NCBI RefSeq assembly: GCF_022348185.1
Contig: NZ_JAKRFD010000007.1
Span: 124,001 to 188,000, forward strand
Direction of reading: 5' to 3'
Length of the DNA stretch: 64,000 nucleotides
Source: Epibacterium sp. Ofav1-8
GTDB lineage: Bacteria > Pseudomonadota > Alphaproteobacteria > Rhodobacterales > Rhodobacteraceae
Shown here: piece after piece, positions 1 through 64,000 of the stretch
Layout: the number at the start of each line of letters is the position of its first letter
Position numbering within the stretch: position 1 is the stretch's first letter
Translations under genes and position numbers: made by a program
Notes under the pieces: generated by a model
Databases searched by the model: none
What the model was told of the DNA's origin: nothing
What the model saw: the letters and a program-made list of their open reading frames with translations, nothing else

Positions 1-402
1 TGAGAATTTAGGCACCACGTTGGGGTCTCCTTCGTAAAAGGCAGCGCACGACGCAACTATTAATGCCGGAAAAACGCTAATTTTGTGTTCGCAGAGCGTT
101 TTGTATATATTTCAGCTGCTTATGGAGATTTGACGGAATGTCGGATGGGGCGACGTGCCATTTTGCGACAGGCAGACCTGGGCGGGGGGGGGCACGCAAG
201 CCGGTGGCGATCACGAACAGCGGTGCCACACAGCGAGAGCAGCGCTTTATGCCAGCTTTGCTCGATGCAATGCGATCAGCGATACCGTAGCAGCGGGCCT
301 GATGCTCAGGTCGATTCAGATCGAGGATGCACAGCCATAGCACTGTCGGCGCCGCTGCGCCTCTGTCGTACCATCTGTCTGGTAAGGTATATCCGGGAAG
401 GG
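1..402. other. Gene-poor left edge
   Basis: I see no credible gene here. The short open frames on both strands have no recognisable domain or good ribosome binding site. The stretch is less GC-rich than the rest of the window in its first 130 bases and carries a run of nine G at 184-192. It lies on the 3' side of the leftward tRNA-Met gene. Confidence 0.5.
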
Positions 403-479
403 TGGTAGCGGAGGAGGGACTTGAACCCCCGACACGCGGATTATGATTCCGCTGCTCTAACCAACTGAGCTACTCCGCC
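403..479 (-). tRNA. tRNA-Met (anticodon CAU)
   Basis: The reverse complement folds as a tRNA. The acceptor strand GGCGGAG pairs with CTCCGCT, followed by discriminator A and an encoded CCA at 403-405. The D arm contains AGCTCAGTTGGTTAGAGC. The anticodon stem GCGGA/TCCGC closes the loop ATCATAA with anticodon CAT, and the T arm has GGTTCAAGTCC. The 5' G-U first pair and lack of initiator features suggest elongator Met. A CAU tRNA modified to read Ile AUA is the alternative, and I cannot exclude it by eye. Confidence 0.93.
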
Positions 480-496
480 GCTCGCTGTGTGGAGGC

Positions 497-525
497 GATT
501 TACGGAATGCCGCCGAGAGGGTCAA
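497..525 (-). promoter_or_regulatory. Sigma70-type promoter of the tRNA-Met gene
   Basis: On the minus strand there is TTGACC, a 17-base spacer, then TAAATC, ending 17 bases before the tRNA 5' end at 479. This is a near-consensus housekeeping promoter in the right place for a tRNA gene. Confidence 0.75.
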
Positions 526-605
526 GGGCGAAATCAGCCAGAACCGGATTTTTGCAGGTTTTTTTTATTGCCGCTGTGTTTTGTTCATATTTTACAAAAG
601 GATGG

Positions 606-1442
606 CTATGGGGCTGCGCGCAGTTGTTCTGTTGGTGGCAAGGGGTCTGCGGCCTCCAGATCACTCAGGTCCGGGCGGTCGAGCCGATCAAGGAGGGCAA
701 AGACCTTCTGGCGGCAGGCCTCTCCGGCCCAATCGGCAGGATGAAAGCGCGGGGGCAGGCAGGGGTGGCGCAGGGCGATGCGGCGCCAGCGGTGTACGAT
801 CAGGGTGCGCAGGCAGGCGCGGCGCAGGGGGTCCAGCTCCGGCGGCTGGCCGAGCGGTGCAAGCGCCGCGTTCAGCGCCGCGCAGCTGCGGCGCAGGGGG
901 GCAGGGAACAGGTCATCCTGAAGCCAGGCGGGCACCTGCGCAATGTCGGCCCGTACCACAAGCATGTCCGACGGGGACGCGGTGTCGGCGCCGGAAGCAA
1001 GGCCAACCTGCCGATTGACCCGGATCAGGTGGTCGGGCGAGGTTTCCGAGAGGTGGTCCAGATGCTCCAGCCCTTCGGAGGTGCCGGCCACCAGAAGGTG
1101 CCAGTCCTTTGCGCTGCAGGGGGTGCGTGCATAGATGCGCGGCGTGACGCGGGCGGATTGGGCGCGACCATGCGGTGTCAACGCATGGCGAGACCCGCGG
1201 CCCTTGCGCTCGCTGTCGGTCCAGCCATCCTTGCGCAAGCGGTGCAGGGCGACGCGGATGGCCTCAGGCTTGATGCCGAGCGGGGTGATCACCCGGGTCA
1301 GCGCGGCGCTGCTGATACCGGCGTCTTCATCCTGCGCCATGTCACCGAGAAAGGAGATGATGATGGACCAGACCCTCTGGCCCTGCGGCTCTGCAAGCGC
1401 CGACAGCGCAGTGGAAAACCAGTCATGTGCGTCCAATGTCAT
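606..1442 (-). CDS. paaX: PaaX-family transcriptional repressor of phenylacetate degradation
   Basis: 278 aa. An N-terminal winged-helix segment (about 30-90, VWSIIISFLGDMAQDED followed by a helix-turn-helix-like AALTRVITPLGIKPEAIRVAL) precedes the PaaX central and C-terminal domains. PaaX proteins repress paa genes and are released by phenylacetyl-CoA. The position next to paaZ and the paaGIK genes supports this role. I chose the ATG at 1442 because the family-like sequence begins there. An ATG at 1487 would add 15 residues with no better ribosome site. It is leftward, downstream of paaZ with a 77-base gap, so it may be co-transcribed with paaZ. Confidence 0.85.
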   Translation of the reverse strand: MTLDAHDWFSTALSALAEPQGQRVWSIIISFLGDMAQDEDAGISSAALTRVITPLGIKPEAIRVALHRLRKDGWTDSERKGRGSRHALTPHGRAQSARVTPRIYARTPCSAKDWHLLVAGTSEGLEHLDHLSETSPDHLIRVNRQVGLASGADTASPSDMLVVRADIAQVPAWLQDDLFPAPLRRSCAALNAALAPLGQPPELDPLRRACLRTLIVHRWRRIALRHPCLPPRFHPADWAGEACRQKVFALLDRLDRPDLSDLEAADPLPPTEQLRAAP

Positions 1443-1519
1443 GGGATTACGATAGGGGCTGGCGCGGTGCAGCACCAGCCCCATCACAACATGGTGGCCT
1501 CACATGCGGGCGGGTGCGC

Positions 1520-3550
1520 TCAGAACGCAACCATCGTCAGCAGCTCATATTCCGCCACCAGTTCGTCGTCCTGATTGGTGAGCGTCACGTGCCAGCGGAT
1601 CTCGCCATATTCCTCGTTGCGCGGGGTCTTGGCCTTGACGGTGAGGCGCACCTTGATGCTGTCGCCGGGGACCACCGGTTTCATGAAGCGCAGGTTGTCG
1701 AGGCCGGTGTTGGCCAGAACCGGACCCTCGTCCGGCTGCACGAACATGCCCGCCGCAAAGGACAACAAGAGATAACCATGTGCGACGCGGCCCGGGAAGA
1801 ACGGGTTCCGTTCGGCGGCGGCGTCATCCATGTGGGCATAGAACGTATCACCCGTGAACTGCGCAAAATGGGCGATGTCGTCGCTGGTCACGGTGCGCGG
1901 TGCGGTGTGCAGCGTCTCGCCAATGGCCAAGTCGCCAAAGCGCCGGGTGAAGGGATGCGCCGGGCCGGTGGTCTCTGGGCTGCCGGGCACCCATTTACCG
2001 GTAATGGCCGACAGGATCTCGGGCGAGCCCTGCACCGCGGTGCGTTGCATGTAGTGTTTCACCGCACGCACACCGCCCAGTTCCTCACCACCGCCGGCGC
2101 GACCGGGGCCACCATGCACCATATGGGGCAGGGGAGAGCCGTGGCCGGTGGATTCCTTCATGGAGGTGGCGTTGTTGATATAGACCCGCCCATGGAAGGC
2201 CGCGATATTCAGTGTCACCTCACGCGCCACCGCCGGGTCGGCAGTGATGAGCGAGGCCACGAGGGAGCCTTGGCCGCGATTGGCCAGTTCAGCGGCATGC
2301 GCAAGGTCGCGATAGCCCATCACGGTGGAAACGGGGCCAAAGGCTTCGGTGTCGTGCACGTGGTGCGCGGCGTCTGGGTCCGCGCAATGAAACAGCATCG
2401 GCGGCACAAAAGCACCCTTGTCCCTGTCGGCGCCCTCAACGGTGAAGTCGTCGGGGTCGCCAAAGACGCGGGTGGCTTCGGTTGCGATCTTGGCGGCTTG
2501 CTCCAGCACATCACGTTTCTGCGCGGCCGAGACCAGCGCGCCCATGCGGGTGCTGTCGGCGCGCGGGTCGCCAATGGTGATTTTTGCCAGCGCGGTGCTT
2601 AGTCCCTCGATAACCGCGTCAACCTGTGCATCGGGCACGATGATGCGACGGATGGCGGTACATTTCTGTCCCGCCTTGGTGGTCATTTCGCGCTGCACTT
2701 CCTTGAGAAAAAGGTCGAATTCCGCGCTGCCGGGCGCCGCGTCAGGGCCGAGGATCGACGCATTGAGGCTGTCTTGTTCCGCCACGAACCGCACGGAGTT
2801 TTCTACGATTGCAGGCGTTTGGCGCAGCTTTAGCGCGGTGGCGGCAGAGCCGGTAAAGCTCACCACATCCTGACAGGTCAGCCGGTCCAGCATGTCGCCA
2901 ATGCCACCGCTTACCAATTGTAGCGCGCCCTCGGGCAGAAGGCCGCTGTCCAGCATCAGGCGCACGGCGGCCTCGGTGACGTAGCAGGTGGCGGTTGCGG
3001 GTTTTACAATGGCCGGAACACCGGCGAGCAGGGTGGGGGCGAGCTTTTCCAGCATGCCCCAGACCGGGAAGTTAAAGGCGTTGATATGCACCGCAACACC
3101 GGGCAGCGAGGTGCAGATGTGCTGGCCCATAAAGCTGCCGTGGCGCGACAGTTGCTCGACCGCGCCGTCTGCATAGACCGTGCTGTCGGGCATCTCGCGC
3201 CGCCCCTTGGAGGCAAAGACAAACACCGTGCCGATGCCGCCGTCCACGTCAATCAGATGATCCTTCTGCGTCGCGCCAGTGTCAAAGCTCAGGTCATACA
3301 GGTCCTGTTTGTGGGCGTCCAAATGCTGCGCCAGTGCCTTGAGCATGCGGGCGCGGTCATGGAAGGTCATGGCGCGCAGGGCGGGGCCGCCTGTATCGCG
3401 GGCATAATCGAGCATCGCTTGCACATCGAGCGTGGCGTTGCCTGCGCGGGCGATCACCTCTCCGGTGATGGCTGAGGCAATCTCGCGTGCGCTGTTGTCC
3501 GGTGCGATCCATTCTCCGGCGGCAAAGCTCGCCACATCTTTCGGGCACAT
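1520..3550 (-). CDS. paaZ: Bifunctional oxepin-CoA hydrolase / 3-oxo-5,6-dehydrosuberyl-CoA semialdehyde dehydrogenase
   Basis: 676 aa, the full PaaZ length. Residues 1 to about 520 are an aldehyde dehydrogenase domain with general base Glu258 in [11 protein letters not shown] and nucleophile Cys297 in GQKCTAIRR. Residues about 540-676 are a MaoC-type hot-dog hydratase with the motif [14 protein letters not shown], giving the Asp/His catalytic pair. PaaZ opens the oxepin-CoA ring and oxidises the resulting semialdehyde. Both active sites look intact. It is divergent from paaG, with a TetR-type palindrome in the 155-base gap. Confidence 0.95.
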
Positions 3551-3632
3551 GTCTCGGGTCTCCCTGAAGTCTGTTGTGCAACGCGCCTGCGCCCGGTTTC
3601 GGGGCGGCCCATTTTCCTGATCAGATATATTG

Positions 3633-3646
3633 ACCGTCCGGTCGGT
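3633..3646. promoter_or_regulatory. Imperfect palindrome, candidate TetR (PaaR-like) operator
   Basis: ACCGTCCGGTCGGT matches its own reverse complement at 12 of 14 positions. It lies in the divergent gap between paaZ and paaG. On the minus strand it sits between TTGCAT and AATATA (17-base spacer), a plausible paaZ core promoter, so a bound repressor would block it. The likely ligand-responsive regulator is the TetR protein at 6303-6899. Assignment is inference. Confidence 0.55.
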
Positions 3647-3705
3647 TTATGCAAGTCTTTTCCCAATCGGGCGCTGGATCGCCCGCCGCTGCGAGGGGAG
3701 GCATC

Positions 3706-4491
3706 ATGGAACAGAGCATTCTGACACAGGATCACGGGACGTGGTGCGAGATCACGCTGAACCGGCCGGATCGGCTCAATGCGTTTACCGACGAGATGCA
3801 TCTGGCCCTGCGTGCCGCACTGGAAGAGGCGCGCGATTCTGGCAAGCGGGCGCTCTTGCTGACGGGCGCGGGGCGCGGTTTTTGCGCGGGGCAGGATCTG
3901 TCGGCGCGTAACCCGGATGCGGCGAGTGATCCGGTGGATCTGGGCTACACGGTGCGCACGTTTTATGCGCCGCTGGTGAACCTGATCCGCGCGTTGGAGT
4001 TTCCGGTGGTCTGCGCGGTGAATGGCGTGGCGGCAGGGGCGGGGGCAAACCTGTCGCTGGCCGCAGACATCGTGCTGGCAGCGCAGAGCGCGAAGTTTAT
4101 CCAGTCCTTTGCCAAGGTCGGGCTGATCCCCGACACCGCTGGCAGCTATCACCTGCCGCGCCTGCTGGGCGAGGCCCGCGCCAAGGCGCTGGCGCTGACC
4201 GGAGAGCCTCTGAGCGCCGAACAGGCCGCCGACTGGGGGCTGATCTGGAAATGCGTCGCCGATGATGTGCTGATGACCGAGGCACGCGCCCTGACGGCCA
4301 AACTCGCGGATGGACCAACGCTGGGGCTGAGCCTGACCAAATCGCTGATCCAGACCTCGGGGGCCTATACGCTGGCCGAGCAGCTGGAGCGCGAGGCGGA
4401 TGCCATGAAAACCTGTGGCGAGAGCGCGGATTACGCCGAAGGCGTGCGGGCATTTCTTGAAAAGCGCCAGCCGGTGTTTCGGGGGGAATAA
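3706..4491 (+). CDS. paaG: 2-(1,2-epoxy-1,2-dihydrophenyl)acetyl-CoA isomerase
   Basis: 261 aa, crotonase fold. The N-terminal LNRPDRLNAF and oxyanion segments GAGRGFCAGQDLSARN and AVNGVAAGAGANLSLAADI are typical. The helix GLIPDTAGSYHLPRLLG carries the Asp expected in PaaG isomerases. The enzyme converts the ring epoxide of phenylacetyl-CoA to oxepin-CoA. I chose the ATG at 3706, which follows a strong GAGGGGAGG ribosome site; an upstream in-frame start at 3649 lacks one. First gene of a tight paaG-paaI-paaK-tetR run. Generic enoyl-CoA hydratase is the fallback call. Confidence 0.88.
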   Translation: MEQSILTQDHGTWCEITLNRPDRLNAFTDEMHLALRAALEEARDSGKRALLLTGAGRGFCAGQDLSARNPDAASDPVDLGYTVRTFYAPLVNLIRALEFPVVCAVNGVAAGAGANLSLAADIVLAAQSAKFIQSFAKVGLIPDTAGSYHLPRLLGEARAKALALTGEPLSAEQAADWGLIWKCVADDVLMTEARALTAKLADGPTLGLSLTKSLIQTSGAYTLAEQLEREADAMKTCGESADYAEGVRAFLEKRQPVFRGE

Positions 4492-4494
4492 GCC

Positions 4495-4950
4495 ATGACC
4501 ATGACCGCAAAGACCCGCGCCGAGAAATCCGCCGCCGCCATGTGGGCCGACGATCAGGCGTCCAAATGGGCCGGTATGGGCATCGAACGTGTCGACGAGG
4601 GCAGTGCTGCGCTGGCCCTGACCGTCGAGGCGCATCACTGTAACGGCCATGGGATCTGCCATGGCGGTGTGATTTTCATGCTTGCCGACAGCGCCTTTGC
4701 CTTTGCCTGTAACAGCCGCAATCAGGCGACGGTGGCGCAGCACAATATGATCAGCTTTATCGCGCCGGGGCGCAAAGGCGACCGGCTGCTGGCTGAGGCC
4801 CGCGAGGTCTCGCTCACCGGGCGCAGCGGTCTCTATGACGTGAGCGTCAAAAATCAGGACGGACAGCTGATCGCAGAAATGCGCGGCTGCTCGCGCGCCA
4901 TCAAAGGGCATCTGTTTGAGGAAACCGATGCGCCTTTGCCCCGCGATTAA
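4495..4950 (+). CDS. paaI: Hydroxyphenylacetyl-CoA thioesterase PaaI
   Basis: 151 aa, single hot-dog domain of the usual PaaI length. The active-site stretch HHCNGHGICHGGVIFMLADS contains the conserved Asn, His-Gly-Gly and Asp. PaaI hydrolyses dead-end hydroxyphenylacetyl-CoA thioesters and rescues coenzyme A when the pathway stalls. It starts three bases after the paaG stop codon, so translation is probably coupled. Confidence 0.92.
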   Translation: MTMTAKTRAEKSAAAMWADDQASKWAGMGIERVDEGSAALALTVEAHHCNGHGICHGGVIFMLADSAFAFACNSRNQATVAQHNMISFIAPGRKGDRLLAEAREVSLTGRSGLYDVSVKNQDGQLIAEMRGCSRAIKGHLFEETDAPLPRD

Positions 4951-4985
4951 GCGGCACCAGGACTATCCCGCGACGGAGGACGCCA

Positions 4986-6296
4986 ATGATAGATTTGACA
5001 CCCAACCGGTCAGACCTTGACCCGATCGAGATCGCGTCCATCGACGAGATCCGCAGCCTGCAACTGGAGCGCCTGAAATGGTCGCTGCGCCACGCCTATG
5101 ACAATGTGGCGATGTACAAGGCGCGGTTCGATGCGGCCGGGGTACACCCGGACGATTTGCAAGAGCTGTCGGATCTGGCAAAGTTTCCCTTCACCACCAA
5201 GGGCGATCTGCGCGATGCCTATCCTTTTGGCATGTTTGCCGTCCCGCGCGAGCAGATCCTCCGGGTGCATGCGTCTTCCGGCACCACGGGCAAGCCCACG
5301 GTGGTGGGATACACGCAAAAGGACATCGACACCTGGGCGGACCTTCTGGCGCGATCCTTGCGTGCGTCCGGGCTGCGGCGCGGCGATATGGTGCATAACG
5401 CCTATGGCTATGGGCTCTTTACTGGCGGGCTTGGTGCGCATTACGGCATTGAGCGCCTCGGCGCGACGGTGGTGCCGATGTCAGGCGGCCAGACCGAAAA
5501 GCAAGTGACGCTGATCGAGGATTTCCGCCCCGACGGCATTATGGTGACGCCGTCCTACATGCTGAACATCCTCGAGCAATATCACCGCATGGGGATCGAC
5601 CCGCGCAGCTCTTCGCTGAAGGTTGGCGTCTTTGGCGCGGAACCCTGGACCGATGCGATGCGCCGCGAGGTCGAGGCGGCCTTTGATATGCATGCGGTCG
5701 ATATCTACGGCCTCTCGGAAATCATGGGGCCGGGTGTTGCCAATGAATGTGTGGAGACCAAGGACGGGCCGGTCATCTGGGAGGATCATTTCCTGCCGGA
5801 AATCATTGATCCCGAAACCGGCGCGGTGCTGCCCGATGGCGAGTTGGGCGAGCTGGTCTTTACCACGCTCACCAAGGAAGGCCTGCCGATGGTGCGCTAC
5901 CGCACCCGCGACCTGACCCGCCTGCTGCCGGGCACGGCGCGCTCGATGCGGCGGATGGCCAAGATCACCGGGCGGTCTGATGACATGATCATCCTGCGCG
6001 GCGTCAACGTCTTCCCTAGCCAGATCGAAGAACAGATGCTGACGGTGGAGGCGCTCGCGCCCTACTACCAGATCGAGCTTTACAGCAAGGGCCGCATGGA
6101 CGCGATGCGCATCCATGTTGAGGTCTTGCCAGCGGCCACCGCGCCTGAACAGCGCGAGGCTTGCACCAAGCAGTTGGCCAAGCGGATCAAGGATATCGTT
6201 GGCATCTCGGCAGAGATTTCGGTAGGCGAGCCCGGCAGTGTCGAACGCTCGCAGGGCAAGGCGCGCCGCGTCGTCGACAATCGCGAGAAAGGATAG
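4986..6296 (+). CDS. paaK: Phenylacetate-CoA ligase
   Basis: 436 aa, ANL superfamily. The AMP-binding loop ASSGTTGKPTVVGYTQ is at about residues 96-111, the YGLSEIMGPGV motif near 240, and the C-terminal hinge YRTRDLTRLLPG with ITGRSDDMIILRGVNVFPSQIE near 310-345. It activates phenylacetate with ATP and CoA, the entry step of the pathway. ATG at 4986 follows GACGGAGGACGCCA, a good ribosome site. It sits between paaI and tetR. Confidence 0.95.
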   Translation: MIDLTPNRSDLDPIEIASIDEIRSLQLERLKWSLRHAYDNVAMYKARFDAAGVHPDDLQELSDLAKFPFTTKGDLRDAYPFGMFAVPREQILRVHASSGTTGKPTVVGYTQKDIDTWADLLARSLRASGLRRGDMVHNAYGYGLFTGGLGAHYGIERLGATVVPMSGGQTEKQVTLIEDFRPDGIMVTPSYMLNILEQYHRMGIDPRSSSLKVGVFGAEPWTDAMRREVEAAFDMHAVDIYGLSEIMGPGVANECVETKDGPVIWEDHFLPEIIDPETGAVLPDGELGELVFTTLTKEGLPMVRYRTRDLTRLLPGTARSMRRMAKITGRSDDMIILRGVNVFPSQIEEQMLTVEALAPYYQIELYSKGRMDAMRIHVEVLPAATAPEQREACTKQLAKRIKDIVGISAEISVGEPGSVERSQGKARRVVDNREKG

Positions 6297-6302
6297 GCGC
6301 CC

Positions 6303-6899
6303 TTGGCCCGGACCATTGCCAAAGACCACGACCAGAAGCGCGCGCTGATCCTGTCGGCCTCGGCGCGGCTGTTTGCCGAAGAAGGCTATGACCGGGCCTC
6401 GATGACCCAGATCGCGCGCGCCTGCGGGATCTCCAAGGCCAATATCTACCACTATTACGAGGGCAAGGACGCGCTGCTGTTCGACCTGTTGGACAGCTAC
6501 CTGCGCAGGCTGCGGGATCGGGTCTGTCAGATGGATCTGAGCGATCTGGACCCGGTAGCGCGGCTGAGACGTATCCTGACAGAGGTGCTCTTGGCTTATG
6601 AGGGCGCGGATCACGAGCACAAGGTGCAGCTCAACGCGATCTCAGCCCTGCCGGACCCACAACAGGAGCATCTGCGCGCCTATCAGCGTGAAATGGTGAA
6701 ATTCATGAGCGCCGCCATCCGCGACGCCGCGCCCGAGACGCTTGGTGCCGACAAAGGCAAGCTGCGCGCGGTCACCATGTCCGTGTTTGGCATGTTGAAC
6801 TGGCATTACATGTGGAATGCCGATGCCGACACCGAAGACCGCAAAGGCTATGCCGATCTGGTCGCGCGCCTGACGCTGGAAGGGGTTGCGGGGCTTTAG
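6303..6899 (+). CDS. TetR/AcrR-family regulator, probable local repressor of the paa genes
   Basis: 198 aa. The N-terminal helix-turn-helix is ASMTQIARACGISKANIYHYYEGKDALL (about residues 31-58, read in two parts here). The rest is a helical ligand-binding domain. The start is a TTG at 6303, six bases after the paaK stop, with AAAGGA upstream; no ATG in frame would keep the DNA-binding domain. By position it may act like the PaaR-type TetR regulators that answer to phenylacetyl-CoA, with the palindrome at 3633-3646 as candidate operator. Ligand and target are inferred. Confidence 0.82.
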   Translation: MARTIAKDHDQKRALILSASARLFAEEGYDRASMTQIARACGISKANIYHYYEGKDALLFDLLDSYLRRLRDRVCQMDLSDLDPVARLRRILTEVLLAYEGADHEHKVQLNAISALPDPQQEHLRAYQREMVKFMSAAIRDAAPETLGADKGKLRAVTMSVFGMLNWHYMWNADADTEDRKGYADLVARLTLEGVAGL

Positions 6900-6962
6900 G
6901 CTGCCGGCGATGTACATCGGCAAGAGCTTGCTTGCGCCATGGCTCTTCTGGCCAAAAGCTTG

Positions 6963-6987
6963 GGAACATTCCGCGCCGCCCTACGTT
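6963..6987 (+). promoter_or_regulatory. ECF-sigma-like promoter motif
   Basis: GGAAC, 16 bases, CGTT. This matches the alphaproteobacterial EcfG-type consensus (GGAAC-N16/17-CGTT). It lies 111 bases before the lipoprotein ATG at 7099. Related motifs occur before rpoH and before the receiver/CheB-CheR block. Confidence 0.45.
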
Positions 6988-7098
6988 TAGTCAAGGACGA
7001 TTAACCATCACCGGGGTGGGGTTGAGGCGTATGTGGCGGCGATGGCCCTGCGTGGTTTCGGCTCTGTCTCCCCGGGAAATCAGAGAGGAGATGGGATT

Positions 7099-7359
7099 AT
7101 GTCTAAGACTTCTGGCGTTCTTGCGGCGCTCTTTGCGGCCAGCGTGTTTGTGGCGGGCTGCTCCGACAATCAGGACATCAATGCGGTGACCGGCGCCTTG
7201 GCCGGTGCAGCAGTGGGCAACCAGGTCGGCTCTGGCAGCGGCAAGACCGCCGCGACCCTGATCGGCGGCGCCGTTGGCGCGCAGGTGGGGGCAAACGCGC
7301 CGCGTCAATGTACCTATCGTAACAGTGCAGGTCAGACCTACAAGGCCGCGTGCCCGTAA
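7099..7359 (+). CDS. Small glycine-zipper lipoprotein
   Basis: 86 aa. An N-terminal signal ends in the lipobox VFVAGC (Cys near residue 20), so the mature protein should be lipid-anchored, probably in the outer membrane. The middle is a glycine-zipper repeat (GALAGAAVGNQVGSGSGK, then LIGGAVGAQVGAN) like the 17-kDa surface antigen/YMGG families. The short Cys-containing tail ends at residue 86. ATG at 7099 follows GAGAGGAG. It is a single-gene unit with an ECF-like promoter motif upstream and a strong terminator downstream. Envelope-stress role is inference. Confidence 0.82.
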   Translation: MSKTSGVLAALFAASVFVAGCSDNQDINAVTGALAGAAVGNQVGSGSGKTAATLIGGAVGAQVGANAPRQCTYRNSAGQTYKAACP

Positions 7360-7386
7360 CCTGTCTGGACCAAGAGCACATGACAG

Positions 7387-7416
7387 CAGCCGCTCCGACA
7401 GGGGCGGCTGTTTTTT
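7387..7416 (+). terminator. Rho-independent terminator of the lipoprotein gene
   Basis: CAGCCGCTCC, loop GACA, GGGGCGGCTG, then six T. The stem is 10 bp with one G-U pair. It lies 27 bases after the lipoprotein stop codon. Confidence 0.9.
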
Positions 7417-7463
7417 GTCGCCCGCTGTGCGAAGGCCTTTGCAGCGGAACAGGATTGCAACAG

Positions 7464-7489
7464 AAAAAGCCCCGGCGCAGTGCCGGGGC
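7464..7489 (-). terminator. Rho-independent terminator of the OmpA-family gene
   Basis: On the minus strand GCCCCGGC, loop ACTGC, GCCGGGGC, then TTTTT. It lies 29 bases downstream of the stop codon at 7519. With the previous terminator it insulates two convergent transcripts. Confidence 0.9.
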
Positions 7490-7518
7490 AAATTGTTTTC
7501 GGGGCTGGCCATCGCGGC

Positions 7519-9387
7519 TTACTTCCGGGACGCCAGCAGCGGTGTAATGCGGCGCACGGTGACACGCCGGTTGGCCCGTTCGGCGTCCAGCACCGGCACC
7601 GCCAGATCGCTTTCGCCATAGCCCTGGATCACCATGTTTTCCGGCGGCACGTCAAAATACTCGGTCAGGGCCAGCGCCACGGTTTCCGCCCGGCGATCCG
7701 ACAGCGCGAGGTTATAGGTCGCCGCCCCCACCGCATCGGTGTGGCCCTCGATCAGGAACACCTCGGTTGGATTTTGCTCGACCATCTGGCGCAGGGCATT
7801 GCCAAGGTCCGTCAGCTCTTCGGCCTGTTCCGGGCGGATCACCGAGGAGCCGGTCTCAAACGTCACCTTGTCGACGTTGATTTCCGGCACCAATCGGCGC
7901 ACCGCATCGATGTTGCGCACCTGTGCCAGCGAGAAACGACGGTCAACGCCTTCGGGCTGTTGCGCCGCAAGCGCGGCGGCGAGATCCTCGGCGGAGATGC
8001 TGCCATCGGTTGCGAAGGCGCTCCGGCGCGGCGCCGCCTCGGGCAGTTCGGTCACCACGACCTTTTCAGCCTGTTGCGTGTCGTCGAACAACACCACCGT
8101 GCGGCCATCGGTCAGGGTCTTGCTGCGGCGCAACACACGGCCATCGGCGGCGCGGATGGTTTCGACCTCAATACCGTCGTCGCGCGTGACCACGGTGCGG
8201 GTGGAGCCGTCCTTGAACTGGTAGGTCTTCACGTTCGACCCCGGCTGGCGCAGCAGGGCGTCGTCATTCTTGATGACGCGGAACTGTCCGTCCTGTTCGA
8301 CAACCGCGCGGTCCCCGCTGTTAGAGACCACGGTTTCACCGGATTTAAGCAATTGCCCAACCGCAAAGGCGCCAAGCCCCAAGAGCGCGGCCTTTTCCAG
8401 TTTGGACAGGCCATCATCGGAGTCTGCTTCGGCGCTCGGTGCGGCAGGGGCGGCGTCTTCGGTCGCGGCGGTCTCGTTCACCTTGGTGTCGAATTCCTCC
8501 GCAGAGCTGCGCGCGGTGTCCTCAGTCACGGTCTCTTCGATCACCTCAGCTTCGGCCTCCGCGTCATCCCCTGCGGCGGCGGCTGCGGTGGTTTCAGTCT
8601 GCGTTTCCGCCAATGCGTCGGCTTGTTCCTGACTGTTGCGTTCGGTGACTTCGGGGTTGTCAACAGGAGCACTCTCGGCCACCTCAGCCTCAGCCTCAGC
8701 CTCAGCCTCAGCCTCAGCCTCAGCCTCAGCCTCAGCCTCAGCCTCAGCCTCAGCCTCGGTGGTGGCGTCGGCGTTTTCCGCCGCCAGTTCCTCCGCTAGG
8801 GCCTCAGCGGCCTCATCGGTGGTTGGTTCTGCTTCATCGGCCGCGTCTGCGTCAGTCGCAGCGCCTTCTGCTTGATCGGCCTCGGCAGATTGCTCTGCCT
8901 CTGCGGGCTCTGTTTCAGCGGTGCTGTCAGTCGTCTCGGCGGGGGCGGTGGTGTCTTCAGCCTCCGCAGCAGCGGCCTCATCGAGGGGCGCTTCTTGCAC
9001 CTCTTCCCCGGCGCCTGCTTCTGGTGCGGGTTCTGGTTCAGCATCTGCCGCCTCTTCCAGCTTCTGTTCGAGGTCGCTCACCTCCTCGGCGGCCGGTGCC
9101 AAGGCCGACAGGATGGAGCCGGACTGCAACTCAACCGGCAGCGCCTCATCATAGGTGCCTTCACCATATTCTGCGCAGAACGCGGCAATCGGGTCAGCCC
9201 CTTCGGCCTCTGCATCCGCCTCAGCGCCTTCGCGGCAACGCTCCACCAGCGCCGCGATTTCGGTCTCGCTCATCTGGCTGAGATCGAATGCTGCGTCGCC
9301 ATCAGTTTGGGCCACGACCGGCATCGGTGCCGCCAGCGAGGTGATGACGGCCAATGCGGTGGCCGATCTGAAGAATCCCGGTTTCAT
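7519..9387 (-). CDS. OmpA-family protein with long Ala/Glu-rich repetitive region
   Basis: 622 aa. A signal peptide (cleavage after VVAQ, near residue 27) is followed by a short Cys-containing N domain, then an acidic low-complexity region (about 70-330) that includes a pure Ala-Glu repeat. After a short hydrophobic segment (LEKAALLGLGAFAVGQLL) and a beta-rich middle comes a C-terminal OmpA domain (about 505-620) with FETGSSVIRPEQ, EGHTDAVG and NLALSDRRAETV, the residues that bind peptidoglycan. The acidic arm could span the periplasm or surface. The Ala-Glu tract is encoded by 12 identical hexamers and is likely length-variable. Confidence 0.88.
   Translation of the reverse strand: MKPGFFRSATALAVITSLAAPMPVVAQTDGDAAFDLSQMSETEIAALVERCREGAEADAEAEGADPIAAFCAEYGEGTYDEALPVELQSGSILSALAPAAEEVSDLEQKLEEAADAEPEPAPEAGAGEEVQEAPLDEAAAAEAEDTTAPAETTDSTAETEPAEAEQSAEADQAEGAATDADAADEAEPTTDEAAEALAEELAAENADATTEAEAEAEAEAEAEAEAEAEAEAEAEVAESAPVDNPEVTERNSQEQADALAETQTETTAAAAAGDDAEAEAEVIEETVTEDTARSSAEEFDTKVNETAATEDAAPAAPSAEADSDDGLSKLEKAALLGLGAFAVGQLLKSGETVVSNSGDRAVVEQDGQFRVIKNDDALLRQPGSNVKTYQFKDGSTRTVVTRDDGIEVETIRAADGRVLRRSKTLTDGRTVVLFDDTQQAEKVVVTELPEAAPRRSAFATDGSISAEDLAAALAAQQPEGVDRRFSLAQVRNIDAVRRLVPEINVDKVTFETGSSVIRPEQAEELTDLGNALRQMVEQNPTEVFLIEGHTDAVGAATYNLALSDRRAETVALALTEYFDVPPENMVIQGYGESDLAVPVLDAERANRRVTVRRITPLLASRK
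8683..8754. repeat. 12 tandem copies of a 6-bp unit (CTCAGC)
   Basis: Twelve perfect CTCAGC units in a row, followed by a thirteenth altered unit CTCGGT. On the coding strand each unit is GCTGAG, giving Ala-Glu. Gain or loss of units changes the length by two residues without shifting frame. Confidence 0.97.
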
Positions 9388-9466
9388 TGCGCGTCCTTTC
9401 CTGTGTCAGCACATGACTGTGCCTGAAGAACGCAGAAACCGGACAAAAGTTGCATCACATAAACGT

Positions 9467-9491
9467 AAGGGCCACCCTTTGGGCGGCCCTT
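9467..9491 (-). terminator. Hairpin after trpS, probable terminator
   Basis: On the minus strand AAGGGCCGCCC, loop AAA, GGGTGGCCCTT: an 11-bp stem with one G-U pair. It lies 28 bases beyond the trpS stop. The downstream bases ACGTTTATG give only a weak U tract, so efficiency is uncertain. Confidence 0.65.
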
Positions 9492-9519
9492 TGCGTGTTC
9501 GGACAGCAGTGTTGCGGGG

Positions 9520-10548
9520 TCAGATTTCGACCGGGGCAACCATGCCGACGATGTCGTAGGTCTTGCGCAGGATCGGTACGGTGATCTCGCGCGCGCGTTC
9601 GGAGCCTCGGGCGAGGATCTTGTCGATCTCGTCCTGATTTTCCATCAGCCGGGCCATTTCGGTGGTGATCGGCGCCATCTTTTCAACCGCAAGATCGGCC
9701 AGCATCGGCTTAAACTCCGAGAACTGCTTGCCACCCACATCCGCCAGCACCTGATCCACCGATTGGCCGGACATGGCCGCGTAGATGTTGACCAGGTTGC
9801 GGGCCTCCGGGCGATCCTCCAGCCCTTTGGCTTCCGAAGGCAGGGCCTCGGGGTCGGTCTTGGCCTTGCGGATCTTCTTGGCGATGGTGTCCGCATCATC
9901 GGTGAGGTTGATGCGGCTCGCATCAGAGGGGTCCGATTTCGACATCTTCTTGGACCCATCGCGCAGGGACATCACCCGGGTGGCCGCACCTTCGATCACC
10001 GGCTCGGTCTCGGGGAAGAAGTTCACACCGTAGTCGTGATTGAACTTGATCGCGATGTCGCGGGTCAGCTCAAGGTGCTGTTTCTGATCCTCGCCCACCG
10101 GCACATGGGTGGCGTGATAGACAAGGATATCCGCCGCCATCAGCGCGGGATAGGCCAGCAGGCCGAGCGAGGCATTCTGTTGGTTCTTGCCGGCCTTGTC
10201 CTTCCACTGGGTCATCCGCTGCATCCAGCCCATGCGGGCGACACAGTTGAAGATCCAGGCCAGTTGCGCGTGCTCCGGCACCTGGCTCTGGTTGATCAGA
10301 ATGGATTTTTCCGGATCAAGCCCGGCGGCGATAAACCCGGCGCACAGCTCACGGGTGGCCTTTTTCAGATCAGCCGGGTCCTGCCAGACGGTGATCGCAT
10401 GCAGGTCGACCATGCAGTAGATGGACTCCACGTCCCGCGCTTGCCAGTCGACGAACCGCTTCAATGCACCGAGGTAATTCCCCAGATGCAGATTGCCCGA
10501 AGGCTGGATGCCTGAAAAGACACGCGGGGTGAAGCTGGTTTCGCTCAT
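9520..10548 (-). CDS. trpS: Tryptophanyl-tRNA synthetase
   Basis: 342 aa, class I synthetase. The HIGH-like motif is [13 protein letters not shown] near residue 20, and the KMSKS loop is [10 protein letters not shown] near 200. The Trp-specific D-x-x-x-Q type motif MVDLHAITV is present. ATG at 10548 gives the usual N-terminus; an upstream in-frame ATG at 10581 adds 11 unlikely residues. It charges tRNA-Trp. Confidence 0.96.
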
Positions 10549-10662
10549 CGTCGAAAACTCCCGTCTGGAATTATGCACCATCGTCGCTTACCCATGGCGC
10601 AGAGTATCGTCAACAGGCCTAGACCCGCAGAGAGCGCGAGAGAGCGCCGGAGAGCAGGACCA

Positions 10663-11349
10663 ATGCAAGATCCAAACCAATCCCCCTTTAACGCGCTGCC
10701 ACCGGTGGTGGTGGCTCTGGTGATCGTGATCCTCGGGATCGAAGTGGTGTTCTCGCTCGGCGCGCGCGGCCTGATCGGCGGGCCGGAGGCGGTCGGCTGG
10801 CGATTGAGCGCGCTGCAGGAATACGGCTTTGGCGCGCAGTATTTCTGGTGGATGTGGGAGAGCGGAACCTGGCCCTTTGACCTGCTAAAGCGCTTTGTCA
10901 CCTACGCTTTTGTGCATGGGGTTTTTACCCAGACGATCTTTGTCTGCGTGTTCCTGCTGGCCATGGGCAAGATGGTCGGCGAAGCGATGGGAGAGATCGC
11001 CGTGGTGTTGATCTTTCTCGGCTCTGCCATCGGCGGGGCGCTGGCCTATGCGCTCTTGGTTGGGGGCAATGTGGCGTTGATCGGGGGCTTTCCGGCGGTC
11101 TACGGGCTGATTGGCGGATTTACCCATCTGTTGTGGCTGTCGCTTGCGACCGTGGGGGCGCAGCAATATCGGGCGTTCTCCCTGATCGCCTTCTTGATGG
11201 GCATTCAGCTGCTCTTTGGCCTGATCTTTGGCGGCAGCCCGGAGTGGGTGGCCGACCTTGCGGGCTTTGGCACCGGATTTATGATGTCGTTCTTTCTGGT
11301 GCCCGGCGGGTGGGCGCGGATCTTGCAGAAACTGCGTCAGGAACGGTGA
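10663..11349 (+). CDS. Rhomboid-fold membrane protein lacking protease residues
   Basis: 228 aa with about six membrane segments and the rhomboid layout. The site that should read Gly-x-Ser-Gly is GGFPAVYG (Phe143 in the Ser position), the last-helix His is Asp198 in VADLAGFGTG, and the His/Asn oxyanion helix is QTIFV at about 90-94. It is therefore predicted to be proteolytically dead. Rhomboid pseudoproteases elsewhere act as chaperones or binders of membrane proteins, but no partner is evident here. ATG at 10663 follows GGAGAGCAGGA. Divergent from trpS and convergent with murJ. Confidence 0.78.
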   Translation: MQDPNQSPFNALPPVVVALVIVILGIEVVFSLGARGLIGGPEAVGWRLSALQEYGFGAQYFWWMWESGTWPFDLLKRFVTYAFVHGVFTQTIFVCVFLLAMGKMVGEAMGEIAVVLIFLGSAIGGALAYALLVGGNVALIGGFPAVYGLIGGFTHLLWLSLATVGAQQYRAFSLIAFLMGIQLLFGLIFGGSPEWVADLAGFGTGFMMSFFLVPGGWARILQKLRQER

Positions 11350-11367
11350 TGGGGTGGGTCCCTACGG

Positions 11368-12915
11368 TCAGGCTTTGCCGCGCCGCAGGGCCGATCTGAA
11401 CTCCGACAGTCTGAAGGCCCCGATAATCTGGCCGATGGCGAAATAGGCCACCGCACCGATCACGATCAGCGCCAGCAGGGCGAGGTAGCGCCAATAGGCT
11501 GTCGCCAACGCCGGGCCGAGCAGCGCGGCGGCGGCGAACAGCACAGCGCCCATGGCGATAGCGGCCAGCACGATGCGCAAGCAGCGGCGTTGAAAGCGCG
11601 CGTCAAACTGCGCTGCCGCGCCCATGCGTCGTGCGCCAAGCCAGAGTTGAAGCACCATCACCCAGCCCGCCGCCGGGGCGGCGATGGCCGGGGCCAGCCA
11701 GCCAAAGACAGGTTGCAATCCCACCGCAAGAACCGCGTTCACAACCATCGCCACAAGCGCGTAGTGAAACGGGCTGCGGGTGTCTTCGCGCGCAAAATAA
11801 AGCGGTTGCAGCACTTTTTGCAGCACAAACGCCGGCAGCCCTGCACCGTAAATGGCCACGGCCATGGCAATGGCTGCTGCGTCCTGCGGCCCCGTTGCGC
11901 CACGCTCATAAAGGACAGAGACCAGCGGCACCGGAATGGCGATAAAGGCCACGGCGGACGGGATCGTCAGCAGCAGGGAAAACTCGCCCGCGCGCGACAG
12001 CGCATCCTGCGCGCCCTGATCGTCTCCGGCCCGCAGGCGGCGCGACAGGTCGGGCAGCAAGACGATGCCCACCGCGATGCCCACCACGCCAAGCGGCAAT
12101 TGATAGAGCCGATCCGCCAGCGAAAGCCAGGAGACCGCACCGGCGTAGCTGGAGGCAACTGCCTGACCCACCACCAGATTGACTTGTGTCACCCCCATCG
12201 CGAGGGCGGCGGGCAGGGCGACGCGCACCAGTTGCTTCATCTCGGGGGTGAGGCGGGGCAATCCGGGACGCAGGGAGATACCCGCACGCGCGGCAGCGCT
12301 CCAGACCAGCGCCAATTGCGCGATGCCTGCAAAGGGGATCACCCAGACCAGCCAGTCGATCACCTCTTGTCCCAGCAAGGCGCCCGCGATCATTGCGGCG
12401 CAGGCGAGGATGTTCAACAGCACCGGCGCCGCCGCTGCGGCGGCAAAGCGCCCGGTGGCATTCAGAACGCCGGAAAACAGTGCGGCCAGCGACATGCAAA
12501 GGATGTAGGGAAAGACAATGCGGCCATAGCCGACGGTCAGATCAAACCGCGCATCCCCGTCAAAACCGCCGGCGGTCAGCAGCACCAGCGCTGGCATGAA
12601 CACCATGCCCAATGCCGTCAGCAACAGAACCGAAGCGGCAAGGAGGTTGAACGCATCCTGAGCAAAGCCCTGCGGGTTCTCATCCGCCTCCCAGCGTTTG
12701 GCAAACATCGGCACGAAGGCCGCGTTGAACGCGCCCTCGGCAAAGAACCGGCGGAACATATTGGGCAGGCGGAAGGCGGCGTAAAACGCATCCCCCAGAA
12801 CACCGGGGCCGATATAGGCGGCGATCAGGATTTCACGCATGAACCCCAGTATGCGGCTCGCCAGCGTCCAGAATCCGACTGTCATAAAGCCGGACATCAA
12901 TTTGATCGGCTTCAT
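11368..12915 (-). CDS. murJ: Lipid II flippase MurJ
   Basis: 515 aa polytopic MATE-like protein with about 14 membrane segments. The N-terminus (LMSGFMTVGFWTLASRILGF) and the RRFFAEGAFNAAFVP segment are diagnostic of MurJ/MviN. It moves lipid-linked peptidoglycan precursor to the periplasm. Its ATG overlaps the glnD TGA in an ATGA junction, indicating coupled translation. Confidence 0.95.
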   Translation of the reverse strand: MKPIKLMSGFMTVGFWTLASRILGFMREILIAAYIGPGVLGDAFYAAFRLPNMFRRFFAEGAFNAAFVPMFAKRWEADENPQGFAQDAFNLLAASVLLLTALGMVFMPALVLLTAGGFDGDARFDLTVGYGRIVFPYILCMSLAALFSGVLNATGRFAAAAAAPVLLNILACAAMIAGALLGQEVIDWLVWVIPFAGIAQLALVWSAAARAGISLRPGLPRLTPEMKQLVRVALPAALAMGVTQVNLVVGQAVASSYAGAVSWLSLADRLYQLPLGVVGIAVGIVLLPDLSRRLRAGDDQGAQDALSRAGEFSLLLTIPSAVAFIAIPVPLVSVLYERGATGPQDAAAIAMAVAIYGAGLPAFVLQKVLQPLYFAREDTRSPFHYALVAMVVNAVLAVGLQPVFGWLAPAIAAPAAGWVMVLQLWLGARRMGAAAQFDARFQRRCLRIVLAAIAMGAVLFAAAALLGPALATAYWRYLALLALIVIGAVAYFAIGQIIGAFRLSEFRSALRRGKA

Positions 12916-15740
12916 GTATCGGCCCGCTTTGCACCGTCGATGATGGCTTCGCGCAGTTTTTTCTCAAGCGACTGCTGCTTGGCTGCGGAGTGGTATTTCA
13001 AACCGAACATGTCCTTGACGTAGAAACTGTCCACCACCTGTTCGCCATAGGTCGCAATGACCGCATTGGCGATATAGACGTTCGCCGCCGCCAAGGTGCG
13101 CGCCAGATCATAGAGCAGGCCGGGGCGGTCGCGGGTGTCGACCTCGATGATGGTGTAGATATCGGAACCATCGTTATCAAAGGTGATATGGGTCGGCACC
13201 CGGAAGGCACGCTCGCGCTTCTTGATCTTGTCGCGCGATTTCAACGCGTCACGGGCGATCACTTCACCATGCAGGGTTTTCTCGATCATGCTGCGCAGGC
13301 GGGGCAGGCGAGAGGCCTCGAACGGGTGACCGTCGGCATCCTGAATCCAGAAGGCATCGGTCACAAACCCGTCCTTGGTGGTGTAGCTGCGGGCATCGAC
13401 CACATTGGCCCCCACCAGCGCCAGCGCGCCCGCGATACGGGCAAAAATGCCCGGGTGGTCCGGCATCACGAAACAGGCGCGGGTGGCGTCGCGGTCTTCG
13501 TCCGGGTGCAGACGCACCAGCATGGCCGAAGGGTCATCCAGCCTGTCGATCTCGCGCAGCATCTCGGCAAAATCCACATGCGCGGTGACATGCAACCCCT
13601 GCCAATAGGGCGGATAATGGCGGGCGGTTTCGCGTTTGACGGCGGATTTTTCCCAGTCGGGCAGGGCCTTGCGCAGGCGTTTCTTGGCCTCGGTGCCGCG
13701 ATGCTCGCGGTTGAATGCCTCCAGCCCGTTTTCCATCGCGTCGCGGGTCTGGTTGTAAAGCGCGCGCAAGAGCACCGCTTTCCAGTTGTTCCAGGTATCG
13801 GGGCCAACGCCACGAATGTCGCAGACCGTCAGCAGCAGCAAGAGATCCAGCCGTTTGACCGTCTGCACCGCCTTGGCAAAATCGCGCACCGTGCGCGGGT
13901 CGGCAATGTCGCGTTTCTGTGCGGTGTCCGACATCAGCAGATGGTAGCGCACCAGCCATTCCACCGTCTCGGATTCGGATTTGTTGAGCCCCAGCCGAGG
14001 CGCGACCTTGCGGGCGATCTGCGCGCCAAGAATGGAGTGGTCCTGCGGGCGTCCCTTGCCGATGTCATGCAGCAGCATGGCGATGATCAGCACCTTGCGA
14101 TTGACGCCCTGTTTGATCAGCGAGGACGACAGCGGCAGCTCATCCTCCAGCTCGCCCCGCTCAATGGCAGAGAAGTTGGAGATCACCTGGATCGTGTGCT
14201 CATCCACCGTGTAGGAGTGATACATGTTGAACTGCATCATCGCCACGATCGGCTCGAACTCCGGGATGAAGGTCGACAGAACCCCCAGTTCGTTCATGCG
14301 CCGCAGCACGCGCTCCGGGTTGCCGTGTTTCAGCAGCAGGTCGATGAAGATCCGCCGCGCATCCGGGTTGTTGCGCATCTCGTCATCAATCAGATGCAGG
14401 TTGCCGCGCACCAGTCGCATGCTGTCGGGATGCAAGAGCAGGCCGGTGCGCAGGGCTTCTTCGAACATGCGCAACAGGTTCAGCTTGTCCTGCAGGAAAC
14501 TCTCGGGATCGGCAATTTCCAGACGGTTGTGATTGATCTTATAGCCGGCTTTGACGCGCGGTTTGCGCCGGAAGATGCGCTCCAGCAGCGGTTCGCTCTT
14601 GAGCTGGCTGTCTTCGAGTTTGGAGAGCAGGATGCGGGTCACATCGCCCACTTGCGTGGCGTGGCGGAAATAATCCTGCATGAAGACCTCGACCGCGCGC
14701 CGGCCGGAGGTGTCCTGATAGCCCATGCGCTCGGCGACTTGCACCTGCATGTCAAAGGTCAGTTGCTCGGTGGCGCGCCGCGCACTCAGATGCAGATGCG
14801 CCCGCACGGCCCAGAGGAAGTTTTCCGCCTTGGCAAAGAAATCAAATTCTTCGGGGCGGAACAGGCCGAGGGGCACCAGTTCGGCCACGTCCTGCACCTT
14901 GTAGAGATATTTGGCGATCCAGAACAGCGATTGCAGATCGCGCAAGCCGCCTTTGCCCTCCTTGACGTTGGGCTCCACCATGTAGCGTTCGCCCTGCTTC
15001 AGGTGGCGCGCATCGCGTTCGGCCAGCTTGGCGTCGATGAACTCGGCGGCGTCCTTGGCAAAGAGATCCTTTGCCAAACGCTCTTCCAGCTCTGCCGCGA
15101 GGGGGCCGTGACCGGCCAGAAACCGATGCTCCAGCATGGCGGTCCGGATGGTGAAATCCTCAGAGCCGAGGCGGATGCAGTCCTTGATGGTGCGGCTGGA
15201 ATGGCCGACCTTCAGCCGCAGATCCCACAGGATGTAGAGCATGGACTCAATCACGCTCTCCGCCCAGGCGGTGATCTTGTAGGGCGTCAGGAACAGCAGA
15301 TCGACGTCGGAAAACGGCGCCATCTCGCCCCGGCCATAGCCCCCGACCGCAAAGACAGAGATCCGTTCACCGGTGGTGGGGGTGGCGATCGGGTGCAGCA
15401 CGTCCACCGCCGCAGTCAGTGCCGTCGTCACCAGCCCATCGGTCAGATAGGTATAGGACCGCGCGAGCTCCCGGGCGGCAAAGGGCTGGAGTTCAAAGGC
15501 CTCGGCAATGGCGCTGCGCCCGGCCTGGTTGGCCTCGCGCAACAGCGCCACCACGGCGGCGCGAAACTCGGCCCCCTGCACCTCCTGAGACAGTTCATGC
15601 ACCCGGGCGCGGATCGCGTCGGTGTCAAAAATCGCACTGGGGTCGCAGATCAGCGACCCCAGAGGTTCAGGAAGGATTTTGGTGTTGGCGTCCGCCGGTT
15701 CAGGAACCGGCTCCGGGGAAACTTCTGGGCGCTGGGTCAA
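12912..15740 (-). CDS. glnD: [Protein-PII] uridylyltransferase/uridylyl-removing enzyme
   Basis: 942 aa from the TTG at 15740. The nucleotidyltransferase motif GGYGRGEMAPFSDVDLLFL is near residue 125, the HD hydrolase motif AMLLHDIGKG near 560, and two C-terminal ACT domains (starting at FVMPDHPGIFARIAG and IIEVDTRDRPGLLYD) sense glutamine. It modifies PII proteins to report nitrogen status. No ATG lies near the family's N-terminus. In-frame ATGs at 15791, 15800 and 15824 run further into the upstream lipoprotein gene, so the TTG is preferred. It overlaps that gene by 41 bases. Confidence 0.93.
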   Translation of the reverse strand: MTQRPEVSPEPVPEPADANTKILPEPLGSLICDPSAIFDTDAIRARVHELSQEVQGAEFRAAVVALLREANQAGRSAIAEAFELQPFAARELARSYTYLTDGLVTTALTAAVDVLHPIATPTTGERISVFAVGGYGRGEMAPFSDVDLLFLTPYKITAWAESVIESMLYILWDLRLKVGHSSRTIKDCIRLGSEDFTIRTAMLEHRFLAGHGPLAAELEERLAKDLFAKDAAEFIDAKLAERDARHLKQGERYMVEPNVKEGKGGLRDLQSLFWIAKYLYKVQDVAELVPLGLFRPEEFDFFAKAENFLWAVRAHLHLSARRATEQLTFDMQVQVAERMGYQDTSGRRAVEVFMQDYFRHATQVGDVTRILLSKLEDSQLKSEPLLERIFRRKPRVKAGYKINHNRLEIADPESFLQDKLNLLRMFEEALRTGLLLHPDSMRLVRGNLHLIDDEMRNNPDARRIFIDLLLKHGNPERVLRRMNELGVLSTFIPEFEPIVAMMQFNMYHSYTVDEHTIQVISNFSAIERGELEDELPLSSSLIKQGVNRKVLIIAMLLHDIGKGRPQDHSILGAQIARKVAPRLGLNKSESETVEWLVRYHLLMSDTAQKRDIADPRTVRDFAKAVQTVKRLDLLLLLTVCDIRGVGPDTWNNWKAVLLRALYNQTRDAMENGLEAFNREHRGTEAKKRLRKALPDWEKSAVKRETARHYPPYWQGLHVTAHVDFAEMLREIDRLDDPSAMLVRLHPDEDRDATRACFVMPDHPGIFARIAGALALVGANVVDARSYTTKDGFVTDAFWIQDADGHPFEASRLPRLRSMIEKTLHGEVIARDALKSRDKIKKRERAFRVPTHITFDNDGSDIYTIIEVDTRDRPGLLYDLARTLAAANVYIANAVIATYGEQVVDSFYVKDMFGLKYHSAAKQQSLEKKLREAIIDGAKRADT

Positions 15741-16884
15741 TGATGACGACTTTCTGATCCTGGATCGTGGCAACGGCAAGGCCGCGTTCATTGGTGCCAT
15801 CCGGGCGCAGGCGGAAAATACCACCGGTGCCCTGGAAGCCCGCGGGCTGGGTCAGGGCAGCGCCGGTGAGGGCACCGGAATTGCCGGCGCTGACAAGCGC
15901 GCCGATCGCGGCGATCCCGTCATAGGCGAGGCCGCCGATGGGGTGCGGGGCTGCACCATAGGTGGACTGGTAGCGCGCCCGGAAGGCTTCGGTCTTCTGC
16001 GGGTCGGGCAGGGCGAACCAGCCGTTCTGCACGCCGGGCAGCTCCAGCGTCTGGGCGGGAATGTCCCAACGGGTGAGGCCCATGTACTGCACGTCGGTGG
16101 TCTTCACGCCCGCCTCGGGCAGCAGCTGCGTCAGCAGCGGCAGCGCACCTGCGGTGGTGGCGGTCATGAACATGACATCCGCATTGGACTGGCGCACGCT
16201 GTTGGTAATGGTCGGAACCGCGTTGATGACGCCCTGCTGCGACAGGTCGTAGCTCACATTGCCGGCCAGCGTCATGCCGCTCTGAACGGCGGCCTGCTGG
16301 ATGGCCGAGCGGCCCGCCTGGCCGGCGGCATTGTTGCCGGAGACCACGACCATGGTGCGTTTGCCCTGACGGGCTGCATATTGCGTCAGCCGGTTGGCGG
16401 AGTTGTCGAAGGTGGCGCCCATGACAAAGACATTACCGCCGGCGATCGAGGTGTTGTTGGAAAAGGCCAGCACGTTGACGCCGCGCTTGGCCGCCGCGAT
16501 GCCCGCGGCATTGGCGGCTTCGGCGTAGACCGGGCCGAGGATGATGCGCGCCCCGTCCTGCACCGCCTGTGTCGCCACATTGGCGGCGGTCTGCGGGTTG
16601 CCGGCGGTGTCGTAGACGCGCAGGTCCACCTGCACACCGTTGAGGTCGGCGATTGCCAGACGCGCCGCGTTTTCCAGGCTTTTCGCCAGCACATCATCGC
16701 CGCGCTGCGCCGACCCGCGTGGCACCAGCAGAGCAACAGGGACAGGTTTCGAGGTGTTGATGGTCGGTCCCCCACCGGAAATCGCGCCGGGGTCACAGGC
16801 CGCCACAAGGGCGGAGGCCGCTACGGCGGTGGCGGTCAGGACAATCTTGCGGGCCCGATTGAAAACAGCAAACATAAAGCGCAT
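15700..16884 (-). CDS. LpoA/LppC-like penicillin-binding protein activator (lipoprotein)
   Basis: 394 aa. The N-terminal signal ends in the lipobox ALVAAC, followed by a proline/serine linker and a periplasmic-binding-protein-like fold (VPVALLVPRGSAQRGDD, then GARIILGPVYAEAANA). The family activates PBP1A from the outer membrane; in alphaproteobacteria that role is inferred. ATG at 16884 follows CAGGGAG; one at 16875 is also possible. It is divergent from rsmI-yraN, the same neighbours as lpoA in E. coli, which supports the assignment. Confidence 0.83.
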   Translation of the reverse strand: MRFMFAVFNRARKIVLTATAVAASALVAACDPGAISGGGPTINTSKPVPVALLVPRGSAQRGDDVLAKSLENAARLAIADLNGVQVDLRVYDTAGNPQTAANVATQAVQDGARIILGPVYAEAANAAGIAAAKRGVNVLAFSNNTSIAGGNVFVMGATFDNSANRLTQYAARQGKRTMVVVSGNNAAGQAGRSAIQQAAVQSGMTLAGNVSYDLSQQGVINAVPTITNSVRQSNADVMFMTATTAGALPLLTQLLPEAGVKTTDVQYMGLTRWDIPAQTLELPGVQNGWFALPDPQKTEAFRARYQSTYGAAPHPIGGLAYDGIAAIGALVSAGNSGALTGAALTQPAGFQGTGGIFRLRPDGTNERGLAVATIQDQKVVIIDPAPRSFPGAGS

Positions 16885-16972
16885 AAACTCCCTGTTCCGG
16901 GCTGCGGCGTTATGCATCGCGCACCCGTTTTGGTTCGGGGCGATCATAGACGACCAGAAAAGCGGGTCCAGC

Positions 16973-17830
16973 GTGAATCATAAAATCGTCAGTTTACCGC
17001 CGGGGTTGTACTTCGTCGCAACGCCCATCGGCACCGCACGGGATATCACCCTGCGCGCGCTCGACGTCCTGGCCTCGGCCGACGTGATCGCGGCCGAGGA
17101 TACGCGCTCCATGCGCAAGCTCCTCGACATCCACGGGGTGCCACTGGGGGACCGCCCCGTCGTGGCCTATCATGACCACTCCGGGGCCGGGGCACGCGCG
17201 CGTCTGATGGCGGATCTCGCGGCAGGAAAATCGGTGGCCTATGCGTCCGAGGCGGGCATGCCGATGATTGCCGACCCGGGCTATGACCTGAGCCGGGAGG
17301 CGGCGCAGGCAGGCCATCTGGTGACCGCGGCACCGGGGGCCTCTGCCGCGCTTTGCGCGCTCACGCTTGCAGGCTTGCCGACGGATGCGTTTTTCTTTGC
17401 CGGGTTCCTGCCCAATGCCAGCGGCGCGCGGCGCAAGCGCCTGGAAGAGGTGGCAAATATTCCCGGCACCCTGGTGTTTTACGAATCACCCAAACGCGTC
17501 GCGGCCTCGCTTGCGGATATGGCGGCAGTCCTTGGCGGGCGCGAGGCGGCCCTGTGCCGTGAGCTCACCAAAAAATTTGAAGAGGTCCGCCGCGGATCGC
17601 TCGCCGATCTTGCCGCGGGACTTGCCGACGCGCCGGTAAAGGGTGAAATCGTCATTCTCGTGGACCGTCAGCGGGCGGCCGCGGCCAGCGCCGCGGATCT
17701 GGAGGCCGACCTGCGCGCGGCGTTGCGGGACAACTCGGTCAAGGATGCAGCCGCCATTGTCGCCGAGGCGCATGGCGAGCCACGTCGCAAGATCTATCAA
17801 CAAGCGCTTCAGATCGCGCGCGAGGACTGA
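16973..17830 (+). CDS. rsmI: 16S rRNA (cytidine1402-2'-O)-methyltransferase
   Basis: 285 aa, tetrapyrrole-methylase fold. N-terminal LYFVATPIGTARDITLRAL, then AEDTRSMRKLL, VAYASEAGMPMIADPG and the FAGFLPNASGARRKRLE block are RsmI signatures. It methylates C1402 in the ribosomal P site. The GTG at 16973 gives the normal length; upstream in-frame codons run back into the divergent lipoprotein gene. Confidence 0.94.
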   Translation: MNHKIVSLPPGLYFVATPIGTARDITLRALDVLASADVIAAEDTRSMRKLLDIHGVPLGDRPVVAYHDHSGAGARARLMADLAAGKSVAYASEAGMPMIADPGYDLSREAAQAGHLVTAAPGASAALCALTLAGLPTDAFFFAGFLPNASGARRKRLEEVANIPGTLVFYESPKRVAASLADMAAVLGGREAALCRELTKKFEEVRRGSLADLAAGLADAPVKGEIVILVDRQRAAAASAADLEADLRAALRDNSVKDAAAIVAEAHGEPRRKIYQQALQIARED

Positions 17831-17842
17831 GGGCGGACAGCA

Positions 17843-18217
17843 ATGGGGCAGGGCAAACGGGCGACGGGACAACGGTCTCATATCGCAGGCGCTGCCGCCG
17901 AGGAGATCGCCATTCGCGCGTATCTCGCCCGTGGGTATGCGGTGGCCGAAACACGCTGGCGCGGCCCGCATGGCGAGATTGATCTGATCCTGCGGGACGG
18001 CGACGGCGTGATCTTTGCCGAGGTCAAGTCGAGCGCCACCCGCGACGCAGCCGCCGCCCGTATTCGCCCTGCGCAAATGCAGCGGGTGATGGCCAGCGCG
18101 GCCGCCTTTCTCGATGGCGAACCCAAGGGGCAACTCACCGACGCGCGGCTTGATGTGGTGCTGGTCTGGGGCGCGGGCGAGGTGGAGATTATCGAAAATG
18201 CCTATGGCCACGGCTGA
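17843..18217 (+). CDS. YraN-family (UPF0102) nuclease-fold protein
   Basis: 124 aa, the usual size. Motifs GAAAEEIAIRAYLARGYAV, RWRGPHGEIDLILRDGD and FAEVKSS show the restriction-endonuclease-like core with Glu-Ile-Asp and Glu-Val-Lys. The biological substrate of this family is not established. It starts 12 bases after rsmI, a conserved pairing. Confidence 0.9.
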   Translation: MGQGKRATGQRSHIAGAAAEEIAIRAYLARGYAVAETRWRGPHGEIDLILRDGDGVIFAEVKSSATRDAAAARIRPAQMQRVMASAAAFLDGEPKGQLTDARLDVVLVWGAGEVEIIENAYGHG

Positions 18218-18277
18218 GCCATTGAACATGGCCCGCGCCTGCGCCATGTATCGATGGTGAAACAAGGGACACATAGT

Positions 18278-19213
18278 ATGAAAATCGCATTTCAGATGGA
18301 CCCGATCATGGGCGTCGACATTAACGCCGACAGCAGCTTTCGCCTCGCCGAAGAAGCTCAGAAGCGCGGGCACGACCTGTTTTATTACGATCCCGATCAG
18401 CTGGCCTATCAGGAAGGGCGCATTACCGCGCGCGGTCAGGACATGGTGGTGCAGCGCGTCGCCGGCACCCCGGCCACGTTGGGAGAGATGCGCGAGGTCG
18501 ATCTGGCGGATTTCGACGTGGTCTGGCTGCGCCAGGATCCGCCGTTCGACATGCACTACATCACCGCGACCCATCTGCTTGACCGGCTGAAGGACGTGAC
18601 GCTGGTGGTGAATGATCCCTTCTGGGTGCGCAACTACCCGGAAAAACTGCTGGTTCTGGACTTCCCGGAGCTGACGCCGCCGACCACCATCGCCCGTGAT
18701 CTGGACACCATCAAGGCGTTCAAGGCCAAACATGGCGATGTGATCCTGAAGCCGCTCTATGGCAATGGCGGGGCCGGCGTGTTCCGGCTGGATGCCAATG
18801 ATCGCAACCTGTCGTCTCTGCACGAGCTGTTTACCGGCTTCAGCCGCGAGCCGCTGATCGTGCAGAAATTCCTGCCGGATGTGTCCAATGGCGACAAGCG
18901 GGTGATCCTTGTGGATGGCGAACCGGTGGGCGCGATCAACCGCGTGCCTGCGGCGGGGGAAACACGCTCCAACATGCATGTGGGCGGGCGGCCCGAAAAG
19001 ATCGGCCTGACCGACCGGGACCTTGAAATCTGCGCCGCGATCGGCCCGCTGTTGAAAGAGCGCGGCCAGGTGTTTGTCGGCATCGACGTCATCGGCGACT
19101 ACCTGACCGAGATCAACGTGACCTCGCCCACCGGCATTCAGGAGCTGGAGCGGTTCAACGGCGTCAATATCGCCGAAAAGGTCTGGGAGGCGATCGAGGC
19201 GCGCCTCGCGTGA
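18278..19213 (+). CDS. gshB: Glutathione synthetase
   Basis: 311 aa, ATP-grasp. The N-terminus [18 protein letters not shown] is typical of GshB. ATP-binding elements include [15 protein letters not shown] and the metal-binding [14 protein letters not shown]. It joins glycine to gamma-glutamylcysteine. ATG at 18278 follows AAGGGA with eight bases spacing. Its stop overlaps the GTG of the next gene. Confidence 0.96.
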
Positions 19214-20097
19214 GCCGCGCACTTGATCTGCTGGTGACCGGGTTGCGCCATGTGGCGCGGCCCCGTCTGCTGTCCGTAAAAGAGCCACAGGTGGCGCGCG
19301 CCGAGTTCGAGCGCATGGCGCGGCTGGCATTCCGATCGCCGCCCCATCTGTGCCATATCCAGGATCGCGCCGGGCTGGACCGCATCCAGTGTGGCCGCTG
19401 TGCGCCCGGCAAGATCGTGCTTTTTATCCATGGTGGCGGTTATATCGCCGGCAGCCCCAGAAGCTACGCCGCGATGCTGGGTCGGTTGTCGCTGCTTTCC
19501 GGGCTCGAGATCTGTGCCCCGGATTATCCGCTCGCACCGGAGCACCCCGCTCCGGCGGCCTTTGACGCCGCCGTTGCAGCCTGGGAGCATCTGATCGCAT
19601 CGGGCTATGCGCCCGCTGATGTGGTGCTGGGCGGGGATTCCGCCGGGGGCGGCGCGGCGCTGGCACTGTTGTCGCATCTGTGCCGCAAGGGCACCCCGCC
19701 AGCGGCCCTGTTTGCCATGTCCCCCTGGTGTGATCTGACCCTGAGTGGCGATAGCCTGACCCGCAATGCGGATCGCGATCCCTTCCTGCCCGCCGCGCGC
19801 ATCCGGGAACTGGTGGACTATGTCCTGCCCCCGGGGATGGAGGCCGCCGATCCGCGTATCTCGCCGCTGTTTTCGGACTTTCCGGACTGTCCGCCGGTGT
19901 TGCTGCACTATGGCGAGACCGAGATCCTGTTTGACGATTGCCGCCGCATGGCCGCGCAGCTGCGCGCATCTGGTGCGGAGGTTTCGGAGGATGTGCATCC
20001 CACAGCGCCCCATGTCTGGCACCTGTTTGATGGCTGGATACCGGAAGCCCGCAGATCGCTGTGCGATATCGCCTATTTTGCACGCATGTCGCTGTAA
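19210..20097 (+). CDS. Alpha/beta hydrolase (hormone-sensitive-lipase type)
   Basis: 295 aa. It has the oxyanion motif [12 protein letters not shown] near residue 75, nucleophile elbow [10 protein letters not shown] near 140, an acid in [10 protein letters not shown] near 240 and a His in APHVWHLF near 265. This is a carboxylesterase/lipase of the HSL family; substrate unknown. The GTG start overlaps the gshB stop (GTGA), so it is translated from the same message. It converges on the comM-like gene. Confidence 0.87.
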
Positions 20098-20106
20098 CCC
20101 ACGGGG

Positions 20107-21609
20107 TTAGCGCGGCAACCGGTAGGACAGCGCCTCGGCGACGTGATCGCGCGCGATGTCGGGCGTGGCATCGAGATCGGCAATGGTGCGCGCCACCCGC
20201 AACACCCGGTGATAGCCGCGTGCGCTGAGGCCAAAGCGCTCGGAGGCCTGCATCATCAGGGCGCGGCTGTCGGCGTCCAGACGGGCGATCTCTTCCAGTA
20301 TTCGCCCTTCTGCATCGGCATTCACCGTGGCCCCGTCGCACCCCGCGTAGCGGTCGGCCTGAATGGCACGGGCCTGCGCGACGCGATCTGCGACGGTGGC
20401 AGAGCTTTCTCCGGGGCGGCTGCGCTCCAGATCGGCAAAGGCCACGGGCTCCACTTCGATCCGCAGATCGAACCTGTCCATCAGCGGGCCGGAGATGCGC
20501 CCCATGTAATCGGCGCCGCAGGCTGGGGCGCGCGGGCAGGCGCGGGTAGGATCGGTCATGTAGCCGCAGCGGCAGGGATTGGCGGCGGCCACCAGCATGA
20601 AACGGCTCGGATAGCGCACATGCGCATTGGCGCGGGCCACCATCACATCGCCGGTTTCCAGCGGTTGGCGCAGGGTTTCCAGAACCGCGCGGGCAAATTC
20701 GGGCAGCTCGTCCAGAAACAAGACGCCATTGTGCGCAAGGCTGATTTCACCCGGTTGGGCCCGCCGCCCGCCGCCGACGATGGCCGCCATCGAGGCGGTG
20801 TGATGCGGCGCGCGATAGGGGCGGGCGCGGCTGACGCCTCCGGCCTCGATCAGGCCACAGATGGAGTGGATCATCGACGTCTCCAACGCCTCTTGCGGGG
20901 TAAGCGGCGGCAGGATCGACGGCAGGCGGGCGGCCAGCATGGATTTCCCGGCCCCCGGCGGGCCGCTCATCAACAGGTGGTGCCGTCCGGCGGCGGCGAT
21001 CTCCAGCGCCCGGCGCGCGACCTCCTGGCCTTTGACATCCGAGAGATCCTTGTCCGGAGGACCGTCGATCACCTCGCCGGGCTGTGCGGGCGTGATGACG
21101 CTCTGGCCGGTGAAATGGCGGATCACATCCGACAGGGACGCGGCCCCGATCACGGTTGTGGCCTCCACCCAGGCGGCTTCGGCGCTGGAGCCCCTGGGGC
21201 AGAGCAGGAGCCGATCCTGTTCCGCAGCCGCCAGCGCGGCGGGCAGGGCGCCGGTGATCGCGACCAGGGTGCCGTCCAGCGACAACTCGCCCAGAGACAG
21301 GGTTTCGTTCGCCGCTTCGGGAGGCAGGATTTCCAGCGCCGCCAGCAGGGCCACGGCGATCGGCAGATCAAAATGGCTGCCCTCCTTGGGCAGGTCCGCA
21401 GGCGACAGGTTGATGGTGATCCGTTTGGAGGGCAGGGCGATGGACATCACCGCCAGCGCCGAGCGCACCCGGTCGCGCGCCTCGCTCACCGCCTTGTCCG
21501 GCAGGCCGACGATGGAAAACGCCGGCAGTCCCGGTGCGACAGCGCATTGGACCTCGACCGGGCAGGCCTCAACCCCCTGAAATGCAACAGTTTGAGCGCG
21601 TGAAATCAT
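20107..21609 (-). CDS. comM: YifB/ComM-family AAA+ ATPase (Mg-chelatase-like)
   Basis: 500 aa. The N-terminus has the Lon-like fold (FSIVGLPDKAVSEARDRVRSAL), followed by Walker A GPPGAGKSMLA near residue 215 and a C-terminal Mg-chelatase-type region with paired Cys (CRCGYMTDPTRACPRAPACG). ComM is a helicase promoting branch migration of incoming DNA in natural transformation; other YifB proteins are uncharacterised. I chose the ATG at 21609 (MISRAQTVAFQG), matching the family start, over a GTG at 21627. Confidence 0.88.
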   Translation of the reverse strand: MISRAQTVAFQGVEACPVEVQCAVAPGLPAFSIVGLPDKAVSEARDRVRSALAVMSIALPSKRITINLSPADLPKEGSHFDLPIAVALLAALEILPPEAANETLSLGELSLDGTLVAITGALPAALAAAEQDRLLLCPRGSSAEAAWVEATTVIGAASLSDVIRHFTGQSVITPAQPGEVIDGPPDKDLSDVKGQEVARRALEIAAAGRHHLLMSGPPGAGKSMLAARLPSILPPLTPQEALETSMIHSICGLIEAGGVSRARPYRAPHHTASMAAIVGGGRRAQPGEISLAHNGVLFLDELPEFARAVLETLRQPLETGDVMVARANAHVRYPSRFMLVAAANPCRCGYMTDPTRACPRAPACGADYMGRISGPLMDRFDLRIEVEPVAFADLERSRPGESSATVADRVAQARAIQADRYAGCDGATVNADAEGRILEEIARLDADSRALMMQASERFGLSARGYHRVLRVARTIADLDATPDIARDHVAEALSYRLPR

Positions 21610-21722
21610 AGCTGCCCCCAGAGACACCCCGAATGAGGTGCTCAGGGAGCAGCATTGGAAATCGTGGTTACTGATTGGTTAAAGGTGCCGTGAAGCCACC
21701 GCGAAATCGTGCGTGGCCCGGT

Positions 21723-22403
21723 TCAGAGCACCCAAGGCCTGCGGTCCAGGTCCAGCTGATAGGGCTCCGGATCATAGGTCACCTGGCGTGCGGCCTCTTG
21801 CCAGGATAGCACAGCCGGATCGCGCAGCAGTTCGACACAATAGGCGCGGGTTTCCGCCGAGACCGGCAGATCATAGCCGATGATCCGCGCCGCCACGGGG
21901 GTGTAGAACACATCCGCGAGGCTGTAGGTGCCAAACAGCGGGCCGCTGGCGTGGCCGGAAGTCTGGCGCGCGTGGGCAAACAGCGTCTCGATCCGCCGCA
22001 GATCCGTCAGCACCGCCTCCGAGGGCTGAAACCCCTGCCAGATATGGCTGAGCTGCATCGAGCAATCGCCGCGCAGGGCGGTGAACCCCGCGACCATCTC
22101 GGCACAGAGCCAGCGCGCGGTGGCCCGGTGTGCGGCCTCCCGGGGCCACAGGCCCGCGTCCGGGTGGCGCTCGGCCAGGGTTTCGGCCATCGCCAGGGTT
22201 TCGCCGACCACGGTGCCGTCGGGCAGGGTCAGGGTCGGCACCAGCCGCGCGGGCGCAAGCGCGGCCATGTCCTGTGCCATGGTTCCGGAATACAGTCCCA
22301 CCATGCGCACCGCGTGCGGCAGAGAGAACTTTTCGAGCATGAGCCAGCCGCGCAAAGACCAACTGGAATACATGCGATCACCGATGTAGAGTGTGTATGT
22401 CAT
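21723..22403 (-). CDS. Glutathione S-transferase family protein
   Basis: 226 aa. An N-terminal thioredoxin-like domain (MTYTLYIGDRMYSSWSLRGWLM, shown in parts) with the catalytic Ser region, VPTLTLPDG cis-Pro and GETLAMAE glutathione-binding motif, then an all-helical C domain. Substrate unknown. Single gene; ATG at 22403 follows AGGATCACCCC. Confidence 0.87.
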   Translation of the reverse strand: MTYTLYIGDRMYSSWSLRGWLMLEKFSLPHAVRMVGLYSGTMAQDMAALAPARLVPTLTLPDGTVVGETLAMAETLAERHPDAGLWPREAAHRATARWLCAEMVAGFTALRGDCSMQLSHIWQGFQPSEAVLTDLRRIETLFAHARQTSGHASGPLFGTYSLADVFYTPVAARIIGYDLPVSAETRAYCVELLRDPAVLSWQEAARQVTYDPEPYQLDLDRRPWVL

Positions 22404-22462
22404 GGGGTGATCCTACGGGTCACGCGATACATCAGTAAAACGAATATTTGCGCGATAACATA

Positions 22463-23044
22463 TCACAGAATTTGATTTATCGCCCCCAGTTGCCACCCCG
22501 CCGGAGTGTGGTCGATCCGGGTGACGGAGAGATTGTCGATCTTATGCGCAAAGGCTTCGGAGGCTGTTAGGCCGGCGGCGCGTTGCACCTGACACAGGAT
22601 CTGGCCAAAGTGACCCACGACGATGATGTCCTGGCCGCGATGGGTCCGACACAGCGTATCGATCCGGTCAGACACGCGCTGCAACAGGGTGTTCCAGCTT
22701 TCGCCATTGGGTGGCGCAATGTCACCGGGCTGTTCCCAGAAGGCGCGGATGTGGTCCGGGGAGTGCGCATCAACCTCTGACCAGCGTTGCTGCTCCCAGT
22801 CACCGAAGTGCATCTCGCGCAGGTCTCGGGCATGTGGCAACCGGCGGCGGGGGCCCTGAATGGCATCCGCCGTGGTGACAGCTCGGCGCAGATCGGAGGA
22901 GACCACAACCGCATCCGCGGGCAGGGTCTCCGACAAACGTGCAAGCGCTGCGGTATCCGACAGGTCGGCAGGCAGGTCGGACCAGCCCACCATGCATTTT
23001 GCGTGGGTCGGCCCGTGGCGGACCATGTGAAATCGTGTGATCAC
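22463..23044 (-). CDS. Histidine phosphatase, probable alpha-ribazole phosphatase (CobC-like)
   Basis: 193 aa. The phosphoglycerate-mutase superfamily motif is FHMVRHGPTH near residue 5, the second His is in VVGHFGQI near 155, and the proton donor is in LREMHFGDWEQQ near 75. The GTG at 23044 overlaps the cobU stop (GTGA). CobC removes phosphate from alpha-ribazole phosphate or the cobalamin phosphate, so coupling to cobU suggests that function. A general phosphatase is not excluded. Confidence 0.8.
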   Translation of the reverse strand: MITRFHMVRHGPTHAKCMVGWSDLPADLSDTAALARLSETLPADAVVVSSDLRRAVTTADAIQGPRRRLPHARDLREMHFGDWEQQRWSEVDAHSPDHIRAFWEQPGDIAPPNGESWNTLLQRVSDRIDTLCRTHRGQDIIVVGHFGQILCQVQRAAGLTASEAFAHKIDNLSVTRIDHTPAGWQLGAINQIL

Positions 23045-23559
23045 AGCGCCCCCTTCAGTACCAGAGGCAACCCTGCCGCAACCAGGACGACGCACTCCGC
23101 CTGTTCGGCCAGGGCGATGTTCAATCGTCCCTGAGCCTCGCGGAAGCGGCGGGCAAGGGCGTTCTCCGGTACGATGCCAAGCCCGGTTTCATTGGTGACG
23201 ATCACGACCTCGGCAGGGCAGTTGGCGATGGCCGCCAGCAGCGCCTCGGTTTCCTGCTCCAGATCATGCTCGGCCAGCAGGTGATTGGTCAGCCACATTG
23301 TTGCGCAATCCATCAGCAGGACATCCTCTGCCTGCACGCGCGGCATCACCCGGCTGGCATCAAAGGGTTCCTCGATCGTGGTCCAGTCCCCGCCTCTCTG
23401 GGTCAGATGGCGGGCGACCTTCTGTTGCATCTCGGGGTCAAGTATTTGTGATGTTGCCCAGTAGATCCGGTTTTTTCCTGTGTTCACACAGGCTTGCTCG
23501 GCGAAAGCGGATTTTCCGGATGCGGCGCCGCCGAGAATAACTGTGACTCTGCCCGACAA
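23041..23559 (-). CDS. cobU: Adenosylcobinamide kinase / adenosylcobinamide-phosphate guanylyltransferase
   Basis: 172 aa. The P-loop GGAASGKSAFAE is near residue 10, followed by RIYWATSQILDPEM, the DCATMWLTNHL segment and VTNETGLGIVPEN, all CobU/CobP signatures. It activates cobinamide during nucleotide-loop assembly. I chose the TTG at 23559, which follows TGAGGG by eight bases and gives the normal N-terminus. A perfect 6-bp inverted repeat (23594-23613) lies in its leader. Confidence 0.9.
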   Translation of the reverse strand: MSGRVTVILGGAASGKSAFAEQACVNTGKNRIYWATSQILDPEMQQKVARHLTQRGGDWTTIEEPFDASRVMPRVQAEDVLLMDCATMWLTNHLLAEHDLEQETEALLAAIANCPAEVVIVTNETGLGIVPENALARRFREAQGRLNIALAEQAECVVLVAAGLPLVLKGAL

Positions 23560-23593
23560 GATGGGTACCCTCAAAGTTGTAAGTGTGCTTCGC

Positions 23594-23613
23594 GTTGCGA
23601 CAGGTCTCGCAAC
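23594..23613. repeat. Inverted repeat in the cobU leader
   Basis: GTTGCG, eight bases, CGCAAC. It lies 35 bases upstream of the cobU TTG. It has no U tract and is too short and simple to be a cobalamin riboswitch. It could be a regulator site or a leader hairpin. Confidence 0.5.
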
Positions 23614-23687
23614 CGGCAAGACAATACGGCGCTGCTGCCGAACCCTTCAATGCCACGATCACTTTCGACAGTCAGCTAGACTATTTT

Positions 23688-23713
23688 TGAACCAAAGCCG
23701 GCCCTCACGCGTT
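23688..23713 (+). promoter_or_regulatory. ECF-sigma-like promoter motif before rpoH
   Basis: TGAAC, 17 bases, CGTT, ending 32 bases before the rpoH ATG. One base differs from GGAAC-N16/17-CGTT. In several alphaproteobacteria rpoH2 is transcribed by an ECF sigma factor, so the position makes sense. Not proven. Confidence 0.45.
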
Positions 23714-23745
23714 GTCAACGTAGTTCTTAGAACAGGGAGTTTAAA

Positions 23746-24624
23746 ATGGCACTGGACGAGACCACCGAAAACCCCCTCCCGAAGCGGGCGATGAAAGCCG
23801 AGCTTCTGGATGCTGAAACCGAGTTGGCGCTCGCCTATGCGTGGCGTGACGAAAAGGATGTGCAGGCGCTGCATCGCCTGATCACGGCGTATATGCGGCT
23901 TGCGGTGTCGATGGCCTCGAAGTTCCGTCGCTACGGTGCGCCCATGAACGACCTGATCCAGGAAGCGGGCTTGGGGCTGATGAAGGCAGCGGAGAAATTC
24001 GATCCGGACCGCGGCGTGCGATTTTCGACCTACGCGGTGTGGTGGATCAAGGCGTCGATCCAGGATTACGTGATGCGCAACTGGTCGATGGTGCGCACCG
24101 GCTCTACCTCGGCGCAGAAATCCCTGTTCTTCAACATGCGCCGGGTTCAGGCACAGCTGGAACGCGCCGCAGAGAGCGAAGGGGTCGAGCTGGACCGGCA
24201 CAAGCTGCACCAGATGATCGCCGAGGAAATCGGCGTGCCGCTGCGCGATGTTGAAATGATGGATGGTCGCCTGGCCGGGGCGGATTTCTCGCTCAATGCC
24301 GTGCAATCCGCCGATGAGGACGGGCGGGAGTGGATCGACGCGCTGGAGGATGACCGCGAACAGGCGGCAGAGCTGGTCGAGGCCGATCATGACACGCGCA
24401 AGCTGCGCAACTGGCTGGTGACGGCGCTCAATGGGCTCAACGAGCGGGAGCGCTTTATCGTGCGCGAGCGCAAGCTGCGCGAAGATCCCCGCACGCTGGA
24501 AAGCCTCGGCACCGAGCTGGGCCTGTCCAAGGAACGGGTGCGGCAGCTGGAGGCGGCAGCCTTTGTGAAAATGCGCAAGACGCTTGAAGGTCAGTCCCGC
24601 GAGGTGCAGAACTTCCTCTTATGA
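23746..24624 (+). CDS. rpoH: RNA polymerase sigma-32 factor, RpoHII-like
   Basis: 292 aa, group 3 sigma70 protein. Region 2 has LITAYMRLAVSMASKFRR, NDLIQEAGLGLMKAAEKFDP and RFSTYAVWWIKASIQDYV; region 4 has LNERERFIVRERKL and LGLSKERVRQLEAAAF. The QKSLFFNMRRVQ segment after region 2 fits the RpoH box. Rhodobacteraceae usually carry two RpoH proteins; the divergence from classic RpoH suggests the oxidative-stress paralogue, but I cannot align them here. ATG at 23746 follows CAGGGAG. The stop overlaps the chaN ATG. Confidence 0.9.
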   Translation: MALDETTENPLPKRAMKAELLDAETELALAYAWRDEKDVQALHRLITAYMRLAVSMASKFRRYGAPMNDLIQEAGLGLMKAAEKFDPDRGVRFSTYAVWWIKASIQDYVMRNWSMVRTGSTSAQKSLFFNMRRVQAQLERAAESEGVELDRHKLHQMIAEEIGVPLRDVEMMDGRLAGADFSLNAVQSADEDGREWIDALEDDREQAAELVEADHDTRKLRNWLVTALNGLNERERFIVRERKLREDPRTLESLGTELGLSKERVRQLEAAAFVKMRKTLEGQSREVQNFLL

Positions 24625-25523
24625 GGAAGACGACTGGAACACGCAAAGCTGGCCTGTCGGGCCCGGCGCGCGCAATCGCCGGGCACCTGAAAGCCCTGAC
24701 ACAGCTGACACAGTTGACACTGGCAGGCTGGTTGGGGTTTTGGGTCCTGTGCCTTTTCGGGCCTGCGATGGCGCAATCGGAGGTTTCCCCGGATCTTTTG
24801 CGGCGTGCAACGCAGGCCGACATCGTCATTCTGGGCGAGGTGCATGACAACCCGGACCACCACAGGACGCAGGCTGCCCTGATTTCCGAGATCGCCCCTG
24901 CGGCGGTGGTGTGGGAAATGCTGACGCAGCAGCAGGCGGCGCGTTTGACGCCAGAGGTGCTGCGAGCGGCGGATGACCTGCCGCAGGTGCTGGCGTGGCA
25001 GCAGTCCGGGTGGCCCGAGTTTTCCCTGTACAGACCGGTCTTTGAAGCCGCCCGCGCGGCGCGTCACTGGGGCGCGGCGGTGTCGCGTGCCGACGCGCGG
25101 ACGGCGATGCGCGCAGGTGTGGCCAGCTTCTTTGGGGCCGATGCCGGTCGGTTTGGTCTGGATAAGCCCCTTGCCGCGCCAGAACAGGCCCAACGCGAGG
25201 CCGACCAGCAGGCGGCCCATTGCAATGCGCTGCCAGAACATCTGCTGCCCGCAATGGTTGATATTCAACGTTTGCGGGATGCCACCCTTGCCCGGGCCGC
25301 GCTGGCGGCGCTGACTGAGACTGGGGGGCCGGTTGTGGTTATCACGGGCAATGGCCATGCGCGTCGCGATCGCGGGGTACCGGTCTATCTGCACAGGGCG
25401 TCCGACGAGGTGGCAGTGTTTGCCCTGGGTCAGGCTGAGGCCGGTCGGGTCGAGGGGGACTTCGATGCGGTTATCTCCGCCCCGCCGGTCGAACGCCCGG
25501 ACCCCTGCGCGGCTTTCGACTGA
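24621..25523 (+). CDS. ChaN-family secreted protein
   Basis: 300 aa. A long basic N-terminus and hydrophobic stretch (LGFWVLCLFGPAMAQS, ending near residue 52) look like an export signal without a lipobox. The ChaN/DUF399 domain follows: ILGEVHDNPDHH with its His pair, VVWEMLTQQQ, and a C-terminal GNGHARRDRGVPVYL. ChaN-like proteins bind haem and are linked to iron uptake in some bacteria. It begins inside the rpoH stop codon (ATGA), so it should be made with RpoH. Confidence 0.83.
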   Translation: MRKTTGTRKAGLSGPARAIAGHLKALTQLTQLTLAGWLGFWVLCLFGPAMAQSEVSPDLLRRATQADIVILGEVHDNPDHHRTQAALISEIAPAAVVWEMLTQQQAARLTPEVLRAADDLPQVLAWQQSGWPEFSLYRPVFEAARAARHWGAAVSRADARTAMRAGVASFFGADAGRFGLDKPLAAPEQAQREADQQAAHCNALPEHLLPAMVDIQRLRDATLARAALAALTETGGPVVVITGNGHARRDRGVPVYLHRASDEVAVFALGQAEAGRVEGDFDAVISAPPVERPDPCAAFD

Positions 25524-25542
25524 CCCATGTGACGGACCGGGG

Positions 25543-25603
25543 CCGGTCCTTTGTTCCAGGACCGGCGGCGCGGGCCTGTCCCGGAGACAGGAAACCGGTT
25601 TCC
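25543..25603. repeat. Cluster of three inverted repeats between chaN and coaBC
   Basis: Three perfect dyads in 61 bases: CCGGTCCT-N7-AGGACCGG (25543-25565), CCTGTC-N5-GACAGG (25575-25591) and the 14-bp palindrome GGAAACCGGTTTCC (25590-25603). The first could be a U-less terminator for chaN. The palindrome is a candidate operator for coaBC. Confidence 0.7.
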
Positions 25604-25657
25604 TCTCCCTCGCGGGCACAGTAGGGTGAAGGGCATCGGGCTGCGCGAGGGCACATC

Positions 25658-26869
25658 ATGTTGTCAGGTAAACATATTCTCTTGATTATCGGCGGCGGCA
25701 TTGCGGCCTATAAATCGCTGGAGCTGATCCGTCGCCTGCAGGACAAAGGCGCGCGGGTGACCCCGGTGTTGACCCGTGCGGGAGAGGAGTTCGTGACACC
25801 GCTGTCGGTCTCCGCTCTGGCCGGTACCGCGGTGCACAGGGATCTGTTCGACCTGACCGCAGAGGCGGAGATGGGGCATATCCAGCTGTCGCGCAGCGCC
25901 GATCTTCTGGTGGTGGCGCCGGCAACGGCGGATCTGATGGCAAAAATGGCGCAGGGCCACGCCAATGATCTGGCCTCGACGCTGCTTCTGGCGACCGATA
26001 CGCCGATCCTGCTGGCGCCCGCGATGAACGTGCGGATGTGGCAGCACCCGGCCACCCGGCGCAATCTGGCGCAACTGATGGAGGACGGCGTTCAGGTCGT
26101 CGGGCCGGATGAAGGCGGCATGGCCTGTGGCGAATTCGGCCCGGGGCGGCTGGCAGAACCCGATGAGATCGTGCGCGCGATTGCCGCGCATTTCGACGCG
26201 GGCCCGCTCGCGGGTAAGCGGATCGTTGTCACCTCCGGCCCGACCCATGAACCGATCGATCCGGTGCGCTACATTGCCAACCGTTCTTCTGGCGCGCAGG
26301 GCACGGCGGTGGCCCGTGCTCTGCGGGCGTTGGGGGCGGAGGTCGTGTTTGTCACCGGCCCTGCAACGGTGCCCCCGCCGGAAGGGGTGGAGGTGGTGCC
26401 GGTGGAAACCGCACGTGAGATGGCTGCGGCCGTGGATGCGGCGTTGCCGGCGGATGCTGCCGTGTTTGCGGCGGCCGTGGCCGATTGGCGCGTCACGTCT
26501 GCCGGGGACCGCAAGCTGAAGAAGTCCAAGGACGGGCTGCCCACGCTCGACTTTGCCGAGAACCCTGACATCCTGAAAGGGGTGGCCCAGCGGCAATCCG
26601 GCCGCCCGGCGCTGGTTGTGGGATTTGCCGCGGAAACCAACGATGTGATCGAACACGCCACCGCCAAGCGGCTGCGCAAGGGGTGCGACTGGATCGTGGC
26701 CAATGATGTCTCGCCCGCCACGGGAATCATGGGCGGTCAGGAGAATTCCGTGACCGTCATTTCCGATTCCGGGGCAGAGGCCTGGCCGCGCATGGCCAAG
26801 GAGGCGGTGGCCGAAAAACTCGCCCGTAAAATCGCCGACGCGCTGGCCGCGCCAAAGCCGGTGACTTGA
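25658..26869 (+). CDS. coaBC: Phosphopantothenoylcysteine decarboxylase / phosphopantothenate-cysteine ligase
   Basis: 403 aa fusion. The CoaC half (1 to about 185) has the flavin-binding GGGIAAYKS, the PAMNVRMW motif and the substrate flap GMACGEFGPGRLAEP. The CoaB half follows with VTSGPTHEPIDPVRYIANRSSG and the KKSKDGLP lysine motif. It carries out two consecutive steps of coenzyme A synthesis. Both halves look complete. Confidence 0.96.
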   Translation: MLSGKHILLIIGGGIAAYKSLELIRRLQDKGARVTPVLTRAGEEFVTPLSVSALAGTAVHRDLFDLTAEAEMGHIQLSRSADLLVVAPATADLMAKMAQGHANDLASTLLLATDTPILLAPAMNVRMWQHPATRRNLAQLMEDGVQVVGPDEGGMACGEFGPGRLAEPDEIVRAIAAHFDAGPLAGKRIVVTSGPTHEPIDPVRYIANRSSGAQGTAVARALRALGAEVVFVTGPATVPPPEGVEVVPVETAREMAAAVDAALPADAAVFAAAVADWRVTSAGDRKLKKSKDGLPTLDFAENPDILKGVAQRQSGRPALVVGFAAETNDVIEHATAKRLRKGCDWIVANDVSPATGIMGGQENSVTVISDSGAEAWPRMAKEAVAEKLARKIADALAAPKPVT

Positions 26870-26907
26870 CCCGGTGAAATTGCCTTTGATTTCAGGGTAG
26901 GGCGGAC

Positions 26908-26932
26908 TGAACCGGACGCCCCCGGTCACGTT
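26908..26932 (+). promoter_or_regulatory. ECF-sigma-like promoter motif before the receiver/CheB-CheR block
   Basis: TGAAC, 16 bases, CGTT, in the 331-base gap after coaBC. It faces the receiver-like gene whose ATG is at 27201, leaving a leader of about 260 bases. Otherwise I see no gene or clear hairpin terminator in 26870-27200. Confidence 0.4.
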
Positions 26933-27200
26933 GTACATCCGGAAAACGGAATTTTTTACGGAAAGTCATCGGCAGCGTTTACCAATTTGTGAGTAGAACA
27001 GAACAGATTGAGCGCAATGGCGCCGTGTTGCGCGCTGTTGTGTCGTTTCAGGTGTGTCCGCGTCGTGTGTCCCGACGCGCTGTGTTAACAGGTGTGAATA
27101 TGTCTCATGGTGTTGCAGGTGTGCCCCTGCCAGTCTGCCCGCAAACGGGGGGCTGTCCTCAATGGCCCGGTCTCGGGTCTCAGCGCGCGGCGGTGCCGTG

Positions 27201-27563
27201 ATGCGGCGCGACATGAATGTTCTAGTGCTGGAGGAGGATGTCATGCTCGGGCAGGTCCTGTGTGACATGCTCCGGCTGCACCGGGTCGGATCCCTGCAGC
27301 TGGCGACAAGCGAAGTGGATGCCTGCCAGATGATGCAGGCGCAGAGCTTTGATATCTGCATCCTTGCGGCGCATATGCGCGGTCTGCCCAGTGCCGAGGC
27401 GGTCGCCATGGCGAATGCGCAGCGCCTGCCGGTTCTGTTGCTCACCAACGGGATCGAGGACACAAGCGGCGCGGTGCAGCCGGATCACGGCATCGCGGTG
27501 CAGAAACCGGCGCATGAGGAGGACATCCGCCGGGCCTTGGCCGAATTGATGCAAGACGCCTAG
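27201..27563 (+). CDS. Degenerate response-regulator receiver domain
   Basis: 120 aa, a stand-alone receiver fold. The acidic cluster is Glu11-Glu12-Asp13 (LVLEED), the conserved Thr is Thr82 (LLLTNG) and the Lys is Lys102 (AVQKPA). The phospho-accepting Asp is missing: the site before HMRGLP is Ala56 in ICILAAHM. It is thus unlikely to be phosphorylated in the usual way. It sits directly before a CheB-CheR fusion and could be its regulator or partner. ATG at 27213 is an alternative start. The ribosome site is weak. Confidence 0.7.
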   Translation: MRRDMNVLVLEEDVMLGQVLCDMLRLHRVGSLQLATSEVDACQMMQAQSFDICILAAHMRGLPSAEAVAMANAQRLPVLLLTNGIEDTSGAVQPDHGIAVQKPAHEEDIRRALAELMQDA

Positions 27564-27762
27564 CGGTCCGCGCGGGCCTGTCCCGTTTCGCAGGATCGAC
27601 CGGCGGTGATTTGCACCTGCCCCCCGCCGTGGTAAAGGGCGGCGGCCGGATGCGCTGGCAGTCATGGGTGTTCCACTCGTGCGTCGGCCGCTATCCTGAC
27701 GCCAACCGAAGCTTGCACCGGGGCGGGGGCCCGTCCAAGTCGCATCCATGGGAACGGGCCGT

Positions 27763-30267
27763 ATGAGCGATCACAGCATTCCATTTATCGTGGGGATCGC
27801 CGCATCCGCCGGTGGCCTGGAGGCTGTGTCGGACCTTGTTCAGGCGCTGGGGGATCGACATGGCGCCACCTTCGTGATCGCGCAGCACATGTCGCCCACA
27901 CATACGAGCATGCTGAGCGCGCTGATTTCACGCGAAACGCAGCTGCCGGTGGCGGAGCTGACCGACGATCTGGACCTGCGCCCGGCGCCCGACACGATCT
28001 ATGTGGCCATGCCCGGCTATGACGTGGTGGTGACCGAGCAGGGGTTGCTCGGGTTGCGCGCGCCGGAGGGACCGCCCGGCCGCCCGAAACCGCTGGCGGA
28101 CCGGTTGTTCAAATCCATGGCAGAGCAGTGTGGCGACGCCTGCGCCGCCATCATCCTGTCGGGAACCGGCAGCGACGGCAGCTATGGGGTGCGCGCCATC
28201 CGCGAAGCGGGCGGGATCACCATCGCGCAGGACCCGGAGCGTTCGAAATATGCCGGCATGCCATCCTCGGCCCTGCATACCGGCTGCGTTGACCTGACCC
28301 TGTCCCCGGACGAGATCGGAACCCACCTTGGCAAGATCCTGTCCCGGCCACGCGATCTGGGCGCCTTGCAGGACTTGCACGGAAAGCCGAACAAGCTGTC
28401 AGACCTGCTTCAGGTGCTGTCGGCCCGCACCGGGGTGGATTTCCGCGAATACAAGGCCTCCACGATCAGTCGGCGTATCACCCGGCGCATGTTGGCCTTG
28501 GGGTTTGCGGACTACGGTGCCTATGTCGATTTTTGCCGCGGTGATCCGGCCGAGGTTGAGGCGCTCTACAAGGATCTGATGATCTCGGTGACGCGCTTTT
28601 TCCGCGACCCGCAGCAGTTCGACGCGCTGAAGGCAAGTCTTTGTGACATGCTGGAGAAGATGGACCACAGCGATCAGCGCACCATTCGGGTCTGGGTCGC
28701 AGGATGCGCTACCGGCGAAGAGGCCTATTCGGTTGCGATCCTGATCCTCGAAGCGATGGGCGGCATCGAGAAGGTTGCGCAGCGCCGGTTGCAGGTCTTT
28801 GCCACCGATATCGACCAACAGGCGCTGGATGTGGCGCGGCGTGGCGCTTATCCGATTTCCGCCATCAGCGATATTCCGGACGACCTGGTGGATCGGTATT
28901 TCCTGGTGCGCTCGGAGACGATCGAGGTCCGCAAATCCCTGCGCGCCTTTGTGCTGTTCTCGCGCCACAACGTGATCCAGGATCCGCCGTTCACCAATCT
29001 CGACTGCATCAGCCTGCGCAACCTGCTGATTTACTTCAGCAGCGCGTTGCAGGACAAGGTGCTGGCCCGGGCGGGATATGCGCTCGCGCCCCAGGGGCTG
29101 CTGTTCCTTGGTGCGGCAGAAACCATCGGGTCGATGGACAATGTGTTCGAGGCCACTCAGACCTCTGACCGGATCTTTCGCAAACGGGTGATGACACGCA
29201 AACCCGTGGTCGAGTCGTTTCTGCCACCGCCAGCCAGCGAGGACCCTCACACCCCGGACCCGACCCGGCGTGTTGCCGACACGGCGCGCAATCACGCCGC
29301 GTCGCAACAGTTCGACAGCCTGATCCGGGTCCTGGCTCCAAACGGGTTCCTGGCCAGCAGCACCGGTGCGATCCTGCGCGTCATCGGCGATATTTCCTTT
29401 GTGACCGCCCTGACCGAGAGCACGGGGTTGCAGGTGGACCTGAAGATCCTGCTGCCGCAGCTGCGCGGTGAGGCCGCAAGCCTGCTCAACGTGTCCCTGC
29501 GCTGCAATGCGATGCGCCGTGGCCAATGGCACCGCCTTGCCGACAGCGCGCAAGAAGAGGTGCGACTGACCTGCTACCCGATCACGACCGGCGGCGACAG
29601 CGATGGCGGTGGCGTTGTCCTGATCGCGGTGGAGACGCGCCCTCGGCAGGCACCCTCCGGCACGCCGGAAAACCTGGAGCCGGGCGAGCAGGAGCAATAC
29701 ATCCGCCAGATCGAGGACGAAGTGGTTTCCACCCGCGAGGCGCTGCAACAGACGATCGAGGAGTTGCAGACCGCCAACGAGGAATTGCAATCGGTGAACG
29801 AGGAAATGCAGGCCGCCAATGAGGAACTGCAATCCACCAACAAGGAACTGGAAAGCTCGAACGAGGAATTGCAGTCCACCAATGAGGAGCTGATCACCGT
29901 CAACGAGGAAATCCAGGTCAATTCTGCCGAGATCCAGCACCTCAGCGCGGAACTGGCGGCGGTGCTGCGTGCCAACCCCTTTGTGATGATCGTGGTGGAC
30001 CACGCCTTGCAGGTCCGCCACGCCTCGCGCCAGGCGATGCGCTTGTTCGAACTGGACAGCCTGCCGAAAGCGGGGGTTCACATCAATCAATGCGCCGCCG
30101 TCGCCGGGATGCCGGATCTCACCAGCCGGATCAACCGGGTGTTCCGCTCCCGCTCAGCGCTGATCGAGACTGCGGAATTCCAGGGGGCGCGTCATGAACT
30201 GACCTTTACCCCGTTTCATCAGAAAGATGGCCGCGGTCTGATCGGCGTTGCGGTCACCATCGTGTGA
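27763..30267 (+). CDS. CheB-CheR-PAS fusion without kinase domain
   Basis: 834 aa. CheB methylesterase domain (about 5-185) with the Ser (IAASAGG), His (IAQHMSPTH) and Asp (SGTGSDGSYG) triad intact. CheR methyltransferase (about 205-475) has RFFRDPQQF and VWVAGCATGEEAYS. A coiled coil follows (about 640-735; many repeats of the type EELQSTNEEL), then a PAS domain (about 735-834). Members of this family usually continue into a histidine kinase; this one stops after PAS. No receptor or other che gene is nearby. ATG at 27763 chosen; 27748 is possible. It probably forms a unit with the receiver-like gene. Confidence 0.88.
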   Translation: MSDHSIPFIVGIAASAGGLEAVSDLVQALGDRHGATFVIAQHMSPTHTSMLSALISRETQLPVAELTDDLDLRPAPDTIYVAMPGYDVVVTEQGLLGLRAPEGPPGRPKPLADRLFKSMAEQCGDACAAIILSGTGSDGSYGVRAIREAGGITIAQDPERSKYAGMPSSALHTGCVDLTLSPDEIGTHLGKILSRPRDLGALQDLHGKPNKLSDLLQVLSARTGVDFREYKASTISRRITRRMLALGFADYGAYVDFCRGDPAEVEALYKDLMISVTRFFRDPQQFDALKASLCDMLEKMDHSDQRTIRVWVAGCATGEEAYSVAILILEAMGGIEKVAQRRLQVFATDIDQQALDVARRGAYPISAISDIPDDLVDRYFLVRSETIEVRKSLRAFVLFSRHNVIQDPPFTNLDCISLRNLLIYFSSALQDKVLARAGYALAPQGLLFLGAAETIGSMDNVFEATQTSDRIFRKRVMTRKPVVESFLPPPASEDPHTPDPTRRVADTARNHAASQQFDSLIRVLAPNGFLASSTGAILRVIGDISFVTALTESTGLQVDLKILLPQLRGEAASLLNVSLRCNAMRRGQWHRLADSAQEEVRLTCYPITTGGDSDGGGVVLIAVETRPRQAPSGTPENLEPGEQEQYIRQIEDEVVSTREALQQTIEELQTANEELQSVNEEMQAANEELQSTNKELESSNEELQSTNEELITVNEEIQVNSAEIQHLSAELAAVLRANPFVMIVVDHALQVRHASRQAMRLFELDSLPKAGVHINQCAAVAGMPDLTSRINRVFRSRSALIETAEFQGARHELTFTPFHQKDGRGLIGVAVTIV

Positions 30268-30395
30268 ACAAGCTCGCCCGGGTCTGTGTCAATTGCATAT
30301 GTCATGTGGCAATTCGGGCCCGAACCGGGGCATAACCGGAGCGCGCCCGCCCGTGCTGCACGTCGGGTGCGACGGATGACGAAGAGGAAAGTCCC

Positions 30396-30884
30396 ATGAC
30401 ATCAGCGCCCTTTGCTGTGGAAGTGAAGATTCTGGACCCGCGCATTCGCGAGTGGGGCATGCCCGCGTATCAGACCTCAGGGGCGGCGGCGATCGACCTG
30501 TTTGCCTGTATCGATGCCCCGATGGAGATTGCACCGCAGGCGCCGGCGGTGCTCGTCCCCTCGGGGCTGGCGTTCTACATGGGCGACACCAGCTGTGCCG
30601 CCCTGGTGCTGCCGCGCTCCGGTCTGGGACACAAGAAAGGCCTGGTGATGGGCAACAGCGTCGGGCTGATCGACGCGGATTATACCGGTCAGGTCTTTAT
30701 CAGCACCTGGAACCGCAACCCGGCCGGGGCCGATCCCATCCGTATCGAGCCCGGAGAGCGCATTGCCCAGCTGATGTTTGTGCCGGTTCTGCATGCCGCC
30801 CTCGACGTGGTCGACACCTTCTCTGATGCGACCGAGCGTGGGGCGGGGGGCTTTGGCTCCACCGGCACAGGGGGCGGCGCATGA
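30396..30884 (+). CDS. dut: dUTP diphosphatase
   Basis: 162 aa, trimeric dUTPase family. Motifs in order: AAAIDLFACI, LVLPRSGLGHKKG, GLIDADYTGQVF with the catalytic Asp, ERIAQLMFVPV, and the C-terminal RGAGGFGSTG arm. It removes dUTP and supplies dUMP for thymidylate. ATG at 30396 follows AAGAGGAAAG. The TGA overlaps the next ATG. Confidence 0.96.
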   Translation: MTSAPFAVEVKILDPRIREWGMPAYQTSGAAAIDLFACIDAPMEIAPQAPAVLVPSGLAFYMGDTSCAALVLPRSGLGHKKGLVMGNSVGLIDADYTGQVFISTWNRNPAGADPIRIEPGERIAQLMFVPVLHAALDVVDTFSDATERGAGGFGSTGTGGGA

Positions 30885-31960
30885 TCCTGGTCTTTGGCCT
30901 GGCCGGGCTGATCTGGTGGGGCGGGCGCCTGCTTGGACTGGAGCGCAGCCTGCGGGCGGCGTTGCTGGGGGTGCTGTTCTGTGCGGTGCTGGCGATCCAG
31001 TTGACCCTGCCCGACGGCGCACCGCTGAGAGAGGCGACGGGAGGCTCTGCCAGCCTGTGGCTCCTCCTGGCAGGCGGGGGCGTTCTGGTTGCGCTCTATT
31101 CCGCGGTGTTGCGGCGGTTGCGCGCGCGCGCTGCGCCGACGCAGTCGGATTCGGACGAGGCCGGGCACGATGCGCCTGCCTTCTCCGATGCCGAACTCAA
31201 TCGCTATGCCCGCCATATCGTCCTGCGTGAGGTCGGCGGCCTGGGCCAGAAACGGCTGAAGGACGCCCGGGTGCTGGTGATCGGGGCCGGCGGGCTTGGT
31301 GCGCCGGCACTTCAATATCTGGCCGCCGCCGGCGTCGGCACCATTGGTGTGGTGGATGATGACACGGTTGAAAACGCCAACCTGCAACGACAGGTGATCC
31401 ACCGGGATCGCGACATCGGCCTGCCCAAGGTGTTTTCGGCCCAGGCCGCGATGGAGGCACAGAACCCCTTTGTCACCGTGCGCCCCTACCGGCGCCGCCT
31501 GACCGAGGACGTCGCGGCAGAGCTGTTTGCCGATTATGATCTGATCCTGGACGGCACCGACAATTTCGCCACCCGGTACCTCGCCAACCGCACCGCGGTT
31601 GCGCAGCAGAAACCGCTGATCTCCGGTGCGCTGTCGCAATGGGAAGGGCAGATTTCCGTCTTCGACCCGACACGCGGCGGCCCGTGCTATCAGTGCATCT
31701 TCCCCGAAGCCCCCGCCGAAGGGCTTGCACCAAGCTGCGCCGAAGCGGGCGTGATCGGTCCGTTGCCCGGTGTTTTGGGCACAATGATGGCTGTGGAGGC
31801 TGTGAAACAGATCACCGGCGCCGGAGAGGTCTTGCGTTCGCAGATGTTGATCTACGATGGTCTCTATGGTGAAACCCGCCGGATCGCGCTGAAAGCGCGT
31901 GCCGAGTGTCCGATTTGTGGACCCGATAACGGCACCCCGGCCCCGACAGGAGAAAACTGA
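30881..31960 (+). CDS. Membrane-anchored MoeB/ThiF/HesA-family E1-like adenylyltransferase
   Basis: 359 aa. Two membrane helices at about 1-25 and 57-80 precede a linker and the catalytic domain (about 105-359). The domain has [18 protein letters not shown], the ATP-binding [19 protein letters not shown], the Asp of [14 protein letters not shown], and two zinc CxxC pairs (CYQC and CPIC). Such enzymes adenylate the C-terminus of a ubiquitin-fold sulfur carrier for molybdopterin or thiamin. The membrane anchor is unlike soluble MoeB of E. coli. It overlaps dut and is followed after two bases by a transporter gene. Confidence 0.88.
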
Positions 31961-31962
31961 CC

Positions 31963-32754
31963 ATGTCCCGCCCCTTTGCTTTGGCCGCCTTTGCGACGGC
32001 CGTCTTTGCCACCGGCGCTTTTGCCGCCGATCTGCCGGATCTTGACGGGCGTGAGGTCGTGGTCGCAAGCGAGAACACCTATCCGCCGTTGCAGTTCATC
32101 GACCCCAACAGCGCTGAGGCGATCGGCTGGGAATATGACGCGGTGGCCGAGATCGCAGACCGGCTGAACATGACGGTGGTGTATGAAAACACCAGTTGGG
32201 ACGCGATGATCCCGGCGATCACCGCCAGCCAGTACGACATGGCGATGAATGGCATTACCATTCGCGACGACCGCAAGGAAAAGGTCGATTTTTCCGACAG
32301 TTACCTGACCTCGCAGATGCGCATGATCGTGGCGGGGGATGAGGACCGGTTTTCTGATGCAGCGGGCTTTGCCGCCGATCAGGATCTGCTGGCCGCGGCC
32401 CAGCCCGGCACCACGCCCTTTTATGTGACCGTCTATGACGTGCTGGATGGCGATGAGGCCAACCCGCGCATCAAGCTGTTTGAGACTTTCGGCGCCTCGT
32501 TGCAGGCGCTGCGCACGGGCGATGTTGATCTGGCTCTGTCCGACAGCACCGCGGCTGCGGGTGTGGTTGCGGCGTCGGATGGCGCGCTGAAGATCATTGG
32601 CGAACCGCTCGGCACCGAGGATTTTGGGTTCATCTTCCCCAAGGGCAGCGACCTGGTGGAGCCCGTGAATGCGGCGCTGGCGGAAATGAAGGCCGACGGC
32701 ACGCTTGATGCGCTCAACAAGAAATGGTTCCTCGACTACAAGATGGGCCAATAA
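31963..32754 (+). CDS. Amino-acid-type ABC transporter substrate-binding protein
   Basis: 263 aa. A signal peptide ends at GAFAAD near residue 21. The SBP family 3 fold follows ([29 protein letters not shown], the [21 protein letters not shown] block, and FIFPKGSDL). It should deliver a polar amino acid or similar ligand to the permease downstream. Ligand unknown. It is two bases after the E1-like gene, in the dut transcript. Confidence 0.9.
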
Positions 32755-32782
32755 ACGCCCCATACTTTGAACCTCAATTCCG

Positions 32783-32809
32783 CCCCGGCCAGTCCTCAGG
32801 CCGGGGTTT
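32783..32809 (+). terminator. Hairpin between substrate-binding protein and permease genes
   Basis: CCCCGGCC, eight-base loop, GGCCGGGG, then TTTG. It lies between the two transporter genes. A weak terminator or 3' stabiliser here would give more binding protein than permease, a common arrangement. Confidence 0.65.
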
Positions 32810-32828
32810 GTCGTGACAGGGCAAGCAC

Positions 32829-33635
32829 ATGACCAATCGCCACAAGCGCGAAGACAAAGAAGATTTCCCATGGTGGCTGGTGGCCGTCGGGCTCACGGCG
32901 CTCTATCTGGGCATCGAGGTCGCGCGCAGCGATGTCTACGCCCAGATCATGAACACGCTCTGGCGTGGGGTGGGGATCACCGTCTTTGTGACGGTTGTGA
33001 GCTTCTTTTCGGCCTCAGTTCTGGGCATGGCACTGGCGCTGGGCGCGGATTCACGCTGGCTTGTGCTGCGTCAGACCTGCCGGTTCTACGTCGAGGTGGT
33101 GCGCGGCGTGCCGATCATCGTGCTGTTGCTTTATGTGGCCTTTGTGCTGGCACCGGCCCTGGTGGATCTACGCAACTGGCTGGGCAGTTTCATCGGGCTG
33201 GAGGACATCCGCACGCGAAACTTCCCGTTGTTGTGGCGCGCCATTGTGGCGCTGATGATCGCCTATTCCGCCTTTATCGCTGAGGTGTTTCGCGCAGGCC
33301 TGCAATCGGTGCCCGAAGGTCAGGTCGAGGCAGCAAAGGCGCTGGGTCTCTCTGGCTGGCAGCGGTTCCGGTTCATCGTGTTTCCGCAGGCGATCCGCAC
33401 GATCCTGCCGCCGCTTGGCAATGATTTTGTGGCGCTGGTCAAGGATTCCTCGCTGGTGTCCGTGCTCGGTGTTCTCGACATCACCCAGCTTGGCAAGGTC
33501 ACGGCGGCCAGCAATTTCCGCTATTTCGAGACCTACAACATGGTGGCGCTGGTCTATTTGGCGATGACCATTTCCCTGTCGCTGGGCCTGCGCGCCCTGG
33601 AACGCCACCTGCGCAACAAGCAGGATCAGCAATAG
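32829..33635 (+). CDS. Amino-acid ABC transporter permease
   Basis: 268 aa with about five membrane helices. The HisM/GlnP-type signature RVAVEVVRG-like segment (RFYVEVVRGVPIIVLLLY) and the EAA loop EAAKALGLSGWQRFRFIVFPQAIR are clear. It forms the membrane channel for the upstream binding protein. No ATPase gene follows; the next gene is a peptidase. The ATPase must be encoded elsewhere or shared. Confidence 0.92.
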   Translation: MTNRHKREDKEDFPWWLVAVGLTALYLGIEVARSDVYAQIMNTLWRGVGITVFVTVVSFFSASVLGMALALGADSRWLVLRQTCRFYVEVVRGVPIIVLLLYVAFVLAPALVDLRNWLGSFIGLEDIRTRNFPLLWRAIVALMIAYSAFIAEVFRAGLQSVPEGQVEAAKALGLSGWQRFRFIVFPQAIRTILPPLGNDFVALVKDSSLVSVLGVLDITQLGKVTAASNFRYFETYNMVALVYLAMTISLSLGLRALERHLRNKQDQQ

Positions 33636-33733
33636 CGCGTCAGGTCGTTTTGCGGGCGTAGAAAACCGTCGTGGTGCAGACAGATTGCAGGCCGGAGGGG
33701 AAGGCGCTAGCGTCGACCCAAAGGAGACCTCAC

Positions 33734-35749
33734 ATGACAAATCCGCTGCTGCGCGACTGGCAAACACCCTTTGGGATTGCGCCCTTCGATCAGATTTCTG
33801 ACGATGATTTTGCCCCCGCGCTCGATCAGGCCCTTGCTGCCCATCAGGCGCAGATCGAGGCCATCGCCACCAACCCCGAGCCGCCCACATTTGCCAATGT
33901 GGTGGAGGCGCTGGAGACCCCCTGTCAGCCGCTTGAGCAGGTACTGTCGGTATTCTTCTCGGTCGCCGGGGCGGACAGCAACCCGGCGCGTGAGGCACTG
34001 CAACGGGAGTTTTCGCCCAAGCTGGCCGCGCATTTTTCAGCAATCACCGCCAACAAGGCGCTCTATGCCCGGGTGCAGGCGGTCTGGGAGCAGCGCGGTG
34101 ACCTCGACCTGACGGATGAACAGGCCCGTGTGCTGATGCTCACGCACCGTGGGTTTGTGCGTGGTGGCGCGGCGCTTCAGGGTGCGGAAGATACGCGCAT
34201 GCAGGAGATCAAATCGCGTCTTGCAACGCTTGGGACCAATTTCACCCAGAACCTGCTTGCGGATGAGCGGGAGTGGTTCATGGAGCTGACGGAGGGTGAC
34301 CTCGAAGGCCTGCCCGAATTTGTGGTCAAAGCCGCGCACACGGCGGGCGAGGAAAAGGGCGCATCCGGTCCGGTGATTACGCTTGCGCGTTCGATCGTGA
34401 CGCCCTTCCTACAATTTTCGCCCCGACGGGATCTGCGCGAAAAAGCATTCCGCGCCTGGGCGGCGCGTGGCGCGAATGGCGGTGACCATGATAACCGCGC
34501 AATTGCCGCTGAAATCCTGACCCTGCGCGAAGAGCGCGCCAAGCTGCTGGGGTATGAGAATTTCGCCGCCTACAAGCTGGAAACCGAAATGGCCAAGACG
34601 CCAGAGGCCGTGCGCGGTCTCTTGATGGATGTCTGGGGCCCGGCCAAGGCGCAGGCCGACAAGGACGCCGAGGTGCTGACGCGGATGATGCATGAGGATG
34701 GCATCAACGGCGATCTGGAGCCGTGGGACTGGCACTATTACGCAGAGAAACGCCGCAAGATCGAACATGACCTCGATGAGGCAGAACTGAAGCCCTACCT
34801 GCAGCTTGACCGGATGATCGAGGCGGCCTTTGCCTGTGCCAATCGTCTGTTTGGGCTGGAGTTCGCACCGCTTGATGTGCCGCTTTATCACAAGGATTGC
34901 CGCGCGTGGGAGGTGACCCGGAACGGCAAGCATCTGGCGGTGTTCATCGGCGATTATTTTGCCCGTGGCTCCAAACGCTCGGGCGCGTGGTGTTCGGCGA
35001 TGCGGGCACAGGCGACGTTCCCCGAGGCGCAGACGCCCATCGTGGTCAATGTCTGCAATTTCGCCAAAGGGGACCCGGCGCTGCTGTCCTATGACGATGC
35101 GCGCACGCTGTTTCACGAGTTCGGCCACGCGCTGCACCAGATGCTGTCGGATGTGACCTACGAGAGTGTCTCGGGCACCTCCGTGGCGCGTGATTTTGTG
35201 GAATTGCCGAGCCAGCTTTATGAGCATTGGCTCGAAGTGCCCGAGGTGCTGCAAGAGTTTGCCACCCACGCCGAAACCGGCGAGCCGATGCCAAAGACAA
35301 TGCTCGACAAGGTGTTGGGAGCGGCGACGTTTAACATGGGCTTTCAGACCGTGGAATATGTCGCTTCGGCATTGGTGGATCTGGAGTTCCACGATGGTGC
35401 CGCCCCCGCTGATCCGATGGCAAAACAGGCCGAAGTTCTGGCGGAGATTGGCATGCCCTCAGCCATTGTCATGCGCCACGCGACGCCGCAGTTTGCGCAT
35501 GTGTTTTCGGGCGATGGCTATTCCTCGGGCTATTACAGCTACATGTGGTCCGAGGTGATGGACGCGGATGCCTTTGCCTCCTTTGAGGAGGCGGGTGGCG
35601 CGTTTGACCCCGAACGTGCCAAGGCACTGGAGGTGCATATCCTCTCCAGGGGTGGGTCTGAGGATGCGGCGGATCTCTATACGGCGTTCCGGGGACGGTT
35701 GCCCGGCGTTGAGGCGCTTTTGAAAGGGCGCGGGCTGGCAGCGACGTAA
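33734..35749 (+). CDS. M3-family zinc metallopeptidase (oligopeptidase A / Dcp type)
   Basis: 671 aa. The zinc motif LFHEFGHALHQML (HExxH) is near residue 460, with the downstream Glu in ELPSQLYEHW near 490 and the substrate-binding FSGDGYSSGYYSYMWS near 595. It lacks a signal peptide, so it should act on cytosolic oligopeptides. Start at 33734 follows AAGGAGACCTCAC; the longer frame from 33671 lacks a ribosome site. A hairpin element begins right after the stop codon. Confidence 0.92.
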   Translation: MTNPLLRDWQTPFGIAPFDQISDDDFAPALDQALAAHQAQIEAIATNPEPPTFANVVEALETPCQPLEQVLSVFFSVAGADSNPAREALQREFSPKLAAHFSAITANKALYARVQAVWEQRGDLDLTDEQARVLMLTHRGFVRGGAALQGAEDTRMQEIKSRLATLGTNFTQNLLADEREWFMELTEGDLEGLPEFVVKAAHTAGEEKGASGPVITLARSIVTPFLQFSPRRDLREKAFRAWAARGANGGDHDNRAIAAEILTLREERAKLLGYENFAAYKLETEMAKTPEAVRGLLMDVWGPAKAQADKDAEVLTRMMHEDGINGDLEPWDWHYYAEKRRKIEHDLDEAELKPYLQLDRMIEAAFACANRLFGLEFAPLDVPLYHKDCRAWEVTRNGKHLAVFIGDYFARGSKRSGAWCSAMRAQATFPEAQTPIVVNVCNFAKGDPALLSYDDARTLFHEFGHALHQMLSDVTYESVSGTSVARDFVELPSQLYEHWLEVPEVLQEFATHAETGEPMPKTMLDKVLGAATFNMGFQTVEYVASALVDLEFHDGAAPADPMAKQAEVLAEIGMPSAIVMRHATPQFAHVFSGDGYSSGYYSYMWSEVMDADAFASFEEAGGAFDPERAKALEVHILSRGGSEDAADLYTAFRGRLPGVEALLKGRGLAAT

Positions 35750-35805
35750 GCGCCCCCTGCGGGGACGCGGCCTCCGGCGGAGGTATTTTGGAAAAGATGA
35801 AGAGG
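35750..35805 (+). repeat. Dispersed intergenic element, copy 1
   Basis: A GC-rich dyad (GCGCCCC/GGGGACGC) is followed by CCTCCGGCGGAGG (5-bp stem, GGC loop) and TATTTTGGAAAAGATGAAG. The second hairpin plus T-rich run could terminate the M3 peptidase transcript. A related copy lies at 56695-56750 on the other strand; 15 bases (35766-35780) are identical. Confidence 0.7.
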
Positions 35806-35829
35806 GGCGCGATGCGGCGCCCTTCTTTG

Positions 35830-36756
35830 TCAGTAGCCGCGGGCGCGGTCCACCACATGCACAAAACCCTCGCCTGCCTCGCCGCGGCGTATGTTGTCTG
35901 CGATCACGCGCGATGCGGTGAGGGGCCGGGTTTCGGCGGCAATATGCGGTGTGACCGTGACGCGGGGATGTGCCCAGTAGGGATGGTCCTGGGGCAGGGG
36001 CTCCACCCGGAAGACATCCAGCGTCGCATGGTCGATCTGACCGCTGTCCAGCGCAGCCAGCAGGGCCGTGTCATCAATCAGCGGCCCACGCCCCGGATTG
36101 ATGAGGCGCGCGCCTTGGGGCAGATACCCGAGGCTCTGTGCGTTCAGGATGTTTTCTGTCTGCGGGGTGTCTGGCAACAGCAGCACCACGATCTGTGCGT
36201 CTGCGAGCGCAGGCTTGAGACCGTCAGAGCCATGGTGACAGGTCACATCCGGCAGATCCTTGGCGGTGCGCGACCATCCCGATACCGGAAAGCCCAGCTT
36301 AGTCAGCGCCTTGGCGCAGGCTTGACCCAACGCGCCGAGGCCGAGGATGGTCACCGGGCGTTCCTCTGCCAATGGGGGCACATAGGGCAGCCAGCGGTCC
36401 TGCAACGCGACGGACCGGTCGATTTCCAGATGGTAGCGCAGCACGTGGCCAGTGACCCATTCGACCATGGATTGGGTGAGGCCCGGATCAACCATCCGGC
36501 ACAGGGGCTGGGCCAGGGTTTCATTGCCGGTTATGTTTTCGACCCCGGCCCAGAGGTTCAACACCGCCTTGCAGCGCGTGTAGGGGCGAAAGTCCTGCAC
36601 GTCGGAATTGGGCGCGTAGATGATGTAGTCCACCTCCTCCGGCGCAAAATCCTGACGCAGATCGACCTTCAGCCCTGCGTCCGCAAAGGCGGCTTTGAGC
36701 GGGGCCTCGTAGGTCTCCCAGCGTTCGGGGCGGGCGGCAAACAGGGCGTTGATCAT
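35830..36756 (-). CDS. ghrA: Glyoxylate/hydroxypyruvate reductase A-like dehydrogenase
   Basis: 308 aa, D-2-hydroxyacid dehydrogenase family. The NAD(P) motif ILGLGALGQACAKAL is near residue 140. Catalytic Arg is in LINPGRGPLID, Glu in DVFRVEPLP, and His in VTVTPHIAAET. The short N-terminal half with NLWAGVENI matches GhrA. It reduces glyoxylate and hydroxypyruvate with NADPH. It overlaps the upstream VOC gene stop by an ATGA junction. Confidence 0.87.
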   Translation of the reverse strand: MINALFAARPERWETYEAPLKAAFADAGLKVDLRQDFAPEEVDYIIYAPNSDVQDFRPYTRCKAVLNLWAGVENITGNETLAQPLCRMVDPGLTQSMVEWVTGHVLRYHLEIDRSVALQDRWLPYVPPLAEERPVTILGLGALGQACAKALTKLGFPVSGWSRTAKDLPDVTCHHGSDGLKPALADAQIVVLLLPDTPQTENILNAQSLGYLPQGARLINPGRGPLIDDTALLAALDSGQIDHATLDVFRVEPLPQDHPYWAHPRVTVTPHIAAETRPLTASRVIADNIRRGEAGEGFVHVVDRARGY

Positions 36757-37163
36757 GTGGCAAAGACCCCGTCCATATCGGCAAAGCCCTTGACCTCGAT
36801 CGGATTGCCGGCCGGGTCGTAGAAGAACATCGTGCTCTGTTCGCCCGGTTCGCCCTTGAAGCGGGTGGTCGGGGGGATCTCAAATTCGACGCCCGCCTCG
36901 TGCAGACGCTCGGCGAGGCGTTCCCACTGGTCCTGTGGCAGGATCACCCCGAGATGCGGCATCGGCACCAGATGTTCGCCGACGCGCCCGGTCTTTGCTG
37001 TTGCAAACGGGGTGCCCTTGTGCAGCGAGATCTGGTGGCCGAAAAAGTCGAAGTCGATCCAGCTGTCGGTGCTGCGCCCGGCGCGGCAGCCGAGCGTTTC
37101 GGCATAGAAATGACGGGCGGCATCAAGGTCATCGACATGGTAGGCGAGGTGAAAGATGCTCAT
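36753..37163 (-). CDS. VOC-family protein (glyoxalase/dioxygenase fold)
   Basis: 136 aa with two VOC beta-alpha-beta modules: LAYHVDDLDAARHFYAETLGCR and MFFYDPAGNPIEVKGF. Metal-ligand His and Glu are present. Enzymatic activity unknown. ATG at 37163 follows AGGAGAC; the longer frame to 37199 has no support. Translation is coupled to the ghrA-like gene downstream. Confidence 0.86.
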   Translation of the reverse strand: MSIFHLAYHVDDLDAARHFYAETLGCRAGRSTDSWIDFDFFGHQISLHKGTPFATAKTGRVGEHLVPMPHLGVILPQDQWERLAERLHEAGVEFEIPPTTRFKGEPGEQSTMFFYDPAGNPIEVKGFADMDGVFAT

Positions 37164-37274
37164 GCGGTGTCTCCTGCATCGGAAAATCGGGTGTGCCATC
37201 CATAGCCCCCGGGCCGGGGGCGGGGCCAGCCGGTTTTTGACCGGGTCCTGCGCAGCGGCGCCATCTGAGCGGTG

Positions 37275-38414
37275 TCAGCGCGGGCGGTGGACGTTGGCGC
37301 TCTGAACAATGCCAAAGGCAGCAAGCAAGACCATCATGGCCGATCCGCCATAGGACACCAGCGGCAGGGGGACACCGACAACCGGCGCCAGCCCCATGAC
37401 CATCGACATATTGACCGCAAAGAACAAAAAGAAGTTCAGCGCAATGCCCAGGGTCACCAGCGACGAAAACCGGTCCTTGGTCGAGATCGCGGTGACGATG
37501 CAGAACAGGATGATCAGCATGTAGATCACCAGCAGGGTCACGCCGCCCACGAAGCCGAACTCCTCGGCCAGCGTTGTAAAGATGAAATCGGTCTGTTTTT
37601 CCGGCAGGAAGTTCAGCCGCGATTGGGTGCCCTGCATGAAGCCGCGACCGGACCAGCCACCCGATCCCAGCGCGATCTTGGACTGGGTGATGTGATAGCC
37701 GGCCCCCAGAGGATCCTGAGAGGGATCAAGAAAGGTATCAATCCGCCGGTACTGATAGTCCTTGAGCAGTTGCCAATCGCTGCCCCGGCTCTGGAACACC
37801 GCGGTGACCAGCCCGATCGTCGCGGCGATCACCGCCGCGAAATAGGCCCAGTGCACACCGGCGAGAAACATCACGCCGCCGCCTGCCGCCAGCAGCAGGA
37901 TCGAGGTGCCAAGGTCCGGCTGCTTCAGCACCAGAAAGGTCGGCAGGACAATCAGCAGCACCGGCAGGATCACAAACAGCGGGCGCGAGGTGCGGTTGGC
38001 GGGCAACCAGTCGTAATAGGCCGCCAGCACCATCACCAGCGTGATCTTCATCAGTTCCGAGGGTTGCAGCCGGATCGGACCGATGTCGACCCAGCGCTGC
38101 GCGCCCATGCCGACAGAGCCGAACAGCTCAACCGCGACCAGCAAGAGGAGCGCGATCAGATAGGCGAGCACGGAGATATTGCGCCAGAACCAGATCGGGA
38201 CCATCGCCACCACCAGCATGGCGCCCAGGCCGACCATGAAACGTTTGGCCTGTGGTTCGACCCAGGGCGTGAACGACCCGCCCGCCACCGAATACAGCAT
38301 CAGGAACCCGATCCCCGCCGCCGCTGACAACAGCAGCACCAGCGGCCAGTTCAGGTAGAAGATCTTGCGCAGCCCGGTGGGGGTCGATTTGGCATGATAT
38401 TCAAGATAGCTCAT
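37275..38414 (-). CDS. rodA: Rod shape-determining SEDS glycosyltransferase RodA
   Basis: 379 aa, about ten membrane segments, with SEDS signatures (KQPDLGTSILLLAAGG, GYHITQSKIALGSGGWSGRG, PEKQTDFIFTTLAEEFGFVGG; the catalytic Asp is in the last). It polymerises glycan strands with PBP2 during cell elongation. Its ATG overlaps the PBP2 stop codon. It is the last gene of the mre operon. A short inverted repeat (GCCCCCG/CGGGGGC) follows about 80 bases after its stop. Confidence 0.95.
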   Translation of the reverse strand: MSYLEYHAKSTPTGLRKIFYLNWPLVLLLSAAAGIGFLMLYSVAGGSFTPWVEPQAKRFMVGLGAMLVVAMVPIWFWRNISVLAYLIALLLLVAVELFGSVGMGAQRWVDIGPIRLQPSELMKITLVMVLAAYYDWLPANRTSRPLFVILPVLLIVLPTFLVLKQPDLGTSILLLAAGGGVMFLAGVHWAYFAAVIAATIGLVTAVFQSRGSDWQLLKDYQYRRIDTFLDPSQDPLGAGYHITQSKIALGSGGWSGRGFMQGTQSRLNFLPEKQTDFIFTTLAEEFGFVGGVTLLVIYMLIILFCIVTAISTKDRFSSLVTLGIALNFFLFFAVNMSMVMGLAPVVGVPLPLVSYGGSAMMVLLAAFGIVQSANVHRPR

Positions 38415-40357
38415 GCCTGATCGTTCCCGCCACTTTCAGCCCGTTTCAGCCGTTCGCGTTCCAGGCGGTCCTGCTGTGCTTCGATCTTGCGGCGATCTCC
38501 GGCCGGGTAGGCGTCCAGCGGCGGTGTGCCCCCATAGAGCGCCTGCAGCATCACGTCCCGCGCAATTGGTGCGGCCGCGGTCGAGCCGCCGCCGCCATGT
38601 TCGACGACAACCGAAACCGCGTATTTGGGATTGTCGAAGGGGGCAAAGCAGACAAACAGCGCGTGGTCGCGGCGCTCCCATGGCAGGTCCTCGTTGCGGA
38701 TCACCCCCGCAGCGCGTTCGGCGGCGGTGATGTTGCGCACCTGGCTGGTGCCGGTCTTGCCCGCCATCCGCATGCCATCGGCGATGATGCGCGATCGGTA
38801 GCCGGTGCCGCGCCGGTCATTGCTGACCGCATACATGGCCTTGCGCACATGTCTCAGATGGGTTTCGCTGATGTCCAGGGGGGTGCCTGCGCCCGAAGGC
38901 TCCTCGACGCCATCGACAGATTTCACCAGCCGGGGGGTGACGCTGCGGCCAGAGGCGATCCGCGCGCTCATCACCGCCAGCTGCATCGGCGAGGCCAGCA
39001 TGTAGCCCTGTCCGATCGAGGCGTTCACCGTATCGCCGACCAGCCAGTCCTGACCATAGGTGCGGGATTTCCACGCCCGGTCCGGCGCCAGCCCTGCGGC
39101 GACGGCGGACATCGGCAGGTCGTGACGGATGCCGAGCCCCAGTTTGTTGGCCATTTCCGAAATGCGGTCGATGCCGACCTTGATGGCCAGGTCATAGTAG
39201 TAGACGTCGCAGGAACTCTTGAGCGAATCCAGCAGGTTGACATGTCCGTGCCCGGCACGTTTCCAGCAGTGGAACCGCCGCCCGGACACTTCGAGGTGGC
39301 CCGGGCACCAGGTGGTTTCCTCCGGCGTGATGACACCGTTTTCCAGTCCCGCAAGCGCCGTCACCATCTTGAAGGTGGAGCCGGGCGGATAGGTGCCCTG
39401 CACGGTCTTGTTGGCGAGCGGCCGATAGGGGTCTTCGGTCAGCGCGCGATAATCGGCGACGGAAATGCCGCGCACGAACAGGTTCGGGTCGAAACTCGGG
39501 CTGGAGCAGATCGCGCGGATGTCTCCGTTTTCGATGTCAACCACCACGGCGGCGGCGCTTTCGCGTCCAAGGCGGGCCTGCACATAGCTCTGGAGCTCCG
39601 CATCCATGGTCAGCTGCATGTCGGCGCCCGCAACCCCCTCACGGCGGTCCAGCTCTCGCATGACGCGGCCGGCGGCGTTGACCTCCACCCGTTTGGTGCC
39701 CGCCTTGCCGCGCAGGGTTTCCTCCAGCTTGGATTCAAACCCGACCTTGCCGAACTGGAAGCGCGGGGTCAGCAGCACCGGGTCGGGATCTTCCATCTTG
39801 GAGAGGTCATAGTCCGACACCGGGCCGACATAGCCGACGACATGGGCAAAATCCTCGCCCTGCGGATAGACCCGCGACAGGCCGACCTCGGGGGTGATCC
39901 CGGGCAGGGCCGGAGCATTCACCGCCACTTTGGAAATATCATCCCAGGACAGCTGATCGGCCAGCGTGATCGGCAGAAACGGGCGCGAGCGGCGCATTTC
40001 CGTGCGGGCGCGCTCCAGGTCCTCTTCGTCCAGCGGCAACAAGCGGCTGAGGTTGGCAATCACCGCCTCAACGTCGCCTGCGTCCTCGGGCACCATGACG
40101 ATCCGGTAGGAGGGGGAATTCTGGGCGATGATCATCCCGTTGCGGTCATAGATCTCGCCACGGCTGGGCGCGAGCAGGCGAATGTTGATCCGGTTCTCTT
40201 CCGCCAGCAAGCGGAACTGATCCGCCTGATCCACCTGCAGGAACCGCATCCGCATCGCCAGCGCACCGGCAAAGCCAAGCTGGAGCCCGCCCAGCACCAG
40301 CGTGCGGCGGGTCACGGTGCGATGGCTGTTGTCGAGCTCTTTCGGGTTGCGTTTCAC
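38411..40357 (-). CDS. mrdA: Penicillin-binding protein 2
   Basis: 648 aa. An N-terminal membrane helix (LVLGGLQLGFAGALAMRM) precedes the pedestal domain and a transpeptidase domain with the SxxK motif YPPGSTFKMV, SxN-type KSSCDVYYYD and KTG motif MAGKTGTSQV. It cross-links peptidoglycan with RodA. The GTG at 40357 follows TGGGAG and overlaps the mreD stop (GTGA). The frame is open 71 codons further upstream but that reads through mreD and is not coding. Confidence 0.95.
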   Translation of the reverse strand: MKRNPKELDNSHRTVTRRTLVLGGLQLGFAGALAMRMRFLQVDQADQFRLLAEENRINIRLLAPSRGEIYDRNGMIIAQNSPSYRIVMVPEDAGDVEAVIANLSRLLPLDEEDLERARTEMRRSRPFLPITLADQLSWDDISKVAVNAPALPGITPEVGLSRVYPQGEDFAHVVGYVGPVSDYDLSKMEDPDPVLLTPRFQFGKVGFESKLEETLRGKAGTKRVEVNAAGRVMRELDRREGVAGADMQLTMDAELQSYVQARLGRESAAAVVVDIENGDIRAICSSPSFDPNLFVRGISVADYRALTEDPYRPLANKTVQGTYPPGSTFKMVTALAGLENGVITPEETTWCPGHLEVSGRRFHCWKRAGHGHVNLLDSLKSSCDVYYYDLAIKVGIDRISEMANKLGLGIRHDLPMSAVAAGLAPDRAWKSRTYGQDWLVGDTVNASIGQGYMLASPMQLAVMSARIASGRSVTPRLVKSVDGVEEPSGAGTPLDISETHLRHVRKAMYAVSNDRRGTGYRSRIIADGMRMAGKTGTSQVRNITAAERAAGVIRNEDLPWERRDHALFVCFAPFDNPKYAVSVVVEHGGGGSTAAAPIARDVMLQALYGGTPPLDAYPAGDRRKIEAQQDRLERERLKRAESGGNDQA

Positions 40358-40893
40358 GGGCGGGCTCCCAGGGTTTCGGCATCTGCCGCCGAAAGGCGCC
40401 GGACCCCGATCACGCTCTGGCTGAGAAGCACGACAAGAGGATAGGCGGCAATGGTCATGATGACTTGCACCAGTATCAGGGCAATATGGGCTTGTTCCAC
40501 GGCAAGAATGCCAAGGATCACCCGATTGAGCAACGCCATGCCGATCACAATGACGGAGATCGCAAACCACTCGGCCAGAAACGGGGTCTCCCGATGCGGG
40601 GACAGACGCGAGCGCGCAAACTCGCAGGCCAGCAGCACCAGCAGTGCCCAGAGGCCGGGCGGGCGTTGAAACAGCAGGTCGGCGAGGAACATCACCGCCG
40701 CGATCAGCAGCGGCGGCACGAAATCCGGACGACGCACCGACCAGGCCAGCGACATCGCCAGCAGCAGATCCGGCGGGCTCCAGCGTCGCGGCAGCGTGTC
40801 CAGCGGCAGCAGGTGAAAAAACATGATCAGGAGCGCCAGGCCCACGTAAGCCGCGCGCATGAGCCAGATCGCCGTTGGCGTCGTCCTAGCCAT
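40354..40893 (-). CDS. mreD: Rod shape-determining protein MreD
   Basis: 179 aa with about five membrane helices, no soluble domain, as expected for MreD. The LAMSLAWSVRRPDFVPPLLI and RPPGLWALLVLLACEFAR segments fit the family. It overlaps mreC by eight bases and PBP2 by four. Identity rests partly on the gene order. Confidence 0.88.
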   Translation of the reverse strand: MARTTPTAIWLMRAAYVGLALLIMFFHLLPLDTLPRRWSPPDLLLAMSLAWSVRRPDFVPPLLIAAVMFLADLLFQRPPGLWALLVLLACEFARSRLSPHRETPFLAEWFAISVIVIGMALLNRVILGILAVEQAHIALILVQVIMTIAAYPLVVLLSQSVIGVRRLSAADAETLGARP

Positions 40894-41836
40894 TGTCGGC
40901 CTCACGGGCGGGGGCGGTTTCGGCGTCGCTGCCCTCCAGCAGGCTGTCCGGGCGGGGCAGGGGGATCATGTCCTCCGGCACGGGTGCGATCAGCGCGCCC
41001 GGGTCGGAAATCGGGGTGCTGCCCTGATGGCGCAGGACCCGCAGGAACTCCAGCCGTTCGTAATCGGCCGACAGGCGCACCCGCAGGCGGCCGGCCCGGT
41101 CCTGCGCAACCTGTCCGATCAGCAGACCGGGCGGGAACACATGCCCGTCCCCCGAGGTCACCACACGGTCGCCGGGGCGGATCAGCTCCGGGTTCTCGAC
41201 AAAGTTCAGCAGCGGCGCGGCGGTGTTGTCGCCGCTGACCAGCGCGGTCTGGCCCGAGGGCTGCAAGGTGGCGGGCACGGCGCTGGCGGCATCGGTCAGC
41301 AGGATCACGCGGGCGGTATCAAGTCCGGTACCGGAGATACGCCCCACCAGGCCGATCCCGTCCATCGCAGCCCAGCCATCCTGGATGCCGTCCCGGGCGC
41401 CCACGTTCAGCAGCACCGACTGGCGGAACGGTGACCCCGAATCCGCCAGCACCACCCCGGTGACATAGGTCAGCTGCGGATCGAGGCGCACATTGTTGAG
41501 GTCCAGAAGCCGCGCGTTTTCCTGTTCCAGTTGCAGGGCTGCCTCTTTCCAGGCGCGCATCTGCCGCAACTCGGAGCGCAATTCCTGGTTCTGTTCCGAC
41601 AGGCGCTGGTAGCTCTGAAAATCGCGCAGCAGGTTCACTACGCTGGTGACCGGCACCATGGCCCATTGCATGTTGGGCACCACTGCATCGACCACCTGGG
41701 CCCGGAACCGCTCCACGCGCGGGCTGTCGATGCGCCAGACCAGAAAGATGACCGCCAGCACCAACACCAGAAGCCCGACAAGCAGACGCTTGAGCGGGCC
41801 AGCATAATCATCGCGCTGTGACCGATCTTTGGCCAA
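40886..41836 (-). CDS. mreC: Rod shape-determining protein MreC
   Basis: 316 aa. One membrane helix (LLVGLLVLVLAVIFLVW), a coiled coil (RLSEQNQELRSELRQMRAWKE, shown whole as the dimer segment boundary), then two beta-barrel domains (DLNNVRLDPQLTYVTGVV onward). It links MreB and MreD to PBP2. I chose the TTG at 41836 because GGAAGGAG lies just upstream and the N-terminus then fits the family. An ATG at 41854 is possible. Confidence 0.9.
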   Translation of the reverse strand: MAKDRSQRDDYAGPLKRLLVGLLVLVLAVIFLVWRIDSPRVERFRAQVVDAVVPNMQWAMVPVTSVVNLLRDFQSYQRLSEQNQELRSELRQMRAWKEAALQLEQENARLLDLNNVRLDPQLTYVTGVVLADSGSPFRQSVLLNVGARDGIQDGWAAMDGIGLVGRISGTGLDTARVILLTDAASAVPATLQPSGQTALVSGDNTAAPLLNFVENPELIRPGDRVVTSGDGHVFPPGLLIGQVAQDRAGRLRVRLSADYERLEFLRVLRHQGSTPISDPGALIAPVPEDMIPLPRPDSLLEGSDAETAPAREADNG

Positions 41837-41893
41837 GGCTCTCCTTCCAGACATGGTTCAATACCAGAGACATGCCCGATCAGGGCGCAGGCG

Positions 41894-42967
<1,074 letters not shown>

Positions 42968-43116
42968 TTATCTGACCGCGACTCTCTCGTCGGGCCGCAG
43001 ACCTTGATCTTATAAGCAGGGCGGGCCTGCCGTAAAAGGGAGGAATCCGATCACCTAGCGTCTTTTCGCTTGTGAAACGGGTGGATTTCGATCTGTGCGG
43101 CCGGGATTCGCGATTT

Positions 43117-43134
43117 CGGTGCGCCTGCGCACCG
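43117..43134. repeat. 18-bp palindrome between the muramidase gene and mreB
   Basis: CGGTGCGCCTGCGCACCG is self-complementary over 18 bases with a two-base centre. It lies 22 bases past the muramidase stop and in the mreB upstream region. No U tract follows. It may be a terminator without U run or a protein site. Confidence 0.6.
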
Positions 43135-43156
43135 CGCCGGCGCCCGAGCGGTGCCC

Positions 43157-43909
43157 TCAACCGGCAAAGATCGCATCCATCTGCGCCTTGTAGGTCGCCC
43201 AGGTCTTGGTGGCGCGGTTGCCGGCGTAGCCGTGATAATAGGATTTCCCGCTGGAGGTCGGCAGCCCGGCCCAGATCTTGGCCAGGTTGTTCATAAAGGC
43301 GGTCTGGGTGATCTCGCCCGCCTTGAAATCCGACAGGCCGGCCTCTTCGATCAGCTGATGGGCAAGCTGGTCCTGCAATTCGGGGCTGAAGCGGCGCCCC
43401 AGCGGCACGCCCTGGTGTTTGGCGAGACGGCGCAGGGTGGCCGGAATGAACTGATAGCGCCCGATAGCATGCGGCTGGCCCGGGGTGGCATCGATCCAGG
43501 CGTAGATCTCAAGCAGGGTCATGTCGGTGGGCGCAGCCGGGGGCTTGACCCGGGCGCCGTGCTGCACCGCATCATAGTCGGCCTGGCCCGCTTCGGCGCT
43601 GGCGATCACATTCATGATTTCGGCGACGTCCACACCCGCCTTTGGTGGCGGGCTGGCAAACAGGCTGCCACTCATGCGACCGCGAAACAGGCTCGCCGCG
43701 CCGGGGTTCATAGAGACCGCGCCGCGGCCGGTTTCATCATCGTTGAGGAGGACCGCGCCAGAGGCGGGGGCGGATGTCCGCATGAAGAAACCGCCATCGC
43801 CCACCAGCGAGAAACCGGCGGAATTTGCAGGGGCCGGACCGCTCCAGAGCGGCAATATCAGCATCAGCGCGGTGAGCGCACTGGCAAGGGAACTCGTTCT
43901 GAGGGGCAT
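43157..43909 (-). CDS. Secreted lysozyme-like muramidase
   Basis: 250 aa. A signal peptide (ALTALMLILPLWSGPAPANS) precedes a linker and a domain from about 95 resembling phage-lambda-type lysozymes: VIASAEAGQADYDAV with candidate catalytic Glu106, and GRYQFIPATLRRLAKHQG. It probably cuts peptidoglycan in the periplasm. Distance to mreB is consistent with a cell-wall neighbourhood but not an operon proof. Confidence 0.75.
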   Translation of the reverse strand: MPLRTSSLASALTALMLILPLWSGPAPANSAGFSLVGDGGFFMRTSAPASGAVLLNDDETGRGAVSMNPGAASLFRGRMSGSLFASPPPKAGVDVAEIMNVIASAEAGQADYDAVQHGARVKPPAAPTDMTLLEIYAWIDATPGQPHAIGRYQFIPATLRRLAKHQGVPLGRRFSPELQDQLAHQLIEEAGLSDFKAGEITQTAFMNNLAKIWAGLPTSSGKSYYHGYAGNRATKTWATYKAQMDAIFAG

Positions 43910-44019
43910 CTGGACCTGCTTCTGCGGGCGATTTCAGGGATCAGACTGCGCCATCGAGGTTGAGATTTCGTTTAGGCTGCGCCCTTTCGCAGCGGCGGGT
44001 TTGCGGCTATGGGATCTGC

Positions 44020-44799
44020 ATGCTGTCGTATCAACATATCTATCACGCCGGGAACCTGGCGGACGTTCACAAACATGCCCTGCTGGCGTGGATGCTGGAC
44101 TATATGACCCGCAAGGACAAACCGCTCAGCTATCTTGAGACCCACGCGGGGCGGGCGCTTTATGATCTCGGCTCTGCCGAAGCGGTGAAAACAGGCGAAG
44201 CCGCCAAGGGGATCGCGGCGGTGCGGGGCTGGTTCGACGCGGATCACCCCTACGCACGGGTCCTGGACCGGGTTGCCGGTGCGCATGGGCCGCAGGCCTA
44301 TCCGGGCTCGCCCAGGATCGCGGCAGAGCTGTTGCGCGTGCAGGACCGCCTGCATCTGGCAGAGCTGCACCCGCAGGAGGCCGAGGCGCTGCGCGCGGCG
44401 ATGCAGAGCACCGGCGCCCGGGTTCATGCGCAGGACGGGTTCGAGATGGCGCAGTCGCTGGCGCCACCGGACCCGCGTCGCGGGCTGCTGCTGATCGACC
44501 CCAGCTACGAAATCAAATCGGACTATGCCCGCCTTCCCGGCATCATCGGCAAGCTGCACCGCAAATGGAACGTGGGGGTCATCGCGCTGTGGTATCCGGT
44601 CCTGACAGACGGATCTCATGGTGCCATGCTGCGGGCACTGGAGGGGCAGGGCCTGTCCGGCACCCTGACGCATGAGGTGCGTTTCCCACCTGCGCGCAAG
44701 GGTCATCGCATGATCGGGTCGGGGCTGTTCGTGGTCAACGCGCCCTTCGGGCTTGCGGCAGAGGCGGCGCGGTTCGATCCGCTGTTCGCGGCGCTCTGA
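44020..44799 (+). CDS. rlmJ: 23S rRNA (adenine2030-N6)-methyltransferase RlmJ
   Basis: 259 aa. The N-terminus MLSYQHIYHAGNLADVHKH is diagnostic, and the catalytic DPPY-type motif is LLIDPSYEIKSDY near residue 160. It methylates A2030 of 23S rRNA. I chose the ATG at 44020; codons upstream to 43960 lack family similarity. Confidence 0.93.
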   Translation: MLSYQHIYHAGNLADVHKHALLAWMLDYMTRKDKPLSYLETHAGRALYDLGSAEAVKTGEAAKGIAAVRGWFDADHPYARVLDRVAGAHGPQAYPGSPRIAAELLRVQDRLHLAELHPQEAEALRAAMQSTGARVHAQDGFEMAQSLAPPDPRRGLLLIDPSYEIKSDYARLPGIIGKLHRKWNVGVIALWYPVLTDGSHGAMLRALEGQGLSGTLTHEVRFPPARKGHRMIGSGLFVVNAPFGLAAEAARFDPLFAAL

Positions 44800-44817
44800 C
44801 CCACCGCGGCGGGCTTC

Positions 44818-46239
44818 TCAGGCCGATTGGAGGGCGTCGTCGCGGGCCTGCCACTGCGCGATCCAGTCCCAGCCGCCGAGGGCGGCAATCAGCGGCGCAA
44901 GCTCCGCCTCGTATTGCCGCCATTTGCCAAGGCCGTCGGTATTGAGCCCCTGTCGCACCTGAAGGCTGGACGCGGTCAGGATCGCCGTGTCGCTCGCCTC
45001 GGGCATCAGGCAGCGCGGGTCCCAGGGCAGGCCCAGAAAGTCGAGAATGTCGCGCAATTGCGCCTCCGGCTGCGTCACCAGCGCCCGATAGGATTGCAGG
45101 CGCAGATCCGGCCCCAGTTTCGGGATGTAGTCCTCCAGGCTGTCGTAAGTGCGGCGCAGCATGTGGCCGATCCATGTCAGCTGTCGGGTGTAGGGATGGC
45201 GTTCGGCGAAATGGGTGGTGAACATCGAAAGCCCGACATCCAGCGGGTGGCGCAGCATGAAGATCGCGCGGCTCCCGGGCAGGATCATCCGCGCAAATCC
45301 GAGATAGAAGCTATCGGTCGGCATCTTGTCGAGCACAACCGGCTCTGGCGGCGGGGTCTGCAACCGCGCCTGCGCCATAAAGGTCGTGCGCCCCTGGTCG
45401 ATCAGGGCCTCCGACGCGCCAGCGGTCCAGTCGTGCACATGCGGGATGGCCGCCGGATCGTTCGAGGCCGCGCGGCAGGCATAAAAGGCGGTCTGCAAGG
45501 CGGGGCTTTCGCCGATGCTGGCAATCTCAGGGTGTTGCAACAGCATGGTTTCCAGCAATGTGGTGCCGGATCGCGCCGGGCCAACCACAAACGCCAGCTT
45601 TGGCGCAGCATGGGGCGGCTGCGGTGCGGGGGCCGTATAGCAGCGGCGCTGCGAGGTCACCCGGCGGTCGATCTTGTCCGGGTCATGCCCGCCTGCCAGC
45701 AGGCTGTTGCTGGTGGCGAAATGCACAAAGGCGGCCTCCGCGTCGTGGGGGCGCAGCACTTTGGCCAGGGCGTTGTGCAAGGCGGCTCGCTCTGCAGCCG
45801 GGCGACTGTCATCGGTGCTCATGTCGCGCAACAGCTGCGCCTCGGGGCTGTCCGGCGCCGGACGGCGGAGCCCGCAGAGCCCCAGAACGGCGGCGCTGCA
45901 CCCGCGGTCGCGGGCCAGGATGTCCTCAAACACGGCGCGCGCCTCGTCTTGGGCGCCCAACGTGGCGAGGCGGGCGGCAAAGCGCAGCGCGGCGGATTGC
46001 CGGGCCGGCCAGTGCTGGTGGAGGGTGCGCAGGATATGCACCGAGCGGTCCCTGCGTTCCAGATGCCAGTAACAATCCGACGCCGCCTCCAGCAGCGCCG
46101 GGTTCGCCGGATCGGCGGCCAGCAGCGGCTGGATCGCGCGCAGGGCTGTCACATAGCGCCCGGCGTCGATCAGCGCGTGGTGCCGGGCGATGTCGAACCG
46201 GCCCACTGCGGGGGTATGGCAAGGCTGAAGCGCGGACAT
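44818..46239 (-). CDS. TPR-sulfotransferase fusion
   Basis: 473 aa. The N-terminal ~190 residues form TPR-like helical pairs (HHALIDAGRYVTALRAIQP, RDRSVHILRTLHQHWPARQ). The sulfotransferase domain (about 215-460) has the PAPS 5'-phosphate loop FVVGPARSGTTLLETMLL and the 3'-phosphate region FMLRHPLDVGLSMF. Acceptor is unknown; relatives modify sugars or tyrosines. ATG at 46239 follows GAGAGG. Single gene, convergent with rlmJ. Confidence 0.87.
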   Translation of the reverse strand: MSALQPCHTPAVGRFDIARHHALIDAGRYVTALRAIQPLLAADPANPALLEAASDCYWHLERRDRSVHILRTLHQHWPARQSAALRFAARLATLGAQDEARAVFEDILARDRGCSAAVLGLCGLRRPAPDSPEAQLLRDMSTDDSRPAAERAALHNALAKVLRPHDAEAAFVHFATSNSLLAGGHDPDKIDRRVTSQRRCYTAPAPQPPHAAPKLAFVVGPARSGTTLLETMLLQHPEIASIGESPALQTAFYACRAASNDPAAIPHVHDWTAGASEALIDQGRTTFMAQARLQTPPPEPVVLDKMPTDSFYLGFARMILPGSRAIFMLRHPLDVGLSMFTTHFAERHPYTRQLTWIGHMLRRTYDSLEDYIPKLGPDLRLQSYRALVTQPEAQLRDILDFLGLPWDPRCLMPEASDTAILTASSLQVRQGLNTDGLGKWRQYEAELAPLIAALGGWDWIAQWQARDDALQSA

Positions 46240-46385
46240 GGGCGAGCCTCTCGTTTGGTGTTGCCACCAAGACTGGCCGCTCGAGCTTGAGAAACCATGA
46301 ATGCCAAGTTCCACCACCGCGAAACCACCGGAAAACCAAGCGCTGTCCCGCTCCGGGTCTCCCATAGCCTCCGCGTCTTCCACGG

Positions 46386-46414
46386 AAAAAAAGGGGCACC
46401 CTTTGGTGCCCCTT
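46386..46414 (-). terminator. Rho-independent terminator of leuA
   Basis: On the minus strand AAGGGGCACC, loop AAAG, GGTGCCCCTT, then TTTTT. A perfect 10-bp stem, 27 bases after the leuA stop codon. Confidence 0.93.
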
Positions 46415-46440
46415 CATCGTAATCCCGGGTGTGAATAGCT

Positions 46441-48024
46441 TCAGCCGATGTCCTTGTAGGAAATCTCGCGCGCGTCAGCGCCTTCGCCCATCTTGTCGCG
46501 GCGCACGATCAGGCGGTTGAGCGCATCGATATAGGCCATGGCGGAGGCCACCACCGTATCGGTATTGGCGCTGTCGCCGGTGGCGATGACGCCGTCCTCT
46601 TCGAGGCGCACGGACACCGTCGCCTGCGCATCGGTCCCCTCGGTCACCGCATGCACCTGATAGAGTTGCAGATGCGCGGAATTCGGATGGATCTTGCGGA
46701 TCGCCTTGAAGGTCGCATCCACCGGACCGTCGCCCTCGGCGGTTTCGGTGACATCGGTGCCGTCGACTTCCATCTCGACGGTGGATTCCGCTGGACCACC
46801 GGTGCCGCAAACCACCTTCATCGAGACCAGTTTAAGATGATCGTCCTCATCGCCGCTGGTGCGCATGAGCGCGATAATGTCGTCGTCAAAGACCTCTTTC
46901 TTGCGGTCGGCCAGCTCCTTGAAGCGGACGAACAAGTCCTTGAGCTGGTTGTCGCCGACCTCATAGCCGAGGTTGGTGAGCTTGTCGCGCAGCGCCGCGC
47001 GGCCCGAATGTTTGCCAAGCGGAAGCGAGGTTCCCGCAAGGCCAACGTCCTCGGGGCGCATGATCTCAAAGGTTTCCTTGTTCTTGAGCATGCCATCCTG
47101 GTGGATGCCGCTCTCATGGGCAAAGGCGTTCTTGCCGACAATGGCCTTGTTGAACTGCACGTTGAAGCCCGAAACGGTGGCGACACGGCGCGAGATATGC
47201 ATGATCTTGCGGGTGTCGATGCCGGTGGCAAATGGCATGATGTCATTGCGCACCTTCATCGCCATCACCACCTCTTCGAGCGCGGTATTGCCGGCGCGTT
47301 CGCCAAGACCGTTGATGGTGCACTCGATCTGGCGCGCGCCCGCCTCGACAGCCGCCAGCGAGTTCGCAGTCGCCATGCCAAGGTCGTTGTGGCAGTGGGT
47401 GGCAAAGACAATCTCATCCGCGCCGGGGACGGTTTCGATCAGGCGGCGGATCAGGTCGGCGCTCTCGCGCGGGGCGGTGTAGCCAACCGTGTCGGGGATG
47501 TTGATGGTGGTCGCACCCGCCTTGATGGCGATCTCGATCACCCGGCAGAGGTAATCCCATTCGGTGCGGGTCGCGTCCATCGGCGACCATTGCACATTGT
47601 CCACGAGGTTGCGGGCATGGGTCACGGTCTCGTGGATGCGCTCGGCCATCTCGTCCATGGTGAGGTTCGGAATCGCGCGGTGCAGCGGCGAGGTGCCAAT
47701 AAACGTATGGATGCGCGGCTTGGCGGCCTTGCGCACGGCCTCGGCGCAGCGGTCGATATCCTTGAGGTTGGCGCGCGCCAGACCACAGATCACGGAATTC
47801 TTGGAGCGTTCTGCGATCTCGCTCACGGCCTTGAAATCGCCCTCAGAGGCGATCGGAAAGCCGGCTTCGATAATATCGACGCCCATGTCATCCAGAAGCT
47901 CGGCAATTTCGAGCTTCTCATCATGGGTCATGGTGGCGCCGGGGCTCTGCTCGCCATCACGCAGAGTGGTGTCGAAAATCAGAACGCGATCCTGCGGGTT
48001 CACGGTGTCGGTAATGCTGGTCAT
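46441..48024 (-). CDS. leuA: 2-isopropylmalate synthase
   Basis: 527 aa, LeuA type 1. The TIM barrel begins with LIFDTTLRDGEQSPGATM near residue 15, with metal ligands in ATHCHNDLGMATANS near 205 and NGLGERAGNTALEE near 240. The C-terminal leucine-binding regulatory domain is complete. It condenses acetyl-CoA with 2-oxoisovalerate, the first step of leucine synthesis. ATG at 48024 follows AAGAAAGA. Upstream lies a leucine-rich leader peptide and hairpin. Confidence 0.96.
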   Translation of the reverse strand: MTSITDTVNPQDRVLIFDTTLRDGEQSPGATMTHDEKLEIAELLDDMGVDIIEAGFPIASEGDFKAVSEIAERSKNSVICGLARANLKDIDRCAEAVRKAAKPRIHTFIGTSPLHRAIPNLTMDEMAERIHETVTHARNLVDNVQWSPMDATRTEWDYLCRVIEIAIKAGATTINIPDTVGYTAPRESADLIRRLIETVPGADEIVFATHCHNDLGMATANSLAAVEAGARQIECTINGLGERAGNTALEEVVMAMKVRNDIMPFATGIDTRKIMHISRRVATVSGFNVQFNKAIVGKNAFAHESGIHQDGMLKNKETFEIMRPEDVGLAGTSLPLGKHSGRAALRDKLTNLGYEVGDNQLKDLFVRFKELADRKKEVFDDDIIALMRTSGDEDDHLKLVSMKVVCGTGGPAESTVEMEVDGTDVTETAEGDGPVDATFKAIRKIHPNSAHLQLYQVHAVTEGTDAQATVSVRLEEDGVIATGDSANTDTVVASAMAYIDALNRLIVRRDKMGEGADAREISYKDIG

Positions 48025-48110
48025 GTCAGATGTCTTTCTTGCTCGGGTCCCCGCGGCGCTGTGGCGTCCTGTTCGGGGGGAAGGGTCCAATCCATGGCGC
48101 GCATGCACAT

Positions 48111-48146
48111 CCTCTGAGCGGGCGCGCCGGATGGCACGCTCAGAGG
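48111..48146 (-). promoter_or_regulatory. Leader hairpin of the leuA attenuator
   Basis: On the minus strand CCTCTGAGCG, a 16-base loop, CGCTCAGAGG: a perfect 10-bp stem. Its 5' arm contains the last codon and stop of the leader peptide, so a ribosome finishing the leader would block it. No U tract follows, so it may be the anti-antiterminator or act on translation or through Rho. Confidence 0.7.
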
Positions 48147-48226
48147 CGGATTAGGAGCAGTAGGCCACGCGAAAGCGCGCCGCGGGTCGCAGCGTCGGCA
48201 ATCTGGATATCGGCACACGTGGTCAT
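48140..48226 (-). CDS. Leucine-rich leader peptide of leuA (LeuL-like)
   Basis: 28 codons: starts MTTCADIQIA and ends GLLLLIRL. The run of four Leu codons is CTA CTG CTC CTA, two of them the CTA codon that is rare in GC-rich genomes, and two further Leu codons lie close by. This is the standard design of an attenuation leader that stalls ribosomes when leucyl-tRNA is scarce. The -10 hexamer TATAAC ends seven bases before the ATG, so transcription may start at the ATG and the leader may be leaderless. leuA starts 115 bases downstream. Confidence 0.82.
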   Translation of the reverse strand: MTTCADIQIADAATRGALSRGLLLLIRL

Positions 48227-48233
48227 GGGCCGA

Positions 48234-48261
48234 GTTATACAGGCCATGCGGCGAATGGAAA
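48234..48261 (-). promoter_or_regulatory. Candidate promoter of the leuL-leuA transcript
   Basis: On the minus strand TTTCCA, a 16-base spacer, TATAAC (preceded by TG, an extended -10). The predicted start point falls on or within two bases of the leader peptide ATG at 48226. Confidence 0.6.
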
Positions 48262-48384
48262 GGGGCAAATGTCTCTGCGCCGCAGCACGGTGAAGATTTT
48301 GGCGCCACCCTGGGAAGTGGATATTTGTAAGAAGTTGAAAGTAAAGGGTGGAATTTTCCACGCAGCGCGCCAGTTAGGCCGGGC

Positions 48385-49908
48385 ATGACACGGCTTGTAT
48401 TGGTATTGGGCGACCAGCTGTCCGAAGGATTATCAGCGCTGACGGCGGCTGATCCCGCACGCGATGTGGTGGTCATGGCCGAAGTGATGGATGAGGGCAC
48501 CTATGTGCCGCATCATCCCAAGAAGATCGCTCTGGTTCTGGCTGCGATGCGCAAGTTTGCGGCCCATTTGCGTGCGCAGGGCTGGCAGGTGGCCTATCGC
48601 CGTCTGGATGAGGAGGGCGCTGACAGCATCGTGGGGGAGTTGTTGCGACGGGCCGAGGAATTTGACGCCTCTGAGGTGTTGGCGACCACGCCCGGCGAAT
48701 GGCGGCTGATCCGCGCGCTGAAATACGCCCCTCTCAAGGTCCATTTCCACGCGGATGACCGTTTCCTGGCGACGCGCGCGGATTTTGCCGACTGGGCAGC
48801 GGGGAAAAAACAGCTTCGGATGGAGTATTTCTATCGGCTGATGCGCAAGAAAACCGGCCTGTTGATGGAGGGGGACGCCCCGGCAGGCGGCAAGTGGAAC
48901 TATGATTCCGAGAACCGCAAAGCGCCACCAAAGGAGATCGACCATGCTGGCCCGCCCCGGTTTGAGCCTGATGGTGACGTCAATGAGGTGCTGGATCTGG
49001 TCGAGGCTCGGTTTGGCACCCATTTTGGCGAATTGCGCCCGTTCTGGTTTGCCACCACCCGCGATCAGGCGCTGGAGGCACTGGCGCATTTCATCACCCA
49101 TGCCCTGCCGCAGTTTGGTGATTTTCAGGACGCGATGATGACGGATGAGCGCTGGCTCTATCATTCGATCCTCTCGCCCTATCTGAACATCGGTCTTCTT
49201 TCACCGCTGGAGGTCTGCGAGGCCGCAGAGGCAGAATGGCAGGCGGGGCGCGCGCCGCTCAACGCGGTGGAGGGGTTCATTCGCCAGATCCTGGGCTGGC
49301 GCGAATTTGTCCGCGGCATCTATTTCATCGAGGGCGAGGATTACCCCAGCCGCAACGCGCTGGGTCAGACGCGCGCCTTGCCGCCGCTCTATTGGGGGGC
49401 GGAAACCGGGATGCAGTGCCTGTCGCAAGTGGTGCGGCAAACCCAGGAAGAGGCCTATGCCCACCATATCCAGCGGCTGATGGTGACCGGCAATTTTGCA
49501 TTGCTGGCCGGGGTCGATCCCGCCGAGGTGCACGACTGGTATCTGGCGGTCTATGCGGATGCGTTTGAATGGGTGGAGGCCCCCAATACGGTCGGTATGA
49601 GCCAATTTGCCGACGGTGGCATCATTGCCTCCAAACCCTATGTGTCCAGCGGCGCCTATATCGACAGAATGTCCAACTATTGCGCCAGTTGCGCCTATAA
49701 GGTGAAGCAGAAAACCGGCGAGGGGGCCTGCCCGTTCAACTTGCTTTACTGGCATTTTCTGAACCGTCACCGGGATCGGTTCGAGGGCAATCCGCGCATG
49801 GGCAATATGTACCGCACATGGGATCGGATGGACGCTGACAAGCGGGATGTGATCTTGCAGGAGGCCGACGCCTTCCTTGCCAAACTGGAGGCGGGCGAAA
49901 AGGTTTAG
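48385..49908 (+). CDS. FeS-cluster bacterial photolyase/cryptochrome (FeS-BCP, PhrB type)
   Basis: 507 aa. The N-terminal Rossmann-like domain begins LVLVLGDQLSEGLSAL. The catalytic helical domain has GFIRQILGWREFVRGIYF and MSQFADGGIIASKPYVSSGAYI. Four Cys at 345, 433, 436 and 449 (GMQCLS, NYCASCAYK, GEGACPFN) match the [4Fe-4S] ligands of the prokaryotic (6-4) photolyases. It should repair (6-4) photoproducts using light. ATG at 48385 is divergent from the leu leader. Its stop overlaps the convergent gene by four bases. Confidence 0.92.
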   Translation: MTRLVLVLGDQLSEGLSALTAADPARDVVVMAEVMDEGTYVPHHPKKIALVLAAMRKFAAHLRAQGWQVAYRRLDEEGADSIVGELLRRAEEFDASEVLATTPGEWRLIRALKYAPLKVHFHADDRFLATRADFADWAAGKKQLRMEYFYRLMRKKTGLLMEGDAPAGGKWNYDSENRKAPPKEIDHAGPPRFEPDGDVNEVLDLVEARFGTHFGELRPFWFATTRDQALEALAHFITHALPQFGDFQDAMMTDERWLYHSILSPYLNIGLLSPLEVCEAAEAEWQAGRAPLNAVEGFIRQILGWREFVRGIYFIEGEDYPSRNALGQTRALPPLYWGAETGMQCLSQVVRQTQEEAYAHHIQRLMVTGNFALLAGVDPAEVHDWYLAVYADAFEWVEAPNTVGMSQFADGGIIASKPYVSSGAYIDRMSNYCASCAYKVKQKTGEGACPFNLLYWHFLNRHRDRFEGNPRMGNMYRTWDRMDADKRDVILQEADAFLAKLEAGEKV

Positions 49909-50945
49909 CGGGTTATGTTCATCCAGAACGTGCGCCATCTGTCTTCTGTCTCGGGCGACAGCTCGGCCAGCGTCAGGGCATCCGGTGCCAGTCCGGGCAG
50001 ATCCTTGGCGAGCTTATCGGGCGCGCGCGGCGAGCGTTCGATCATATCAAGCGCGATGTTGGCCCAGACGTTGCGTCCCTCGGGCGTTGGAGCGGCAAAG
50101 GCGCAGAGATAGGCGAGATAGCCAAACTCGGTACCGCGCCCAAGCCCGTGGCGCAGCGCGTAGGCCTTGGCTTTCAGGCGCAAATGCAACGGCTTGGGCG
50201 GCTCTTTTATCACGGGAAGGCGCTCCGCAAGCGCGGTGTTCACGGGGGCGCCGGGCGGGAACATCGCGTCAAAACGCCCGTGATACACATGGCGCATATA
50301 GGTCGAATACCGGCTGACCGTATCGTTGCCAAAGCGCACTTCACGCGCAGTTTGCGTAAGGAGTGCGCCAAGGCGGATTTGTTCTATATTTGATACTTTT
50401 GGATTGGTGTTCAGTGCTTCATGCGGCTTCAATGATTGATTTATGATATCGCTTTCGGCCTCTGTCAGGCCCAGAATGCCTGTGTCGAGCACCTCTGTAC
50501 CGGTCTGGATCTGGTCTTCGAGCGCGGTGCCTTTGCAGGCGTCAATGATGGGCGCCCACTCCGGGCGTCCCGCCAGCCAGCCGTCGCGATCATAGAACAG
50601 CGGCACCTGCGCCGCGATGCGCTCGGTCATCTGCCGGGGCGGTGCCGTAAAGGCCGTGTCGGTCGCCACCCAGCAGACCGGGGTGGTGCGTTCTGAAAGG
50701 GCCAGTTGGAGTGCGTGAAGCTGTGCGCGGGCAGGTGCGCGCCCGGCGTCGGTCCACTGTGCAATTTGATCGACTGACAGGATCTGGTGGCGCACGGGCA
50801 GATCCGGGCGGCGGTTGGCCTCATCGCACATCAGCAGGATCTCCACCCCCTCCAGCCCCTGTTTCAGGGCGGAAAGGATGCTGTAGGAGAGCTGCTGTTG
50901 CTGGCGCGGCGCGCGCCCGTGGACGAGATAAAGGAGCGTGGCCAT
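49905..50945 (-). CDS. Protein of unknown function, possibly glycosyltransferase-like
   Basis: 346 aa, no signal peptide or membrane segment. I do not recognise the family with certainty. The N-terminal alpha/beta pattern (MATLLYLVHGRAP, then VEILLMCDE) and the acidic VCWVATDTAF near residue 95 recall the nucleotide-sugar fold with a DxD-like site, which is weak evidence. It starts eight bases after the MORN protein stop on the same strand, so the two are probably co-expressed. A capsule or surface-sugar role would fit but is speculation. Confidence 0.6.
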   Translation of the reverse strand: MATLLYLVHGRAPRQQQQLSYSILSALKQGLEGVEILLMCDEANRRPDLPVRHQILSVDQIAQWTDAGRAPARAQLHALQLALSERTTPVCWVATDTAFTAPPRQMTERIAAQVPLFYDRDGWLAGRPEWAPIIDACKGTALEDQIQTGTEVLDTGILGLTEAESDIINQSLKPHEALNTNPKVSNIEQIRLGALLTQTAREVRFGNDTVSRYSTYMRHVYHGRFDAMFPPGAPVNTALAERLPVIKEPPKPLHLRLKAKAYALRHGLGRGTEFGYLAYLCAFAAPTPEGRNVWANIALDMIERSPRAPDKLAKDLPGLAPDALTLAELSPETEDRWRTFWMNITR

Positions 50946-50953
50946 CTGGCGGT

Positions 50954-52393
50954 TTAGTTGCCGTCGTCCTCGGCCGCGTCCTCAGCCGGGGTTGTCAACG
51001 CGCCATTGTCCCATGTGCCCGAAGCCTCCTGCCCGGAGGCGTAGCGCATGGTGCCCGGTCCCTGCCGTTTGGAGTTCACGAAGCTGCCCTCGTAGACATC
51101 GCCATTGGCATAGGTGGCCGTGCCCTCACCGCTGATCTTGCCGTCGACCCAGTCGCCTTCATAGCTGAAGCCATCGACCATGGTGATCTTGCCGGTGCCA
51201 TGGCGCTGACCGTTCTCGAATTGCCCTTCGTAGATCGACCCATCCGCATAGGTGACCGTGGCCTCCCCATGGCGCAGACCGTCCTTCCAGCCGCCCTCAT
51301 AGCGGTAGCCGTCGGGGTAGGTCATGGTGCCCTGGCCATCGTTCTTGGCGTTCTTGAAGCTGCCCTCGTAGGTGACGCCATTGGGGTAGGTGGCCATCCC
51401 GTCGCCCTCGATCACGCCGGCCACCCATTCGCCCTCGTAGGTGGAGCCGTCGGGATAGGTGATTTTGCCGGTGCCATGGGCCAGGTCATCGCGGAATTCG
51501 CCCTCGTAGACCGATCCATCCGGGTAGGTGACCTTGCCGGTGCCCTCGATCTGGCCGGCCTGCCACAGGCCGGTGTAGACATAGCCATCGGTGCCGGTGA
51601 AGGTGCCTTCGCCCTGGCGCAGGTCGTCTTCGAACATGCCTTCGTAGACATCGCCGTTGGCATAGGTCAGCTTGCCCTTGCCCACCCGGCGCCCGTTCAC
51701 CAGCGGGCCTTCGTAGACGTCACCGTTGGGCTGCGTCAGCGTGCCGTCGCCGTTCATCTGGTCGTCGGCCCATTCGCCGTCGTATTTGAGACCGTCGGGC
51801 ATCACCAGCGTGCCGAGACCGTCGAGTTTGCCGTCCTTGACACCGCCCTGGTAGGTGGCGCCGTTGGGGTAGGTGATCTTGCCCAGACCTTCTTTGCGGC
51901 CTTCGACCCAATCGCCCTCGTAGGTATAGCCACCGGGGTTCTGCATGGTGCCGCGGCCGTGGTGCTGCGCATTGACGAAATCGCCCTCGTAGCGCACGCC
52001 ATTGGCATAGACCGCGACGCCATGGCCATTGATGACCCCATCTTGCCATTCACCCTCGTAGGTGCCGCCGTCGGCAAAGGTGATCTTGCCGATGCCTTCG
52101 GGTTTTCCCTTGGCGAATTCGCCCTCGTAGACGGACCCGTTGGGAAAGCGCGCAACCCCCTGGCCGCGGATCTCGCCTTCGACCCATTGGCCGCTGTATT
52201 CGTACCCGTTCGGCAGCGTGTAGGTGCCCTGACCATGTTGCAGCCCGCCCTTGAACTCGCCTTCATAGACGCCGCCGATCTCGTCCTGGGTGGTCAGAAC
52301 CTGATCCTCCTGCGCGAAGCCGGGGAGGGGCGCGCCCGCCGTCGCCAGCGCAAGCAGGGAGGTCAATACGATAGTGGAGCCGATGCGGGTCAT
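50954..52393 (-). CDS. Exported MORN-repeat protein (18 full repeats)
   Basis: 479 aa. A signal peptide (IVLTSLLALATAGAPLPGFAQ) is followed by 18 consecutive 23-residue MORN repeats of the type TYEGEW.DG...G.G...YPNG, plus a degenerate nineteenth (EASGTWDNGAL) and an acidic tail. MORN arrays form extended beta-hairpin rods; bacterial exported ones have no agreed role. ATG at 52393 follows TGAGG. Same operon as the unknown gene downstream. The frame upstream of 52393 is not coding. Confidence 0.9.
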   Translation of the reverse strand: MTRIGSTIVLTSLLALATAGAPLPGFAQEDQVLTTQDEIGGVYEGEFKGGLQHGQGTYTLPNGYEYSGQWVEGEIRGQGVARFPNGSVYEGEFAKGKPEGIGKITFADGGTYEGEWQDGVINGHGVAVYANGVRYEGDFVNAQHHGRGTMQNPGGYTYEGDWVEGRKEGLGKITYPNGATYQGGVKDGKLDGLGTLVMPDGLKYDGEWADDQMNGDGTLTQPNGDVYEGPLVNGRRVGKGKLTYANGDVYEGMFEDDLRQGEGTFTGTDGYVYTGLWQAGQIEGTGKVTYPDGSVYEGEFRDDLAHGTGKITYPDGSTYEGEWVAGVIEGDGMATYPNGVTYEGSFKNAKNDGQGTMTYPDGYRYEGGWKDGLRHGEATVTYADGSIYEGQFENGQRHGTGKITMVDGFSYEGDWVDGKISGEGTATYANGDVYEGSFVNSKRQGPGTMRYASGQEASGTWDNGALTTPAEDAAEDDGN

Positions 52394-52561
52394 GGAAACC
52401 TCAGTTGCCTCAGTGAATTGCGAGAGCTGCCTGTCATGGGGTGCTTGCCCGGAACTTATGCCAGCGGGGATGATGTCGCAACGGTTTTGCCCCATTGGTC
52501 TTTTCCTTCGGCGGGGATCTGATACATGGCGGGGGAGGATATGCATTCAAGGACCCGGACG

Positions 52562-54220
52562 ATGGCTGACAGGTTTCGCATCACGCTTGCGCAATTGAAC
52601 CCGACGGTGGGGGGGCTGGCTGGCAATGCCGCCAAGGCGCTGGACGCCTGGCAGACGGGACGCGACGCCGGGGCTGACCTGGTGGCGCTGCCGGAGATGT
52701 TCATCACCGGCTACAATACGCAGGATCTGGTGATGAAACCGGCCTTTCATCAGGCCGCGATCGCCGAGGTCGAGACACTGGCCGCGGCCACGGCAGAGGG
52801 TCCGGCGCTGGCGATCGGCAGCCCCTGGGTCGAAGGGGGCAAGCTCTATAACGCTTATCTGATCCTCAAGGGCGGCAAGATCGCGTCGAAATGCCTGAAA
52901 CACCACCTGCCGAATGAAACGGTGTTTGACGAGGTGCGGATTTTTGATGCGGGGCCGTTGGGCGGGCCATACTCCGTTGGCAATACCCGTGTCGGCAGCC
53001 CGATCTGCGAGGACGGCTGGCATGAGGATGTCGCCGAAACGCTGGAAGAAACCGGTGCCGAGTTCCTGCTGATCCCCAATGGTTCGCCCTATTATCGCGG
53101 CAAGATGGAGACCCGCTACAACCACATGGTGGCCCGCGCGGTCGAAACCGGCCTGCCGGTGATCTACCTCAACATGGTGGGCGGTCAGGACGATCAGGTC
53201 TTTGACGGTGGGACATTTGCGCTCAACCCGCATGGCGCATTGGCGGTTCAGTTGCCGGTCTTTGACGAATGCATCGCGCAGCTCGATCTGGAGCGCACCG
53301 CCGATGGCTGGCGCATCAAGGAGGGCGAGAAGGCGCATCTGCCCGATGCGTGGGAGCAGGACTATCGCACCATGGTGCTGTCCTTGCGCGACTACATGGG
53401 CAAGACCGGGTTCAAGAAAGCGCTGCTGGGCCTCTCGGGTGGTGTGGATTCCGCCATCGTGGCCGCCATCGCGGTCGATGCGCTGGGCGCGGAGAACGTG
53501 CGCTGTGTCATGCTGCCCTCGGAATATACCTCCAGGGACTCGCTGGAGGATGCAGAGGCCGTCGCCAAGGCGCTGGGCGTGCACTATGACTATGTGCCGA
53601 TTTCCGAAGGGCGCGAAGCAATCACCAACACGCTGGCACCGCTCTTTGCGGGGCGTGACGCGGATCTCACCGAGGAAAACATCCAGTCCCGCCTGCGCGG
53701 TCTGTTGTTGATGGCGATGTCCAACAAATTTGGCGAGATGCTGCTGACCACCGGCAATAAATCCGAGGTCGCGGTGGGCTATGCCACCATCTACGGCGAT
53801 ATGAACGGCGGCTATAACCCGATCAAGGATCTCTACAAGACACGGGTGTTTGAAACCTGCCGCTGGCGCAACGCCAATCACCGCGACTGGATGATGGGGC
53901 CGGAGGGCGAGGTGATCCGCCCCAACGTCATCGACAAGCCCCCCTCAGCCGAGTTGCGCGAAGACCAGAAGGACAGCGATTCCCTGCCGGACTATCCCGA
54001 GCTCGATGCGATTCTCGATATCCTTGTGGATCAGGACGGATCGATCGCGGATTGCGTCGCCGCGGGCTTTGATCGCGACGTGGCAAAACGGGTCGAGCAC
54101 CTGCTTTATATCAGCGAATACAAACGCTTTCAGTCCGCACCCGGTGCCCGCCTGACCAAACGCGCCTTCTGGCTTGATCGGCGCTATCCGATTGTCAATC
54201 GCTGGCGTGACCCGAACTGA
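52562..54220 (+). CDS. nadE: Glutamine-dependent NAD+ synthetase
   Basis: 552 aa. The N-terminal nitrilase-type glutaminase has Glu in LPEMFITGYNTQDL, Lys in LKHHLPNE and Cys in SPICEDGWHED. The C-terminal synthetase has the PP-loop LGLSGGVDSAIVAAI near residue 290 and MLPSEYTSRDSLEDA. It converts nicotinate adenine dinucleotide to NAD using glutamine nitrogen. ATG at 52562 follows AAGGA; the frame back to 52526 is less likely. Confidence 0.95.
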   Translation: MADRFRITLAQLNPTVGGLAGNAAKALDAWQTGRDAGADLVALPEMFITGYNTQDLVMKPAFHQAAIAEVETLAAATAEGPALAIGSPWVEGGKLYNAYLILKGGKIASKCLKHHLPNETVFDEVRIFDAGPLGGPYSVGNTRVGSPICEDGWHEDVAETLEETGAEFLLIPNGSPYYRGKMETRYNHMVARAVETGLPVIYLNMVGGQDDQVFDGGTFALNPHGALAVQLPVFDECIAQLDLERTADGWRIKEGEKAHLPDAWEQDYRTMVLSLRDYMGKTGFKKALLGLSGGVDSAIVAAIAVDALGAENVRCVMLPSEYTSRDSLEDAEAVAKALGVHYDYVPISEGREAITNTLAPLFAGRDADLTEENIQSRLRGLLLMAMSNKFGEMLLTTGNKSEVAVGYATIYGDMNGGYNPIKDLYKTRVFETCRWRNANHRDWMMGPEGEVIRPNVIDKPPSAELREDQKDSDSLPDYPELDAILDILVDQDGSIADCVAAGFDRDVAKRVEHLLYISEYKRFQSAPGARLTKRAFWLDRRYPIVNRWRDPN

Positions 54221-54253
54221 AAAACGCGGCGGCATCGTTCTGGAACAGGAGGG

Positions 54254-54277
54254 TTCCGGCCCTGATTGAGGCCGGAA
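54254..54277 (+). terminator. Hairpin after nadE, possible terminator
   Basis: TTCCGGCC, eight-base loop, GGCCGGAA: a perfect 8-bp stem 33 bases after the nadE stop, followed by GAACAC with no U tract. Confidence 0.4.
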
Positions 54278-54357
54278 GAACACAGGCCGCAGGAACTGGT
54301 CCCACGTGCCTCATGCGCGGCTGGACCCGCTCTTTGCCCACGGACTAGAACTGCCCC

Positions 54358-55671
54358 ATGCCCGGACCTCAGCTGCCTCATTTCAATTCGGACCGCGCGC
54401 TGCCAAACGCGGTTGATGTCGTCGTGATCGGCGGTGGCATCGTGGGTGCGTCCACGGCGCTGGAACTGGCCGAACGGGGCCATTCGGTGCTGTTGTGCGA
54501 AAAGGGCCAGATCGCGGGCGAACAAAGCTCGCGCAATTGGGGCTGGGTGCGCATGTCGCAGCGCGACCCCCGCGAAATGGCGCTGATGACCCATTCCCAG
54601 CGCATCTGGGAAGGGCTGGACGCACGCACCGGCTACGCGACGGGCTATACCAAATGCGGCATCATGTTCACCGCAGGCAGCCGCAAGCGCGAGGCGGAGT
54701 TGCTGGCCTGGGCGGAACATCTCAAGGCGATCGGCGGCGAAGGCCACATGCTGCGCGGCGCGGCGCTGGAGGCGCTGACACCGGGCTATGGCCATCGGTT
54801 GCGTGCGGGCTTTCACACGCCGCAGGACGGCTGCGCCGAACCGCAGATGGCCACGCATGCGATTGCCTCTGCTGCGCGCGACAAAGGGGCCGTGGTGGTC
54901 ACCGGCTGTGCCGTGCGCCGGCTGGACGTGGAAGCCGGGCGCATCCGTGGCGTGCTGACCGAGAAGGGCCGCGTCACCGCAACGGCCGTGGTGGTTGCGG
55001 GCGGGGCCTGGTCGCGCCTGTTCCTGCGCAACGAGGGCATCTTCCTGCCGCAACTCAAGGTGCTCAATTCCGTGATGCGGCTGTCGCCGGTCGAGGGCGT
55101 GCCGGAAACCGCGCTTTGGGCGGCGGGCTTTGGTCTGCGCAAACGCGCAGATGGCGGCTACACCGTTGCGTCGGGTGGCGAAAACACCTTTGACATCGTG
55201 CCCGACACCTTCCGCATCGGGCACCGCTTCATTCCGGCCTTTCTGCAGGATGTCACCGCCCTGCGATTCCGCCTGTCCAACCGCTGGGGCATCGAGACCC
55301 GCGAGGCCCGCCCCTGGACCGGCCAGGATCGCACCCCGTTTGAGGAAACCCGCGTGCTTGATCCGCAGCCCTCGCAAAAGGCCCTGCGCCGTGGGCTTGC
55401 GGCGGTACGCGATGCCTTCCCGGCGCTGGAAAAGGCCGATGTCACCCAAAGCTGGGGCGGCCTGATTGATGTGACCCCGGATGAGATTCCGGTGATCTCC
55501 GAAGTGCAGGCCCGCCCCGGCCTGTTTGTCTCCACGGGCTACAGCGGGCACGGCTTCGGCCTTGGTCCCGGTGCCGGGCGGCTCACTGCGGATCTGGTGA
55601 CGGGGGACGCGCCCATTGTGGACCCGCGCCCCTTCCGCCTGAGCCGCTTCGGGTCTTACCCCATCATCTGA
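54358..55671 (+). CDS. FAD-dependent amino-acid/amine oxidoreductase (DadA/DAO type)
   Basis: 437 aa. The dinucleotide motif VVVIGGGIVGASTALELAERG is near residue 22 (first 20 residues count as one motif), and the C-terminal GYSGHGFGLGPGAGRL is the FAD-binding closing motif. Segment QSSRNWGWVRMSQRDPREM resembles amino-acid/sarcosine-oxidase-like proteins. Substrate unknown. The gene converges with the MBL hydrolase and overlaps it by 16 bases. Confidence 0.87.
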   Translation: MPGPQLPHFNSDRALPNAVDVVVIGGGIVGASTALELAERGHSVLLCEKGQIAGEQSSRNWGWVRMSQRDPREMALMTHSQRIWEGLDARTGYATGYTKCGIMFTAGSRKREAELLAWAEHLKAIGGEGHMLRGAALEALTPGYGHRLRAGFHTPQDGCAEPQMATHAIASAARDKGAVVVTGCAVRRLDVEAGRIRGVLTEKGRVTATAVVVAGGAWSRLFLRNEGIFLPQLKVLNSVMRLSPVEGVPETALWAAGFGLRKRADGGYTVASGGENTFDIVPDTFRIGHRFIPAFLQDVTALRFRLSNRWGIETREARPWTGQDRTPFEETRVLDPQPSQKALRRGLAAVRDAFPALEKADVTQSWGGLIDVTPDEIPVISEVQARPGLFVSTGYSGHGFGLGPGAGRLTADLVTGDAPIVDPRPFRLSRFGSYPII

Positions 55672-56594
55672 TAGCTGACCGGGACAAACCTGAACCCGTC
55701 GCCCCGCGTCTCCACATAGCCCGCAGCCGGGAACGGCATATGGTAGCCGATCATCGGCGTGCGGCTGTCCGCCAGCATTGAGAGCACCCGCCGCCGCGTT
55801 GCCGAGGCCGCATCCTTGTCGGTGTCAAAGCTGGTCTGCCATTCGGGATGGGCAAAGGGGAACACATAGTGATTGGCCAGATCCGCCGTCAGCAGCAGCT
55901 TCTGCCCGCCGCTCTCGATCATGTAGACCATATGCCCCGGCGTATGCCCAAAGGCCGCCATGCCGGTCACGCCCGAGGCCACGGCGCCGCCATCCTCGAT
56001 AAAACTCATCTTCTCGGCCTGCGGAGTTACCTTGGCCCGCACCCGATCCGCGCCGCCATTGCCCTCAGGCAGCCCGGTCCAGTGGTCGTATTCCGCCGCC
56101 GCCGTCACATAGCGCGCATTGGCAAAGGTGGCCGCGCCGCTGTCGTCGGTCATGCCGCCGATGTGGTCGCCATGCATATGAGTCAGCACCACCACATCGA
56201 TCTCGTCGGGGGTCACACCCGCATCCGCCAGCGCCGAGGTGATGCCGCCCGCGTTGAGGCCGGTATCAAACAGGATTTTCTCTGACCCCGTATCAACCAG
56301 CGTCGGGGTAAAATAGAACTGCGCGCTGGTGTCGGAGATGAAATTCTCCTGAGCGACCTCTGCAAACGCCTCATCCGAGGCCCCGCCGCCAAAGATATCT
56401 TTCACCCCATCGCGCCCGGTGCTGCCCGCCAGCAGGCTGTGCACGGTATAATCGCCAACCTTGAAGGCTCGGGCATGCAAGGGTTTCATGGCACCCCCCT
56501 CGCCAGCGGCCTTCACGGGCGCAGCAACACTGGCGGCAATCGGGGCGGCGGCGGCACCGGCCAGCGCGGCACGGCGGGATAGCTTTACTGTCAT
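55656..56594 (-). CDS. Exported MBL-fold metallo-hydrolase
   Basis: 312 aa. The N-terminus has a Tat-like signal (KLSRRAALAGAAAAPIAAS). The zinc motif LTHMHGDHIGG near residue 145, then His in FGHTPGHMVY near 220 and Asp in LLLTADLANHYV place it with quorum-quenching lactonase/glyoxalase-II-like enzymes. Substrate unknown. The gene is leftward and probably monocistronic. Confidence 0.88.
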   Translation of the reverse strand: MTVKLSRRAALAGAAAAPIAASVAAPVKAAGEGGAMKPLHARAFKVGDYTVHSLLAGSTGRDGVKDIFGGGASDEAFAEVAQENFISDTSAQFYFTPTLVDTGSEKILFDTGLNAGGITSALADAGVTPDEIDVVVLTHMHGDHIGGMTDDSGAATFANARYVTAAAEYDHWTGLPEGNGGADRVRAKVTPQAEKMSFIEDGGAVASGVTGMAAFGHTPGHMVYMIESGGQKLLLTADLANHYVFPFAHPEWQTSFDTDKDAASATRRRVLSMLADSRTPMIGYHMPFPAAGYVETRGDGFRFVPVSYQMMG

Positions 56595-56694
56595 CCTCTT
56601 GGTCTCCTTGTTGATTGATATGATCCAAGCCTAGCGCGCCAGCCCGCAAAGTCCCCCGAAGCCCGATCACGAATGCGTGGGAGCACCACACCGC

Positions 56695-56750
56695 CTTCAA
56701 CTTCTCCCAAATATCCCCGCCGGAGGCCGCGCCCCGACAGGGGCGCTCTT
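56695..56750 (-). repeat. Dispersed intergenic element, copy 2
   Basis: The minus strand reads GAGCGCCCCTGTCGGGGC, then GCGGCCTCCGGCGGGGAT and ATTTGGGAGAAGTTGAAG. It aligns over its length with the element at 35750-35805; the shared core is 56717-56731. It lies between the divergent MBL and gltX genes, oriented with the MBL gene. Confidence 0.65.
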
Positions 56751-56823
56751 GGCGGCGAGAGAGACGCGAAAACTGGACAATTCCGCGCGCCTGTGACAGA
56801 GCAACCCCAACAGGAGATATGCG

Positions 56824-58149
56824 ATGACCACCACCCGTTTTGCGCCGTCGCCCACCGGCTATATCCACGTGGGCAACCTGCGCACCGCCTTGATGAACTA
56901 TCTGATCGCCCGCAAGGCTGGCGGCACCTTCATCCTGCGCATCGACGACACCGATCCCGAGCGCTCGCGCGAGGAATATGTCGACGCGATCAAGCAGGAT
57001 CTCGAATGGCTCGGCCTCACCTGGGACAAGGTCGAACGCCAGTCCGAGCGGCTCGACCGTTATGCCGAGGCCGCCGACAAGCTGCGCGAGATCAACCGGT
57101 TCTACGAGGCCTTCGAGACCCCGACCGAACTCGACCTCAAGCGCAAGAAACAGCTCAACATGGGCAAGCCGCCGGTCTATGACCGCGCCGCACTGGCGCT
57201 GTCGGATGCGGAAAAAGACGCCCTGCGCGCCGAGCGTGGCAATGGTGTGTGGCGCTTCAAGCTCGACCACGAGCGCATCGAATGGACCGACGGCATTCTT
57301 GGCGACATCTCAATTGATGCGGCGTCTGTCTCGGACCCGGTGCTGATCCGCGGTGACGGGCAGGTGCTTTATACCATCGCCTCGGTGGTGGATGACACCG
57401 ATATGGGCGTCACCCATGTGGTGCGCGGCTCTGACCATGTGACCAATACCGCGACCCAGATCCAGATCATGGCGGCGCTGGGCTTTGGCCATCCCGAGTT
57501 TGCGCACCACTCGCTCCTGACCGGCCCGCAAGGGGAGGCGCTCTCGAAACGTCTCGGCACGCTGGCGCTGCGCGATCTGCGCGAAGCGGGTGTGAAGCCG
57601 ATGGCGCTTTTGTCGTTGATGGCGCGTCTGGGGTCCTCTGATCCGGTGGAATTGCGCACCGATATGGCAGAGCTGATCGAGGGGTTTGACATCAACCGGT
57701 TCGGCTCTGCTCCGACCAAGTTCGATGCCGAAGACCTCTACCCGCTGACCGCGCGCTACCTGCAAACCCTGCCGGTGGAGACCGTCAAGGCAGAGCTGGA
57801 TGCCATCGGGGTGCCAGCGGACAAGCAGGAGGCCTTCTGGGCGGTCGCAAAGGAAAACATCACCACGCTCAAGGATCTTGAGGGCTGGTGGAGCCTGTGC
57901 CGCGACGGGGCGGAGCCGCTGATCGCCGACGAGGACAAGGAATTTATCGCCGAGGCGATGACCCTGCTGCCCGAAGGCCCCTATGACAGCGAGAGCTGGG
58001 GCAAATGGACCGCCGCCGTGAAGGAAAAGACCGGCCGCAAGGGCAAAAGTCTGTTCATGCCGCTGCGCAAGGCCGTGACCGGCATGGAACGCGGTCCCGA
58101 CATGTCGGCGCTGCTGGCCTTGATGCAGACCGTGCGCGCGCGCGACTGA
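56824..58149 (+). CDS. gltX: Glutamyl-tRNA synthetase
   Basis: 441 aa, class Ib synthetase. The HIGH motif is FAPSPTGYIHVGNLRTALMN (His-Val-Gly-Asn form) near residue 10 and the KMSKS loop is EALSKRLGTL near 240. Alphaproteobacteria often have two GltX proteins and lack GlnRS, using GatCAB to amidate Glu-tRNA-Gln; this shorter form resembles the second type. ATG at 56824 follows CAGGAGATATGCG. A strong terminator follows. Confidence 0.94.
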   Translation: MTTTRFAPSPTGYIHVGNLRTALMNYLIARKAGGTFILRIDDTDPERSREEYVDAIKQDLEWLGLTWDKVERQSERLDRYAEAADKLREINRFYEAFETPTELDLKRKKQLNMGKPPVYDRAALALSDAEKDALRAERGNGVWRFKLDHERIEWTDGILGDISIDAASVSDPVLIRGDGQVLYTIASVVDDTDMGVTHVVRGSDHVTNTATQIQIMAALGFGHPEFAHHSLLTGPQGEALSKRLGTLALRDLREAGVKPMALLSLMARLGSSDPVELRTDMAELIEGFDINRFGSAPTKFDAEDLYPLTARYLQTLPVETVKAELDAIGVPADKQEAFWAVAKENITTLKDLEGWWSLCRDGAEPLIADEDKEFIAEAMTLLPEGPYDSESWGKWTAAVKEKTGRKGKSLFMPLRKAVTGMERGPDMSALLALMQTVRARD

Positions 58150-58174
58150 ACCGGGAAACACCGACGGATAAGAC

Positions 58175-58204
58175 CGGGCAGGGCACAGGCTCTGCCCGTT
58201 TTTT
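58175..58204 (+). terminator. Rho-independent terminator of gltX
   Basis: CGGGCAGGGC, loop ACAG, GCTCTGCCCG, then six T. A 10-bp stem with one G-U pair, 25 bases after the gltX stop. Confidence 0.93.
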
Positions 58205-58209
58205 ATGGG

Positions 58210-59397
58210 CTATGCCGCGCCAAAATAGCCGCGGCGCATCTCTCCGGCGGCCCGGGTCATCGCGTCATTGGGGTGATGCTCCAGCGTCTTAAGGGCGGAC
58301 TCCATCCAGTCCATGACCTCCGGTGCAGCATCCTCGGCGCAGCGGGCGATGGGCGGAAAGCTTGCCTTCAGCAGCGATGCGGCGGTGACCGGCGGCAGGT
58401 GGATCTGCGGAAACCTTGCGTCCGCCCTGGCGGTCTCGGTGTCTTCGGGCAGGGTTTCCCACAACAGGCGTTCGATGCGGCCCATGACTTCGATCGCGGT
58501 GCCGGGGTCGTTGATCCCCGGCGACAGGGCGCGCTGTGCGGTTTCCGCCAGCAGGGTCAGGCCAAAGGTCGGATCCTGCTCGAAGCTGCGGACATCGCCG
58601 ATGTCTATGAGGCCGCTTGCGGCGTCACAAAAGGCGTCATCCGCCCCTTCAGCCACCGCGACGGGGCGACCGCGCAAGACAAATTCGCCGGGCAGGCGGG
58701 TCAGATAGAGCGTGGCGCCCGCTTCCTCGGCCCGTGTGTTCAGCGCGGCCATGTCGACAAAGCGCACAAAGCCGCTTCGGGCGGCGGCAATGGGACGTGC
58801 ATCTGACGGCGGCTCGGTCTTGCCACAACAGCCGCCAAGGCAGGGCGTGTCCTTGCGGGCCCGAAGACTGGTGCGGGTGCGGGTCTCGATCAGGCGCAGC
58901 GTGTGATCCATGCTGCCCAGATCCGACAGGTGATCGATCCAGCGCAGAATGGCGATCACGATCAGCACCACCACCAGCACCGTCATCACAAAGACCACAA
59001 AGGCAGCGCCCGGCGGATAGATCTTCGCCCGAAACAGGATGATCGCGCTTAAGGAATAGACAAAACCGCCGGTAAAGGTCGCCAGCACGCTCTGGGTGAC
59101 TGTGTCTTCCAGCAGCAGCCGGTAAACCCGCGGCGTCGCCATGGAGGAAGCCGTGCGATAGGCGCTGACCATGACGTTCAGCGAAAACGTCGTTACCGCC
59201 AGCATGCCGGAGGCCAGGATCGTCAGCACCGGCAGCACCGCATCGCGGCCAAAGCGGTCTTCCCATTCTTGTGGCAGCACAGGGGCCAGCAGCGGCGCAA
59301 GGGCCAGTGCCAGCAGAGAGAACAGCGAAATCGCAACCACCCGGAACCACAGCTGGCGCGTGATGCGCCGCAGCAGCAGGAGGCTGCGCGAGATCAT
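58210..59397 (-). CDS. DUF2254 membrane protein
   Basis: 395 aa. Four predicted membrane helices lie in the first ~155 residues (VVAISLFSLLALALAPLLAP, VLTILASGMLAVTTFSLNVM and two more), followed by a soluble C-terminal part with CLGGCCGK near 185. The TFGLTLLAETAQRALSPGINDPGTA region is typical of DUF2254. Function unknown. It overlaps the upstream GGCT-like gene by an ATGA junction. Confidence 0.85.
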   Translation of the reverse strand: MISRSLLLLRRITRQLWFRVVAISLFSLLALALAPLLAPVLPQEWEDRFGRDAVLPVLTILASGMLAVTTFSLNVMVSAYRTASSMATPRVYRLLLEDTVTQSVLATFTGGFVYSLSAIILFRAKIYPPGAAFVVFVMTVLVVVLIVIAILRWIDHLSDLGSMDHTLRLIETRTRTSLRARKDTPCLGGCCGKTEPPSDARPIAAARSGFVRFVDMAALNTRAEEAGATLYLTRLPGEFVLRGRPVAVAEGADDAFCDAASGLIDIGDVRSFEQDPTFGLTLLAETAQRALSPGINDPGTAIEVMGRIERLLWETLPEDTETARADARFPQIHLPPVTAASLLKASFPPIARCAEDAAPEVMDWMESALKTLEHHPNDAMTRAAGEMRRGYFGAA

Positions 59398-59960
59398 GCG
59401 CTGCCCGCCATGATCCGTGCGCCTGCATCTGCAATCAGCCCGTCGTGAAACGCCTGCTCTGCGGGGGTCATCTCCTGATGGCGCGGATAGCGCGGGGTGG
59501 CGCGATCATCGAGGATCGGCGTGTCCCAGCCATCGGTCGTCGCCATGAAGGCGCGCGCACCGCCTTCGCCAAAGACCTGCGTATACCCCCGCAGCACCAC
59601 ATCCAGATAGCTGAGCAGAATGGCCTGACCGGCGGTGTTGTCCTGCGTGTCCTCCGGCACCTGATAGAGCGAGATCTGCGGTGCGGGCATCATGTCGTGG
59701 GCCACCTGGGCCGACACATCCACCCGGACGTAGCCGGTTTCCCGCTCGTCGAGCGCGGCCCAGTCGCCATTCGGCACAGCAGCCAGCAGCCCTTCGATCA
59801 CGTGACCCGCCGCCGGGCGGACGCTGAGAAAGGCCAATGGGCGGTCCGGGGTCTGCACCCAGGTGCGGCGCCAGCCCTCCAGCCGGGCGGGGCGGGTGTT
59901 GCCGTAGATGTGGGTGGCGGTGTTCACGAGGCTGCCGAAGCCGAAGAAATGCGGGGTCAT
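59394..59960 (-). CDS. Gamma-glutamylcyclotransferase-like protein
   Basis: 188 aa. The N-terminus HFFGFGSLVNTATH is the GGCT nucleotide-like loop and the candidate catalytic acid is in DERETGYVRVDV near residue 80. It may release 5-oxoproline from gamma-glutamyl compounds; substrate not established. Coupled to the DUF2254 gene. Confidence 0.8.
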   Translation of the reverse strand: MTPHFFGFGSLVNTATHIYGNTRPARLEGWRRTWVQTPDRPLAFLSVRPAAGHVIEGLLAAVPNGDWAALDERETGYVRVDVSAQVAHDMMPAPQISLYQVPEDTQDNTAGQAILLSYLDVVLRGYTQVFGEGGARAFMATTDGWDTPILDDRATPRYPRHQEMTPAEQAFHDGLIADAGARIMAGSA

Positions 59961-59987
59961 GGGGCCTTGTCGTTTTCTGAGCGAGCT

Positions 59988-60001
59988 TTGATGTATGTCA
60001 A
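59988..60001. promoter_or_regulatory. FNR/Dnr-type box before the NsrR-like gene
   Basis: TTGATGTATGTCAA matches TTGAT-N4-ATCAA at nine of ten fixed positions. It lies in the 103-base divergent gap, 62 bases before the NsrR-like ATG and 27 bases before the GGCT-like ATG. Confidence 0.6.
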
Positions 60002-60063
60002 ACCGCTTTTTGTCCTGATTTGCAACAGTGGGCCATCATCCCCAATGGGAGAGGACCCCTGTC

Positions 60064-60531
60064 ATGCGTATCACAAAGAGAACCAATATCGCGGTCCGTC
60101 TGCTGATGTATTGCGCCCTCAATGAGGGGCGCCTGGTTACAAAATCCGAAATCGCGGAGCGCTGCAACATCTCGGAGAACCATCTGGCGCAGGTGGTCAA
60201 TCAGCTGAGCCAGCTTGGGTTCTTGAACACTCAGCGCGGGCGCAATGGCGGGCTTGCGCTCAGCCGCTCCGCCACCGACATCTGCATTGGCGATGTGTTC
60301 CGGCAGGTCGAGGGCGGTCTGCCGATGGTGGAGTGCTTTGCCGATGTCGACAACACCTGCCCGCTGGTGGATGCCTGCCGCCTGCGCGATGCGCTCACCC
60401 GCGCGGGGGAGGCCTTTTATGGCGCGCTCGACGGGGTCACATTGGAAAGCCTGACCTGCGATAACTTTGATCTGCAACGCATTCTGGCACCTGTGTCCTG
60501 TCCGGGGCCAGCGGTGGCCGCGCACGCCTAG
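60064..60531 (+). CDS. nsrR: Rrf2-family Fe-S regulator, NsrR-like
   Basis: 155 aa. The N-terminal winged helix (VTKSEIAERCNISENHLAQV) has the wing RGRNGGLALSR. Three Cys at 91, 99 and 105 (VECFADVDNTCPLVDAC) fit the NsrR cluster ligands. NsrR loses its Fe-S cluster to nitric oxide and derepresses NO-detoxifying genes. ATG at 60064 follows AGAGGA. An FNR-type box is upstream. No NO-reductase or flavohaemoglobin gene is adjacent, so the target is elsewhere. Confidence 0.8.
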   Translation: MRITKRTNIAVRLLMYCALNEGRLVTKSEIAERCNISENHLAQVVNQLSQLGFLNTQRGRNGGLALSRSATDICIGDVFRQVEGGLPMVECFADVDNTCPLVDACRLRDALTRAGEAFYGALDGVTLESLTCDNFDLQRILAPVSCPGPAVAAHA

Positions 60532-60543
60532 AGGTCTGCGCCC

Positions 60544-63084
60544 CTAGTCGCGCGCGCGCAGCACCCGTGCGGGTCGGGCGGCCAGCGGGCGCAGCGCATA
60601 GGCCAGCCCGGCAAGGAGCGTCACCAAGATGCCGCCGCCGATCACCCCAAGCGCATTGGGCCAGATCACCACATAGTCGGTCTCCAGTACAAAATGGCTC
60701 ACCGACCATGCGCCAAGGATGCCCGCCAACAGCGCCACGCCTCCCGCCGCCGCGCCCAGCAGGGCCGAGCGCAGCGCAAAGCTGCGCAGGATCTGACTGC
60801 GCGGCGCGCCCAGCGTTTTCAACAGCGCCGCCTCGTAGCGCCGCGCAGGTTCCGCCGCGGCCGCCGTGCCCAACAGAACCAGAAACCCCGTGAACAAGGT
60901 CGCCGCCGCGCCATAGGCGGTGGCGGTGGCCAGCTGGCCGAGGATTTCGGACACGCGGTTGATCGCGTCCCGCACCCGGATTGCGGTGATATTGGGCATG
61001 GCGCGGGCCACGTCGCGCAGGATGGCCGCCTCGGCCTCCTCTTCGGCATAGACGCTGGCGATATAGCTATGCGGCGCGCCGCGCAATGCGGCCTCGTTCA
61101 TGGTCAGGATGAACCCCATGCCCGCGTTGGAAAAATCCACCTCGCGGAAGCTGGTGATGGTGCCGGTGATGTCGCGGCCCAACACATTGATGGTCATGGT
61201 GTCGCCGAGCTTCAGGCCCATTTCCTCGGCCTCTTCGGCGGCAAAGGAGATCTGCGGAGGGCCATTGTAATCCTCGGGCCACCATGTGCCTGCGGTCACT
61301 TTGGTGCTTGCGGGTTTGGCAGCCGCATAGGTCACGCCGCGATCGCCCCGGATCACCCAATGATCGCCCGCAACTTCCTTGGCCGGGCGGTCATTGATGC
61401 GGGTGATGATGCCGCGCAGCATCGGCGCATTGTCGACCTTGCTGACCTGTGGGTCCCCCTCGACGCGCTCCAGAAAGGCGGGCATCTGGTCGCGCTGAAT
61501 ATCGACAAAGAAATAGGACGGCGCCACATCCGGCAGGTTGCCCGCAATGGCGCGGCGCATGTTGCCGTCGATCTGGCCAATCGCGGCCAGCACCGTGAGG
61601 CCAAGCCCCAGCGCCAGAACCGCCGGCATTGCGCCCTCGCGGGTCGACGAGATGGACGCCAGCGCCCAGCGCAGGGCCGGTCGCCCCCGTGCCACCCTAT
61701 TGCCCACCCGCGCCAGCGCGCCGATGGCGGCCCCGGCAATCAGCAGCACGATGAGCGCGCCGATCAACCCACTCGCAGTCCAGAGCGCCAGCCGGGGAGA
61801 GCCACTAAAAAACGCCGCAGCCGCGATCAGCAGGCCCATCGTCGCAAGCGTTGCGACGATGTACCGTGGCGCGGGCCAATGGATTTTCCCGCCCACCGCA
61901 TCCCGGTAGAGCGCCGCCGCCCGAATGCGTTCCGCACGCGCCAGGGGCCAGAGGGTGAACAGCAATGCGGTCAAAACACCGTAAAGTGCCGATTCCGCCA
62001 GTGCGCCGGGATAGACCGAGAACACCGCCGGAAAGGGCAGTTGTGCCGCGATCAAAGGCCCCAGCAATAGCGGGCCAAGCCCGCCGAGCAGCAACCCGAG
62101 GGCAATCCCGCACAGCGACAGCACACCGATCTGCAGAAAATAGGTCAGAAAGATCACCCGCCGTTCGGCCCCGAGGGTGCGCAGGGTGGCGATGGTCTCT
62201 GTCTTGGTGGCGAGGTACGCGCGTACCGCCGTCGAGACCCCGACGCCCCCGACCGCCAGACCAGAGAGGCCGACCAGCACCAGAAACGCGCCCAGACGTT
62301 CGACAAAACGCGCAATTCCCGGCGCGCCGTTGCGGGCATCGCGCCAGCGCATGCCGCTGTCCTCAAACCGTGCGCGGGCGTCCTGTTCCATCGCCTGCAA
62401 GTCCGCCTCGGGGGGGAGGGTCAGGCGGTATTTGGTGGAATAGAGCGTCCCCGGTGCCAAAAGGCCCGATTGCGCCAAGGCCTCGGTGTGCACCAATGTG
62501 CGCGGCCCGATGGAAAACCCGGACCCGGCGGCATCCGGCTCCCACGCGAGGAGGCCGCTCAGGCGGAACTCCTGCGTGCCAAGGCGAAACCCGTCGCCCG
62601 CGCTCAGGCCCAGCCGGTCAGCCAGCACCTTTTCCATCACCGCGCCGGGGCGGCCATCGACCTCAGCCAATGCCGCGTGCAGGGGCTGGCCCGAGGTCAG
62701 GCGGACCTCGCCGCGCAGAGGGTAGGCGGCGTCCACCGATTTTACCTGGGTCAGCGCGCGTTCGTCCCCCACCACGGCCATGGAGCGAAACTCCACCACC
62801 TCGGAGCGATCACGGGCGATCTCTTCCATCCAGGCGGATTCATCCTCGGAAGCAAAGCGATAGGTGAATGTCAGTTCCGCATCGCCCCCCAAAAGACTCG
62901 CGCCTTCGCGCGCGAGCCCCGCCTCGATCGACGCCCGGATGGAGCCGATGGCGGCAATGACACCGACCCCCAGCGCAAGGCACGCAAGAAACAGACGAAA
63001 GCCGCGCAGGCCGCCGCGCAATTCGCGCAGGGCAAAACGCCACGCAAGGCGAAGCTGGCTCGGAGCCGCTGTCTCAGCACTCAT
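60544..63084 (-). CDS. FtsX-like ABC transporter permease (YbbP type)
   Basis: 846 aa. An N-terminal helix (FRLFLACLALGVGVIAAIGS), a large periplasmic domain, then two FtsX-type blocks: one near 270-370 (LVLVGLSGLAVGGVGVSTAV) and one at 720-846 (LGTAAAAEPARRYEAALLKT with the LKTLGAPRSQILRSF motif). It pairs with the ATPase upstream, overlapping it by an ATGA junction. YbbAP-type systems are probable lipid/lipoprotein mechanotransmission exporters; substrate unknown. Confidence 0.9.
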   Translation of the reverse strand: MSAETAAPSQLRLAWRFALRELRGGLRGFRLFLACLALGVGVIAAIGSIRASIEAGLAREGASLLGGDAELTFTYRFASEDESAWMEEIARDRSEVVEFRSMAVVGDERALTQVKSVDAAYPLRGEVRLTSGQPLHAALAEVDGRPGAVMEKVLADRLGLSAGDGFRLGTQEFRLSGLLAWEPDAAGSGFSIGPRTLVHTEALAQSGLLAPGTLYSTKYRLTLPPEADLQAMEQDARARFEDSGMRWRDARNGAPGIARFVERLGAFLVLVGLSGLAVGGVGVSTAVRAYLATKTETIATLRTLGAERRVIFLTYFLQIGVLSLCGIALGLLLGGLGPLLLGPLIAAQLPFPAVFSVYPGALAESALYGVLTALLFTLWPLARAERIRAAALYRDAVGGKIHWPAPRYIVATLATMGLLIAAAAFFSGSPRLALWTASGLIGALIVLLIAGAAIGALARVGNRVARGRPALRWALASISSTREGAMPAVLALGLGLTVLAAIGQIDGNMRRAIAGNLPDVAPSYFFVDIQRDQMPAFLERVEGDPQVSKVDNAPMLRGIITRINDRPAKEVAGDHWVIRGDRGVTYAAAKPASTKVTAGTWWPEDYNGPPQISFAAEEAEEMGLKLGDTMTINVLGRDITGTITSFREVDFSNAGMGFILTMNEAALRGAPHSYIASVYAEEEAEAAILRDVARAMPNITAIRVRDAINRVSEILGQLATATAYGAAATLFTGFLVLLGTAAAAEPARRYEAALLKTLGAPRSQILRSFALRSALLGAAAGGVALLAGILGAWSVSHFVLETDYVVIWPNALGVIGGGILVTLLAGLAYALRPLAARPARVLRARD

Positions 63085-63785
63085 TCCGCCGCCTCACGCT
63101 GGGCGCTTGTCAGGATGCGACCATCGCGCAAATGCACCGTGCGGTCGCAGCGCTCGGCCAGCTCAGGCGCATGCGTCACCATCACCAGCGTGGAGCCATG
63201 CCGGTCACGCAGATCAAACAGCAGATCCATCACCTGTGCACCATTGGCCTGATCGAGATTGCCCGTGGGTTCGTCCGCCAAGAGGATCTCGGGCCGCGTC
63301 ACCACCGCACGGGCCAGCGCCACCCGCTGCTGTTCGCCGCCGGACATCTGTGCGGGCATATGATCGCAGCGATGGCCCAGCCCCACGGCCTTCAGTTCCT
63401 CGCGGGCGCGGTCAAACGCGTCACGCGCGCCGGCCAGTTCCAATGGTGTCGCCACATTTTCCAGCGCTGTCATCGTCGGGATCAGGTGAAAGCTCTGAAA
63501 CACCACCCCCATATGGGCGCGGCGGAACCGGGCCAGGGCGTCCTCACTCAGCCGGGTCAGATCCTCGCCCATGGCGCGCACGCTGCCGCCGGTTGCCTGC
63601 TCCAGCCCGCCCATCACCATCAGGAGCGAGGACTTCCCGGACCCCGATGGCCCCACCAGCGCCAGCGTCTCGCCCGCCTCCACATCCAGAGTGATCTCTT
63701 CGAGGATACGCACCGGGCCGGTATTGCCATTGAGCGACAAATGCACATCTTGAAGCGTAAGAACGGGGCGGGCGTCGTTGCTCAT
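63081..63785 (-). CDS. ABC transporter ATP-binding protein (YbbA/LolD type)
   Basis: 234 aa. Walker [17 protein letters not shown] near residue 42, the Q-loop in [17 protein letters not shown], signature [14 protein letters not shown] near 145 and Walker [13 protein letters not shown] near 168. It drives the downstream permease. Divergent from the TesA-like gene, the same trio as ybbA-ybbP and tesA in E. coli. Confidence 0.93.
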
Positions 63786-63836
63786 TCGGGGCTACCTGTC
63801 TTTTTGATCTCAAATGGATATGGAGTGTCCGAGGCC

Positions 63837-64000
63837 ATGCGCAAGTTTCTAAGGCAAATTGCAGCGAGTTTCGCCACGATCCTGGCTTTGACGCCATTCG
63901 TCTGGGCGGAGCCGATCCGGCTGACCGCCTTTGGCGACAGTCTTGTGCAGGGATACGGGCTGGCGCAGGAGGATGGTTTTGTGCCACAGCTCGAGGCGTG
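63837..64000 (+). CDS. TesA-like arylesterase/lysophospholipase (partial, runs off the window)
   Basis: First 54 codons. A signal peptide (MRKFLRQIAASFATILALTP followed by FVWA) is followed by RLTAFGDSLVQGYGLA, the SGNH/GDSL nucleophile block with the catalytic Ser. The divergent ybbAP neighbours support a TesA-type periplasmic esterase. ATG at 63837 follows GAGG; an ATG at 63814 is in another frame. The rest is beyond the window edge. Confidence 0.85.
   Translation, partial: MRKFLRQIAASFATILALTPFVWAEPIRLTAFGDSLVQGYGLAQEDGFVPQLEA

Follow-up and report, generated by a model that had tools for sequence, protein, structure and literature searches.

A leucine leader with a pseudoknot upstream of leuA in Rhodobacteraceae and its likeness to the actinobacterial LEU element

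How could a short leucine-rich reading frame control leuA where the strong hairpin across its stop codon is followed by no U tract? This question is raised by a locus in the window, the whole stretch of 64,000 nucleotides of Epibacterium sp. Ofav1-8 (Rhodobacteraceae) that was analysed here. A comparable arrangement, the LEU element, has been described before actinobacterial leuA and consists of a leucine leader, a pseudoknot and a base stem that joins leucine codons to the Shine–Dalgarno (SD) sequence of leuA (Seliverstov et al. 2005, PMC1262725). Other attenuator elements are said there to be missing, and the mechanism is left unsettled. Leader mutations in Streptomyces coelicolor are reported there to have some effect, inconsistent with classical attenuation, and leucine-codon mutations are later stated to be without influence on regulation (PMC1262725).

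A leucine leader upstream of leuA

The gene presumed to be controlled and the leader before it occupy the minus strand of the window:

46441 to 48024, minus strand: leuA, 2-isopropylmalate synthase of 527 amino acids (domains HMGL-like, HCS_D2 and LeuA_dimer), the presumed controlled gene
48140 to 48226, minus strand: leader open reading frame (ORF) of 28 codons plus TGA, predicted to be leaderless (ATG 48226-48224, TGA 48142-48140)
48152 to 48163, minus strand: leucine run CTA CTG CTC CTA, codons 22–25, read from the sequence
48206 to 48211, minus strand: GATATC, codons 6–7; in the leader comparison [C/G]ATATC is kept at this place

Translation of the minus strand gives MTTCADIQIADAATRGALSRGLLLLIRL as the leader product, and the spacing from the leader stop codon to the leuA start (48024) is 115 nt. 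An earlier sequence-only reading had described the 28-codon frame, its leucine run and a 10-bp hairpin at the stop codon upstream of leuA, all of which we confirmed in the sequence; its assignment of the leader to leuA is borne out by comparison with related loci. The window taken alone would not convince, and it is conservation that makes the element stand out. Folding of the region from the leader ATG to leuA is unremarkable (z -1.25, window sequence).

Conservation and distribution

Upstream regions of leuA were collected from 111 loci (L001–L111), comprising the best 30 relatives of a genome search and 80 named contigs. One locus is a second copy of the window locus, which leaves 110 loci with 107 distinct upstream sequences, all of them the closest leuA relatives. 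Every one of the 110 loci has a leader counterpart ahead of leuA; that position is by choice, because the loci were fetched by leuA. The initial ORF search left 14 loci without a leader, and all 14 have one farther upstream (12 of them before a cupin-like gene), so that the full set carries it. The stop at the anchored place is TGA throughout (110/110), partly by construction because the anchor motif itself contains TGA; outside the family the stop within the P2 stem described below may be TAA or TAG (L143; L166, L167, L176). The leucine run closes with CTA in 94 of the 107 distinct leaders and with CTT in the other 13. Codons 6–7, which correspond to roughly +16 to +21 in the predicted mRNA, are nearly devoid of synonymous variation: among leaders of 27–28 codons, codon 6 is CAT in 57, GAT in 25 and GAC in 1, and codon 7 is ATC in 74. 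Two of the fetched records call for comment in their own right. L040 (JAHVJD010000011.1) is named Nocardioides marinus and has a roseobacter-like leuA region, so the name looks wrong, and L152 (NZ_CP081282.1), an 18-kb Phaeobacter inhibens ‘plasmid’ with leuA, the leader and rlmJ, is possibly a chromosomal fragment or an assembly artefact.

To follow the element further we used R1, a covariance model built from 96 sequences. Counting one match per genome at E ≤ 1e-3, R1 matched 272 of the 292 genomes in the order sample. All 272 belong to the window's own family, many of them are roseobacters, and some had supplied training sequences. In the window's own genome the leuA site is the sole match better than E 1. 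The 20 genomes without a match are 19 of genus g24 plus G405. We rejected the reading of these misses as losses, as the five that were inspected (G023, G258, G384, G397 and G405) all have the leader or element, as does the weak g24 match G433. Leaders of g24 have diverged (..LRGLLLLTLR*) and also use CAC and ATT at codons 6–7, and the element of G405 stands upstream of a cupin-like gene.

Applied to 385 genomes of a class sample, R1 gave 11 extra-family matches, each of them situated before leuA. A second model, R2, trained on 45 sequences that included those 11, matched 53 of the 385 genomes, 48 of them outside the family and 37 of these new; at the E 0.01 per genome used, about 4 of the 385 could be chance. 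The best 14 of the 37 new matches, together with 4 from a phylum sample, were upstream of leuA in 18 of 18 cases (for L189, at a contig edge, the distance to leuA was worked out by hand), and the count for all best-scoring extra-family matches that were fetched is 29 of 29. The phylum sample yielded 31 matches in 299 genomes, all in Alphaproteobacteria; the class make-up of the 299 is not listed. Distant leaders often end LLLLxRP* or LRLxxP*, and their P2 is often CCCCTGAG/CTCAGGGG. The leucine run can be short in other alphaproteobacterial families, where CTN CG[A/G] CTT occurs in 9 of 18 loci. R1 gave no match at yeast-type leuA, two rhizobial and one betaproteobacterial (L160, L192, L193), nor at Sphingomonas L161, which R2 scored at 17.1 bits; three of these loci (L161, L192 and L193) nevertheless show frames rich in leucine codons.

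Searches of Rfam release 15 returned a single tRNA elsewhere in the window above the gathering threshold, nothing credible in the leader region at E ≤ 10 and no match in 8 relatives. No Rfam family covers the element; the architecture is already known from the actinobacterial LEU element. We found no report of the element in Alphaproteobacteria in the open-licence PMC literature. Vitreschak et al. (2004) and subsequent papers from the Gelfand and Lyubetsky groups could contain an alphaproteobacterial element.

A predicted leaderless start

Two promoter-like motifs precede the leader ATG in the window:

48234 to 48239, minus strand: -10 box TATAAC, ending 7 nt before the leader ATG
48256 to 48261, minus strand: putative -35-like TTTCCA, 16 nt from the -10 box; relatives have a TTTtCATT-like motif here

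The sequence-only reading had proposed an extended -10. The TATAAC box does end 7 nt before the ATG, but it is not a canonical TGnTATAAT because the TG directly adjoins TATAAC; a sigma-70 pattern scan found no promoter in the leader region. Across the 107 distinct leaders, 95 have a match to TATAAT of at least 5/6 that ends 4–10 nt before the leader ATG, most commonly at 7 nt (42 leaders) or 8 nt (32 leaders). Shuffled upstream sequences placed a -10 in this interval in a mean of 2.9 leaders and a maximum of 8, and the ATG of leuA itself is so preceded in 0 of 110 loci. The leader ATG was chosen for the length closest to 28 codons, independently of the promoter. SD-like tetramers precede the leader ATG in 4 of 107 cases and the leuA ATG in 22 of 110; because leuA itself so seldom has one, the missing leader SD is a weak sign of leaderlessness. 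The prediction of a leaderless mRNA, with transcription starting at or next to the leader AUG, is well supported because of the -10 boxes at 4–10 nt in 95 of 107 leaders against the shuffled mean of 2.9. The earlier proposal that the mRNA begins at the leader ATG thus stands, as a prediction, on the position of the -10.

A pseudoknot across the leader stop codon

Two helices, P2 and P3, cross each other downstream of the leucine run:

48137 to 48146, minus strand: P2 5' arm CCTCTGAGCG, which holds the leader stop codon (from sequence and comparison)
48111 to 48120, minus strand: P2 3' arm CGCTCAGAGG, a perfect 10-bp complement of CCTCTGAGCG across the stop codon
48122 to 48128, minus strand: P3 5' arm GGCGCGC, within the P2 loop (from comparison)
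48096 to 48102, minus strand: P3 3' arm GCGCGCC, downstream of P2, which would complete an H-type pseudoknot (from comparison)

Over the 9 pairs counted for P2, 100% of cells in the alignment of 96 sequences are paired; for the 6 counted in P3 (GGCGCG with CGCGCC, crossing P2) the figure is 98.8%. The alignment across relatives that had been proposed earlier as a check on the leucine codons and the stem came out in their favour, with a leader at every locus and P2 paired in every cell. In P3, CG is replaced by UA in 4 sequences, 3 of them close relatives. Double-change cells in P2 and P3 together number 7, compared with a shuffled mean of 0.4, and those of P3 trace to about two lineages. The covariation score of P2 plus P3 (0.032) is exceeded by two slid controls (0.036 and 0.037), and the number of pair types shows no gain over shuffles (171/500). 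On a wider alignment, which was fitted to P2, this helix has 22 double-change cells, a number reached by 0 of 500 shuffles. RNAalifold applied to the 96 sequences predicted P2 only and did not predict P1, the base stem considered below. The minimum-energy fold of the window pairs the P3 5' arm inside the P2 loop; such folds cannot show pseudoknots, and a similar alternative has been noted for the actinobacterial LEU element. A pseudoknot inside a base stem, as in that element, is found in the window's family.

Predicted pairing of the leucine codons with the region before the first gene

The base stem, P1, would bring the leucine codons to the region ahead of the next gene:

48147 to 48154, minus strand: P1 5' strand CTAATCCG, the leucine-codon side of the base stem, present also in the minimum-energy fold
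48087 to 48094, minus strand: P1 3' strand TGGATTGG, forming 8 pairs of which two are G-U and lying 62 nt ahead of the ATG of leuA
48155 to 48158, minus strand: GCTC, a possible continuation of P1 with GAGC at 48044-48041 near the leuA ribosome-binding region (minimum-energy fold only)

P1 in the window is weaker and farther from the start codon than in most relatives, and extra sequence separates its 3' strand from leuA, as in L077. At 101 loci, after 9 whose first gene lies more than 75 nt from P3 had been dropped, the mean duplex energy of the leucine-codon strand was -12.99 kcal/mol with its own partner and -10.04 kcal/mol with swapped partners (z -13.4). Watson–Crick runs of at least 6 occur in 54 of 66 cluster representatives, compared with 33.5% of swapped and 13.4% of shuffled pairs. 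Swapping removes shared ancestry only in part, and clustering lessens its effect. An earlier test with a clipped target region had less power and pointed the same way (z -11.7 over 110 loci); only 23 of these loci ranked within the best 5% of shuffles.

A set of 12 loci offers a different first gene, as a cupin-like gene lies between the leader and leuA in L005, L006, L014, L015, L028, L050, L057, L062, L064, L068, L090 and L091 (Pfam Cupin_2 was tested for L006, and the other 11 were judged by eye). In 11 of these 12 the best P1 run takes in the AGGA of the cupin gene. Both strands vary together among the cupin loci, with TCCTAATC/GATTAGGA in L006, TCCTAACT/AGTTAGGA in L014, TCCTAACC/GGTTAGGA in L028 and TCCTAATTC/GAATTAGGA in L057. 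The cupin-like gene may be a functional partner of leuA.

Judged from these alignments and swaps, P1 covaries across the family. Throughout the family the leucine codons can pair at the SD of the gene that follows, or often just upstream of it instead; at many loci P1 lies 15–25 nt before the ATG, that is, upstream of the likely SD. The conservation of the element and its potential to pair are matters of observation.

Relation to known leaders

The architecture is that of the actinobacterial LEU element: a leucine-run leader ORF, a pseudoknot and a base stem are common to both. The two differ in phylum, and the one actinobacterial LeuA that was compared (Microbacterium) is 25.5% identical. They also differ in the placing of the stop codon: the P2 5' arm of Microbacterium and of Nonomuraea lies (by eye) inside the ORF before the stop, whereas the stop of the window's family is within P2. 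Upstream of the Microbacterium leuA (L151) we recognized by eye MQFGLLLLSCRDESSD with TACGCT 6 nt before the ATG, GCTTCTTC/GAAGAAGC at the SD, a P2 of 11 bp and what may be a P3. Applied to 4 actinobacterial leuA leaders, R1, which was trained on the window's family, found 2 (29.0 and 21.1 bits) and missed 2. The Nonomuraea record L159 (NZ_LT559118.1), an 11.85-Mb ‘plasmid I’, is presumably the chromosome.

Leaderless leaders are known from other systems. In Streptomyces lividans, leuL1 MRFGLLLLSCRGEGL is reported to be leaderless, with a mapped start site, and to lack a typical Rho-independent terminator (PMC8079986). It shares with the window's family a leaderless leader of leuA, with a start that is mapped there and predicted here. 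For the leu leader of C. diphtheriae, no start site could be assigned (PMC5784534). Closer in taxonomy is trpL of Sinorhizobium meliloti, described as a leaderless leader peptide whose attenuator yields the sRNA rnTrpL (PMC10117765). Both are alphaproteobacterial leader peptides ahead of a biosynthetic gene, leaderless in Sinorhizobium and predicted to be so here; they differ in that trpL yields an sRNA, whereas the leuA leader family is without a conserved terminator.

Mycobacteria have leaderless polycysteine short ORFs on which, as Canestrari et al. are said to have found in 2020, stalled ribosomes free a downstream ribosome-binding site. These resemble the predicted leuA leaders in being leaderless short ORFs with a run of one amino acid and differ in the amino acid (cysteine) and in the phylum. 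We know of no pseudoknot in them.

Possible mechanism and alternatives

We consider it probable that the element corresponds in Alphaproteobacteria, by relationship or by analogy, to the LEU element of Actinobacteria, and that a predicted leaderless short ORF exerts translational attenuation of leuA. The steps that we infer are initiation on a leaderless mRNA, ribosome stalling and the consequence for leuA. Transcription would begin at or next to the leader AUG, and ribosomes would start on the bare 5' end of the mRNA. With ample leucine, a ribosome would soon reach the UGA and depart. The vacated RNA could then fold into the P2/P3 pseudoknot closed by P1, a structure supported by conservation and covariation. 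Once P1 formed, the leucine codons would mask the region just upstream of the start of the next gene and lower its translation. When leucyl-tRNA is scarce, a ribosome lingering on the leucine codons would block P1 and leave the ribosome-binding region exposed. The leucine codons would thus act as sensor and anti-Shine–Dalgarno at once. Rho-mediated loss of downstream transcription from untranslated leuA is a possible further consequence.

Folding calculations with a ribosome mask are consistent with parts of this scheme. A mask on the leucine codons opened the region from -30 to -4 before the first gene at 80–83 of 97 loci, raising its mean openness from 0.48 to about 0.60; the same mask placed nine codons upstream gave 0.49, and in this modelling the control speaks for translational attenuation. 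Between the SD and the start codon (-16 to +2) the change was small, from 0.625 to about 0.67, with 51–57 loci going up and 23–29 going down among the 97. A mask at the stop codon opened the region equally at the 97 loci, so a switch must rest on dwell time. At the window locus the mask left openness unaltered (0.68 to 0.67). This null result, the weak P1 of the window and the reported S. coelicolor mutants count against translational attenuation.

A scan of the window found no intrinsic terminator with a U tract between the leader and leuA, and between P2 and the first gene TTTT occurs in 10 of 101 loci and TTTTT in 1. The missing U tract had been taken earlier as a hint of a non-classical output; the comparison agrees, and it is towards the ribosome-binding region that the covarying helix is directed. 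A leader rich in leucine codons and a strong hairpin spanning its stop codon would suit classical transcription attenuation by terminator and antiterminator hairpins. Because no U tract is conserved, we rejected a classical attenuator with a terminator and regard this reading as very unlikely; translational attenuation would explain the absence of a terminator. The lack of a conserved terminator to release the leader also weighs against the suggestion of the sequence-only reading that the released leader RNA acts in trans. Such action by RNA or peptide would follow the Sinorhizobium trp leader, with rnTrpL and peTrpL as the analogy (PMC10117765). We saw nothing else in its favour, the conservation found is explicable in cis, and we hold it to be extremely improbable.

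Transcription might instead be attenuated through Rho or pausing, with the leader and pseudoknot setting RNA polymerase pausing or Rho loading and P1 secondary. Rho would be needed here because no intrinsic terminator is conserved, and it has been raised for actinobacterial cys leaders in the 2005 paper (PMC1262725). The covarying partner of the leucine codons, however, lies just before the start of the first gene and, where a cupin gene comes first, matches its AGGA, which better fits control of translation, and we consider Rho or pausing unlikely. A pseudoknot bound by a regulator protein or other ligand, as the 2005 authors proposed for Actinobacteria, would agree with the near-invariant letters of P2 and P3 and with S. 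coelicolor mutants that are reported not to fit classical attenuation (PMC1262725). A mere protein site would need no stop codon, yet the stop is kept in the P2 arm even as TAA or TAG, and the leucine run and leader start are conserved as well; we judge such binding to be quite unlikely.

If translational attenuation is correct, it would extend translation-acting, amino-acid-sensing leaderless short ORFs to a second phylum. The mechanism of the LEU element has been unsettled since 2005, and the version in the window's family, with a predicted leaderless start and a covarying helix, makes it directly testable. We raise tentatively, while leaning against it, the broader idea of one ancient leaderless LEU ribosome sensor common to Actinobacteria and Alphaproteobacteria, in which the leucine codons would serve as anti-Shine–Dalgarno of whichever gene comes first and one helix would at once read the supply of leucyl-tRNA and set the translation of leucine synthesis.

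Additional observations

A 29-amino-acid ORF on the minus strand of the window (48110-48021, TGA ending at 48021) shares an ATGA with the start of leuA, an overlap of the type seen in translational coupling. We took this frame, from the ATG at 48110, as probably a chance occurrence, because it is interrupted in Tritonibacter horizontis (L077). The divergent neighbour of the leader (48385-49908, plus strand) encodes a protein related to deoxyribodipyrimidine photolyase (DPRP). In the window's own genome, a crude pattern for leaderless Trp leaders that ignored the reading frame gave 6 matches.
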